From contig MZZL01000408.1 in NCBI GenBank assembly GCA_002749535.1, forward strand, positions 356,693 to 420,692: a stretch of DNA of 64,000 bases, read 5' to 3'. Shown here one piece after another: positions 1-64,000 of the stretch (the first letter of the stretch is position 1; each line of letters starts with the position of its first letter). This stretch comes from Apophysomyces variabilis (taxonomy: Eukaryota > Mucoromycota > Mucoromycetes > Mucorales > Mucoraceae). The notes beneath the pieces are model-generated. The model was not told the origin of the DNA and did not search any database. It saw only the letters and a list, made by a program, of their open reading frames with translations. Position numbers and translations under genes: made by a program.

Positions 1-104
1 TCTGGAAACATTTATTAAGCAGTGGCGGCAGCATTTTATGGACCATCTCCAACCGAAACATCTGAGCGAGCGCTGGTCGGTCGACGGTGACATTTATACC
101 CATT
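1..104 (+). CDS. 3' end of an unidentified protein-coding gene (partial)
   Basis: From base 2 the + strand reads 33 sense codons and then TAG at 101-103/104, ending in the residues WSVDGDIYTH. The stretch is rich in aromatic, basic and acidic residues and has no internal stop, as expected for a C-terminal exon. I do not recognise the family. The rest of the gene lies left of the window, so function, start and splicing cannot be judged. It could also be a chance open stretch, since only 100 bases are visible. Confidence 0.4.
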
Positions 105-831
105 AGGCTAGATTTTCGAAAAACCTGGTAGAACCTTTTGTATAATTGAAAGCATACCACTGACAAAAGGCAAAAGAAGAGTGCGCACATACACGTATAT
201 ACATATGTAGAACACTAAGCAGAACATAAAGATGTCTCCTTGAGTAATCCACTCGAGAAATTAGCACACTGATCTCGTAACAGTGTCAAAGAATGCTCGG
301 TAAGCTGTATATCGATAAGCACATGTTAGTATAAAACTGATTGTTACAAAGCACAGCAATGTGTTTTTTGACTTTGTCATCATATCAGATGCTTATTTCA
401 TATGCCATAATCTAGAAAAGGCCCCTGTAATAATACTTATATATTGTTGTTATTAGAATGACAAAAAGTTAGAATGTATATTGCTTAGTAATAGATATTA
501 TGGAAACCGTGTCGGAAGGAAATGCCGGCAATTGCTAGGGCAATACCATAGAAAATAACTGCATAAACAAACCGCGCAATATGATGCTCGTACGAGGCCT
601 CGAAGATGGACCAAAAGATGGCAAAGCCAAAGAATCTACGGAGCAAAGCGAGTCAGAGCGCAGTTAAGAGGAAAAGGGAGTTTGGTCTTGGTAACCTACA
701 TCCAAGCAAGGATCATCACCGCACGGGTGCCACCACGAGCAAGAGTATTTAGTATCAAAACAGACAATAGCATCAACACAAGATCGCGCAAGATTTCACT
801 GGCACGATTCAGCCGGCTCTAAAACAAAAGA
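105..831. other. intergenic, no gene seen
   Basis: This is AT-rich sequence with stops in all frames. It lies between the 3' end of the left-edge gene and the 3' end of the minus-strand gene at 832-1219, so it probably holds two 3' UTRs. I see no RNA gene or repeat in it. Confidence 0.5.
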
Positions 832-1219
832 CTAAATATCCGATTTCCCCATCAAGTATAGTTTATCCAAGACAGAGAGAAAAAGGAAGATAAGAAGATA
901 GTCGACGTACATGTGTCCGTGCAACACTTGGTCGTCTAATCCAAGCACGGAGGCCAGTAGTAGGAGGCGCTTCGGCTGCCGCTGTGCCAGCGCCCTCTGA
1001 CCGAGCAGCATATTCCATATGACCATCACCAAATACATGGCGTAAAAACCAAAGCAAGCCCCAGTAAACCCAAAGTGATAGAAAGGCGACCCAATATAGT
1101 CGCACATTGCGATCCATCAGAAAAAGGTTTATGTCCATATCTTGCATACGGTAGGTATCATCGTAGATGTTGCCATAATTTCCAGGGTAACCTCCAATAT
1201 ATCCGGGTCTGTCAGCCAT
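832..1219 (-). CDS. small two-TM membrane protein, unknown family
   Basis: The proposed model has two exons, 1219-1037 and 996-832, and gives 115 aa. The start is the ATG at 1219 (MADRPGYIGGYPGNYG). The unspliced frame loses protein-like character after residue 61. A second frame over 996-832 is plainly hydrophobic and ends DKLYLMGKSDI-stop. Removing a 40-nt GT-AG intron (1036-997) joins the two frames exactly in phase 0. The product has a Gly/Tyr-rich N-terminus, a first TM around residues 38-61 (YWVAFLSLWVYWGLLWF), a basic loop and a second TM (YLLIFLFLSVL) near the C-terminus. This suggests an organelle or ER membrane protein. I do not recognise a family. The alternative is that only the 91-aa frame starting at 1107 is used. 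Confidence 0.5.
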
Positions 1220-1938
1220 GGTATATACACTTTAATACGAGTAGCTTATACAGTTCAAACACAATTTGTATTTTATACACTAGCGTTTGCTGACGGTGGG
1301 TCACGTTAGCGATAAAGGGGAATCAGTTTCATTGCAAAAGGATCGCACAATTCGTTCGTTTCGATTTAAAGCGGCTGCTTGACCATAGCGATAATTTTTT
1401 GCATGACAATCCCTTAAGTAGCCGAGGGAGAGAGAAAAAGAAAGAAGAAAACATCGACATCTGGTTGAATTAGAATAACACCTTCGAACTCCTTGCAAGT
1501 TGGCCACTCCATCTGCCCTCACCAGTGAAACTCCCTTTTTACCTCCTCTTTCCCTCGGCATGTAACATAAAGGCCAAATTTTTATGCTGATGGTTTAACG
1601 CCAAACACGAAAAGGAGATCAAAAATGCATAATGTCAACTTGAGTCGCTTACAATGACTTATGCATCCTTTTCTTAAAATATCCACTGTTGCCTGAACAT
1701 ATTACTTATTAACCAGAGACTTTCCAACACATTGCGAAACTATCAAAATAAACTAGGAAAAAGGTGCACCATTCATAAGGAACATTTGCTTCTTAAGGTT
1801 TCTTTACGTCTCCAGTTGCTGAAAGACAATGGTAGAACCGACGAACCTTAGTTCGATTACAGATTTAAGATAGTGCAATTCAATAACATCAGCCGGCAGT
1901 TAAAACCAACAGGACAAAAGACCCACGTTAAGAGCATT
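1220..1938. other. intergenic, no gene seen
   Basis: This spacer lies between the 5' end of the two-TM gene and the 3' end of the TMEM223 gene. Only short shadow frames are present, and I see no RNA gene or repeat. Confidence 0.5.
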
Positions 1939-3003
1939 CTAAGATTGGTAGTAGAGTTTATCAAATAACATGCTGTCCGCAAATTTTCCTTTGCGATCCA
2001 TAATATATCCCATACGCTCGCCGCGAGCCCGTAAGATTATCTGCGTGGAAACAGACTTACTAAGTGGATCCGTTCCTGTTGTACCTAATAGGATCGAAGT
2101 CAGCCATAGATCGTTAATGTTTTTGCACAAGATGGTTAGAAGAAAACCAAGCAAAAGAATATAAGTTTTTTACCCAGGCCTGTGTGAACCATCTGTTTGG
2201 AATATATTTGCTCAAGCGGATATTCTTTGATTTTCTGGGATGGAATGAACCGAGCATGAGTGATAAGTCGGACACGCGAACCGCCTTTGAGCAGAATCAT
2301 GCGATCAATGCATCTAACACAAAAGCCAAATCAGCGTTTTTTATGTATGTTCTTGCCTTCCTTTTTCTCTTTCGCTTTTTCAGCAAGGTACCTCCATGGG
2401 TATGCGCACATGGCACCCGCAATACCGAGGCCAACAGCTACCAAACTGGCAGAAATGGCGATGCGTTGACCAAGGGGAGCTAGTACATAGGGCGCATCTT
2501 CGGCATCGCTGAGAAACACATTTAAGTACGGCAGGCTTACAAGCGGAGGGACGCATGTCTATACCTTTCCTTTTTGCTGTAGTTATCGTAGGCCAAACTT
2601 GCTAAGTTTCCCCTTAATTTTTTAATAGAATAAAGAACGATATGAGAACCCCTGCTCCAGTTAAAGTATATTGTTTTTGATGCTGCGTACCAGAAAAACA
2701 ATTGCACACCTGCCGAAATATACATGTAGAAGTACATACGTTCAGCGGCAGGAGGGCCTTGATAAAATACAATATCACGGTTTTGTAAAGCTTCTTTAAA
2801 TGCCTTGCTGACTGTTCGAGCCGACTTCTTCTCTAATCCTGTTTTGGCAGCGCTTGCATAACCACGTTGAACAGCACGCGCTGCATTCAAAACTACATGA
2901 CAGAGTATTTCAGTCCAACCGTGTTTCGTCGTTATACTGCTCCTTTCTTGTTTAATTTTGTACCATGTCGGCCGAGACAAAGCCGGATCGATGGGAATAG
3001 CAT
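1939..3003 (-). CDS. TMEM223-like mitochondrial inner-membrane protein
   Basis: The model has five exons: 3003-2964, 2880-2565, 2508-2392, 2313-2174 and 2084-1939. It gives 252 aa, and all introns are GT-AG of 56-89 nt. The first exon gives MLFPSIRLCLGRH, which joins ARAVQRGYASAAK to make a typical basic mitochondrial presequence. TMEM223 hallmarks follow in order: DIVFYQG, a first TM (YFYMYISAGVQLFFWYAA), a second TM (ISASLVAVGLGIAGAMC), then RMILLKGGSRVRLITHA and the C-terminal RMGYIMDRKGKFADSMLFD. These match the order in animal TMEM223, a mitochondrial protein linked to cytochrome c oxidase biogenesis. No ATG exists in the longer open frame upstream of 2880, which supports the spliced start. 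The gene is divergent from the LIM gene, with 379 bp between their start codons. Confidence 0.85.
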
Positions 3004-3382
3004 GGCAATGTGTGAGTAATTAGCTCGAGATCATGTTCTATTCACGACTTGACAAGGTGAAGATCGTCCAACCAGTGACTGCTTCTTTTCTAGGACAGGG
3101 TCTGGGTGTCCTATGAGTTAGGACGTTTTGTTCGTAATCTAAGTTGAGTATTTATTATGCTTCGTCTATATGAGCTTTTTCAGAACGCCTAAGTACACCT
3201 TTTGTCAGCAAGAAGTAATAGAAATCAAATATGGTCTATAGTAAACAACCTTTAATGCTTTGTTCGGTGGTCTGACCTGAGATCATGTGTCGGAGTTCGA
3301 TCATTCCATACTGAGCTTGGCGAAAGCATTAAATATGGCAGATGGTTGACTTCCCTTTCCTTTCCCTTTGTTTCCACTGACA
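3004..3382. other. shared divergent promoter region (TMEM223-like / LIM gene)
   Basis: These 379 bp separate two divergent start codons. I see no TATA box or obvious repeat. Regulation of both genes presumably starts here, but that is inferred only from the layout. Confidence 0.45.
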
Positions 3383-4901
3383 ATGTCTTTCCTCACCCGA
3401 GATGAGCTCGGTAATGAAACCCAAAAGGCATGCTTATTCTCCCCGTATATACTTACTATTTCTCTGCCTAAAGCACAGATAAACACTTGCAGAAATTACC
3501 TCGACATGACCAAACACGACGATCACCTACTAGCACGCCACCGAAACTAACCTCGACACTGAAAGGCCCAAGACCACCAGTAAAACCGGCAGCCTTCCGG
3601 TCAGCGAGCATTCATAAAGAAACCAGCCCTGCTCCTTCTCCTTCTTCAACACAACGCTCTTATAAAGATCTCCGCGACGATCTTGTGTACCCAATGCAGA
3701 AAAAGCTCACCCTCAGCCGACCGTCCGAAGAAGATGCATTCGAGGCAGCTTTGAGTGGATCAAAGCAAGCCAAACCACTTCCTAAGATAGCCCAGGAAAC
3801 TAGAAAACGCGTTGAAAAGAAAGAAATCCCGGCCGGCCCTCGGGTGAGCGTACCCAACCCGCTGTACACCGGCATACGCTGCGCCGGGTGTGACAAGGCC
3901 ATCAGTGGAAGCACCATCACAGCAGCCGATCAAGTTTGGCATGCCAGCTGCTTTAAATGTCAACACTGTAAGCAGGATCTTGAACATGTTGCCTTCTATA
4001 CCCACGATGGCCAACCTTACTGTGCTCTGGACTACCACGAATTGTTCAGTGCAAGATGTGATTACTGCAAAACACCCATCGAAGAGGTGAATCGTAAATT
4101 TCTGCTGATGAAGGTTTGAGCCTTTGTTCTTAAACTCTATGATATGATAGAAATCGATTCAAGCACTGGGAAAGCATTATCATGAGGGTCATTTCTTTTG
4201 TCGCGAATGTGGAAAGCCGTTTACAGAGACAGATGCCTTTATGGTCCATGATGGTCACCCTTACTGCGACAAGGATTATTTGGCAAAGTTCGGTCGTAAA
4301 TGCATGGGTTGTGGGGAATATCTTGCGGACGAGATACTCACTGCCCTGGGGGGAGAATGGCATAAGCAATGTTTCGTGTGCGCGGTAATTACTATTGATT
4401 CGGCGTCATTTCATCTAATTAATCGGGGCAAGATAGGATTGTGGCAGGGCATTTTCGTCGGCCGCATTTTATGTGCGAAATAACAAGCCATTTTGTGAAG
4501 AACATTATCGGTCAGTTCACCGACCACAGACTTGGATAAAATCTCAGACAAGTGATGTCCAGCAGCCACAGTCTTCGATAAAGAGAGGAACGAGCGATGT
4601 GCATCAGTCAGAGACTTTGACAAAAGTACAGGATACCGATGACCGTAAACGATGTCATCGATGTAGTGAAGCCATTGAAGGGCGAATTGCAAGTGCTTTT
4701 GGCAAAGTCTATCATCCTAATCACTTTCAATGCGCAAGGTGTGACAAACTCCTATCAGTGAGAGTGCCAGGTATTTAAAAAAGAACTAAACAGGTTGTGT
4801 TATCTCGGGTACTTACTTTTTTTACATTGATAGGGATGTGGCAGGAAGGTGAATTTGGTCAAGTCATTTGCAGATTATGTGCACGTGAAGAATCTCAATG
4901 A
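3383..4901 (+). CDS. paxillin-like protein with four LIM domains
   Basis: The exons are 3383-3410, 3479-4113, 4151-4384, 4437-4770 and 4834-4901, giving 432 aa. The 28-nt first exon encodes MSFLTRDEL and splices in phase to DKHLQKLP, creating an LD-motif-like helix (LDKHLQKL). A Pro/Ser-rich basic linker follows (about residues 20-135). Then come four LIM zinc fingers: CAGCDKAI..., CDYCKTPI..., CMGCGEYL... and CHRCSEAI..., each with the CX2C/WHX2C-type pattern and a final CX2C or CX2D/H pair. An LD motif plus four tandem LIM domains is the architecture of paxillin, leupaxin and yeast Pxl1. Those proteins scaffold Rho-GTPase and actin signalling at adhesion sites or growing tips. The intron at 4114-4150 is only 37 nt. 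The last intron donor (4771) was chosen because it keeps GMWQEGEFGQVICRLCA in frame. The gene ends 109 bp from the convergent acyl-CoA synthetase gene. Confidence 0.88.
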
Positions 4902-5010
4902 GAGAAACGAACATCGAATAGAAAGAATTTAATTGATTTTTTCTTTTCGTTTGTCAATTTACAGCGATATAGTGATGGGATGTTGATTATAAAGAAAGAA
5001 TAGGTGTGGT

Positions 5011-7272
5011 TTACAGCTTAGCTTTGGGAGTGGATGGCACGGAATTCAATACATTGTACAATTCTTCTATCTGAGCTTCGTAGTGTTTCTTGGCTTGGGG
5101 TCGCTTGACCTTGAAAGTGGGTGTGAGAAGGTCATTTTCGATCGAGAAAGGTTCAGTTTCCAAATAAATAGCCTTAGCAAATTCAAAACCACGCAGCTGA
5201 GCCTTCTTGCCAACGCGGGTGAGCTGGTCAAGGACGAGCTTGTTGACCTCAGGATGACGGCAGAGTTCCTGGAAGCTCAACTTCTTTGCTGCAATAGCAG
5301 GTAGTTTGGCGGCTACAAGGCCTGGGAGTACTTCGGGGTCTGGCACAACGATGGCCACCAGCTGGCTCTGCAATGAATCGCCATGGATATAGATTTGGGC
5401 TACAACTGGATCCTTGGCATAAACATTTTCGATCTTTTCGGGAGCGATGTATTCGCCTTGAGCAAGCTTGAAGATGTTCTTCTTGCGGTCGATGATGACG
5501 ATAGCACCACGTTCGTTGACCATACCAATGTCACCCGTATGGAACCATCCCTCTTCATCAATGGCTTCGCGTGTCTTTTCCTCATCTTTATAGTAACCCT
5601 GGAAGATGTTGGGACCGCGCACGCAAATCTCACCTCGGGGACAGGGGTCCGTGGACAGATAGTCCATCTCAGGAACATCCAGCAACTTGATTTCGTTACA
5701 AGTGAAAGGACCTCCCAGATGACCAGCCAAATATTCACCCTCATAATGCGCCAAGGTGGCTGCCGTGGTTTCAGTAGCACCATAACCTTCACGGATTTCA
5801 CAGCAAAGAGCGACACGCAAGAATTGCATTACATCCTTGCCGATGGGGGCTGACCCGGTCAGCATAGAACGCATGCGGCCACCCAAAGCCAACTTAACCT
5901 TGTTGAACACTAATCTATCATACAAGGCATGTGTATAACCCTTTCCGCTTTCCAGATTGGCGAGCTTGGTAGCCACGGCGCGACGGCACAAAGCACCTTT
6001 TGCGCCTGGGGCTTCAATTGTCTGTTGCGCAATCTTGCTGTAAATTCTGTTCAGGAGACGAGGCACGGTCGACATGAAGGTGGGTTTCAGTTCCTGAATA
6101 TCTTCGACCAACAGATTCATATCGCCACCGAAATATCCGATCCGAGCACCGACGCACAGGACCGTCATATCGCTGACACGACCAAAGATATGGGCCAACG
6201 GCAGATAAGAAATGCTTACATCATCGACACGAGCATCCATAGCTTGGCTACTTGCAGACACCGCAGCTACAAAATTACGGTGGGACAACATGGCGCCCTT
6301 TTTTTTCCATTTCAAATTTTAATACTTATCTTTTAGTATGACTTCATTCGCATGTGAAAATTTGCGGTTTCTTTACCTTTGGCATGCCCGTAGTTCCGCT
6401 GGTGTACATCAAACAGGCTAAATCGTCTGGTTTTGGATAATTGTGCGAACGCTTGTTTTTCTTGCCTGAATCTTCAAGAGTGGGGAAGTCCAAGAGGAGG
6501 ATGTTTTTCTCTTCAGCCCAGGCTTTGATAATGGCACTCTTCGAAGCGACACCAGAGACAGCAGGGGTATTGTCCTCGATAGAGTCCATGGAAATAACCG
6601 CCTTCAGGTTGGGTAGTTTATGTCTCAGCTTCAAGAGATCCGCAATGTGGTCGGCCGAGCAAACGATGATTTCCAGTTCGGCGTGATTCACAACGTACTC
6701 GACGGTGTCTGGACCAAGCGTGTCATAAAGGGCAACTGTATAGAGACCGTAAGCAGCGCAAGCCAAATCGGTAATGGTGAATTCTGGACGGTTAACAGCC
6801 CAGATACCAATAGGTATCTGTTTGGTGCGCGGGTCGTTCAAGGTATGGTTAATGAGATTCATCAAACCAGAGCCAACATGGGTGATACGATGGGAGACTT
6901 GACGGAAAGTTTCCCAAACGTAAGGACCTCTTTTACCCGTCTTGGGATCCAGAGGGCGATAACCCAGGCATGGACGGTCGCGGGAAATCTTCAAACCTAT
7001 AAGAGCAACGATTTAGTATTCCTTTGAGCATAGAAGACGACAAGATAGCTTACCAGTATGAAACAAGTCATACATGGTTTTGACTTTAGGAGACATCGAT
7101 TCCTCAACAACCGGTCTCTTAGCATTTCGATAAATGCCTGTAAGAACAAAGACAGTGTGAGCATGCAGGGAAGGAAGCAAGATCTTTCTACTTTTGATCT
7201 TTTACCTGTTTGACCAGGTCTTCTGGTATCTGGGACTTCGTATGTCTGTCTGTCCAAGCTGAATTTGGCCAT
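5011..7272 (-). CDS. long-chain-fatty-acid--CoA ligase (ACSL/FAA type)
   Basis: The exons are 7272-7206, 7137-7054, 6996-6377 and 6297-5011, giving 685 aa, the usual size for this family. The enzyme activates fatty acids to acyl-CoA through an acyl-AMP intermediate. The AMP-binding P-loop YTSGTTGMPK-G is split by the third intron. Other adenylate-forming motifs are GYGATETTA, DEEGWFHTGDIG and the fatty-acyl-CoA synthetase signature around DRKKNIFKLAQGEYIAPEKIE. The ATG at 7272 gives MAKFSLDRQTYEVP, and the conserved PCLGYRPLD/TFRQVS region follows early, as in yeast Faa1/Faa4 and animal ACSL. No strong N-terminal TM is visible, so the protein is probably cytosolic or peripheral on ER, peroxisome or lipid droplet. 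Which paralogue group it belongs to needs a tree. Confidence 0.93.
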
Positions 7273-9166
7273 ATCTGAAGAGGGTGATGAAAGAAGTGAA
7301 AAAGAAACAAGGACGGAAAGCCAAAAGAAAATAAGATTGCTTTTTTAGTGTAACTGTTCAAATTTGGCTCAGTCAGCAAGTTTGTTAGAATTTCACTACG
7401 CGAAATGCGGGGTTAGACACCCGTGGGTTCTGTCACATGGAAAATCTGTTCATCCCTTTAACCAATCAAACATGCACTCCCCTTCCTTCCCTTCATCTTA
7501 CCCGGCAGAAACATCGGGAATCGGAAACTGTAAATTCAAATTCAGCATTAAAGCTCTGCTGTCATGCCCAATTTCTGGTCGGGACGTAGATAATCTCGAA
7601 AACTGAAAAACCAGTGGCATAACAACCACGAGCAAAAAAAAGAAAGAAAAGGAAACAGAACATTTACGCTAGCATGCAAAACGGACCTGTCCTTTTACAA
7701 TCAGATATTTCAGGCACTACGATCAAAGTCTGAACTGTCACAGAATACTTTCCCTTCTATCGTTGTAGTACAATCGATCACTATGTTGGATTAGATGATA
7801 ATTGGAGAAAACGTTATCTGCTCACCACGTTTCGCTTCAAGATTATTCCGACAAATATAAAAAATTTGTCATGGAGCAGCGCCATATGAAACACGCTCCC
7901 AGGAATAATCTTTGATTAAAAAGATGTAGTAATTTAGCTCACGGTCTGTAATCTTTAAACCAAACGAAGTTAGCTAAATAAGGATCATGGTGACCATGGA
8001 CCATTTTCCATCGACGCAGTATTGTAGTTGTTATGCTCAACAAATGCAACAAACACGGCAAGCACGAATTCTCTACAAGCAGTCAAGATATGTGCGCTTA
8101 TCATGAGTAAATTGTATTTTCGCACGCCGTAAAGCATTGCCATCCGATCTTTCAATAAGTTTGAAACGTGGTTGGGCCATTTAAACTACCTCGCTCTATT
8201 ACATGACCATATGTATTCATCCCGTCCACTCTAGCCTTCAGAAATGTCGGATAATGTATCATTAGAAGCCTCAGACTTTATTTCGTCAGATCTGACATAG
8301 AGATAGCAGCCAACGTGTTCATCATCTTTACTTCGGGTTTTGAAACCGCAGATGAACTTTTTTAACGTACCGGCTGTGGTGGGACGGCATGCTTCATTTG
8401 CTTGCCCAGGCTCACTCTGTATGCTCTCGAATGCAGTTTTTCTTACACTAATTCATCATGGAACAACTTGCTATTTGCCATCCAAGATTATCCTTTTCGC
8501 TTTGCAAATACTGAATATCACGTTTGCATATATGCCTGGCTAACCTTGATTTAACGTACAAGTGATCTTTCAAAGTCTTCTATACGCCATCCGGAAGAGG
8601 TTCCTCTGGGGTATTTTCATTGTCACAGTTATTCAACGAATCCATCCTTCGTACATTGTATGGTGTGCCCTTTTTTTCTTTTCAACCATAAGGGATCGAC
8701 ATCTATAAAAGAGTTAGACAAAAATTGGCTTGCTCAACTCTTTTGCTTAGTGCTCGCTCACATTTATGCATTAGATGTCCACAAAACACTTGATGATAGT
8801 TTACAGGCAATTATCGAGCAATAACAACCATAATTGGAATAATGACGAATCAATAATTAAATTGAAAAGAGACCTTCCTGATGCAACATATTTAAACTGT
8901 CCAAAATACGTTAGATGTTAAAAAATGCATATTGTAATATATTGTGGCTCCATAGAGCAAAGATGCATTACCTCAATTGAACGCATTGTAGGTGTCCATG
9001 CATCGTCTATCATCACCTATGTGCATTCTAAGCAATTCGAATCTATTACAGATTGCCGGCATAAGGCATCCATCGTTCTTTTTTCTTGTTCGGGGTCATC
9101 CGTACTAGTCAAAGGCAAACTGTATGAGCGGAACGTAAAAATTTTGTGCAGGCTCTTTACACTTTA
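7273..9166. other. intergenic between divergent genes, no gene seen
   Basis: This 1.9-kb spacer separates the acyl-CoA synthetase (-) and MPP-alpha (+) start codons. A TATAAAA stands at 8704-8710, about 460 bp upstream of the MPP-alpha ATG, with no reading frame attached. The short frames present show no recognisable domain. Confidence 0.45.
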
Positions 9167-10930
9167 ATGTCGATACGGCTGCTACAGAGCTCTCGTAGGA
9201 ATGCCATCACTTCGGCATTAAAGCCCCACTGGAACTCCGTCTTGAGGAGATCCGAATCTAGTACAGGTTATGCAAAGGTACAATGGCGCTTGGCAACATC
9301 AAAAAAGGAGAAACTGAAAATGCACGGGTTAGTCATTAGATAAATCTAGTAAGACTGAGCAAGAAGCCGATGTGTTGTGCAAAGTCACAACTCTTCCTAA
9401 CGGCATTCGCGTTGCTTCGGAGAACACGCCTGGTCATTTCAGTTCTATAGGCGTTTACGTGGACGCTGGCAGCCGATATGAAACCAACCGTACGCGTGGC
9501 GTGAGCCATATTCTGGATAGACTGGCATTCAAGGTAAGAAAAAAAAAGCAAAAACAAAATAGGAAAGACGCAAAGGTTGAGATATCATAGAATGTTTATT
9601 TAAAAGCTATCGTTCTTGCCTATAGAGCACGGCGAACAGGACAGCAGACCAAGTAGTTGCTGAAGTGGAGTCTTTAGGTGGAAACGTCTTGTGCTCTTCG
9701 ACTCGTGAATCCATGATGTACCAAGCGGCTATTTTCTCCCAAGATTTGGATCGTGCCATATCTCTCTTTTCAGAAGTGGTCTGTCAACCTATCATTGATG
9801 AATTGGAAGTAGAAGAGCAGAGGCAAACAGCCATATACGAAATTGACGATATTTGGTCGCGGCCGGAAAGCATCCTTCCTGAAATTCTGCACACCGTTGC
9901 TTTCAAAGGGAATACACTAGGAAATCCATTATTATGCCCAGCTGATAGTTTACAATCAATGACACCGGCGATTGTCCAGCAATATAGGAAGACATGGTAT
10001 CGTCCTGAGCGCATGGTGATTGCTGCGTGTGGTGCTCGCCATGATGAGGTGCTAGACCTGGCATACAAGTACTTTGGACACATACCGAAATCGGAAGAAA
10101 ACCTAGACTCTGTCATGATGCATCAGGAAGCAATGCGACGGCTACATAAACCGATCGAAAAGCCATCGCTGCTGCGATCCATGTTCAGCGCTAAAAAAGA
10201 GCCTACTGCCTACGAACTAGCAACGGAACCAGCAAAGTATGTGGGTGGCATCCAAAGAGTTCATACTGGCGCTGATGCATTGCTGAATCACGTGTATATT
10301 GCATTTGAGGGTTTGCCGATCAGTGATCCCGATATCTACGCCCTTGCAACGCTCCAGATTCTGCTAGGTGGAGGAGGCTCCTTTTCGGCTGGCGGGCCGG
10401 GAAAAGGCATGTACTCACGTTTGTTCACCAATGTGCTCAATCAACATTATTGGGTTGAATCTTGTCAAGCATTCAATCACTGCTATACCGATTCTGGATT
10501 ATTCGGTATCTCCGGATCTTGTCCCCCTAACTACACCCCAGCATTAGTGGAAGTCATCTGCAGAGAGCTTGATCTCGTGTCGAGCGCTGATATTGATCGC
10601 TTCAGTGTCCAAGAGTCGGAATTATCGCGTGCGAAGAACCAGCTAAAGGGCTCTTTATTAATGAACCTTGAGAGTCGTATGGTACAGTTAGAGGACTTGG
10701 GTAGACAGATTCAGGTCCATGGCAAGAAGACTGGGGTCGACGAGATGATAGCCAACATTGACCGCGTTAGTATGAAAGAATTACGACGGGTCGCTGCTCG
10801 TGTACTTCGTGGGGCAGTAAGCATTTCCAGCGGGGGTACTGGAAAGGCTTCTATCGTGATCCACGGTGATCTTAGCCACGCGAATCGCATAGAAGAGACT
10901 GTAGAAAAATATGGGCTAGGTAGTGGTTAA
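9167..10930 (+). CDS. MAS2: mitochondrial processing peptidase subunit alpha
   Basis: The exons are 9167-9277, 9354-9533 and 9626-10930, giving 531 aa. The protein is the non-catalytic substrate-recognition partner of MPP-beta in the M16 metallopeptidase dimer that removes matrix presequences. The N-terminus [19 protein letters not shown] is itself a basic amphipathic presequence. The [10 protein letters not shown] start of the M16 domain follows. The region [11 protein letters not shown] is where catalytic subunits carry the HXXEH zinc motif, and here that motif is absent, as expected for alpha. The alpha-specific glycine-rich loop [19 protein letters not shown] lies in exon 3. The second intron (9534-9625) breaks exactly between LAFK and STANRTA. 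I call alpha rather than beta with confidence because of the loop and the missing zinc ligands. Confidence 0.94.
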
Positions 10931-13784
10931 TAGCGGAATGTGAGCCGATCGACATGCTATAGAAAACATAAACCCTGTATGCATATCATTTCTTTTAGCT
11001 TAAAAGGCACAGGTTATCTGATAGGCTACTACTACAGCGTAGTAGCGAGATGTAATAAACACTGGGTGTATTAATACGCCAAGATTCAAATTTGACAATG
11101 GTGCATCGCTCACTGTATGTTATTCACAAGGATCTTTCATCCATCTTTATTTGTAACAGACTTCACGATTTCCGAAATATAATCACAGAGCCACTGACGT
11201 CTGTAAAAAGGTTGCGCGACTGTCTTGGCTTGTATCCGAGTTCATTCCGAGCTCTAGTGCGCTTATCCTTTCACTAGAAGATGAGGTAATGAACGCAACT
11301 ATAACTGGATTCGACATTGCGTCTTTGGAAAGTATCGGTACGCAAACTTAAAATTTACTGCTTTTTGCGCAAGATCCACTTCATTTTTTATATAGATGAG
11401 AAGACATCGTGTCAAAGTTATCGCTTTACCTCATGTTATGGGATCATACTAGTCACGGGGTACGGCCATGATCAACATTGCTTGATAGACACCATGACGC
11501 ATACTAAAAATAATGTGGTAACTCAAAAGAAAAAGTTATTCTTAATTTAGCTGTTATCCTGATGAATGTGAACACTAAAAAAGGTCTCTATGGGACGTAA
11601 ATCCTTGCTACAGTATGACCCCTACATGGGATTTTACCTTTGGGTTTGGGATAGTCGCTGAAATCTGGAAGAATCCCATCATCTTGGCCATGTATCAGAC
11701 TAACAGGCTCAGTGTACGGCTTGTAGCTCGTGGATTCGATGTGAAAGCAGTAAGTAGGACTTTACTGTTCATAGTTGACCATCATTGCACAGTTTGATGA
11801 CAGCGTGACCCAGGTGATTCCAGAATACGTTCTATAATTTCTCTTATGGTCCGCAAGGTAAACAATATGTAACTATAGCAATGCAGACCCAAAGCAATTG
11901 GCTAACCTATTGATGTATGGCCTTATGGAACGCTTGTATTCAAGTACAGTACAAACAGAATGCAGAGAAATACATTATCAAACGTTTAAAATTATTCCTG
12001 CTTTGAGCACTGGCTTACCTCAAAAACGAACATCGAAAGTATCTTTCTCACATTATACTAAAGAAATGTCGTTTTGCTGTTGGGTCCCACATAAAAGGTC
12101 TTGGAGGACCACAAATTTCCATTCAAGGCAAACTTTTCAGATACCGTTGCTACCTCATTCGCAGAAAAGTTTCACTCCGAACGCCGTTTCAAGCCCATTT
12201 CCATATTTGAAAATTAGCGAATATATTAGGGAAGCCACTGATTTCTACCAAAAAAAACAAAACTGGGGCTGCATTACCCTCATCCATCAATACAGGAAAA
12301 GGGAAAATCACTGTTACTCAATACACCAAAACAGAAAGTGTGATCATTGCAACGTTTTACAATCAAAAATATAGTCACTACCACACTTAAAAAGAATCAT
12401 CTCATGGTTATAGAAAGGGAGCTCTTGCCCTCCTTTCTACTTCAATGCGTATTTTATATATTATAAGTTGTGTCTGTCCGTACTATCCTGAGAAACTTGT
12501 ATACAGCTTTACAAATAAAATTAATAGCCGGCCAATAGTCTCTCCATGCACTTGGAATAGGTTTTCAACAATCGTTTCCATATCATCCTCTGACAATTAT
12601 CTCTTCAAGCACTGAGAATAGCTTTTCGTACTTAGGCCAGGAGAAGCTGCGTAAGCAGCTTCAAAAATTACTTCCACGGTTGCTGCAATATGTGTCTAAT
12701 GAACCTATACCTGACACCAAATGGCTGGGTGCGGTGGGTGTGCGGTGGAATGGTGGGGAGGGGAGGGGGGAAGGCGGGCGCGCTGCGAAGCGAGCCGGGC
12801 CAAGGCTGACCATCTTTAGACAACGGTGCCTTTAAATTCGTAAAAGCCGTGACAGGAAACTTTGATCCTGCACGATCCGCTTTTTCCACCACTGCAGCAT
12901 GTGAGAGAAAGCTATTTTGTTTCTCCGGATACCTAACAAGCAGTCAAGAGGCCGAAACACAGGCATTAATCTGAATAGTCGTTGCTATACTATTGGGATG
13001 TATTTGCTGGGTAACCTCATCTCAATTTCTTGGGAAATAGTCAAACTGCGAATGTCCTTTGAGGAGTTATCGCCATTTTGACTTTGCTTGAAAGACACCT
13101 CGCATGTTTTTGCTTCGTTTTCATAATACATTATCTAACTTGCTTAGGCACTAACCATTCTCGGTGACCCAATAAATGTTGTCTTATTATTCTGCCACGT
13201 TGCTTGGTAGCGCTTCCAAAGCATAAGCCATCCATTTCGCGACGGATATGTATAACTGCGCCGCTGCGATCAATGCACATTTGAATACTTATTCCTTCGT
13301 TAATCAAGATAACATGAACCTGTGAAATATGAATATCTTAATACAAACAATCACTCTACATACTGGACATGGAGATTTCGTTGACCACTGTTGTCAAAAG
13401 AACGAACCAGATTCAAAGGTAAACATAGCTACTTAAGCAATTATATAATACATAAGAAGAACAATTACGAGCAGTGTAATTGTGCGTGAAATGATCGACA
13501 CATCAAATCTTTTTTGAGAATATTTAACGGCGATTCATCCAACGGCATTGATCATGGTCAGAGGAGACTCAGATGGTTTCCCTTGGTAACGGAAGAGATA
13601 CCCACATCAATTTATTACGGACTTAATCATAATGATTCAGTCATTTATGACAAAGTTATTCTGTTATATATGTTTGATCGTTTTCCTTTCTTTATTCCAA
13701 TCTTCTTTTACCCATTTCTTCTTTAAGCTTCTTCTTTTTCCTTCCGAGTTTCAAGGAGATGCCGCCTAAAAGCGCAAATCAACA
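10931..13784. other. gene-poor flank of the Fanzor relic
   Basis: No gene can be supported here. A 158-aa open frame (11898-12374, +) has no recognisable motif, and neighbouring frames look equally coding-like or not at all. A G-rich, CpG-rich island at about 12,720-12,800 is listed separately. I see no serine or tyrosine recombinase that could be the mobility partner of the Fanzor, and no clear terminal repeats. Confidence 0.4.
12752..12778 (+). other. G-quadruplex-forming motif
   Basis: Runs of four, four, six, two and three G lie within about 25 bases (12755-12778), separated by one or two bases. This meets the usual G4 pattern. It lies in a local GC-rich patch (12,725-12,800) in otherwise AT-rich sequence, with no gene attached. 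Confidence 0.6.
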
Positions 13785-16700
13785 ATGAAAAGAACAGGTA
13801 TGACGAAATGTATTGTACAAGAATGTCTTCTTAATGGCAATCACACTGATGATGACGATAACGGAGTTATCGCTTTTACTAGCGATTCACTATTTTAAGA
13901 TATTGTATTAGACACTCTTGCCAAAGTGGATCTTTCTCAAGTGTCAGAGAGCACCGTGAAGTGGCTGAAGACAGTCTGCGAACTAACTACAGCTCCACCT
14001 GTCCGAAAGAAAAGAAAGAAGACCGTTGAGGAGAAGGAGGCCGAGGCGAAGCGAAAAAAAAGCGGCAAAATCGAAGAATCCTATAAAGTCTATATAACCG
14101 ATCCCAACAAATACTGCAACACCATAAAATTTCGTCGCCAAGGACAATGCGATCACATTCTCGCTGTTCAAGCAGCCTGTGTCCAAGCCATGTCGCATCC
14201 AAATCGGAAGATGCCAAAGAACGATTAGGGGAGTCGCCCCTGCCTTACACGAGAAAGATCAGTTTGGCTGCGGTGTACAGCGAAAACATAGTGCTTAGAA
14301 TATGAGACTTACAGACATCTATAAAAAGTTAGTATTCTCTTTTTGTTGTGCTGAATTCTCACACATGAAATGTGGTTTAGCTTTGACGCAAGAAACTGAG
14401 CTACTTTCTTCACGCTTTGTCCTTTGGCGATTATCCAACAGCAAGCCTATTCCGCATCTGTGTTTCCAGCAGGGCTTTTTCTATGCATGCGGACAAATGA
14501 TTTTGGGAAGAAACATCACCTCAAGGCAAATACTACAGCAACCAAAATTTCTCGCAGACTTGCACACTGTCTACAAGGAATATGCGAAATTAAGGACAGG
14601 CCAAGACGATAAACCGTTAGTTGACATACCCGGTGATATAATGCACTGTTTCGCGTCTACATGTGCTCAAATGGCAGTCGCGGCTTCCAATCATGTAGTC
14701 GAAAATTATAGTCAACGTATGGAGAAGTATATCAAATACTGTCTCCAAATTGAGCTGGCAAGTAGAACACCTGTCAATGTTTTTAGCTTAACGCACTTTG
14801 TGCAAAAGCAGGAAAAGCTCAAGATAGATATCACAACGGAAGATATAAAGAAACTGGCCAAGTTTGCCTATGACATTGGGGCAAAGGGACAACCGCATTA
14901 TCCGTACTCAGTCGTGCCAAGGGACGAATTCAAGACTGCAATCAATACGGTCTTGCAGAATGTCAATATTGGTCCTGAAAATGTTCCTGTCACGTCAACC
15001 GAGCTGACGGCTAAACCTCATGTCTATATGCGGCCTTTGTACGAAATCCTCGAGGACCTCGAGCCTTTAGGTGATACACCAGTCCGCAAACCGATGCCGA
15101 TCCCTTCTCGAGGGTGGTTATTTCGCAAATTTTCAGAGAAATTAGAGAGTTTCAAGAATCCTTTCAAGACGAAAAAATCATTCTTAATAGGGTGGACCCG
15201 AAAAGCTATTTGTAGTCTAGCCGAAGATTTACCTAAGGTAACAAAACAAAAAGGAGGGAATTCATCACGTTAAAAATGGGATATAGCTTCAAAAGCAACG
15301 ACAACGGTGTCACATGTATAATTCTTTGCGCTAAGCAAACATCTCTTAATGCACCAAACTTATTCGAGAAAGAGATACGATCAGTGTTCAAAGAGGATAT
15401 TTCTTCAGTAGACTATGTTTATATACAGAAGCTTTTGACAAAAACTGCTAGAAAAGTGGTCAGAGGGGTTTTTATGCCAAAAATCCAAGGTTCCAGCGAA
15501 CGTCTATTTATAATCATGCCACGAACGGCAACTACCTGGCGATATATCCAAATAGATCACCAAACATTAGCATCATTGGTTGGAGTTAGCCAAAGAGCAA
15601 ACAAAGACGAAATGTTTTGGGAAGCGTTTGCTTTCACAAAAACAAAAGAAATACGATCATTAGATGAAATGAAGAACTCAAACCAGAAAATGTTTTGGTC
15701 GCTCGCAACAGACGGTTACACAGCGGCGTTTACGTTCTCCAGGAAAAGGCAACACTTGACTGAAGATAAGAAGTCGGCAAAAACTATGAAGGACTTTCAG
15801 GGGGATCTGTATGGCTTTGACTTGATAGGCGTAGATCCTGGGATAACGGATGCGTATGTTGCCAGCAATAGTCATGAAAAATATAGCCATGAGATCATAC
15901 CATCATCCACGAAAGAATTTTACCAAACTCGCCCATTACAACGCAAGCAAAGCAATCATGGACCGTATGAAAAACGAAAAGCCCAAGATCCAGCAAATCG
16001 AAAAAGATATGCCTAGCGCAAGGACGGCCAGTATATCTCAGTTCGATCGTTATGCTCGCTTTTTATTGTTGCACATGTCGACATTACACCAATACTACGA
16101 TAAGAGGTATGCAAGCCTCCGTTTTTGGCGGTAAGCTTAAAATCGTCATTCTATGTGCATCATTAACTTTATGTACCGCTCATTGAAGACATATTGATCG
16201 CCAACAGGCTAGTGACGAGTTTGCGGAACGTTTAATATCCAGTGGCAGCAAATATCCTACAAAAAACACCAGAAATCAGAGAAGACATCGTAAGCAAAAG
16301 AAGAAACTCCGGAAAACGGCAAAACAAGACCAAGGCAGGAACTGTTAAGCGAACGGAAATTTCGGATACTGAACCGAGGTAAGAGTTAAAATGTGAAAAT
16401 AGATGCTTTGTCGGTGACATGGACAAGTCGTCGTCGTTTGGACTCTTCCCTGGAAAATAGAAGTAGAACCAGTTGTCGAAGGCTGCCGAATACATTTGCG
16501 AGGTAAAAGTCAACAGATAATTTAAAAGATTGGCTATGATAGTAGAAATAAATGGCCAAAGGCTACGCCGTATCCGACCCAAAGAAAGCCACTGTTTGCT
16601 TTTGGAAGTGCCATGTTCAATAGCACCTTGAAAGGCACACTAGCAGGAATTACCAACATCATTAGGAAGAAATATTAAAGAGAATGAATCCAGAGGACGA

Positions 16701-16976
16701 TGCAAGGTCGTAGACGTTGACGAGTTCAAAACGTCCAAAATTTGTTCTGGCTGTGGCGCAGAGAAACTACGTAACGTAAAAGGATCGCTGGGTCAGTCGT
16801 TGCATGCCGTCGTGCACTGCGAACAATGCAAAACGGTTTGGAATCGGGATTGTAACGCCAGCAGAAATATTAGACGTATTGCAGAGCATATGGCACTCAA
16901 TAACAATAACCGACCATCACCTTTTCAAAGAAGAAACCAATTGCCGGGACAAACCCCAAGCAAGACATGCAAGTGA
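13785..16976 (+). pseudogene. decayed Fanzor (eukaryotic TnpB-like RNA-guided nuclease)
   Basis: The reading frame is broken but collinear with Fanzor proteins. In order it shows: MKRTGMTKCIVQ (13785); a Lys-rich segment (13,990-14,090); FYACGQMILGRNITSRQIL and NHVVENYSQRMEKYI (about 14,480-14,740); WRYIQIDHQTLASLVG; FWSLATDGYTAAFTFSRKR; RuvC-I as LIGVDPGITDAYVASN (Asp codon 15834); HEIIPSSTKEFY; RFLLLHMSTLHQYYDKRY; FAFGSAMFNSTLKG (16586 on); VDVDEFKTSKICSGCG (CX2C at 16743-16754); a second CX2C (HCEQCK); and RuvC-III as WNRDCNASRNIRRI (Asp codon 16848). The stop is at 16974. The order RuvC-I, zinc finger, RuvC-III with the DXNAXXNI ending is diagnostic of TnpB/Fanzor. Breaks include a TAA at 13896 and frame changes near 14,195, 15,250, 15,927 and 16,676. 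A likely real intron spans 16131-16211 (GTAAGC...CTAG). A TAA at 16345 and more stops follow before 16586. No transposase or terminal repeats were found. Confidence 0.85.
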
Positions 16977-19157
16977 CTCAGTTCGCAGTGGTGAGTGAAA
17001 TCCACATGACTTTGCCAGTGTTACTAAGCGACTACGATCTATCCAACGCAGTGGAACGAGCCGAAGAGACTTGTTAACGAGTAAAATAACCGTTCCCATC
17101 GGCGTTTGTTAAATGGTTAACCTATTTTGCAAAAGGAAATGGTATAGTTTAGTAAATGCATTGCTTGAGTAATCCCATAAGGAACAACTCCATAAGACCG
17201 GAAGTCTGTAGTATGCCGCTTTCACTGTCATGGTACCTTAGAACTGTCAGGGTATCGCTGTTATCAGCCAAAGCCATGGTAAAAGTTTGCCAGAAGCGGC
17301 TTATAGTTTACCCAAAATTTCTGTACTAAAGTCCTTGCTTTCATATCGTGCAGATGACGGAGTTAACTACAGCAACTTTCATACTTGTCATCTTATAGTT
17401 TACCAAGGAATATTTGTATCATTAGCTTATACTAAGTTCATACTCGCACAAATCGTGATACAAGGATCCAAGCTCGAAGGAGTTTCGTTAGGACGAACCA
17501 AATGTGAACTTAGATGGTCAACAACAGGGGAAAGCGACCCCATTGCTATTTTTTGTTTGCGGAATAGCTACACGTTGTATGATTAAACGGCATGAACTAG
17601 TAATCTTTTGCTAACGAATGTTCTTTTGCAATCTTATTTGATCTGTATGTGACGCTCTGCTGGACCGCAGCGTGAAACGTATTGTTGTGCAACAAATATT
17701 CAGTTGTGGTTTCATTGGAAAGCGCGGGACAGGCTGGTCGGATATAGATGGGATATATCAAAGTCATTTGAACTGTAAAAAGGTATCACCAACAGACGGG
17801 CATGTTTTTCTTTTCATACCAAATAAAGGGGACATTAAACAGTTCTGTATAACATAGTAAAGTTATGCTTAGACAAGCAATGTCACTTTAAACATGAGTG
17901 ACCGAATTTGTTAAATTGGCCTGCACAAGTGTACAGCCATTCTTGAACTTTAAAAATGGGACTAAATGTGAAGCAGCGCGTACCTATGGGAATATTTGAG
18001 TCGTGTCCATATCGCTCGCTTCCTTTCTCTCTATTTCCATGGGGATAGTGTATGTGTGTCACATTTCCTTGTGTAATGAAGATCAATGGTGCACCTCAAC
18101 AATATGTTGAGTTTTTTGAGACTGGTTACAAACGTGCTATGCCCTAGGGAAGAAAAAGGAAAAGATCGTAGAAATTACAAAGAAATATCAACTACCAGAA
18201 AGAAAATAGAGAGGCTGTTCAAGGAGACGAGGTCCTGTTCCTATATCAACCCCGTAAGTGTTTTCTAAGGCATTCAAACATAGCGGTGAAGGATAGGGTT
18301 AATACATGATCATATTGGGTATTGGATATACAGGGTCTTCGGTGAAGAGCATGATGTGATGATGAGCTAAAAGCCGTTTCTTTTTTTTTTGTTTTCTTGC
18401 TTCTTTTCTAGGGACACTCCTAAGCTAAAAACGTGCTCCTCTCACTCCCGGAACCCGTGCCCGCAAGCATAACACCTGTTTCATACAAGGAAAGAAATGT
18501 ATCAAAAATGTCTAAGAGAAAGATGGAGAAACACAGTCCAACACCAATAAATTTCATGGCAAACTAACATTGCATTCTTCTTTGCCACTAAGTCTCTCTG
18601 ACAAATGCTGGTAAAAAGTTGTACTTTGCTCCTTTTAACAAGGAGAACTAAATAACGCCGCTGTACAAAGATGCCTCGGAAAAGAAAAAGAATCGTTTGT
18701 TAATGTATTGGGCGCGCGTCTTTTTGCCTGACGCTGAATGCACGACCAGAAAAAAAACATGTTTGTGCGTTCGAAAGCGAGGGAGTTACGATGACGGGAG
18801 AGGTTTGAAGGGGATATGAGCGTCTTTTTCTTTTTCTTTTTTTTGTCATTGCCATCGAACGATACGAAAAGAGAGGGGTGGGAAAAGGGGAGGAACAAAG
18901 GGTACTACGTTCCATATCGGGCATTTCGCTTGGCTGCCGTGTATAATGAACTGCAAGAAGAAAATAAGGGGGCGAAATATGGATGTGTGTATTTGTTTTA
19001 TTTTGCACAAAGGTAAAAAAGGGAGGCTAACTAACCTAAAACACGGGGAGCATGCGTTGAATGAAGGAATGGTATATAAGTAAACACGCTCTGCCACTTG
19101 GAATGATAAGGACTAAGTCTTCAGGAACTTCTTTTACCTATATTTGTATCGATAACG
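16977..19157. other. intergenic; Fanzor 3' flank, then upstream region of the kinase gene
   Basis: No coding gene is supported. The first 130 bases are where a guide (omega) RNA would be expected if the Fanzor still had one. The last 100 bases carry the TATA box of the kinase gene. Several short frames (for example 17287-17586) show no motif. Confidence 0.4.
19073..19080 (+). promoter_or_regulatory. TATA box of the Ran1-like kinase gene
   Basis: The sequence TATATAAG begins 85 bases upstream of the kinase start codon, a normal distance for a fungal core promoter with a short leader. Confidence 0.55.
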
Positions 19158-20348
19158 ATGTTGCCAAACGAATTACAGGACAATCATGCAGACGCCCAAC
19201 TTCTCATTAACTCCTACGTGGACGACAACATGATCCAATTACAGTCTATCCTCGGCACAGGAGCGTATGGTGTTGTATATCTTGGCCGACATCGAATGAC
19301 AGGCAAATCCTACGCTGTAAAATGGATCACCAACACTAAATCAGCTGAGAATGAAATTCGGATACATTCACACTTGAACGGACATAAGAATATCCTAGGA
19401 TTCGAGAAGGTGGTCCGCGAATATGGAAAGATCTTCCTCATCCTGGAATACGCGCGCGGCGGTGATTTATTTGCAGCTATTACAAAATGCGCTGTTCCTG
19501 ATAATCAGACCATTCGCCAGCTCTTCATTCAGATCCTAGACGCTATCCAACATTGTCACCAACATGGCGTTGCTCATCGCGACTTGAAACCAGAGAATAT
19601 CTTGCTTGTGGATCGATGCGTTAAATTAGCTGACTTTGGACTGGCAACCACACAGCCCGTTTCCGCCGAATTTGGATGTGGCTCGACCTTTTACTTTTCG
19701 CCAGAATGTCAAGGAGGCGTCATTCGCGATAACAAGCGTATCAAAGCTTATAGCACCCAATTGAACGACATTTGGAGTCTAGGCATCATCCTGATCAACC
19801 TTGTGGCTGGAAGGAATCCCTGGCGACAAGCCAACCTGGGCGATCCTACCTTTGCCGCTTACGCACGTAAACCACGCCGATTCTTCCGGCAGATCTTCCC
19901 TTGTATTTCCAACGAACTAGATCTTATCCTTCAACGAATCTTTTGCCTTGATCCAGCTCGACGTATTTCTCTACCTGAGCTTCGCTATCGCATCCTTTCC
20001 TGTAGAACCTTTCTACGTGACAAAGAGCCCCTGGCAAGTGTCACGGAAAATACGTTCAATGTCAACCATACCAACTTTGTGCCAACTTCACAACCCGTTA
20101 AAATGTCGTTAACCATCCTCGACTATGTAAACTACTTTACAGACGAATTTTCTCCCTCTACTACTTCTTCGCTCATCACACCACCTACGCCTTCCTGCTC
20201 TTCCTCTTCCTCTTCATCCTCTTCTTCCGAGACATCTCTCCATTCTCCCGCTGTACCAGAAACAGTAACACTAAACCAACCAAAACAGTTCATAGAAGAT
20301 CCTCTCTTGGTCCAGCCACCGTCGCCGTTCATCCATTGGACTGGTTAA
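19158..20348 (+). CDS. Ser/Thr protein kinase, Ran1/Sks1/Vhs1 family
   Basis: This is an intron-less gene of 396 aa. All kinase subdomains are present: the Gly-rich loop GTGAYGVVYLG, the Lys in YAVKW, HRDLKPENILL, DFGLATTQ and the APE region as GCGSTFYFSPEC. The DIWSLGIILINLVAGRNPWR and IFCLDPARRISLPELR segments are characteristic of the fungal Ran1 (Pat1)/Sks1/Vhs1 group. Members link nutrient state to cell cycle, meiosis or glucose adaptation. That role is known for the family and only inferred here. The C-terminal tail (from about residue 300) is low-complexity and includes a run of Ser codons. The catalytic residues are intact, so the kinase should be active. A TATA box lies 85 bp upstream of the ATG. 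Confidence 0.9.
   Translation: MLPNELQDNHADAQLLINSYVDDNMIQLQSILGTGAYGVVYLGRHRMTGKSYAVKWITNTKSAENEIRIHSHLNGHKNILGFEKVVREYGKIFLILEYARGGDLFAAITKCAVPDNQTIRQLFIQILDAIQHCHQHGVAHRDLKPENILLVDRCVKLADFGLATTQPVSAEFGCGSTFYFSPECQGGVIRDNKRIKAYSTQLNDIWSLGIILINLVAGRNPWRQANLGDPTFAAYARKPRRFFRQIFPCISNELDLILQRIFCLDPARRISLPELRYRILSCRTFLRDKEPLASVTENTFNVNHTNFVPTSQPVKMSLTILDYVNYFTDEFSPSTTSSLITPPTPSCSSSSSSSSSSETSLHSPAVPETVTLNQPKQFIEDPLLVQPPSPFIHWTG
20191..20229 (+). repeat. TCY-type microsatellite coding for poly-Ser
   Basis: This tandem TCT/TCC/TCA tract lies inside the kinase tail and encodes an almost uninterrupted Ser run. It is likely length-variable between strains. Confidence 0.7.
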
Positions 20349-20885
20349 CTAAAAAAAACCCAAAGCATCATTGGGTGAGCAAACCGTGGCATGGGTTTCT
20401 ATCCATCACTCTCTATTTTTTTTCCATTTGTAAACCTTTTCTGTACCCTTCCCGTTCCTTCTCAGCAAAGTGATCATTAGCTCAAACACATTCTATATAC
20501 ACATACATACAAATTTGTACATTAATTAGATTATTTCATTCTGTTATGTTCTTTTCTCCCAAAATCGTACCCCCTTTATGAAAATTTAGAATACATACAT
20601 ACACATACACTTTCCATAGGAATAAACAAGGAAGGACTGTCATTTACTCTTTTTATTCTTTTCTTTTTGACCCCACCACTTTACCGCGTGGTATGTAACC
20701 CTTCACCTCCTTTCCATTTCTTTTCCACGTTGCAAGGGAGTTTGCATGTAATATGAATGCATCTCTTTCCCCTTGATATCTTTTTCCTGGAAGCGGACAG
20801 TGGGCACGGTTATGATAATGATGGTTAAATGATAATGATAATGTAAACTAAGTAAGGGTATCATTTTATTATTAAAATTTTAGGA
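20349..20885. other. convergent 3' region of kinase and P450 genes
   Basis: These 537 bp are T-rich 3' UTR-like sequence. They include short ATAC repeats (about 20,500 and 20,590) and several GATAAT repeats at 20,813-20,845. No gene is seen. Confidence 0.5.
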
Positions 20886-22984
20886 TTAATAGCGTTTTAC
20901 AAAAGTGAGTTCAAGGTCTTGAGCTGATTGAATCATACGATGATGCGTCAATAAACCATCCTTGTGAATAGAGTTCTCCGGTAATGTCCAGGTAAACTTT
21001 CTCACTAGAAAATAAGAACCAAAAAAAAAGATGAGTCATCCTGAAAAGTAAGAAATGAGATATGCGGGAACGTACACATCATAGAGAGAACGACGCGCTG
21101 TTCAGCCAAGCTAAAGTTCATGCCAATACATTGTCTACCGCCATTGGAGAAAGGGATCCAAGCCATTCCGCTTTTTTCCTCAGCCTCACCGCCGGGCGCA
21201 AACCGTTCGGGATCGAATTTTTCGGGATTGTTCCAAACGTTGGGGTTATGATGCATATTGTGCACATCGACCGAGACCAAGGTTCCTTTGGGTATGAACA
21301 TGCCACAGATATCCATATCTTGTTGCAATCGCCGTGGGAAGATCTCGATCGTGGGGCCTGTGGCACGCATCGATTCTTTGATCACCATATTAAGATATGT
21401 CATCTGCTTCGTATCTTCGACACTGGGTGACACATCCACAGGCTCATCTCCCAAAATTCGGATGACTTCTTGTCTAGCCTTCTCTTGAATATCCTGCAAG
21501 AAAAAAAGTTTTAATTTTAGTTTGATCAGTCAAACCTAAACTTATTCGGTGGGAAATGAAAGAAAAAAAAAGGTTCTCACCTGATGAACGGCCAGGTAGT
21601 ACATGGTAAAGGCAAGCGCGTTAGCAGTGGTGTCATGACCTAATCTAAAGTTGAATATACGAGCCTAAAAAGAGTGCATCTATTGCGCGAGCGCGCGCAG
21701 TTACCTGCTACGAAGAAGAGACAGAAATTGGCCTTTAATTCCTCGTCTGTCAGAACACCTTCTTCATCTTCGCCTTCAATTAAGAGATGCAATAGATCTT
21801 TTTCGTTGTCCAGCACATTGGATTTGGCCTTTCTTTCCTTGATTTCTTTGCGCTTGTTAGCAATCAATTCATCCATCAGTTGCAAGAACCGGGTCAGATC
21901 TGCATGGACTTTTTGTCTCTTAGGGAACATCCATAGAAACTTTTGCTCCAATTTTGGAAATAGCATAAACCAAGGATCAACATGACCGTTCATAATACTG
22001 TTGTAGGTAACCACCCATTCGCCATGCTCGTTCTCAAGGGAATTAAAGTCAAATCCTAAAAAAAAATAGTTCGTCTTCTTAGTCATCTTCTTCTTCGGAA
22101 CGGACACCCGAACCTACCGAAAGCCGCTTTGCCAATAGCATCCAAGGTCCAACGTTCCATCATGTGGGTGACGTTGATCGTGGGATCCATTTTGTCCATG
22201 ACCTTGAACATCGTTTGGGTCAAGTTGCCGAACATTTGGACCGGCAGCGATCGACGGAAGGCCGGAGTTGCAATCTTGATAGAAAGATGTCCATTTAGTC
22301 CATCTGCACGGGAATCGCTACTTCCGCCTTTTTTTTTTCCTTTTTACCTTGCGTTGCTTTCGCCATTCGGAACCATTTAGAAATACAAGGTTTGGACCAC
22401 GCGTGAAACGGACACCTAGTGTTCCCTCACTTCCATGTCTCACATCAACTTTTGGGAAAACGTCTTTGGGGAGTTTAAGTAACATATGATAGGGTTAGAA
22501 AATAGCTCCTTTATCTTGCAGGTCACGTGGCTATCCGATCATTCTTACCAATTTTCAGTAACAGGGTTTTGATGGCCTCTGGCTGTGTTAAATAAACAGT
22601 CCAACCGAACGGATTAGGACGCTAACCATAGCCAATTAGGCTCATTGGATGAATTTGTGCTATCTTTAGCCAATTTACCAAATAAACACCGTTTGTTTCG
22701 TTTGTCTCGAGAATAGGCATGATACGACGTTTGGAGAAATGGGCAAGAGGTTCTTTTTCGATGGAGGCTTTGATGAATTCGTAATAACCAATATAGGGAA
22801 TATTTCGTAGTGCCTTGGGTGGTAACAGAATGCGATCATACGCATAATAAAGAAGAAAGGCTGCTGATGCGGTCGCGATAATGGTCGCGCGTCTTTTTTC
22901 TGCAAATTTATATACAAAATTATAGTACAGGGATTGGATACGGTCCAAGTCGATGTAATCATGCAACATTGATGTGATAAACAT
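20886..22984 (-). CDS. cytochrome P450 monooxygenase
   Basis: Eight exons (22984-22679, 22621-22549, 22463-22348, 22274-22118, 22055-21705, 21639-21581, 21493-21076 and 21004-20886) give 532 aa, the normal length. An N-terminal membrane anchor (ATIIATASAAFLLYYAY) precedes the Pro-rich hinge LLPP, so the enzyme should sit on the ER. The C-helix is WRKQRK-IATPAFRRS. The I-helix oxygen-binding motif AGHDTTANAL spans an intron. The ExxR motif is KESMR, PERF is DPERFAPGG, and the heme Cys loop is PFSNGGRQCIGMNF. All are intact. The sequence resembles the large Mucoromycote-expanded fungal P450 families. The substrate cannot be read from sequence. The longer open frame upstream of 22984 lacks an ATG, so the start is MFITSMLHDYID. 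Electron supply would come from a cytochrome P450 reductase encoded elsewhere. Confidence 0.92.
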
Positions 22985-23073
22985 ATTTTCTTTTTTGATT
23001 AGTGGAGGGAGGGAGAGATAGAGAGAAGATGACTTGGTGAAGGAAAGAGGCAAGGTGACGAGTTTTGTCAGCT

Positions 23074-23088
23074 TAATATATATATATG
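23074..23088 (-). promoter_or_regulatory. TATA-rich core promoter of the P450 gene
   Basis: An uninterrupted TA repeat lies 90-105 bases upstream of the P450 start codon on the minus strand, which is a suitable TATA position. Confidence 0.45.
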
Positions 23089-24994
23089 TGCTCAGAACAC
23101 ACGGAAAATTCGTTCCACCGAACGAAGCAATCGATGATGGATTCTATTCCCAGCAAAACCTTGAAGCTAGAATTTAAGGTGCAAAAAAAAAAAAGACTAC
23201 TGAGTTATCGATTTTTTTTTTCTTATTCATGTCTCGACCCACTATCGCCTTCTTCTCCGTGTAGACGGCGGGGGGAATTAGGTTTTTTGACTTGATATAC
23301 TCTAACATTGAATTGATCATTTGTAAAGTTTGATTAAACTCAGATATATAATTACTCCCATACACAAACATTTCGACAATCGATCAAAACAAAAAAAAGT
23401 CCTCTCTATGTTTAGTTGCACGCATGAATATTTCCTTAGTAGAACCATTTATCTTTTGCTAGATTTTGCGAGTAGATCCTCCTCCTCTTCTATTCGACTT
23501 TATCGTGTCATCGGCTTGGTCGGAACGATCCAAGAAATCATTCATTCACCGACGGATCGTCCTATTCCCCTCTTTGTCAGGAACAAGGACATGTAAAACC
23601 ATGTTCTTTGCTTTTTTTAGACTGGTGTACAGAAATACACACTAGGAAACGTTACGAGTGCACGGCAGGATAGTGATTTGACCTTATTGCTTCAGATGAT
23701 ACTTTTGCTTCACCGTCGACCTTTCAAACGGTTCCAACCTCCGCTGATAAGTTATATCCTCGCCCCAAAACGGGAAACACAGCAGAAAAAAACCCTGAAG
23801 TTCTTAACATATATGTCAAATGGATGCATCGGAACGCTCCATTAACATTGATAGTTTAAAACGAACAGATGCTTTACATTGACCCAACTAAAACAGATAG
23901 AAGCAGGTGTACCATTACATAATGAACAATACAGCAGTAAAATGGAATATTCCGTCAGATGTTCACATTGTTCCCGTGGTTATTTGCAGATTTGATTGTT
24001 ACATCTTGTTCAAAAAGAGAGAGAAAAAGAAACTTTACAGGCTCCGTCTAGATAGTGCCTCACTGGAACGTGCAAAGAAAAAAAAAGAAAAGGTGGGATA
24101 CCCCGCCAGACCTGCAACATTCCATTAACTTTAAGTCGGGTCAGACGTGTGAATGATCAGTGGTCAGGTCGGTATCTCTTCCCCCATTGCCGGTGTCACC
24201 TTTCGGGAACACACGTTTGACGTTACTCCGGTGACACAAAGTACTACACTGCCAAATCTACCGAGAGTTGTTCTTAGTATGATTGGACAGAAAAACATAG
24301 CAGGGACAAGCTTGGTCAAAGCTTGAAGTGGCTATGCTAACAGCCACTCGGAGGATTGTTGCTCAGTCTGCGCGCGCGTACAATCTCTGATAAAATTAAA
24401 AATAACTATATTCAAAAGACTGGAAAGAAGTACATTTTTGAATTTCACACCAAGAAAAAAAAAGGAAGCAAATGAATTAAAAAAGGGAATTCAAGTGGTT
24501 CAATGGAAATATTCTTATTCTCTCTTTACTCTCTCTCTGTCTCTATCTCACATATTATTGCCATTTTTCGTTTCTTCTAGGATTCGGAAAAGTAGTATAG
24601 TCTATTCCCTTCCTGGAAAAAAGAAGTAAAAGAAGCAGTTTTGTTCCGGGCGCCTTATGCATAATCAAAGAACAAGCCAATCGGGGCCATTAAGCGCACT
24701 GGTTCCCTTTTTTTCCTTCTACCCCAAAATCAACAGCGACCCGAATAGGTTGGGGTGGATAGCTAAATCACTCATCCATAAGTTACTCTGATAGACCACG
24801 AGCTAATGAACGAAAAGGAAACGTGCTGGTCACTTTCAAAATTCAAACGAGCCGTAAAGCGAATGACTGATACCATTGCCTCCATACACATCTTAATTGA
24901 GTTAAAAAACCAAAATAAAGGACTTCAGAATCACGGGAAACAATATGGCCCAGGGAGCAGTATCCAGTAATCACGTATTATAGCCACTTTCTTT

Positions 24995-25020
24995 TCTCTC
25001 TCTCTCTCTCTTTTTTTTTT
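24995..25020 (+). repeat. (CT)n microsatellite followed by T10
   Basis: Eight CT units are followed by ten T. This is simple sequence with no attached gene. Confidence 0.7.
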
Positions 25021-28000
25021 AGAAGAAGGTGTAAATCGGTTAGATCAAGTGATTCACGATTCGCTCTTGTAACAAAAGATCATGAAGCATTATGATCTAA
25101 AAAGAACGAACCCATTTTGATATATTTCCTTAGAAGGCCGACTCCGCAACTTTCTAGCTTTTCAAATGTAAGTCAGGAGGATCTTCTATAGACTTAATCC
25201 CGGAAGAACTAAAAAGAGACAGAACAAGCAGAGCAAAAAGCGTCGGCCCGTAAAAGAGCATACACTGCGTTCCAATTTTCCATTGATACTGGTACTTCAT
25301 GGGGATAGTATCACTAGGTTTGCCTTACACATCTTCCTTTTTTTTTCCCTTCATTATGCATTTATCCTTAAAAACCTTCCTTCAAAGAAAGCACCTGATT
25401 TTTTATACACCAGTGTCCTTTATTGTTTCCGTATTTCCATTCTATTTTATTCAGATGAATTATAGGGCTGTTCGACTGGGCCAGTCGCTTAGTCCCGTTG
25501 TCCTTTTTCCTTCTACTGCAGTATTTATTTTTGGCATGGGTACCGTTCAATCTAGCTTACTAAGACCGTATTCATGGTCTGTGCAGTATACAACCAAAAA
25601 TAGCATAAACAAGATATCTAGGTTACCCATAATTAGCCTCTGTTTGCAAACGCTAACTCGCATAATCTAATGCTCATGCATGTTTGGTTTATGGAGGAAA
25701 GATTTCATCTTGACTGATAATGGACCCCTGTCTGGTCTAATCCCCGAACGTCCTTCATTATTTTCCGGGGAACAGAAAAAAAAAAGTTATTTCGACCGGC
25801 GTCAATGTAAAACGAAGTTATTGTATGTAACAATTAGGCATTCTCAAAAACATACGCTTCATTCGGAAGAAAATCGGTATATCTCCGGCTATCGCTTGGT
25901 GTCGGGCAATCAACTACACTTATGGAACCCTTCCCCTTAAGCTGTTCTTCGCCTAGTGCACATATATTTTGCATTGGGAATCTCGTGGCGAGTTGATTTC
26001 AAACGATAAACTTATCTACATGTCAACACTGTAGATTACATGCTATCGGACTAAGGTTTCTATGCTCAGTCCATACATAAAATTAGCAGTCGCAAAAAGC
26101 CGCAAGGGTTAAGGTCAAGGATGCCCCTTCTCAAACGATACATTTGTCTTTTTGTTTCGACTGTGCATCTTACAGTCACGTCATCAAGCCTTTTTTTTTA
26201 CTTTTATTTTTGGCTTGTCCTTTAGAAGACAGTAAGCCCATGGTTGCGTTACATAACAGACGTTGGTTCCTTTGGACGGTATACATAAACCGTCCACTGA
26301 TGGTGACGTGAGTGACATTCCGATTCTCTCATTTGCTTTGGGTGTAAGAATTAAAACTAAGAGCTGTGGCCCGAATTAGCCGCACCCTGATCGGTTAAAC
26401 ACGAGTCAAGTCTATTCCCACTGGATGTCTTTCATTTTACTCTTTTTTCCCCAAACGTTACGTTTTTCCTGCACAGCTCCATTTTAAGTTGACGCTGCCG
26501 ACATCGAACGATTAAGAATTTCGGGGTTTTATCGCCCTGATGGGACATGCACAGCTAACTACGATGCCTGTCCCCGTTTCATGGCGGGAAGCAAAATGGA
26601 TACAGGTTAAAACCTGTTCCTAGAATAACAAGACAAAGATAGACCATCCGCCCGTCTCCGTCATGGCGTTAGGATGGATAACCATAACGTTACATGAGAC
26701 TTGTTCGGACAAAGAAAAAAAGTTTGTGGTGTTTGTCAAACAGGAGTCTAATTTAATTCATATTTGATGAAGATCAAAAAAAATTAAAAAAAACGTGCCA
26801 GAATCACCGACTGTAACCCGTTAGACGTCGTACAGTAACCTAGGCATGGAAAACCGCCGTGTGAAAGAGTACACAGAAAGAGTGTGTGAGTGTGTGGTAG
26901 AAATACATCTGCTAAAATACGAACAATTAAAAATGTGCATGGTAAGTAGAAGCCGCGACATGGATCTGCGGTTTGCAACGTGAGACTTTGCACACAAGAA
27001 CACGTGTATGCTTTAACTTCAAGGCCCTGGTGCCTAATATTGGCCCGCATGCTCGATGTCAATGGATGCCGTTTTGTTCATGAGACAGGTCATCTAATCA
27101 CAAGGTTATTTTTTTTAGAGCAAAAGATTCTTGTGGGGTTTGTGCCTCATTAAACTACAGCCTCAGCAGAATCAAGCTAATTTACGTAAGGATGTATGGA
27201 TTGGACGGACTATCGTCCTAAAGCCTAAAACATGTTATTTCTTTAAAGCAAGGTGATAGCTTTCGTTCGAGACGCCGTCAAACTTTGTTCCGTTTCTGCG
27301 TTCCCCTAGCGTTGCCTACTTTTTTTTTTATTTTGCAGAAGCAGTTGATCTATTTGCCTTGTGTAATGTTGATGTCACACAGCCGATTAAAGTTGGGTGT
27401 CCTAGGACGAGGAAGCCGCTAGTCATTCCATCGCTAGCAAGAATGGATACTGCAAATATCTTTTTCGGTAGTGCTCATTTTCAATATCCGCGGACAATTA
27501 TGCCGCTGAATGTAGCCCTGGAAAGCTATCGATTGGCGATGTTGGTCAGTACACAACCGCTAAGAGAGACGGGTTTAGGTTTCTTAAGTAATGCAGCTCG
27601 TACCACATATCACCAGATATGCAAAAAAGAGTTTTGGTTTACTCTAAGTTGAAAGGTCTGTTACTGCTTTGTTGCAACTGTACAGATCATCCTTATCAAA
27701 GATATTTATTATGCTTCGTAAAAGACACGGATAATGATAGCTTGATGCATTTCCGATTCGCCTATTATTGTCTGTGTGACAAACAACAAGTGAAAACTGT
27801 GACTTCCATGTTCAAAAAAGAAATATTATCTCTATTGAACCATCATTTCCTTAGTGAACACGCTCTACTTTGCTATAGCACTCTGGGTAATGTCGCATGG
27901 CTGAATACCGTTTATTCATTGCTTGTGGGGACATGGCAAACCTGATATTAGAAAATGACAAGCTGTTTTTTAGGAGTTGCCGACTATTCTCAGAAGCTCT

Positions 28001-29021
28001 GCCTATACTCAGGGCCTTAATATAGGGAAATGCAAGTATCTCGTGCTTTAGATTTTGGAAGTCCAGTTCTTTGTTGTACACATGTGAACCATTCGCGAAG
28101 AGTTTGATTACTGCCACTTTCGTAAAAAAAGAAGGTTCCTTGACCACGGACTGATGTAAACATAAAAGGGAATTGCATCTGTAGTAAAACTCAGAAGCGT
28201 CATTAGGAAAATGTATATTATTTTCTCTGTACACATTATAAAGTATTCCGCTTTTTTATGGTCATTAGCGTTCTACTACAGTTAAGTTTAATGGATGGTA
28301 ATACTGTTTTTCGCTTCTAATCAGCCTAGCTACTTAAAGAAATAGATTCTCTCACGCAGCGAAGTTGAACTAGTCTAACATTCGGTAACCTGTCTCTTAT
28401 GGGATGTGTGACAAGCTTTATGAGATGGTCCGTGGGCGGGGGATGTTACCGACGCGTTAAAATGTACACTATTGGGATAGGCGCACTTACCTATATGGCT
28501 ATTTTTTGCTAATGATGAGCGGGTAAAGGTTTTCACTTGCGGCCAGGCTAAGAAAAGATGTGCACATTTGGGAAGACGTGGAAGATACGGTCGGCCCAAA
28601 AAAAGATGGTATTTAAAATGTTTGTTTATAGTATTCTGGAGTTTTATTTTTTGCTTATCGTATTGCTCATCATCTTTTTTTTTTATTTCGTACCTTCTTT
28701 TTCTTTTCACGTCATATTACGTCCCCAAGACAAGTATATTTAGCACTCATTTCTTTAGATCAGATGAGCCGGCATAGTAACACAGTAAATGAATAGCCGT
28801 CAACCCCGGACAAGCTTAAAAACTGACTCTTGTCATATAAGGAGAAGAATCGTTCTGTTATTAGCATTGAAAAAGGGTTGGCATAAACCTCATCTGCCAA
28901 TTATATATCACACTCAATGTATGAGTGGCTTTAATGGAAGAAGTCAAGGTCCTGTAAATCGTTCTAGCATATACAGTTGCGTGTTATACTCATCCAGCAC
29001 CTTCTTCGTTCAGCAATTCAT

Positions 29022-30858
<1,837 letters not shown>

Positions 30859-31714
30859 GGAAGGAAAAGCGTGAGAAAAAACGGAAGCAATGGTGTCATG
30901 CCACGGATATTTATGGTCAGATTGATGCGACCAACGTGACCAGCTTGCGCCCTACCAGTTCCAGAGACTTCACGGGGAATAATACCTGCCTCCTTCTTAA
31001 CACGGAAAATTAAATATTTTAGTGTTGTTAAACTGCTACTATTGCTTTCAAGGATCTGCAAGCTAATGTTTAATTGCAGGACAAAAATATACCATAAACG
31101 AGGAGAAGGCTGCTCGAGCTGTGCATTGTCAAAGCCAACCTCACCAAAACTTTTGTCATGTATCCCGAGTGGCACAACGGATATCGCGGGTTACGCATAC
31201 ATCGCTTTTACGGGCCACCCTATTCGATCTCTCCTCGTTTAAAGCGTTTTCGCTCGTAGCAGACAATCTGGCGAACAGAGACGAATCCTTTGATTCGTTA
31301 TTTCGCATAATTAACCTCAATACCGGCTGTCTGAATAGTATATTAAGCGTTGCGAACCGATGTGAGCCAACATGGAATACGACTTCTTCCTGTAGAACAA
31401 TTTATGCTAGCATTTGGTATCTAGCATCAGAATCGTGGATAGATAACGACCTTCAGGCTATATAGACAGGGTTGATCATACAGTAGAACTCCAATGATAT
31501 GCAAAATTGCACGCCGTGCTAAAGATACCAGAGCTTGTTTAGTCTAGAGTGTAAAAAGAAGGTATGTAATTCTAAGGATGGAGGCAAAAAGTTCTATGAT
31601 GTGTAAAGGTAAAGAAGTACGAAAATAAAAAAGCATGCGGACAATAAAAAAAATGAGAAAAAGATAAAAAAAACACAGAAATTTACATCGAGGGAAATTA
31701 CAAGTAGATGAAGA
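30859..31714. other. intergenic between CBS and Zn2Cys6 genes
   Basis: This 856-bp stretch is the promoter side of CBS and the 3' side of the regulator gene. It has A-rich runs near 31,620-31,680. No gene is supported. Confidence 0.5.
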
Positions 31715-34600
31715 CTACCAGTAGGGCAATTCAGATGATCTAGCTAATGCTGAAGTCGTTTGCCTTGGAAGCCGGATATGACCGTCTGCAGCGGTATCGG
31801 TCGGAAGAGGATTTTGGAATCCCAATAATACGCTCCGTGATGGAGACCCCGGAAGACTAGATGATGTCGGATTACATAGTATGTCATTCTGCTGATCTCC
31901 ACTGCCTTGTTTCCGTTCGGTTAGGTAAGATATGGAATGCATCCCATCTTCCGAAGAAATCAACGGTTGGTTTGTTTGCATGTTTGAGCTTTGATAAGAT
32001 TGATTCAGTACACCGTGAGCAAAGTAATTATTCCATTCTTCCGTATCTAATGAAGAAGGAACACCCCAGAAAGCTGTACCGAGAGGATCGAACTGTCTTT
32101 GTGAGGGACCGCGAATGGTTCCTGGAGCTGCAAACGGATCCATAGAAGGCGTATCGCTCATTGGGATAAATCCATACTGGCTTCCAGACGTTGATTCGGA
32201 TGAAGATACAAATGGAAATTTTTCATTGACCATTGTATAATCCATTCTTTGCACAGGAGCCACATCTTGCATCTCTCTCACAGCAATTTCTGAATTAGAA
32301 GACCTTTGGTACGCTTTCTCGCTCTTTTGCCGTGGTTCACTCTTGTGAACTAATTCTGGGGAATTCGGAACGGCGATAGACGGCGGTGGTGAATTCACCT
32401 CTTTACTCACTGGCTGTGGTACGTATTCATTGCATTCGAGGTTGATGTCCCTCAATCCGGCTAGCTCCCCAAGTATATTACAGCTACGTGCGGCATTAGT
32501 CCATGTCACCTCTATCTCGTCCAGCGCACGCATGATTTTGTTCACATTGACTTTTGCATCAAAGGCTTGCTCTGCATCCGGTGAAGACGCCAATTTGATA
32601 AAGATTATACCCGCAGTAAAAACGTAATATACCGTGTATGCAAAAACGTACTTGAGATGATTCTCTCCCAGCATAATGTTGACTATGTCTAGAATCGAAT
32701 AGGCAGCTGATATACAAATCTTAAAGGATGGCAAAGACATAGGTAATCGAGATTGTGTTGGCCCAGGGATAAACGGGCGATGGAGCAGAATAACGGTAGT
32801 GTAATAGATCATGTGCATCTGACAGATCGGCAATGGTGGATCGGGACCTGTTTCACCAAGCTGGGTATTCGGTAGCTTATACTGCAATGATGGTGGTAAA
32901 TTGTTGTACCAATTGGTAAGCTGTCTGTTCAGCGTGGTCAGAATATGATTGATGTGGTGAGACGGTCCATGATATCGCGCTTTGGCGTAATAGATATTCT
33001 TAAGGACATGTCCCAAGATATCGCACAACTTAATAAGATGGATAAACGACTCCACAATTTTCACAGGTGGCCTCGTCGAATCGGACTCGTTTCCAGCTTT
33101 GACTTCCTCATCATCATCCATTGAAGGAAAAGGTATGTCAATATCTCTTTCTTCAAAATTCGAGGAACGCCCAAATATAGCACTCGTTAGTCGATCTACA
33201 ATGAAGCAGCACCAAAATACGCGTTTCCGCCTTTGTCGTTCTGGCGGAGGGATATCCCACTGTTCACAGTTTCGGTTCAATCCAAGATCTTGTGCCATTC
33301 GAAACGCCTAACCAAGTACATTAAAAACACTTGCTATCCGTCGCTCTAACTCACCATGCCACTATATAACCATGCACGCGCAGCTTTCATCACACCGTGT
33401 TGATGACAGGATAAAAGAAGAAGTGCTTGTACCGTGGATATCTTCGGAATATCGTAGTAATCATCCAATAACTTCTTTGCTCGTTCAAAAAAAATATCAC
33501 CGGCAGTATCAGGAGAGTCCGGATCAGATCGGACTCTTTTATCGGGCGATAGACGCGACGCCAATGCATAGATTGCGTTCAACAGGAGGGGAGAAACCGG
33601 CTCTTCTGGAGAAGCGAAAGTCGAATTCAATTGTCTCTTGTAAAACATGGGCAAGAATGGATAGAAATTATCAAAGTATAGCTTCAGGAGATGATCCGAG
33701 AGATCAGAAGGCGGCAACTCTAGCGGGTTGGAGGAAGATAAGAACTGCTTTCGGGTTGTATCCGACGAGGATCTATGACCCCATCCAGAAAAATGGAAAG
33801 CACCATTCTGATAAGTGCGGCTATCTTGTAGTAGATAGTAACCTGAGGATTTCCCGAGGTAGCGAACCTGGCCTACCAACAAACCGTTTCTTCAGTTTAA
33901 CGGAGACAGGATACCGGTCAAAATCCAGTTGCATACCTGTCTCATCCATCGACAGCTGGCCCGTGCTGTCATCAACCGAGTCAGGGCTACTGGGTGGTGG
34001 CTGAGCAAGGGTTGGACTGGTCACGAGATACGCAGAGCTTGTCCCTGAGGCATCCGACTGTGTCTCAATTTGCAAATTGGCCTTGGACTTGCCGGAGTTT
34101 TGGCGTCGTGCGTAGGGATTTTTTTGACGGTCTCCTCTTCTTACTGGTCTTGTCTTAATCTGCTCTCCAGTCGACGTTTCGAGGGGAGAATTCAACTCCG
34201 CAAGCAGAGCCTGGGACCTGGGATTGTCCTCCTTGGCGAGTTCACCTAGAAAGCTCTCTAATCGATGCAATCGGTTCTCAATAGCCTCAATATAACCCTT
34301 GGGTGGTCCTCTCTACAAGACAATCCCTACAGTTTAGCGCAAAATATCGAATATCGCTCACAGCACTCACTTTTTTCGTTGTATCATTGTAACTACATTC
34401 AAGGCTGAAAGCCTGGCAATTACTACATATTGGCGACAGTCCATCACATTTAATCTTCTTGCGTCGACATAGATCACTGTAAAGAAAATAAGACTAGATC
34501 AGTAAACTGTCTTGTAACTGCGGTTAATTCTACTGTTGGGTTACCAAGCTCTGCTCACTCGTTGTCGTCTCGCAGCTGCATCGTCCCCACTGTTTGACAT
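31715..34600 (-). CDS. Zn2Cys6 transcription factor with fungal middle homology region
   Basis: Five exons (34600-34545, 34476-34371, 34312-33937, 33872-33355 and 33307-31715) give 882 aa. The first intron splits the zinc cluster at AWxC. The joined motif is CDLCRRKKIKCDG...CSNC...C with Gal4-type spacing. It is followed by a linker, RGPPKGYIEA, and a coiled coil (IENRLHRLESFLGEL). The fungal_trans regulatory domain starts at GQVRYLGKSSGYYLL and includes GMAFRMAQDLGL and RRKRVFWCCFIVDR. The C-terminal third is Ser/Pro/Gln-rich and likely activating. The intron 33936-33873 was placed by its ACAG/GTATGC donor and by restoring MDETGQVRYLG. The protein should act in the nucleus as a dimer on CGG half-sites. 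The target pathway cannot be read from sequence. A TATA box lies about 80 bp upstream. Confidence 0.92.
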
Positions 34601-35386
34601 TGTGGAGCAACGAACAAATACCACTGAATATCGCTAAGCAGTTCCAAAAACACAGAGAGAAAGTGTTTGCTTTTTTATATATACGCCCTGATGCACAAGT
34701 TAGCTTGTAACAAGGAGCAGCGAATTACAGTGATTGCCAAAATTTATCCAATATCAGGGAAATCACGTGCCTGTTAGCATCGCCCTTTCAAATGCTTACC
34801 CTCGTATCAATTCGCTATGAACCATCTGAAGCTCTCACTCTTGATCTCTCTACGTATTCGACTACTCCTTTGCTTTGATAAATAGCCACTATTGCCCAAA
34901 TATAGACAATTATCCCCGTTTTGTGTATTTGCGCTCCGCCATGCTTAGCGATCAATGGTTGGAAGTATAAAAATCAGCGAGCGAGTCAAACGATCTATAA
35001 CTCCGATATCAAGGAAGTAGGGCATGGCTGCAATCTTTCCAACAACAGTAATATGCGGAGCAAGAAGTCACAGAACATACGTCAAAAGGGCAAAAAAAAG
35101 GGAAAAAAAAAGAAAAAGGTTCAGCCACCTTAGGGAACTGATTCCGGAAAAGGTTTTGCCAAGCGTTACAAAAAGTTTACTTTGTTTACAGTCAAAAACG
35201 GACACCGTGTTGTGCACCGTACCACCAGCCCAACAACGAAGAAATACCGGAAATCTAGCCTGCGTTTGCCTCCAAATAAAGCGATATTGTTGATCGCCTG
35301 ATATATCTTCCGACTTCGGTAAAGGGCGAATGGCGCAATACAAAAAATGGTTTGCTATCAAAGAGTGGTCTTTTAGCAATATCTAA
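34601..35386. other. intergenic, promoter of the Zn2Cys6 gene
   Basis: This is the 5' region of the regulator gene and the 3' region of the Mg transporter gene. No gene is supported. An A-rich tract lies at 35,085-35,120. Confidence 0.5.
34676..34683 (-). promoter_or_regulatory. TATA box of the Zn2Cys6 gene
   Basis: The palindromic TATATATA lies 76-83 bases upstream of the regulator start codon. Confidence 0.5.
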
Positions 35387-37073
35387 TCATAATAATGCAA
35401 CTGTTTTTCCAAAATATGTCATAGCAACACAGTAAATGGCCATGCCTCCCAATAGCCAGAAGAAATAATTCAAATCGTGGAAGTCCTTGCCTGGAACCTT
35501 TCAATGAATTGGCTTCGTCAATATTTCCGCTTTTTTCCCGCAAGTTATTTCCTTACCATGACATTCATTCCCCACAAACCACTGATTAACGTGAGAGGTA
35601 TGAATACTGTGGCTAAGAATGTCAATCGATTCATAACCTTATTTGTCATAGAATATGTTTGCGACAACTCTAAGTTCACTTGAGCAAGATAATTGGTATG
35701 GGCTCGGTACAATATTCGATCGTAGTGATTGACATTTTGTAGCATAGTGACGATGTGATCTAAATTTAGAAGTTCATCATGGTCATTCCGAAGTGACTCA
35801 CTCCGTCCTTTTTCTTTCCCTTACCTTGGATATCACCAAGATACAATAGCACATCGCTAAACGATCTGGTGGATATATCTCGGTTTTTGTCTTCGTATCG
35901 TTTCATCAAACTTTTTAAAACATCCAGTTTTGAACTAAGTAATCTCGAAAGTTGCGTAGATCGTCGTCGGCAACGACCAATTCTCTTTAGCATATCACCC
36001 TGCTCTGACCTTCGAAGTACCATCGATAATTCGTCAATGGAAACCGCCTCCATCTCCACCTGAAAAATGAGTGGCGCGAAGCTATCTGTTACCGCATCGA
36101 TCAATGCATAATTCATCCAGTCGGGCGTTAACGTCATGTGATTCCTAAGTTGAACCATCCGTCGATGAACCTTGTCTGGATGTGGAGATTTTTGAAAATG
36201 AAACTAAAGATACAAGGTTACTACTGCGATTGAATCCCGTAATGAATACCTTACCGTAAGAAGCCCTTCCTTGAAAATAAGGATGTAGAAGTTATAGGGC
36301 CGAATATGTTCCGTGTAGACATCCATATCAAACGTTCTAAAACAGACAAACGTATAGTTTGGAAACAGTTCAACCTTCTCGCGTGGTTCTTGTGCCAAGA
36401 TGTCTTCAACAGTAAGAGCGTGAATATGAAATGTCTAATTCCATGCTTGAATAAAAGATCTCCCGGTATATTATTTTTAACTTTACCTTGGCCATCACAC
36501 GCATTTCATCGTCTGTCGGACATAAGGCATCTACCCACCATCCTGTGGATTTCAGAACTTGCTGTAGTACCTCTCGCCCTTCCTCCGTCAGAAGTTGTTG
36601 CGCTGTCTGTAGACGACCGTCGGAGGAATAGATTTGGTACCGAGAAGCAACAGGCCAGCCAATATCAGATTGCTACTTTTGGTTCGTAAAATCGCTCAGA
36701 ATGATATTGGCAGCCTTGGTCTCACCTTTTTGACTTCACCATACAACTGGGCTTCTTTGCTGAGTGTTCTATTCAGAGTAACATTCCCTATAGAGCCTTT
36801 TCTAGTAGTCTCTTCCACTAATTCATTGAATGCTGCTAGATCGACTTTGTCATCCTGGCCGGGTTTGAACTGGGGAAAAAGTACGTCTGCTTGTACATCG
36901 TCATCAAGCCATGATGCTTCGTCCGGAATAGTGTTAGGATCGCTCATGTAGGCCATATTATTCAGGTCGTGAGCCGTGGTGGATGCCGTGTCTCCTGATA
37001 TATTCGAAAACGGCAAGGAAAGCGAGGCTTGGGTCTTCCTTCGAAAGGCAGTTCCCATTGGTAAGGACGCCAT
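35387..37073 (-). CDS. ALR/Mnr2-type CorA magnesium transporter
   Basis: Six exons (37073-36726, 36672-36487, 36434-36255, 36203-35825, 35759-35557 and 35497-35387) give 468 aa. The protein should form a pentameric Mg2+ channel. The cytosolic domain shows STGWWVDALCPTDDEM and then FHIHALTVEDILAQEPREKVE, the fungal Alr1/Alr2/Mnr2 signature. A long stalk helix follows, and the first TM ends in the selectivity motif GLWGMNVMVPGKD. The second TM is NYFFWLLGGMAIYCVAM. GMN is intact, so transport activity is expected, at the plasma membrane or vacuole. It has a shorter N-terminus than yeast Alr1 (about 850 aa). I see no upstream exon, but one cannot be excluded. The GMN-VPG junction is spliced, and the donor was fixed by that conserved sequence. 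Confidence 0.92.
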
Positions 37074-39077
37074 GACCTTTTTTTACGAGATAAATGCCAC
37101 GTTCTTGTAACCGAGGAGGTTTCCAATGGCGGCTTAATTTTGCACCCATGTGACTGTGCCCCCGTGGCACTGATCGCTGCATAACGATCAGCACATCTCA
37201 GCATGCGTATCTATTAAGCGGTGTTGAACTGGAAATTTGCTGCATCAATCCTAGCCCAGCTTTTCTACCGAGCAAACAACTTCATAAATTGGATTAAAAA
37301 CCGCATGTTCTTGTGGACGAATGATGGGATGCTAAGTAGAGCATGGTTTGAATTAGAACCGAGGATTCGCCTGAGTTCGATGACTAGTTGTATAACAATG
37401 AGCGAGGCTTAGCAAAAACGTAAAGAAGCACATTGTACGTAGTTTGTAGGCTTGCCTGCTACTTTGCTTACTTGCCATATGGAAGCATAAAGTTTATGGT
37501 GTCTAGGAAAGAACAAAGCACGAAGCACTTGGGAGGTTTGTTGTGAAGAACTTGCGTGTATGAATATCGCCTCCCATAATGTTTCAAGCAAATAGCTACT
37601 CGTAGGTAAGATATCATAGCTCAAACATTCTATCAACAATTCTCGTTATGGTCTATTTGACTTGGTTTTTCTTTGAGCCAAAACAATTACCTGCAATGTG
37701 CGGAAGTTTTCGTTGCAAAGTTCTAAACTTCCTTTGAGACAACCTTTGCTGAGCATGATGGTTAGATATTGTTTACCCGTTAATCTCAGTCCGTTGTAGC
37801 TAGAGTGGGTAACCGGAAAAAAGTCTACACGTGGCTGTTTTAACTTTCGTGTAATGACGTGCTGTGAAACATAACAGGATAGCAATATCGCCAAGCTGAC
37901 CAGGTCATACCGGGAAGCCCAAGTTCTGAGAAATCTGTAGCAATACTAATATGGGAAAATTTACATTGCAACTCTGTTAAACCTGCGGTAGCATACAGAA
38001 AGATAAATAGAGAAGTATTGCAAAGTGCGGTAATGATATTTAACGATATTTATCGGGGAGCGATCTCGTTGGTTCTTGTCTGTGACAATGGGCACGCGAG
38101 GAAAGTGATACAACAAACATATCTGTAATACGTTTCCTTTCTGTAAGAGCCACAAGACCAGAAACAACACGATAAACGCTCCAACACAAGGACGCGTTCT
38201 GTGCGTGAACTCGGTCCTTCCCGCGTTTTACAAAGGTTACACAGTTTACAACAACATCAATTCTACGGACAAATCCTAGATAACCAGCCTCCAACGATTG
38301 AAGAGATTATCCAAGAATGACTACTTTCTATTATCTATAACAGAAACGAGCCCCGCTTAGGATGCATGTAGTATATCGTCACACTGTCTAGGTCGAACTT
38401 GCTGGTCTAGGCCAGCTTAATGTGGATTCAACAAGAGGATCTCAGTAGCAATTTTTATCAATATCGGTGGTGTCAACACCGGTTGGGACGTCTACATAGA
38501 AGATTAACCATAGATGAGCATATCATGGATCAGCAGTTCTATGAACAAGAAGAACTTTACATGGTCATGGAGTTGATCCACTCGAAATCTGGGCGTGGAC
38601 ACTATCAGGCTAAGTGAGAAGTCTGTGTGTCCCTGCGCTTCTACATCTATCATTCTATAGCAGGGTAGCGATGTTAACGGCAAGATACAATTTTCCTTGT
38701 AGAAGTCTAGCTCTACTTGCATGACGCAGACGGTAAAAAGTATTAGTTTACCAGACATTATCAATGCTGCCGCACATCCAACTAATTTTGAACAACCTTA
38801 TGGCATCAATGATCGAGCAGGTGCTTAAACAGAGAATAAGTTTTATATATCTGGTCATGTTCCGCAAAACTGTAACAAGCACTTGCTTTTAGCACCATCG
38901 TCCCTAAGAAGCTATAATAATAGCACAAATTTTCTTTTTCATCCTATCATAATAGGCAAACTTTAACTATGCTAACTCTGAAGGAACAGTGAGGAAGAAC
39001 CAGCCTTCCTCTTGCTTGTTTCATCAATCTCAGGGATGGATTTCATTTCTTCTGCAATGGATCCCTTATATTCTTGT
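37074..39077. other. 2-kb intergenic region, no gene seen
   Basis: Short frames on both strands show no motif and no splice pattern that joins them. This is the promoter side of the Mg transporter gene and the 3' side of the Ste20-like kinase. Confidence 0.4.
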
Positions 39078-40848
39078 TTACAATAGATGTACTCCAGGCG
39101 AAAACGTGTCGTAATAAAAGTTCCTCCGCAATTCCTGGCAAGTTTCAGATTTGGAGACTATGTCACCTATTTCGTCTTCAGGGGTAATGGGTGACATAGA
39201 CATAGGTTGAGTGGAGCAGATAGAACTGGTATCGAGTCGTGCTGGCTTAGATGAACATGTCCAAGAATTGCACGGTGAAAAGCTCCATCGAATGGGATGA
39301 TCCTTATCCTGCTCCATACTATCTCTTTGGCGCCTTTCCTCGAGCCGCGTCATGGCAACGGATCGAATATCAATTTCTGGATGTCGTAAAAAGAAGCGGG
39401 CAAGATGTTGAGGGCTCTTGGCATTACGTAGAAAACTGTGGGCCAACAACTCTGTCACTGAGAGTCTTTCCTGAGGATCCTTTCGTAAACAGTTATCAAC
39501 AAAATCGTGAAAACCAGTACTGAATAAAGCTGTTTCGAGTGTGGGCGGTGGGTGATGCATAATTCTTTGAAATATCTTTCACAACATTAGTGTATACGAT
39601 ACTTGAACGAACAAATAGCAGCAGGTCAAATACCTACCGTGAAGGGGTCATATTCTGCGAAAGGAGGCATGCCACAAGCCAATTCAAGCGCTGTTATGCC
39701 TAAAGACCAGATATCTACTTTGGTGTCGTATTCGCGTTGATGAAGAATTTCAGGAGCCATCCAGCAAGGTGTGCCCACAAACGAGCGACAGGCGGCTTTC
39801 CTGCTATGGATATCCGCACAGCGGAGCCTTGTGCCAGGATTTGGGCAACGTGGCGAGAGAGAAGAAAGCGTAGACGACGACGTTATATCTGCTTCCTGCA
39901 CTGGAGAACTCTCGGAGAGGGACGGCATTGAATCATAGTTATATTCAGTGCCCATAGGATGAAGATAGTTACTGACGCCGAAATCGGCTAATTTGATGTA
40001 TCCAGTGTCGTAATCCAACAAGATATTGGCAGCTTTGATATCACGATGTACCAATCCACTTTGGTGAAGATATTCTAATCCGAGAGAGACTTGCTTCAGA
40101 ATGCTATTCAATTTTATGATGAACAGAAAGTTTAGCTATCTTTTTTTTCCTCATAGGTTTACCATGCCACCCATTGCTCCTCCAAGCCGTGCTTGAAGTG
40201 CTTCCTTAATAAATAATGACAGGAACCTATCCAATCAATTTAGGACGTATGTTTCATCTGAATTATATGGTTTTACCGGCCGACATGATTGGCATCACTA
40301 TATGTAAATGAGTTGCCGACACGAAGCTCTGATAAACTGGAAGTAAATGTGGGTGGTTGCACAATGACATTATCTGGATTTCTTTGTGTAACGCCTCGAG
40401 TTGACTATCTTGTTTGACGTCCAGGAGCTCAAGGTCAACTGACTTGATAGCTACCTTGGTATCAGTAGGTCTATGAACTGCAGAATATACAGAAGCAGTA
40501 GCTCCGGAACCTATGTAATAATAGATGTCGAAAGTGAGTAAGGTGCAGTGAGACTGACATAGTACCAATTTTTCGTATGATATCATAGTCTTTTTTCTTG
40601 GAGGAGAATTGAATGGGCTTCGGCGCCGAAGATGAAAATGGTGTTGTCCATCTCCCTAATAGGCCACTGAGAGAACGTTTACGTGTCAGAGAAGTTTGAA
40701 AAGAAGATGATGGATTGGAAGCTGAGGAAGCTCGTTTCCGGCGAGCTACTGATAGCAATACATCGTTCAATGATTTCTGTCGAGTCACAGAGACGTGGCC
40801 AGAAGCATACACAGGGGAATGTGAAGACAATGGCACAGAAGGGTCCAT
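39078..40848 (-). CDS. Ste20-group protein kinase, OSR1/SPAK (Fray)-like
   Basis: Five exons (40848-40566, 40510-40277, 40226-40163, 40103-39638 and 39575-39078) give 514 aa. A Ser/Arg-rich N-terminal tail precedes DYDIIRKIG-SGATASVY. Next come the VAIKSVDLE lysine, HPHLLPVYQSF and GSCHYLLRKHF, then the catalytic loop VHRDIKAANILL, DFGVS and the Ste20 signature SFVGTPCWMAPEIL. VDIWSLGITALELACGMPPF completes the C-lobe. GTPCWMAPE with HPHLLPVYQSF points to the OSR1/SPAK/Fray branch, which regulates ion transport and stress responses in animals. Function in fungi is inferred. The segment between DFGVS and FVGTP is about 60 residues, roughly 45 longer than usual, and Ser-rich. The conserved CCT domain of animal OSR1 is not evident. 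The exact C-terminus is uncertain because another open frame overlaps the stop. Confidence 0.88.
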
Positions 40849-43092
40849 GTTATAGAACCATCAATAAAAAGAAAAACGAAGCGAAATGGCGTGAGAGGGA
40901 AAAAAAGAGGTCTGGTAATAAAGGACGTTGGGTAAATATACAGCTTAAATGAATATAGCCCATATTCGGAAAAGTAAAGTACATCGGAGTCTCGAAGGTC
41001 AGAATCATAGACCATTACCAATGAGCTGGATTTAACGGAATAGGTGCTTGATAAAGGTCTAGAAAGTCCTCCTCATCTACAGGCTCATCAAATATCTATT
41101 TCCATATACATAGTCTTGTTTACCTTGATTATCTAAATAGCTTTTCCCAAATTTAACTTTTCTTCATTGCACAATTCGTGAGAAAAAAATTGCGCGAAAT
41201 GTTTGCTGTTGCCTCCCTAATTTTACGGTCATCCTCCTTTTGATTGGGCAACAATATGAGAGAGGAAGAAAACCACTTGGATACTGGACCCATTAATTCT
41301 ACCTTTAGTCATTTGATCCTTCCCTGCAAATTAATTGCCTTTGGGGGCACCGTTTAACGCAAGTATTGCGGTTCCAACGATGACACTTTTCGCAAAGGAT
41401 GAACCTGGGGAAAAAGCCTTGAAGCTATTGGATTTGTTTGATGAAATACAGCTCGAAAAAGCAACATTTTCTGCAAAACTGGTATTCGGTCCTTTTTAAA
41501 GTGATTCCAAATATGGTGTAGCAACCGAGGAAATATGCATTCATTTGATTCATAGGCGGCCTGTGGGTTGTCAACGAATGACAATCGAGCTTAATCTTTA
41601 GCGATCGAAAATCTCTCAAGTAAACTATTTTCATGCTTCTGTATCTTATGTTCCCAGTGAGTGTGAGTATGAGTATGAAGGGAGCTTGCGTTTCTCATCA
41701 CTGTATCTGCTATATCAGAAGGAACGTCATACATGCGCCCCTATACACTGTTGTCGAAAGCTCAAGCAGATCGCTTAATGGCGTATTTTTTTGCCATGGA
41801 TGGAAAGCAAGAAAGATTGTCAGCATAAACCCCCAAACACGTCTCAAACTCAAACGAACAATAAGGCAATGCATAGGTACCTAGTTACCAGCAGGAAGTA
41901 GTTATAGATACGGGCGCTTACAATGCAACATCGCATGATCCAGCACTGGCCGTCACTGACACAGAGTCGCATGTAACCAGGAGTATGGCCATGCTTAGCG
42001 ATAACTGATACATGACATTGGTTGAAAGACTTTCTGATGACCTGCTTTATAAATGACTGTTTCCTTGTCAGAACAGTGTTTATTTCGTGATGGTCTTGCT
42101 GACTATCACATGTCTTGCCATTGATGATAACCAAACAAAAAAAAAAGCGTCCCCAATTACTGGCATAAACCGCAATTACTTGTTCAAGGTCTATCATCGT
42201 TACTCATAATGCAGGCAGGGATGTCATCGGGCAATAAAGAAACAGAACAAAAGCTCCCCTGCAAAACCATCCTCTACAACTTATAATAATCCTTCCAACG
42301 CCTCATCAAAGACGATCCTGTTACATCATCGAAACTGCGTGCACTCGATAGTGCCCGCCCTAATCCTCATAGCTACTGTTACCATTGTATCACTTAAATT
42401 AGCATTAGTGATAGTAAATCTTTAATTAAGGAGTGGTTACAATGGAAATCGATGGCCTTACATGGACTCATCACTTAAGAGATTGTATCTATTGCCATGA
42501 CACACTAATCATCAGCCAATGAGATGTCGGGAAAGAGAAAGAGCGATGATGGACGAAGAAGCAGGAGACCCTTAGTGGTACAGGCTCAGCACGCCAAGCA
42601 TGAAAACTTGAGATAAGTTACGCGTACTTTTGATATACGTATCGGTTTTAGACGTGGATCTTCTTAGATGAAATAGTTTGTATTTCTGCTGTCATTAAGC
42701 TCTTCCATGATTTTCTTTCTGCTTGGATAAAATGTCATCGTTCACGACCTGCATCAGTTACTTGGTTATCATGCAATGGATGATATCTTACGTATTAAAT
42801 TGAAGTGCATATCAGCAGTAATAGCCACAAGCAAGCATGAATGGCACTGGCTTCTAAGGTGAAATAATCCCCATTCTTTCGTTTTCCTCATTTCGATAGA
42901 TGCATGCTGCGTAGACTAATTTGAACTCAGCTCCCATCACCCTCATTTGTGACCACCAGCTTATACCACTGTTGTATGCGATCGTCAACGTTATAGTTTC
43001 TCTTGAGATTCGCAAAGTGTGTCTAATTCATTACGCAAGTAAGCCATCCTAATCAAGTTGCAGGACATGACAATGCAAACGTACAGTTGATT
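40849..43092. other. 2.2-kb intergenic region, no gene seen
   Basis: This is the divergent promoter space between the Ste20-like kinase (-) and the C2H2 gene (+). A 115-aa minus frame at 41850-42197 has no recognised motif. No RNA gene or repeat is seen. Confidence 0.4.
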
Positions 43093-44131
43093 ATGCAGCC
43101 TCACAATAACCAAGGCATGTCTCACAACCTGAATCCTCATCTTTCCACTCTCGATGCCCTCACGCTGACGGGTTCTTTTCAACAAGGCAATTACAGCCAA
43201 GACATTAACTCAAACAATGCCATGATCAGTACCCATTCGTCCCACAACTCCTTGCTGTCGTCTGTCACAGAACAGTCGTATTATCCTCCTGGACCATCGG
43301 CACCAACTTCGTATGCCGAAGACCGAAAGCTATTCGCCTGTCAGGAGCCTGGATGCACCGGGTTATTCAATAAAGCAGCAAATCTACGGATACATATGAG
43401 GTATTGTGTATTTTTTGATGTTTTGTTATTTCTTTATTTCTTCCCTTTTTGCTGTTTCATGCCAGCAAAAGGGGAAATCATGCATTCCGTCGGCTTTTGC
43501 AAACCACATTGGTTGATTTACCTTGCATTACCGTGTTATTGCCAGAACGGATCACGGTGGATCAGCGTCAGAAGAACCATCCGCTCGGCCGAGATCCTCA
43601 CGACCTTATGTAAGCGAAAGCGGGAACGTCGAGGCTTTCTTTTTCTGAAACCGAATATATCTTTTTATCTTGACAGATATGTGAACATCCTGGTTGCGGC
43701 AAATCATTCTCACAGTATGGCAACCTTAAAGTAAAAATCGTTACGCGCCATTTTGCTGATAGAATCGCGTTATTCACCGTGCTTTCCTCTTCCATTATGA
43801 ATAGACCCATTCTAGGAAACATACAGGAGAAAGGCCTTACCATGTAAGCTAAAGATGATGTCATGCTTGTTTTGTTGTTCTTATACATCATTAAATAGTG
43901 TTCTTATGTGGGATGTGAAAAGTCGTTCACACAGTTGGGCAACCTAAAAACACACGAAAAGATCCATTGGCCTGTCAAACCATATTTGTGCCAATACCCG
44001 GGATGCGGCAAGGGATTCACACAGAGAGGAAACCTGAAGGTAAATAGGCTGTTTACTTCAGTTGATGATCGAAGGATTCATTAAATACTATCTAGACTCA
44101 TCAGATCAAAGTACATCAGTATGAGCCGTAG
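43093..44131 (+). CDS. C2H2 zinc-finger DNA-binding protein, four fingers
   Basis: Six short exons (43093-43400, 43546-43609, 43677-43730, 43805-43843, 43899-44039 and 44096-44131) give 213 aa. The N-terminus is Asn/Gln/Ser-rich and disordered. Four TFIIIA-type fingers follow: CQEPGC...HMRTDH, CEHPGCGKSFSQYGNLKTH, CSYVGCEKSFTQLGNLKTH and CQYPGCGKGFTQRGNLKTH. Three fingers share the F(S/T)QxGNLKTH recognition helix, so the protein probably reads a repeated DNA triplet. Linkers include HTGERPY and HWPVKPY. Introns interrupt fingers one, two and four, and splicing was set by restoring each finger. The ATG at 43093 is the first in frame. The protein resembles Azf1-like fungal regulators, but no target can be named. 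Confidence 0.88.
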
Positions 44132-44410
44132 AAATGACTAGATATACCAGGGTATTCCTTTTCTTTTCTTTTCGTTCACTCTCTACTTATTGCATATCCT
44201 ACAAAAAAAAAGAAGAAGAAAAAGCCAAGAGGAAAGAATAACAGTGACGATGATTGTAGCTGTGCAGGCCACTGCGCAAACTAAAAGACCATATAACCCC
44301 AACCTCCTCAAAAGAAAAAGAAAAAAACGCAGCAAAAAAAAGGAAGATACATTGTGCCTTTAACTTGAGTTAAGTCAGGGACTGCTTCCCTTTCTTTTGT
44401 TTCCTCCCTT

Positions 44411-45660
44411 ATGCCTCATTTCCTCTTTGCTGCAGCTCTCTCTGCCATTCTAGTCATCTACTCTCGAAGAAAGAAGTCGTTAAGTTTGGATGGGCAAGTG
44501 GGTGCTTTCATCCTCGGCATGGCCACGTTCTCTTCTTCCTATTATATTTTCACCGTTTTACTGCTCGTCTTCTTTCTAACCAGTTCCAAATTAACCAAGG
44601 TGAAACAGACAACGCGTCATGAGGGTTGCGCTAAACTAGACTAATTAACAATGAAAAACTATCGGCCCATATTAGTTTAAAGCAGAAACGAAAAAGAAGC
44701 TAGAGTGCGATTATGAACAGTCGAGTGAACGAAACATTATCCAGGTGATCTGTAACGGCTTCATGGGCGGCATTACTGTGACCTTGTTCCAACTATACGC
44801 CGAAAGTTCAACATGTTACAACCTTTCACGATGGGGAACTATCTTACTATGGGCCAATGTCGGGTAACTCGAGATTAGCATTGGCTTATCCATATCTACG
44901 ATCACGAATTTTAACTCTAGACTTGCTATAGACATTATGCCTGCTGTGCTGGGGATACGGTAGGCAAAAATCATCTTTATTAGATGACATCTTATTCAAT
45001 CCTATGGAAGTGGGCGAGTGAATTAGGCATTCTTAATAAGCATCAGCCTTTCTTAATCACACGGTTTAAGCGTGTCCCTCCTGGTAAGACAAAGACTCTT
45101 CTTCTCTTTTTCCCTCTTCCTCTATCTCTCCCACTCTTTTGCTGAGCTGTCTTTGTCTCTTTTTCTAAAGGAACTAATGGAGGCGTGTCCCCGCTGGGTC
45201 TGGCCGCCTCTATTGCTGGTGGAACCGTCATTGGTCTCTCTGGAGCCATTGCTGTAGCATTGGACAAACGTTGCTTAGTTTTCCCGTGGCAACTTGTTCT
45301 TCTAGGTACCTTGGCTGGTCTTGGAGGATCCCTGGTAAGGAAACTGTTTTTCTCTGTACATGATTTGCTTTGCAAAAACTCATTTTCGCTTACTTTTTTC
45401 TTTTAGATCGACTCACTGCTGGGTGCTACTGTCCAATGTTCGTTCTATTCCCAAAAACAAAAGATGATCATACCTAAAGAACGACGAGACCAAGACACGG
45501 TTATCATTAGTGGGTATGACTTGTTGGATAATCATCAGGTACGTCTTGCATTCGAAACAGAAGACAAAAGGCGTTAACATGAAGACAGGTCAATTTTGTG
45601 TCCTCCTTGCTCACGACATGTTTGAGTGGACTAGCCGCCTCATGGTATTATACCAATTAA
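44411..45660 (+). CDS. TMEM19/DUF92 family multi-pass membrane protein
   Basis: Seven exons (44411-44599, 44676-44863, 44932-44959, 45011-45083, 45171-45334, 45407-45538 and 45589-45660) give 281 aa. Family hallmarks are present in order: LDGQVGAFILGMATF; SSKLTK-FKAETKKKLE; RNIIQVICNGFMGG; HYACCAGDTWASELGIL; RVPPGTNGGVSPLGLAAS; GLGGSLIDSLLGATVQ; and the C-terminal ISGYDLLDNHQVNFVSSLL. About six TM segments are expected. Family members act in prenyl/phytyl phosphate or glycerolipid metabolism in plants and bacteria. The fungal role is unknown. The 28-nt third exon was placed by the GDTWASELG motif. The gene starts 280 bp after the C2H2 gene on the same strand. Confidence 0.87.
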
Positions 45661-45980
45661 AAACAGGAAAGAAAAACTACTGTTCGACATAAACTGATTG
45701 TACTTAATGTTACCCTATTAATGATGCTACAGTTTGATCCAGTCGTCGTAATGATTTTTTTCTCATTTATAAGAGAAAGTTAGATAATCACAACCTCATG
45801 AGGCTTCTTTGCGTAGAAGGACGTAAGAGGGGATGGGATCCCCGGCATGGATCCCATTAAATGCTATAATCTCTATGTTCTTTTTCTTTGCTTGGGCACT
45901 GTATCCTTGATAATTATGGATTAAGTAAGAGGTTCGTTTTCCTCTAGCACGCATCAACCAAGATGTTCATTGTAACCAAC
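45661..45980. other. convergent 3' region, no gene seen
   Basis: These 320 bp separate the 3' ends of the TMEM19-like and F-box genes. They contain only AT-rich 3' UTR-like sequence. Confidence 0.5.
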
Positions 45981-47873
45981 TTATAGTGAAATTCGTTTTC
46001 CGTTGATTCGCAACCGGTGCACCGAATGGCACGTAATCTTTGCAATACCATGTTCACGTATTTCTTTGGTCCATCGATCGTGACATGATCCTTGTTCATA
46101 CGTAGTCCTGGATCTTTTTGCCGGTGGGTTCATTGGCTCCGCAAGCATTGCATTGTTCATGGCGGCGATCTCGCGAGATCTAAGTTCTCGAAAACTCTTT
46201 GCAAATCCAGTTTGCCGTGACCGATCATTATCATCCACGTAGAGATCATAACGGGGGCATAACGATCGCGATTTGTAATAAGCATTCATGAAGTAGACTG
46301 ATGTCGGCGATGGGCTCTCATCCGATAGACAGGTCTGCTTCATCAGCTGTGTTAGTGAGAAAAGTTTGATCGGTGACTCGCGACTGTGCCTATTCCAAGC
46401 AGGTCCTAGCCGAAGGTAGCTGACGTCGATCTTTGAAAACTTTTGCTGAGGCATATCAATTTGGACAATCATATGATTTGATGTTCGGCGAGGAAAGCAT
46501 CCAAACATCACTAAGCAATCTAAGTGAGGGCAGCGCTTCGAGACATAAATGAGCGCTTCCTCGTCAAAGTACACCCAGTTCAAGGTAAGGCTGGTAAGGC
46601 CATGCAAAGGCGTATCGCGGTTTGAGGTCGGTTTTCGGAACGACAATATCCCTTGCTCTAGTACAAAGGTTTTTAGGGCAACGCAGTGTTCGAATACCAC
46701 ATCTATCATGCATGCATCATCTGGATGATACCGACCAAGGTACAAGTTCAAAGTCAGCTCGGTGAGCAAGAGGAAGCCCCCGAGTCTGCTTAATAAACCG
46801 GGGAAAGGGTTATTGTAGGTAGACCATACAATGGAAAGGGATGTAAGAGAATGCCGGAATTGCCTAATTGTTTCGAACTCGAGACGGCCGACCTGAAGGT
46901 GATTTACTTGTGATGAAAGCTTGCATGATATCTTTTCCAAGCGGGAATCGGCGTGGTCAAATACTTTAAAAAATCTATCTTCGATATTAAACCGTGTCAT
47001 ACGCACTGTTTTCAAACGGTGGCAATTTCGTGCAAGCAGATCAAATGCTTCCAGTCGTGCAGTGTCGCCGTAGTCCATTGGTCCAAGGCCATATTTGTCG
47101 GGTGTTTCAAAGTGGAGTTCTTCGATATTAGGATACTTCCTTGCAACGTATTCGTACCATCCTGAGGTGACGGCTCGGTTGTCGTTAAATTGAATGAATA
47201 GTCGTTTCATTTTATTCGCGGGTTCAGTGGTGATTAGATTATCGGAAAGCCGTCGTGTAGGGTAAGTGATCATGGCAAGACAGCGAATATGAAGTGATTC
47301 CAACAATGGGCAACAAGCGTGAATTTTCTCGATATCATGCAGGTAGAAATCGTATCTCAAGTTCCTGAAAGACAGGGAGTGCAGGTTCGGCACGCAGATC
47401 AGGACTGCGGTGATATCTATGGCGTAGCTGAGACGGAAACAGTCGAGGGTCAGTCGTGTTAGTTTCCAGGATGTAAGGAAACTTGTCATGATAGGATGCA
47501 CGAGTTCTTGCGCAGATAAGCTGCCATGGCCTTGTGCAAAGCGTTGCCAAATAGTCCAGTCGACGTCAAGAGACTCAACGTTGGGGCAAAGGGTTGGTAT
47601 TCGTCTGAGTTCTTCCAATGTGAGTTTTCCACAATAGATATTGAGGTCCTTGACACAATGGCCAATGGGTCGTGGGTCTTTCGATTCCAGATCGAGTCTT
47701 TTATAGAACCAATGAAACTGGTTACGGTTCTTCACCGTAACGCTTTGGTATAACAGTCGCCGGAAGAGTGTGTACCATTCCCTATTAACAATGACACAGA
47801 CGTAACGATCTTCATGAGACAAGTAAGTCCCGATGATGTCCAGCAGCTCAATCGGAAGAGATGAAATTGTCAT
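45981..47873 (-). CDS. F-box protein with degenerate leucine-rich repeats
   Basis: This is a single-exon gene of 630 aa. The ATG at 47873 gives MTISSLPIELLDIIGTYLS, a standard F-box start. HEDRYVCVIVNREWYTLFRRLLY completes the F-box (residues about 4-45) that binds Skp1 in SCF ubiquitin ligases. The rest consists of irregular repeats with L-x2-L-x-L-type segments such as CPNVESLDVDW, NLHSLSFRNL and CPLLESLHIRC, typical of the large Mucoromycote F-box/LRR set. The frame is open further upstream but without an ATG. The C-terminal part contains basic segments. The protein would be a substrate receptor, and the substrate is unknown. Such genes form expanded, fast-evolving families. Confidence 0.88.
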   Translation of the reverse strand: MTISSLPIELLDIIGTYLSHEDRYVCVIVNREWYTLFRRLLYQSVTVKNRNQFHWFYKRLDLESKDPRPIGHCVKDLNIYCGKLTLEELRRIPTLCPNVESLDVDWTIWQRFAQGHGSLSAQELVHPIMTSFLTSWKLTRLTLDCFRLSYAIDITAVLICVPNLHSLSFRNLRYDFYLHDIEKIHACCPLLESLHIRCLAMITYPTRRLSDNLITTEPANKMKRLFIQFNDNRAVTSGWYEYVARKYPNIEELHFETPDKYGLGPMDYGDTARLEAFDLLARNCHRLKTVRMTRFNIEDRFFKVFDHADSRLEKISCKLSSQVNHLQVGRLEFETIRQFRHSLTSLSIVWSTYNNPFPGLLSRLGGFLLLTELTLNLYLGRYHPDDACMIDVVFEHCVALKTFVLEQGILSFRKPTSNRDTPLHGLTSLTLNWVYFDEEALIYVSKRCPHLDCLVMFGCFPRRTSNHMIVQIDMPQQKFSKIDVSYLRLGPAWNRHSRESPIKLFSLTQLMKQTCLSDESPSPTSVYFMNAYYKSRSLCPRYDLYVDDNDRSRQTGFAKSFRELRSREIAAMNNAMLAEPMNPPAKRSRTTYEQGSCHDRWTKEIREHGIAKITCHSVHRLRINGKRISL

Positions 47874-50392
47874 CTGAAGAAGGAAACAAAAAAAAAGGGA
47901 AGCAAAGGAAAACCCGCTGTGTGAGTGACGTGATGATGAACTTTCATGCAAGCACTGAGTTTTCTCTTATTCTACAGTTTCTTTCTTTGTCTTTGGTAAT
48001 AAAGGGCTTAACAAAATGCTGCATGGTTGGAAACTATCTTATTGATCGCATTGCATTATGTTAAACGGTATAAGGTAGTATGGAACCTACCATGAAGAAA
48101 AGTATCCGCCTGTTCTTTCACTTTTGGTTTCCTTGTCCGTTCACTCCTCCTTGGAACTACAGGGCTTCATAAATTCGTTTCTGTCAGCTAATCACCACTC
48201 TTTACTGGCTGGCAGAAATATTCATGTTGGCTTTACTGTTTATTAAATTATATTTTGCCCTACTTCGAAACAAATTTGCATCGATTTAAAGGACCAAGTT
48301 TGCGCTAAAGGATAAGACAATATGCGTCATTAGTGAATGATTTATGCAGGCAGTACATTTTACTTACATGAACTTGATCCTCCAGTGGACGCAAAATTCA
48401 TTCGAGTAGCATGACATATAATTCATGGTTAGTAAATGGGAGTGGTATTATTGATGCCTTCTACTTAGCCCCAAAGGGTATCCCAGCACCCGGCTGGGCG
48501 CCTACACCACACCAAATCCATGATAGGCGTGGGCCCAAAGAACAAGAAAAGGTCCGGAATATGACCTCCGGCACAAAGAGCCCACCCAGCCACCACCCAA
48601 TGGAGAATGTTTTGCTTGCCTGCGCCGTTACATTATAAAAGACTCCAAGTTAGGAATCATGATCAGCATTTTGTCTGGTTTGTTGTCTTACCGCTCTGTT
48701 GGATTTCATCTGTCTGAAACGACCCAATGTTTCAGGTTGTCTTGAATGTCCGGAAGTGTATGTTGTCCTTGCTGTCAGAGACGGATACTTGCTGCAATTG
48801 ACCAGAACAGAGCGTACAATGAGAGGCATTTCTAATATGTTGTCCGAGAGCTATTGTGTCCTGAGATTAAATGGCTGCGTAATAACAACATTCAATCTTG
48901 GCGTACCTTGTTTCACCCAATGCTTCTCTTTAAAGTTGCCTTATGCATACCTTTTTATTCAAGGTTGTGTCATTTCTTGGAAGAGATAAAGTTAAAAGAG
49001 AATTGTTGTAATACTAGGAAAATTACCTTGAATAAGAGTCTAGTACGTCATTCCGTAGTTATCTGATTTTATAATTTAAAGATTGATTTACTACGCTGGA
49101 ACCATGCAGTTAGATAATTCTTCCCAAGTTTGTGCGCTTCCGCCGACAATGTGATTTGATCATACGTTGGAGTGATGAACGTATCATAGGTCAATGTAAT
49201 TAAAAGTGGAGTTCGAGATAAAGCCAAAAGAAAAGATGAATGATGACAATATATCGTCTTATTAATGGAGGAGCGCGTCATGGTATGTCATATTAATGTT
49301 TGTGTAGTCGCGTAGATAGGACAATTGTTGTCGATGGATGTCATGAAGCAAGCTGCGTCAAAGAATCTAAGAGGGGCCGAAAGCGCGGTATGTCCAATGA
49401 CTATGCCACCTATCGATGAAAGGATTACATGTATGAATAGACAAGTGTTACATGCATGAACTGGCGAGCGTTTTTGGTCAGTCGATCAATAATCGAAAGC
49501 ATATGTTTTTTTCACTCATTATTTAATCATATTACCGTAGGAAGTCATCATCCATCAGCTTATGTATCATCCTTAACTGAACTTCCTGCAGTCAATGTAA
49601 ATTACGAAAATACAGTGACTTTGATGGATGTATTGGTTCTCCTCGTTGTATTCCATTTTTCATTTTTTTTGAATGAACATTGTCGTAAAGTAGCAAAAGC
49701 ATACTACATCATCGTAATTCTTATCTTGGATCTTTGCAAGATTTGGGCTATGTGCAGTGCAAGCATGGCTGGTTTTTTGAACCTCTGAGCACTCTGCTAC
49801 GGCACTATGTCAGCGCCAAATTGACTTCTTGTGCGGAGGGCCAAAGATCAGCCTAGAGTTCCCCCCACCCTTCCACTCCCAATTGACCGTTTTCACAGAT
49901 GATCAAGACTTTTACATAGATTATAGAGCGCTTTATATAGCTTAGATGTTTTATTTTCTGAAAGTTTCGCGAATAAAGGAAGATGATCACCGCAACTCTA
50001 GGGTGATGTTTGACAGTTCGATGGACAAGCCGAAGGTTGCTGAAGAGAAGACGAAAGATGTGGTACACACCCAACCCTGGTTCCGTCGTTTCTTCTGACA
50101 TTTCCCCTCCCAAAAAGAAAATTGATTGTTACGCGTCTTTCAAGATATGAGTTGAGATAGATGGAGGAGTTTTTTATTTTATATTACTTTTTCTACGAAT
50201 AAAGCGCGGTTTTGGGGGATTGTACCACATCTGGAGTCGGAGCGGAGGCAACCAGACTTGGCGTAAGAACGAACGTTAACGCATTTTATAAGTGGCGCAA
50301 GTTACGTGCAAAAAGCTGTAATTGAAACTCCATCGTGTAGACTAAGATGAACCTAGCGCTCTGCTCATCCTCGTGTTTTTCCAACTCAGATA
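47874..50392. other. 2.5-kb intergenic region, no gene seen
   Basis: This is the divergent space between the F-box gene (-) and ALG6 (+). A small GC-rich patch at 48,480-48,600 includes a 6-bp hairpin. Short frames show no motifs. Confidence 0.4.
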
Positions 50393-52358
50393 ATGTCAAA
50401 GGAAGCCAATGGGTCGACATTCTTTGCACATAGTCCCTTAAAGCAATGTATTATGTACCTTGTTCAAAACCACACGTTCTGGACAGCACCCATTGTTGGT
50501 GTACTGTTTGCATTGCTTGTAAGATGGGCAGTGGCACTTAATCCTTATTCAGGTAAATCTCTTCGATAGTGCGCGCTTTTATATGATCTGACCTGTTATT
50601 CTTGGGCTGGTAGGATTCCAGGCACCGCCTATGTATGGCGATTATGAAGCACAACGGCATTGGATGGAGATTACCATTCATTTACCAACCTCTCAATGGT
50701 ACCGATACGATCTTCAATGGTGGGGACTTGATTACCCTCCTCTGACAGCATTCCACAGCTGGCTTTGTGGTAAAGTGTAGGTACTTTTCGCCTTTTATTC
50801 TACCTTACAACTAAACGTGAAAACGCGTAGCGGCTCTCAAATCCAGCCGGACTGGTTTGCTCTAGACAGCTCACGCGGTTATGAGTCCCCTGAAAGTAAA
50901 TTCTTTATGCGTTCGACTGTGATCGTTTCGGAAGCCCTGATCTACATACCAGCGGTCCTGGTATTTTGCCACATTTTATATGGTACAGAAAGCTATCTGA
51001 AAAAGGTAACTACGACTCTACCTGGAGCCTTAATCTAGGGAAAGCTAATTCTTTGTTTCCATAGTATATCGCTGCTACCCTTATTCTGATGCAACCCGCC
51101 CTACTCATGATAGACCATGGTCATTTTCAGTAAATACCATCAATTTACCACGCGTTCACTGAATCTTCCACTTTGGTTACCAATAGATACAATAGCGTCA
51201 TGTTGGGCCTAGCTTTGTGGGCTATTAACGGTTTTCTGACAAACCACTACGTTTTGGGATCTATCTTCTTTTGTGCATCCCTGGCTTTTAAGCAGATGGC
51301 ATTATATTATGCACCGGCTGTATTTGCCTTTCTCCTAGGAAAATGCTTTCAAAAAGGGTAAGTAAATAGAATAAAAGATACGTACGATCAACGCACTAAT
51401 TGGCTGAATTCATTATGCAGGCCAAGTCTTTTCTTTAAACTTGCCATCGCCGTCCTGTTGACGTTTGGAATCCTCTTTGCACCTTGGCTTACTTCACTGG
51501 ATGATTTCCTACAAGTTGTTCATCGTATATTCCCTGTAGCCAGAGGTCTCTATGAGGACAAGGTTGCCAACGTTTGGTGTGCTCTCAACATCGTAATCAA
51601 ACTGCGTCAAATCCTGACTCTTGAAACGACTTTGAAGCTAAGGTTTGTGTCAAATTTAATAGGTGATCCTTTCTGGAACTTACTTTAACTATTCTCTTTA
51701 ACTGCAGTCTTTTTACTACCATTGCTGCTGTGCTACCCACAAGCATCCATCTTGGATTATCGCCATCGCGAAAACGCTTTATTTATGCCCTCGTTAACTC
51801 ATCCTTAGCCTTCTATCTTTTATCTTTCCAAGTACATGAGAAATCAATCTTACTCCCTGCACTACCTATCACTCTGCTGATGATCGAAGAACCAGTAGCT
51901 GTCAGCATTTTTATGCGTGCTGCCATGTTCAGGTAAAGTTATAACGCAATATACATGGCAATTATGGTTAACAGCTGATAACAGTATGTTTCCTCTGTTG
52001 AAACGCGAAGGTTTGGCACTGCCATACTTTGTCACCACCGAACTATGGAACTATTTGGCACGTGGTCATGGCTCAGAAGTGAACAGGACAGAATATTATG
52101 CTACTTTGGTAAGGTTAAGGGAAAATTATTTCTGCCATTTGGATTTGCTAATAGGACGTGAAAAAGATGACGAATGTAGCTTTCGTATTATGGCATGCTA
52201 TCGAATGGATGGTCCCACCACCTGCCCATTTACCGGATATTTATACTGTACTTAACGCTGTCATCAGCTGTGGTATCTTTTGTACCTTGTATTTATACTT
52301 TGTGTATCGTCAGTTTAACCTTGTATCTTCTACTAACCATCATCGGAAAACGCAGTAA
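50393..52358 (+). CDS. ALG6: ALG6, Dol-P-Glc:Man9GlcNAc2-PP-Dol alpha-1,3-glucosyltransferase
   Basis: Nine exons (50393-50552, 50614-50776, 50831-51006, 51065-51129, 51187-51357, 51421-51642, 51718-51932, 51985-52108 and 52155-52358) give 499 aa. The enzyme adds the first glucose to the lipid-linked N-glycan in the ER lumen. After the first TM, the luminal loop has the ALG6/ALG8 signature: [34 protein letters not shown] and [20 protein letters not shown]. The DYPPLT and SRGYES motifs favour ALG6 over ALG8. Further hydrophobic segments ([46 protein letters not shown]) complete a GT-C multi-pass enzyme. The acidic DYE in the first loop is the expected catalytic site. CEM1 follows 238 bp downstream on the same strand. 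Confidence 0.92.
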
Positions 52359-52596
52359 AGGCATGCCATACAATTGTTCTTGACCCCGAAACATTGAAGG
52401 ATTTTCCAAGTTATCACCTACAATAACCACTTCTGCTATGAAATTGTTGGCTGTTTGTGTTTTAACTCGTCAGTTGCTATATGCCAGCATATTTGGATTC
52501 TTTTGCTGCATGATGATTGGCAGAAACTTACCAGCGTTCGCTGTCCGAATTTATGTCTTCATTTTGGGCCTATTCTGACACTTGTGAGTTTAAAGC

Positions 52597-54302
52597 ATGG
52601 CACGTAGAGTTGTTGTTACTGGCCTGGGTCTGGTCACACCTGTGGGTGTAGGTGTTAAGACAGCATGGAATAATTTGTTAAATGGCCATTGCGGTGTCAC
52701 TTCACTTGCTCATGTCCCTGAATACGAAAAACTTCCCGTGCGCATCGCTGCCCGTGTGCCAGAGGGACCGAAGGATCAAGGTCAATTCGCACCGAATGAA
52801 TGGCTAGACCGAGGAGTAAGTTCAATAGCAGTATAGCAAACTTGCGAGCGGCCTAAATGGGATTTATTATATCAACCGCAAATTGAAGGATGAACGTACT
52901 ATGGCTAAATTTACGCAGTATGCACTGGCTGCTGCTCGTCAAGCCTTGAATGATGCTGAATGGATGCCACAAGATGATCTATCAAAGCAAAGAACTGTAA
53001 GAGAGAACTAATGAGAAGAAACACTGAAAACAAAGAATTCAGGGTGTCTGCATTGGATCTGGTATGGGCAGTCTGGAAGATATCGTGTCTGCTTCGTTGG
53101 CATACAGTGCATCGGTAAGGTCTTTCAGTCATCTGTATTGCTTCTTTTCTGATACTGTATTCTTCAAAGGGTCATCGAAAGATATCGCCTATGTTTGTGC
53201 CGCGTATTCTCGTGAATATGGCAGCAGGCCATCTCACCATGAAACATGGATTCCAGGTTTGGATGGATGGAATCTACTGTTGCTCTTTACTAAATATGCA
53301 GAAAGGGCCCTAACCATGCAGTGTCAACTGCTTGCACTACTGGGGCTCACTCGCTCGGTGACGCAGCACGATTCATTCAGTATGGGGACGCGGACGTTAT
53401 GGTAGCTGGTGGGACAGAAGCGGCTATCCATCCATTGGCGATTGCTGGATTTGCCAAGTACGAACCATGCGTGTTTCGTATTCAGTAAGCTCTGACAATC
53501 TTTCTAGGGCTAAATCTCTGGCGTCCGGTTATGATGACAATCCCACAGCATCGTCTCGACCCTTTGATAGTGACCGGTCTGGATTTGTGATGGGCGAAGG
53601 AGCGGGTGTGGTTGTTTTGGAAGAATTAGAACATGCCAAGCGACGCGGAGCGAAGATCTATGCAGAACTTCGTGGATATGGTCTCTCTGGCGATGCACAT
53701 CATATGACAGCACCGCCCGAGGACGGGCGCGGTGCAGCGTTGTCAATGAAACGAGCATTGGCCGCAGCCAAGTTAGGTTCAGCCGAGATTGATTACATCA
53801 ATGCACATGCCACAAGTACACCTGTGGGTAAGTAAATGAAGACCAAGATAAAAAGCGAAGACGTGTTTTCTAACGTATAAACCCTCGTTTTCCTTTATCA
53901 AGGGGATGCTGCGGAAAACCGCGCAATAAAGCAGGTTTTCGAAGGCTACTGGAATAAAATTAATGTCTCTTCTACCAAGGGTGCTACTGGTCATCTCTTA
54001 GGCGCTGCAGGTTCGGTCGAGGCCATTTTTACTATTCTTGCGGTTCATCATGTAAGAAAACAACACTCCCATTGAAAGGCGATGATGACTAACAGGGTTC
54101 TCCCCCATTTTTCTTTCTCCGATTTTTGTGGTAGAACATACTCCCACCCACATTAAACTTACACAAGCTAGACGAAGAATTTAACTTGAACTATGTTCCG
54201 CTGGTAGCCCAGGAAGGAAAAAAGATTCGGGCGGCATTAACAAACAGCTTCGGCTTTGGTGGCACGAATGCGACATTGTGTTTTGCAAAGGTTGACAAAT
54301 AA
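52597..54302 (+). CDS. CEM1: mitochondrial 3-oxoacyl-[acyl-carrier-protein] synthase (FabF/CEM1 type)
   Basis: Eight exons (52597-52815, 52889-52996, 53043-53114, 53170-53256, 53306-53457, 53508-53827, 53903-54051 and 54135-54302) give 424 aa. The condensing enzyme elongates acyl-ACP in type II fatty acid synthesis, which feeds lipoic acid production in mitochondria. The active-site Cys is in [15 protein letters not shown]. The two His are in [11 protein letters not shown] and in the [15 protein letters not shown] region, and the [10 protein letters not shown] tail is intact. The start [17 protein letters not shown] begins directly with the thiolase fold, as in yeast Cem1, so the targeting signal is short or internal. 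The type II single-domain form separates it from the giant cytosolic FAS. Confidence 0.93.
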
Positions 54303-54589
54303 AAGCGTTTTTCAGTTGTATCATGACAAAAGGCATTTGCTTGATTTAAACTAGTCCAGCCTATAAAACGCGTTCTCATCCATATCGCTTTCGAAAGCAG
54401 AAATTCACTTGATGGTAGACAAGGACCATTTCAGGAAGATATATAAAATATACGTATGATATGCTTAGATCATTGTTTAGTCGCCGTAAAGAAGATCAAA
54501 AACATTGTCCTTCATATTAACGGTTATTTTTATTTGAGTTGTAAACATACCCTCAGTATACGATTAACCCGAGCTGCTCCAGCCTTAAT

Positions 54590-55986
54590 TTACCGCAGTG
54601 GACTGTAAGGTAAAGGTCTCAATATATAAGAATACATGCTGTCCACCAAACGAACTAATGGATATGTTCCCATATCAGTTTCGATATCCTCCAAGCATAT
54701 CGCTTTTCCCTAGGGTTACCTGTATTGTACACTGTCTCCGCCCAACCATCCACATTCCAAGCGTCTTCTCGTGTAGTTTTACGTGTCTGGAGATCACTGT
54801 AAAAGAAAGACAAAGATAGAAAGTGATTTTGAGTTTCGCCCTTTCCGAGTGCATTTTTAGCTCTCTTACGGGTAGGTCCACATGTGGTGAACGGTGTTCA
54901 ACTCCCCAAGTTGGCTAAACCATGCTCCAACTGGCTCACAAAACTGCTTTCGGCACTCAAGTCCCTTTCGCCTGTAGAAACAAGTTTAGGAATAAAGCTT
55001 TGGCTCGACCTCCTTTTCTGTGTCTGTGTAACTCACCAATGCATTTCCCACTCCAGCAAGCGTCCAGGCTTTATGATTGTAGAATGAAGATCGTCAGTAT
55101 TTAAGAAAGAGCGACTCAGGCGTCTTGCTTACCTTGAGATTGTATTTCCGTAATTCAAAAATGCCGTTGGTCACCTTCGGTGGCGATGTCATCCAGAAAG
55201 AGAATTCCAACATCATACTGTTTTCGCGAGATATCAAAAGTGGACGAAGCTTTCTCAAGAATTCTGCATGGACCTACCGCAGAAAGGAAGCAAGTTATTA
55301 TAATGCGAGAAAGGAAACCTTTGGCTAATGCTTACGGGATCTTGAGCTAAACGGCTCACGGTTTGCTTGTGTCCTGGATAACCTTTGTACTCCCAAATGT
55401 GGACTACCCCAACCACAGTTAGATCCTGCCTATATGGTGAACCAATGCATCCATCATACCAAATGTATCTAATTCACCAATCTCGACAGACCAGCTTCCA
55501 CAGAGGTGAACATCGTTTAACGGATCATTAGCGATACGTGGAAAGTGTTCAGTACTGCGTTCAAACGATCAGTGTTGATGGAAACGAACAAAGAATCAAC
55601 TTACACCAGCTGGATGTACTCTTCCACTTTGTCTGGTCTGACTTTGTGTTCTTTGTTTTCGTTTTGCGTGGCATAACGGTTAGTTTATGTTTGATGCGTA
55701 AAGGCAAAACATAGAACTCACTTTGTAGCTCATGAACGTATTTTCCACGCGCCAACATCTTTGAATGTGTTTGACTTTCCTCTTCCTTCACTCGTTTGGA
55801 GCCATACAAAACTGCCTCAATAATCTCATTAGCCCTACCCTTTTCGGGTGCCTTCTTTTCGATCTGATCAAACGAGATGGAGGTTGATTTAAACCCTTGA
55901 TTCGCCAAACGAGAAGGCTGTAATGTACGGAAGGTGTTAATCAAAGGCGAGTTTCGACGAGGAAGGACGGAGAGGCGCGGAAACAT
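54590..55986 (-). CDS. NIPSNAP family mitochondrial protein
   Basis: Nine exons (55986-55722, 55650-55605, 55554-55460, 55403-55336, 55273-55133, 55068-55037, 54971-54870, 54796-54720 and 54654-54590) give 296 aa. The N-terminus MFPRLSVLPRRNSPLINTFR is a basic mitochondrial presequence. Two NIPSNAP domains (ferredoxin-like, dimeric alpha-beta barrel) follow. The first has KMLARGKYVHELQKHKVRPD, CGSWSVEIGELDTFVHIWEY and GYPGHKQTV. The second has GIFELRKYNLKPGRLLEW, FSQLGELNTVHHMW and DLQTRKTTREDAW. Animal NIPSNAP1/2 act in mitophagy signalling and branched-chain ketoacid binding. The fungal role is open. A 32-nt exon (55068-55037) and a 46-nt exon (55650-55605) were placed by reading phase and by this family alignment. 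The gene is convergent with CEM1, 287 bp apart. Confidence 0.9.
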
Positions 55987-57116
55987 GACTGAAGACAAAC
56001 AAGAGGAAGACCAATGAGAGGAAAAAGAAAAAAGAAAAGAAAACAAAGTTTATCAACATACGTTTCGCAGCATGAAAGAGTATTTAAAGGTCCATTTCGA
56101 ACGTCATCGCGTAAATCTTTCTCATGCAACACATGACACGAAACTTTAATTTCGCCTGGAAACCAATCATGCGTGCAACTTCCGCAATTTCCCCGTCCGA
56201 CATCGTACGGCCTTATGCCAAGCCATCCAAAAGCGTTTCTATTGGTGGTTTTTGTATGGATGCATTTACCTGTTCATACACCTAAAGAGAACTGAAAGCT
56301 AACAGGAGTATTTAGTTGAGACCATCTTAAAAAGAATGGCTGATCTTATTGTCCTCCGGATATGTCAAAAAAATTTTGGCAAAGAAACGGGACCATGAAG
56401 AACGTGCCGTCTTCAGCTCAAGCTCAACAAATTGTGTTTCCGAATGGCAATGTGAGGAGATTGTACGTCAGTCCATGCTGCGTTGCCAATGGAGTGGTTT
56501 TGGAAACGGATTGAACAAGCCCTCGAAAGAAATATATGTCAAGGGTAGTGCTCCTCGACCTGACCTGCTCATGTCCATTCACCTTTTTTTATACCAATGA
56601 GATATCTCTTCTTAACAATGATTAGTTACCATCAATAAAGATGACCGTACTTTTCTTTAACCGACGAGTAAGCCAATCAGACGTGTATTTAGCGCAATCT
56701 TTTGTACTAGATCTATACCAAGCTTTGAGATAGCTTTCTTTACATGGCTTTTATATCGCATTAGAAAAAAGGAGCTATGAATATATATACTTTCATCAAT
56801 GCATTACATAGAAATTACATGCTGTTACTAAAACGTGCCAGCAGGACACTTTATTTAGCCTTTGTGGTTATTTAAGCTTGCTGCATGCAGGTCCTTCTAG
56901 ACCTGTATGCCATATCGGACGTAAGTGGCTTGCTTTTCGGGGGAAAAGCCATTGGGACACGACTACCCCGTGGTGTCCGAATGATTGCTTGGCCAATTAC
57001 TCTTAACAGTTTTAAACATTCATCGCAGTTACGCCAACCCTCTGTTGCAAGATTCATTCTTCCTTTATATTTTCTTTTCTTCCTGCGACCTTTAGGAAGT
57101 AAAACTTGTTTTTGAC
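55987..57116. other. divergent intergenic region (NIPSNAP / TMEM230-like)
   Basis: Small frames occur on both strands, for example MRATSAISPSDIVRPY at 56,169 (+). I could not join any of them into a credible gene. The region includes the promoters of both neighbours. Confidence 0.4.
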
Positions 57117-57668
57117 ATGCGTAATCCTCTCAAGGGAAAATTAAGAAGACGACGATTTGTCGAATTACAAGAAGACCCAGGGTTCACTGCTGCTCAATTT
57201 GAATCCCCAGAAACACCAAGCAAGTTTTAAGCAAGTTGGGCTTTTTCTACTGTTCACTTGTATTCTGACCTTACCTATTTTAGTTCCGTGGAAAGCCATC
57301 GGTTTGGCAACTCTGCTATTTGGCGTAGGCTCAATATTGATTACGCTCGGCGTACTCATCAAATTACAGTATATTGCATCGGATGTAAGTCCAACGATAA
57401 AGTATAAAAAAAAAGGTTTTGTTTTTCTTTATTGCGCAGTCTAAACGAAATAACGTTAGGTTTGGCTCGATAGAGGCATTCCGTTCTTGGTGCTTGGTAG
57501 TATCATGTTTATCCCAGGCAGGTGCCCGGATTCAATCTTTCACAGTTCAGAAAGAAACACATCTAATTTCTTCTTTCCTTACTAGGTGTATACCATCTCT
57601 ATGTAGCCTACTATGCCTATTATAAGTATCCAGGCTATGATTTTTCAATGATACCTGAATGGGATTAG
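57117..57668 (+). CDS. TMEM230-like membrane-trafficking protein
   Basis: Four exons (57117-57219, 57284-57384, 57460-57517 and 57586-57668) give 114 aa. The product reads MRNPLKGKLRRRRFVELQ, FTAAQFESPETPIPWKAIG, then a first TM (LATLLFGVGSILITLGVLI). A second hydrophobic stretch, RGIPFLVLGSIMFIPG, leads into VYHLYVAYYAYYKYPGYDF and a DxxxxPEWD end. Animal TMEM230 has the same order (TPPKIPYKAIALA, then a second TM ending FLPGFYHL, then YDDIPDFDD). TMEM230 is a small protein of secretory, synaptic and recycling vesicles. Introns one and three can only be spliced in frame with GC donors (CCAA/GCAAGT and CCAG/GCAGGT), each with a normal AG acceptor. Intron two is GT-AG. Confidence 0.87.
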
Positions 57669-58177
57669 CATTTCTATTTCTCTGTATGGCGTTGCTTTTG
57701 GTTTCACAAGAAATGTAGTTTATTTGGAATTCTTTCAAATGTAAGAAGCCAACGCTTAGTTTGGATTTCAGATATTCCATGCATCCTTATTTCGGATTAG
57801 ACTTTGTTTACATTGGTCTCCACGGACCGTATTTTTTTCTTTTTTTGTGTTTTCTTCACTTGATTGATAAACAAATACAAGCAAAAAAAAAGAAGAAAGG
57901 GGGGATGTACGGTGTATCAGAGCATAATGCAAAAGGGAAAAAAAGAAAAAAGGAAAACAGCAACAACAGATGACGATGAGTTACAAAACATGATGCATAA
58001 AAACACAAAAAGAAAGAAATGGACGCATAAATATAATTAAAAGGACGTTATAAGCATGCATGCACGCGAAATAAGAAGAAGAATAAAGAAAGAGAGAAAA
58101 AGAGAGAGAGAGAAAGAGAGAGAAAGAAATACCGGTGTGCTTCCTGTATACCTAATGGAAAACTTTGAAACAGTTCC
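57669..58177. other. convergent 3' region with simple repeats
   Basis: This A-rich and GA-rich spacer lies between the TMEM230-like and UCH37-like 3' ends. It contains the GA microsatellite listed next. No gene is seen. Confidence 0.5.
58090..58128 (+). repeat. (GA)n microsatellite
   Basis: This imperfect GA/GAAA tandem tract lies in the shared 3' flank of two convergent genes. It is not a CRISPR-like array because there are no unique spacers. Confidence 0.75.
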
Positions 58178-60039
58178 TTAAGAATCGGCGATTATGTGCT
58201 GCAAATGTCCCTGAGATGCTAGGTAGCCAATAAATGCCTTGATAAAGGGTTTATAGTCGTGCTGCCGTCGGATGGCTCCGTGCTGCATTTGGAAAGAAAT
58301 AAGAAACGGATTGGCCTCGTGATTATTTTTCCTGAGATTTACCTGATATTGCTGACGTCTCATAGACTCTTCTCCCAGCCTTTCATATAGTCGCAAAGTC
58401 TCGTCTTGTATCCGCAACCAGGTGTCCGTCAACTCCTCCATGCATCGTCCCAAATCACCCGATGCTAGTTCAGCATGCACTGCTTCTTGTTCTTCATTCG
58501 GCAGATCTTCAATGGTGCGATAAAAGGTATTCATGGTGGAGACTTCTCGTCCGCGCGTACTTCTTTCCTTTGGAACGAAGCGTCAGCTCTTTTTCCCTTT
58601 TAGATGTTATATTGATATATTCAGCTTACATTTTCCATTGCGTGTCTGTATTCATCTTCCCACTGCTGGACTCGCATAACGATTCGCCATGTAGGATAGT
58701 TTGTATCCAGTTGCCTTTCGATGGCGTGCTTGATATAGGCTTTTGCAACTAGTCGTCGTTGGTAGACTCGGTAACGATCTTCAATCACCGACCACATAGA
58801 GAATGGGATTTGCTGTCGACAAAATCTGCCATAGAAAAAGAAGAAGACGCGTTTGTGGCATGAATCTTGAAGATCAGATTGTGTAAGACAACGGATAAAA
58901 ATAAAAAATAAAGAAGTAGCAATTGAAAGAGAGTACTTGAAAATAGGCTGTTCCAAAATGAAAGCATATATTGAGTTAAGCAAAACACTTACAGGTCTAC
59001 TTTGCGCTGGATCTCTGTTCGAACCATATCAAGCCAATTCTCTTCCGAGCAGGGTGCTATACATCATGGGTCAGTATCCTATCTCGGGTCTCTCTCACCT
59101 GACACATGAACATGTCGTAGTGGTCCTTTTCTTTCTTTCTTTCTCTCTCTTACCGAGACGTAGAGGCCCTTTTTTCAATCCATCCAATTCCCACAAATGA
59201 CCACCCATTCGCAGATAACTAATGTAGCGATACATGTCTTCATTGGACGTGCTGCTTGTTGGGCGGCGCCTAAATACGTACACAAATTGGATGAGACATT
59301 CCTTTCCTGTCTGTTTTCTTTCTCTTTTTTTTTGGGCCTCTCCTGCGTTCTCCGTTCCCCTTACCTTGCTACTTTATTGTAGGCATCCTTAAGTACCTTG
59401 CTGTTTGATAAGCTTAACCCCTTCATCTGAGAAAAATAGAAGTTGAGAAGCCTTTAAAAGACCGTCATGCATCACAACTGGTTTTTACCATGGGACTGAA
59501 TTCACTAGTAAATTCCTTGAAATCTACAAGTTGAGATCCGATATCGATTGAATCTTCACAGTTTAAAAGTACACTCAGCATGGCATGCATTGGATACGCA
59601 TTATGGACGAGCTTAAATGGGATATGGTCAAAGAGGGGGAGTGTAGACACGAGCGCGGTTTAGATTTCTGCATGATTTTTACCTGATTTGCAAAATAAAC
59701 GTCGTTGTTGGCGGTAAATACATCGTCTCTGTGTTGTGGCTCGGGCTTATGGCGTACGAAAATAATAATTCCATAAACAGGTCTAGCAATAACAACAAAT
59801 TATATATTCATGGACTAGTGTAGATGGTCTACACACCTCAAGTCGCGAAAATTGCCCGGGCTCAGAGACTCTATTTCCTCCACTTGAACGCCTTGTACAC
59901 CCATATTGGAACACAGTTCAGACAATAGTTCTAAAATGGCGCAATGAGACGCGACGTGTAGAAAGGAATTCGTTGTCTTGCCTGGATCGGGGTCAATGAG
60001 GAACCAAGGTTCCTGGTCGAGAGATTCCTCTCGTGCCAT
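58178..60039 (-). CDS. UCH37/UCHL5-like protein, predicted catalytically dead
   Basis: Nine exons (60039-59837, 59782-59683, 59611-59489, 59426-59365, 59269-59154, 59056-58993, 58825-58630, 58567-58343 and 58282-58178) give 397 aa. The UCH fold motifs are clear: WFLIDPDPG, GVQGVQVEEIESL, RPVYGIIIFVRH, SVLLNCEDSIDIGSQLVDFKEF, MKGLSLSNSKV and LWELDGLKKGPL. The active site is not. The family reads NACATQA around the nucleophile, but here it is NAYPMHA (Tyr for Cys). The family His motif (AFHFVSY) is replaced by MYRYISY (Arg for His). The Gln of the oxyanion hole (FANQ) and the Asp of ELDGL remain. The C-terminal ULD helix RRQHDYKPFIKAFIGYLA, which in UCH37 binds Rpn13 or INO80, is kept. The protein probably has a structural or regulatory proteasome/chromatin role. 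Residues KTTNSFLHVASHCAILE near the N-terminus may be a 51-nt GC-AG intron (59981-59931). Confidence 0.9.
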
Positions 60040-62648
60040 GGTCGATCACAAAGTTGTGGAGTAGGGTAACTACACGAAGGTCAAGAAACGTAACTCACAA
60101 AGGAAATTGAAAAGAAAGAGAAAATAGAAGGAGAGAAAAACAGAAGAAGTAAGGAGAGCAAGGTGGAAGGAAGAGAAAGGAAAGGTAGACGTGCACAATC
60201 GGGGACCATACATTCATGGATACGAAGAAAAAAAAGCCTGCAGCTGTTGGGAATGACGTCATTTCTTTCCGATGTGTTTAGCCTTGTAGCGTACCTGATG
60301 TCGCCTGGGTATCATTCTGATGGAAAAAGGGCTTTATGATGTGATGTGTTCTTAACCAAGAAGCCTGATTTGCAAACCTTCCTAGTGTAGCTGGTACAAG
60401 CTGTGCGGTGATTTGTTGCTTTAGCCAGAATTGGGATTCCGATTCTAGACCTGCCTTTGGTCATTGGAAATCAACTATGCTTCGTTTCAGGGTGAACACA
60501 CGGTACGAAACATCCGCCTTATGTCAACGCTGCAGGTCCCCTAGCCGACGCCCCTTAAAACGGTTTGCGCGTGCTACGATAGGCAAAATACTTCTATTTT
60601 TTTTTTTACCTTGCTAATAAGAATAACTGAAATAGCAAAAGAAAGATTGAAAAAGCATGTTGGGCAGGTCCTCATGGTACAATCGTGGAATAAATGATTA
60701 GTCAATCGGTACAAGAACACGTTCTCTAACCGCCAGAAGTACATTGGACTACGTAGGACAAAACTCTGCGATAAGTAATTAAAAGATGATGGCAGCGTAT
60801 ATTTAATTAACTTTTTTATGCGGGAAGAAAAACAAATATGTTACGATGCGTAGCAGAGACTCATAACATACACATAGGAACGAAGCTTACCGTAGCTTTA
60901 TACGACGAAGTTTGACTATGCGTGGACTACATTTTCTGCGGCCTGGGCGTGAAGCCAAGGAAGATAATGTGCTTACATTGATTTGATCAATTGATGATTA
61001 TGTTTGATGTTTGCATATTTATTTATGTTATTAAAAGGGACTTCCGAAGCTTAAGCCTTTAATTAGGTCTATGCCACAATATCCAATGCAATCTTATGTC
61101 AATTCTTTAAAATCGCGCCTTTGATGAAATGTAAAATACAGCGAATGGACGCGGGTGATTGATTGATTGTCGAAAAAGATTCTTTCGAAATCAAACTGCA
61201 AATAAAAGCATGTCATTACTTTATGAAGTGGTTGCTGCTAGATTTCCCTTACTCATCCCCAACGGGCATGCGACCTTATTTTCAGAGTTTTGGCAGTCTA
61301 TCTGTGTCTATAATTCCCTTATACGAAATAGACTACAAGAATTCAGCTAGGAGATTATCAGGGACAGGGTCAGAAGTCAAAAGATCACAATGAATATTTG
61401 TTCCTTGGCATGCAGCATGGTTTCCCTTGTTTACAGAATAATTCTTTTTCTGATTTGCCTTTCTTTTTTCAGGAGAATAGACATAATGCAAGCACAAAGC
61501 TGCTTGTGCTAGACCAGAAACAGCTTGGATGCTTGAAATACGATAAATAGAACATATAATCTATTCCTCAAACCCACTAACCGCTGCATCCATACAACCT
61601 TTTATAGTCTATCATGCTCCACAGTCCATTAATTTTGATCTGCCTCTCTATAACTGGTCCAGACCTGGAGAAAAAAAAATTTCGAACCTGTATTAGAACA
61701 TTAAAATTATTATAATGTAGGTTGCCTTAGGGAAAAGCATAGATACATGTCCAGTATATGGCCGCATGTGATATTATGCGCTAGTTTCTATATAGGAGCC
61801 AGAAACCTGGTTTATTGCATGGTTCATGCTGGCAATAGGTGTGCATGTCTAATTAAAAGGCCAGTGTCCTCATTCGGGATGTTAGATCGGCTAATACGTA
61901 TATCGCAAGATAAGCTTAATCAATAACACGCCTTAGATCCTGTCCTCGTGTTTCTGGAATGCATCACTAATCTTTGATGTGTGATTGGCAAAGAAAAATT
62001 AATAATCGTTGTAGAAAAGACCATGGAGAATCGATGCTTTTGCACGGTGCCTAGCGTGGGCCAATTGTGAATTGTGTCTATGCTCTCAAGCCTATCATTG
62101 GCGCACCCATTTATGGTTACGTATGGAAGCACTGACATCCTGTATGATGATATGGTAGTTACACAAGGTCTAGTCAGCGATGAGACGAGCAGGAGATACG
62201 GCTACCACCGAGATTTCTATGTTAAGATCACAAACCGACGAAGATCATTGGATAAGACAAGACTGGCATACGGTGGTCACATCCAATGATTAAATTGTCA
62301 GAGCCTGGACTCAAAAAAAAAGTTTTTTAACGGCTTGGAAAATTGCCCGCACAAGGGTTTTATCAGACAAACGATCCGATTAGATTGGAAATATTATGAT
62401 GCGAAACCTACCAATAGGTCTTGTAGTATGTTTTTGGATGGGCCCCGCTTATGCGTTCATCCAGCATTAACTTATATAAGCGTGGTAAACCACTTATGAC
62501 GCGTCAGTTATGACCAAATGGAGTTCCAAAATGAATTTTTTTATTTCCGGGTCACAGCGTGTTGACTGATGAAATGACGACTTCCCTTTTTCTTCCTGGA
62601 CATACATGAACCTTTCCCGAGATACCACGCAGATCGTCATTACAGCTT
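60040..62648. other. 2.6-kb intergenic region, no gene seen
   Basis: This is the divergent space between the UCH37-like (-) and receptor (+) genes. A purine-rich leader region lies at 60,090-60,240. The small frames present show no motif, and no RNA gene is seen. Confidence 0.4.
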
Positions 62649-64000
62649 ATGGATTCTTTCAATCAGCGTTTCAACCAGACGATGTTGAATGCTGGCTATG
62701 CACCCGTTGAACTATACGAATTGAGTATACGTATATGTTTGAGGCTGTATTACGTCTCGATCGGATGTTGTCTACTTATTGCCGCCTCTTACGTCTTTAT
62801 CCGCTGGATCGACTCTCAGTTAGACAGGCTCTCGCTTCGATTATTACTCTATGCCACTATCCTTCATATCTTGATGAGCGTGGCAGCTATCGGTCGTGTC
62901 TATGTAGATCAATTACCTCGAGCATGCCAGTTTTTGATGTTCTTATACGTATTCTCGAATCTGTCCAGCACATTCTTTATCATGTTTATTGCACTGAACT
63001 TGCAAATAATTTTTGTCCATGGACGGCGGATCCATCATTTGGAAAAAATCTATGTTGTTGTCAGTATCGTTGTGTCGCTGATCCTCGCCATTGTCCCCTT
63101 TTTTTCGCCACGGGTAGCGTATGGATACAGTCCTCATATTCGAGAATGCTGGTTCCTTGGTCGCCAAGGCAGTGTTTACTCGGCTTGGGCGTTGATGTCC
63201 TATTATTTCTGGATAATGCTCGCAACGTTTTACTGCTGTGTCGCACTGTTGCTTGTCATCATCAAGTTACGCAAAGAAGAACTAATGATCAGTCGGGAGT
63301 TAAATAAGAAGAAACGACGCATGAATTGGATTCCTTGGATTGGACGGCGAATGGAAAATGAAGGAAGAATTATCAGCATCCAGTCTTCCACCCTAATACA
63401 AGCATGTAATCATCGTCCCTCCTATGTGCTTAAAACTGTCCGCCGTGTGATCTGGTATCCAATAAGTAAGTTTCGATACTGGTAACTTTTAGCAGCCAGT
63501 GAACTGATCCTCTGAAAAGCTCTTATTCTGACTCGGATTTGGGGTCTTATCAGCTTTGGATATTCATATCGGACAAGCAAAATCCATCCCTTTTATTACC
63601 TTATGACATATATTGCACCTCCTGTCCAAGGCAGGTAGCCTCGGGGAAATTCTCTTCGGTAATAACCCAGAAAGTTTACCATCTTTAGGCATTTGTTTGC
63701 TTGTTATCCTATTGGCCGATCCAGCTTTTCACGGTGCCATACAAACATATTTTGATGGTAATGAAAAGAAAGGAGTATCTCGGGTTGGTCGCGATCTGCA
63801 TCCGCAGCGTGTCGACAGCCCATCTATCGGAAACTTTCGATCCGCGCAAACTTCTATGGCTAGCGGCACTGGTTACGAACCAGTCATACCGACGGATCAT
63901 TCTGGTGAAGACTTGCGACAGTCAGACTTCACTGTAGCGGCTATTGCTTTGGCGCATACTGTGCCCGCGAGAACCTCTGGTATCCAGTCACTACATTATG
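62649..64000 (+). CDS. seven-transmembrane receptor (fungal GPCR), 3' end missing
   Basis: The exons visible are 62649-63465, 63520-63630 and 63689 to the window edge, about 410 aa. The N-terminus MDSFNQRFNQTML has possible N-glycosylation sites. TM1 is YYVSIGCCLLIAASYVFI, TM2 LLLYATILHILMSVAAI, TM3 CQFLMFLYVFSNLSSTFFIMFIALNL, TM4 VVVSIVVSLILAIVPFF and TM5 WALMSYYFWIMLATFYCCVALLLVII. A basic third loop (KKKRRMNW) and TM6 (WYPITLILTRIWGLISF) follow. TM7 is YLMTYIAPPVQGICLLVILLAD, after which a Ser/Gly-rich cytosolic tail begins. Cys residues before TM3 (RACQF) and in the second extracellular loop (RECWF) form the standard disulfide. It resembles fungal Git3/cAMP-receptor-like GPCRs that sense nutrients, but the ligand is unknown. 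The last intron needs a GC donor (CAAG/GCAGGT) to keep TM7 in frame. Confidence 0.85.

Follow-up and report, generated by a model that had tools for sequence, protein, structure and literature searches.

The window analysed here, a 64,000-nucleotide stretch of the genome of the mucoralean fungus Apophysomyces variabilis, holds at 13.8–17.0 kb a relic gene that is placed in Fanzor type 1 (Fanzor1) by its motifs and profile matches. Fanzors, found in eukaryotes, are related to TnpB and Cas12; in what way they benefit the elements that carry them has yet to be settled. Taking all lines of evidence jointly, we read the locus, with considerable confidence, as a dead copy of a Fanzor1-carrying DNA element, with a proposed RNA-guided role and a presumed mover acting in trans.

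Identity and exon structure of the gene

All four motifs quoted in the first-pass annotation of this DNA are present on the + strand, at the places given there and in collinear order: NHVVENYSQR (14689–14718), the RuvC-I motif LIGVDPGITDAY (15822–15857), a CX2C...CX2C zinc finger (16743–16829) and the RuvC-III motif WNRDCNASRNI (16839–16871). In a profile search, PF07282 matched the end of the last exon (16644–16976) with 50.2 bits and an E value of 2.9e-13 (cut-off 26.3 bits). The check proposed in the annotation, a search with TnpB/Fanzor profiles, thus gave a significant match of this type, and its Fanzor assignment was borne out, as type 1, by this match together with the Fanzor marks. The same exon ranks third among the 73 PF07282 matches listed for the A. 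variabilis genome. A Pfam scan of the other four pieces of the gene tract found no family above cut-off; according to passages of an earlier account, Fanzors vary greatly in their N-terminal half (PMC3627910).

Passages of a 2023 paper (PMC10711439) give as Fanzor marks a DPG in RuvC-I and a RuvC-II glutamate relocated to a place six residues ahead of the zinc finger, and as a mark of Fanzor1 a TDG motif in the WED domain. The window gene carries the DPG as VDPGITD (within 15822–15857), the alternative glutamate, six residues ahead of the zinc finger, in DEFKTSKIC (within 16716–16745), and the TDG in ATDGY (at about 15705–15719), the last being invariant in the nine rows of the exon c alignment. 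A C4 zinc finger followed by RD is present, as seen from the PF07282 score above cut-off and from WNRD, and the spacing in the Bao and Jurka pattern, D-X(125,275)-[TS][TS], comes to about 229 residues, given the inferred introns and exons.

The gene had been described as having lost its reading frame. This stands as far as true frameshifts go, but some of the frame changes belong to introns found throughout the family, as they are also seen in the majority of its members, with GT–AG signals at the changes; that introns account for part of the frame changes is supported, but not proven, by these signals. Read on the + strand, the gene begins with an N-terminal coding stretch of uncertain limits (13899–14228; open frame and family alignment), followed by exon b (14299–15237; open frame and relatives), the helical N-terminal half with NHVVENYSQR, which is open over 324 residues and whose start is not fixed. 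Inferred intron 1 (15238–15286; GT–AG, 49 nt) is placed by a frame change and by GT–AG signals in 10 of 11 copies, the donor being deleted in L055, and splices in frame in the family majority. Exon c (15287–16130) encodes the WED part with TDG and RuvC-I with DPG; inferred intron 2 (16131–16188; GT–AG, 58 nt) has its acceptor set by frame arithmetic, which replaced an early view that it runs to 16207; exon d (16189–16378) is rich in lysine and arginine; inferred intron 3 (16379–16509, limits uncertain) is placed by a GTAAGAG donor and a frame change; and exon e (16510–16976), recognized by PF07282 and by motifs, carries the alternative RuvC-II glutamate, the zinc finger and RuvC-III. Compared with the family, the copy in the window is broken further by single-base shifts in exons c, d and e, and a deletion has removed 28 nt near 13839, upstream of the N-terminal coding stretch. 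The exon limits used in the substitution, conservation and motif analyses differ slightly from those given here.

In three pairwise comparisons of sublineages, the stretch 16131–16207 scores 0.882, 0.961 and 0.895, and at most 0.7%, 1.8% and 0.2% of 76-nt windows are as conserved. Such strong conservation is unusual in an intron; the last 19 nt of the stretch probably encode protein. The stretch was found only in 13 loci of the same type as the window copy, and gave no Rfam match and no folding signal.

We compared the protein with solved structures in the PDB. A profile built from eight C-terminal exons of the A. variabilis genome matched TnpB-like proteins of solved structure and, likewise solved, the Fanzor1 proteins SpuFz1 (E 2.0e-6), GtFz1 (0.0017) and PpFz1 (0.0091); LaTranC (6.5e-8) outscored these three. 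With a profile of nearly the whole protein, made from a two-row alignment, SpuFz1 was the best of eight matches (E 5.2e-6). The exon b profile matched GtFz1 alone, at E 0.2; the exon c profile found no nuclease, only catalase at E 0.38. In single-sequence searches of the PDB, a mimivirus TnpB-like protein came first both for exon e (E 0.00099) and for a longer read-through protein (E 3.7e-5), exon c found nothing, and none of SpuFz1, GtFz1 and PpFz1 was recovered. The read-through protein had no match in the protein database, and no relative was found in the viral contigs searched. Matches of exon b to designed repeat proteins in the PDB were taken as chance helical matches, and AlphaFold models of exons c and b from nine-row alignments (mean pLDDT 34.5 and 37.3) were too poor for use.

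Decay and past selection

We asked how the gene has changed within its own family. This family, A, comprises 11 copies in the A. variabilis genome including that in the window, each with nearly the whole of the part corresponding to 13400–17077 and with pairwise likeness of 92.6–96.0%; further diverged or partial copies lie on contigs C112, C71, C76 and C87. Substitutions per site from the majority sequence, at codon positions 1, 2 and 3, were flat in exon b (0.0303, 0.0293 and 0.0295), nearly flat in exon c (0.0277, 0.0294 and 0.0308) and not flat in exon e (0.0330, 0.0196 and 0.0330), and the ratio of N to S relative to expectation was 0.94, 0.72 and 0.74 in exons b, c and e, respectively. 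Because change is nearly equal over codon positions, decay since the spread of family A has been largely neutral, though selection may have left a faint trace. When the comparison is with older relatives, in contrast, the third position changes most (0.195/0.178/0.261 against L064, 0.142/0.145/0.191 against L066 and 0.450/0.334/0.568 against L007), which shows that selection acted on the Fanzor protein earlier. The copy in the window is a fossil.

Two other views of the gene itself can be weighed on these results. That the zinc-ribbon match marks an unrelated protein, the other motifs having arisen by chance, could draw on the empty single-sequence search with the RuvC-I exon and on the catalase match of its profile, but it is already contradicted, and practically untenable, given that RuvC-I, the alternative RuvC-II, the zinc finger and RuvC-III are collinear, that Fanzor1 tops the near-full-length profile search and that the same exons recur in many copies. 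The introns that explain several frame changes, together with the long open exon b, would also suit a working, intron-rich Fanzor gene; we consider this highly improbable in view of the single-base shifts in three exons, the 28-nt deletion near the N-terminus and the mostly even spread of within-family substitutions over codon positions.

The mobile unit and its movement

The coordinates first given for the locus, 13785–16976, cover the gene; the mobile unit is larger, about 5.03 kb, and runs on the + strand from about 12046 to 17077, as judged by the end points of DNA matches within the genome. Family-A copies have a fixed right end and a variable left end; they are dispersed and share that right end amid unlike flanks, which marks the gene as cargo of a eukaryotic transposable element. 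Up to GACTTGT (exact in 10; L056 has one base changed), all 11 copies agree at the right end, and the bases that follow, counted by eye, are TAA in six copies, TAT in two, TAC in one and AGT in two. Ten inverted pairs were found, but none of them links one end of a family-A element to the other, and the long terminal inverted repeats (TIRs) of the MuDR-type Fanzor1 element are absent from the element in the window. No target duplications were seen by eye in the printed flanks of these old copies, including duplications of the MCi-2 pattern (11–12 bp, ATAATTNNNN(N)).

Between the gene and the right end lies a non-coding tail (16977–17077, + strand), which matches 15 places in the genome, namely the 11 family-A copies and four weaker ones at 76–80%. 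It is the putative place of a guide RNA, and only putative, since there is no excess folding energy (z −0.17 for 16940–17077) and divergence of 16977–17073 (0.0227 and 0.0390 in its halves) is like that of the rest of the element. Rfam gave no match over the gathering score; two matches under the gathering scores were taken as chance.

The left part behaves differently from the right end. A common left start is kept by four of the 11 copies (those in the window and on contigs C68, C78 and C71) and by the partial copy on C76, the sequence just before it being mostly CT- or CA-rich; the other seven begin inside, at positions corresponding to 12136 to 12861 of the window. L053 has an internal gap, and L051 retains a short remnant of the common start. 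The first 0.76 kb (12046–12808, + strand) also exists alone elsewhere as a solo repeat without the right end. The two solo copies read, L069 and L070, break off at one point, after window position 12808, and neither has a right end; we therefore gave up the idea that such solo modules arose from the Fanzor element by deletion. The solo module has a sharp inner end, and at its outer end CT-rich or similar simple sequence. At two places on contig C95, short matches to the first 130–200 bases of the element sit 5.7–5.8 kb upstream of other Fanzor zinc-finger matches; this hints, short of proving the two to be continuous, at a left part shared between Fanzor families.

The first-pass annotation placed the gene in a gene-poor tract with no recombinase within about 3 kb. 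The former was not borne out: an open reading frame (ORF) for an M16 peptidase (9626–10927) ends on one side and one for a protein kinase (19110–20345) begins on the other, and the window also encodes an AMP-binding enzyme (5014–6318), a cytochrome P450 (21008–21529) and a fungal transcription factor (31718–33307), so the element sits in a normal intergenic region flanked by protein-coding genes. The peptidase is 97% identical to the mitochondrial processing peptidase alpha of Apophysomyces ossiformis and 84% to a protein of Apophysomyces sp. BC1034, while none of the others among the 120 matches listed exceeds 72%; judged by this gene, the host stands nearest to A. ossiformis. The claim about the recombinase holds for the 15 of 33 ORFs scanned, among which we found neither a transposase domain nor a serine recombinase, the IS607-type mark of Fanzor2.

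It had also been suggested that intact relatives might exist in the same genome, and intact-looking ones, as predicted from sequence, were indeed found. PF07282 matches at least 73 places in the genome at E≤0.001. A second and younger family, B, was read at a locus on contig C93 (L071); nine places, including this one, are 99–100% alike over about 3.3 kb, many more are 91–97% alike, and matches number at least 49 in all, with 40 of 130 candidates scored. L071, the one copy whose gene was read, is open over 789 residues after four inferred introns (49–58 nt, each picked among two or more candidates), its start codon not being fixed, and its protein carries DPG, TDG, the alternative glutamate, the zinc finger and RD. 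The only database relative of this protein at E≤0.001 is a 521-residue A. ossiformis protein, 47% identical over 66%. Near its N-terminus there is a CxxC...H...C stretch, not seen in family A, which we take to resemble a zinc knuckle. The right end CCAGTA is found in all six family-B copies read and in all four copies of a further family (L002, L004, L006 and L008); that of family A differs. The left end of family B falls in or beyond runs of N. Three of its copies, examined for truncation and target duplications, are uninformative: two have N as their left flank, and the third has unlike sequence there, with an N next to the break. These comparisons suggest that Fanzor1 elements of this genome have a constant right end beside the Fanzor gene and an exchangeable left part, which is sometimes a repeat living on its own.

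The window copy and its nearest copy, L050, have indels in common, including the state near 15925, but the DNA to the right of the element is different in the two, beginning with its first bases. The probable explanation is that a copy moved again after it was broken, and such a move speaks for help in trans; alternatively, the same indels may have arisen twice by chance. By analogy with known Fanzors, a working copy would have made an RNA running through the right end, the last part of which would have copied flanking DNA as a guide; the Fanzor–RNA complex may then have cut matching DNA beside a short motif, and such cutting would help the element to persist or spread. As the copies themselves suggest, the factor that moved the DNA would have been encoded outside the element, and nothing but the right end was strictly preserved.

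What this mover was can be weighed among several candidates. Another borrowed transposase (Crypton-type, MuDR or Harbinger) has been proposed for other Fanzor1 elements of Mucorales, where a partial Crypton transposase is found in MCi-2A of Mucor and a Harbinger transposase in MCi-5; for the present element we regard it as a tentative and somewhat doubtful choice, given the lack of TIRs, of target duplications visible by eye and of transposase domains in the ORFs scanned. The element could instead be a non-autonomous Helitron that relies on Rep/helicase proteins supplied by its own genome, as a fixed 3′ end with a variable 5′ end is also found in CRe-1 to CRe-3 of Chlamydomonas, and Helitron_like_N matches 28 places in the genome, several of them in long open frames; this seems unlikely to us, as the family-A right end is not a plain CTRR end and, among the matches listed, Helitrons nowhere come closer than 15 kb to a match of the family-A left end or right end. 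Some of the 28 matches lie in open frames of more than 1000 residues, and Helitrons may be active in this genome. It is also conceivable, but very unlikely, that the Fanzor protein and its own guide RNA help one-sided copying from the right end, with no transposase and with left partners carried along.

Comparison with known systems

The solved Fanzor1 proteins SpuFz1, GtFz1 and PpFz1 (8gkh, 9cer and 9cf0) have the RuvC/zinc-finger core in common with the window protein, as judged by profile match; they are distant from it, and activity is known only for those three. We found no report on Fanzors in Apophysomyces in the open-licence literature; on Fanzors in Mucorales, one source is PMC11423790. 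As described in passages of PMC3627910, on which the element comparisons below rest, Fanzor1 has been known in Mucor, Rhizopus and Phycomyces since 2013.

The closest plan is that of MCi-2 of Mucor circinelloides, which also lives in a mucoralean host, numbers about a dozen copies, lacks TIRs and combines variable 5′ parts with a constant 3′ part that holds Fanzor1 (PMC3627910). Family A has the same constant 3′ part, variable 5′ parts and lack of TIRs. The two differ in that MCi-2 copies are 99% alike, against 92.6–96.0% in family A, that two MCi-2 subfamilies have 11–12 bp target duplications, while none were seen by eye here, and that the Crypton transposase part of MCi-2A has no counterpart in the ORFs scanned here (PMC3627910). 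CMe-1A of Cyanidioschyzon merolae resembles our element in that its 5′ 635 bp also form a separate element, like the left module, but it belongs to another host and has about 150 copies that are only about 80% alike (PMC3627910). The Fanzor1 Helitrons CRe-1 to CRe-3 resemble the copies here in keeping the 3′ end intact while showing 5′ truncations and internal deletions; known Helitrons match them at the ends (PMC3627910), whereas for family A no such match was found, as judged by proximity to Rep matches.

The element in the window thus adds a further Fanzor1 family to a kind already known from Mucorales. One dead family, and another with nine near-identical copies, provide a natural series on the mover and on the need for the nuclease.
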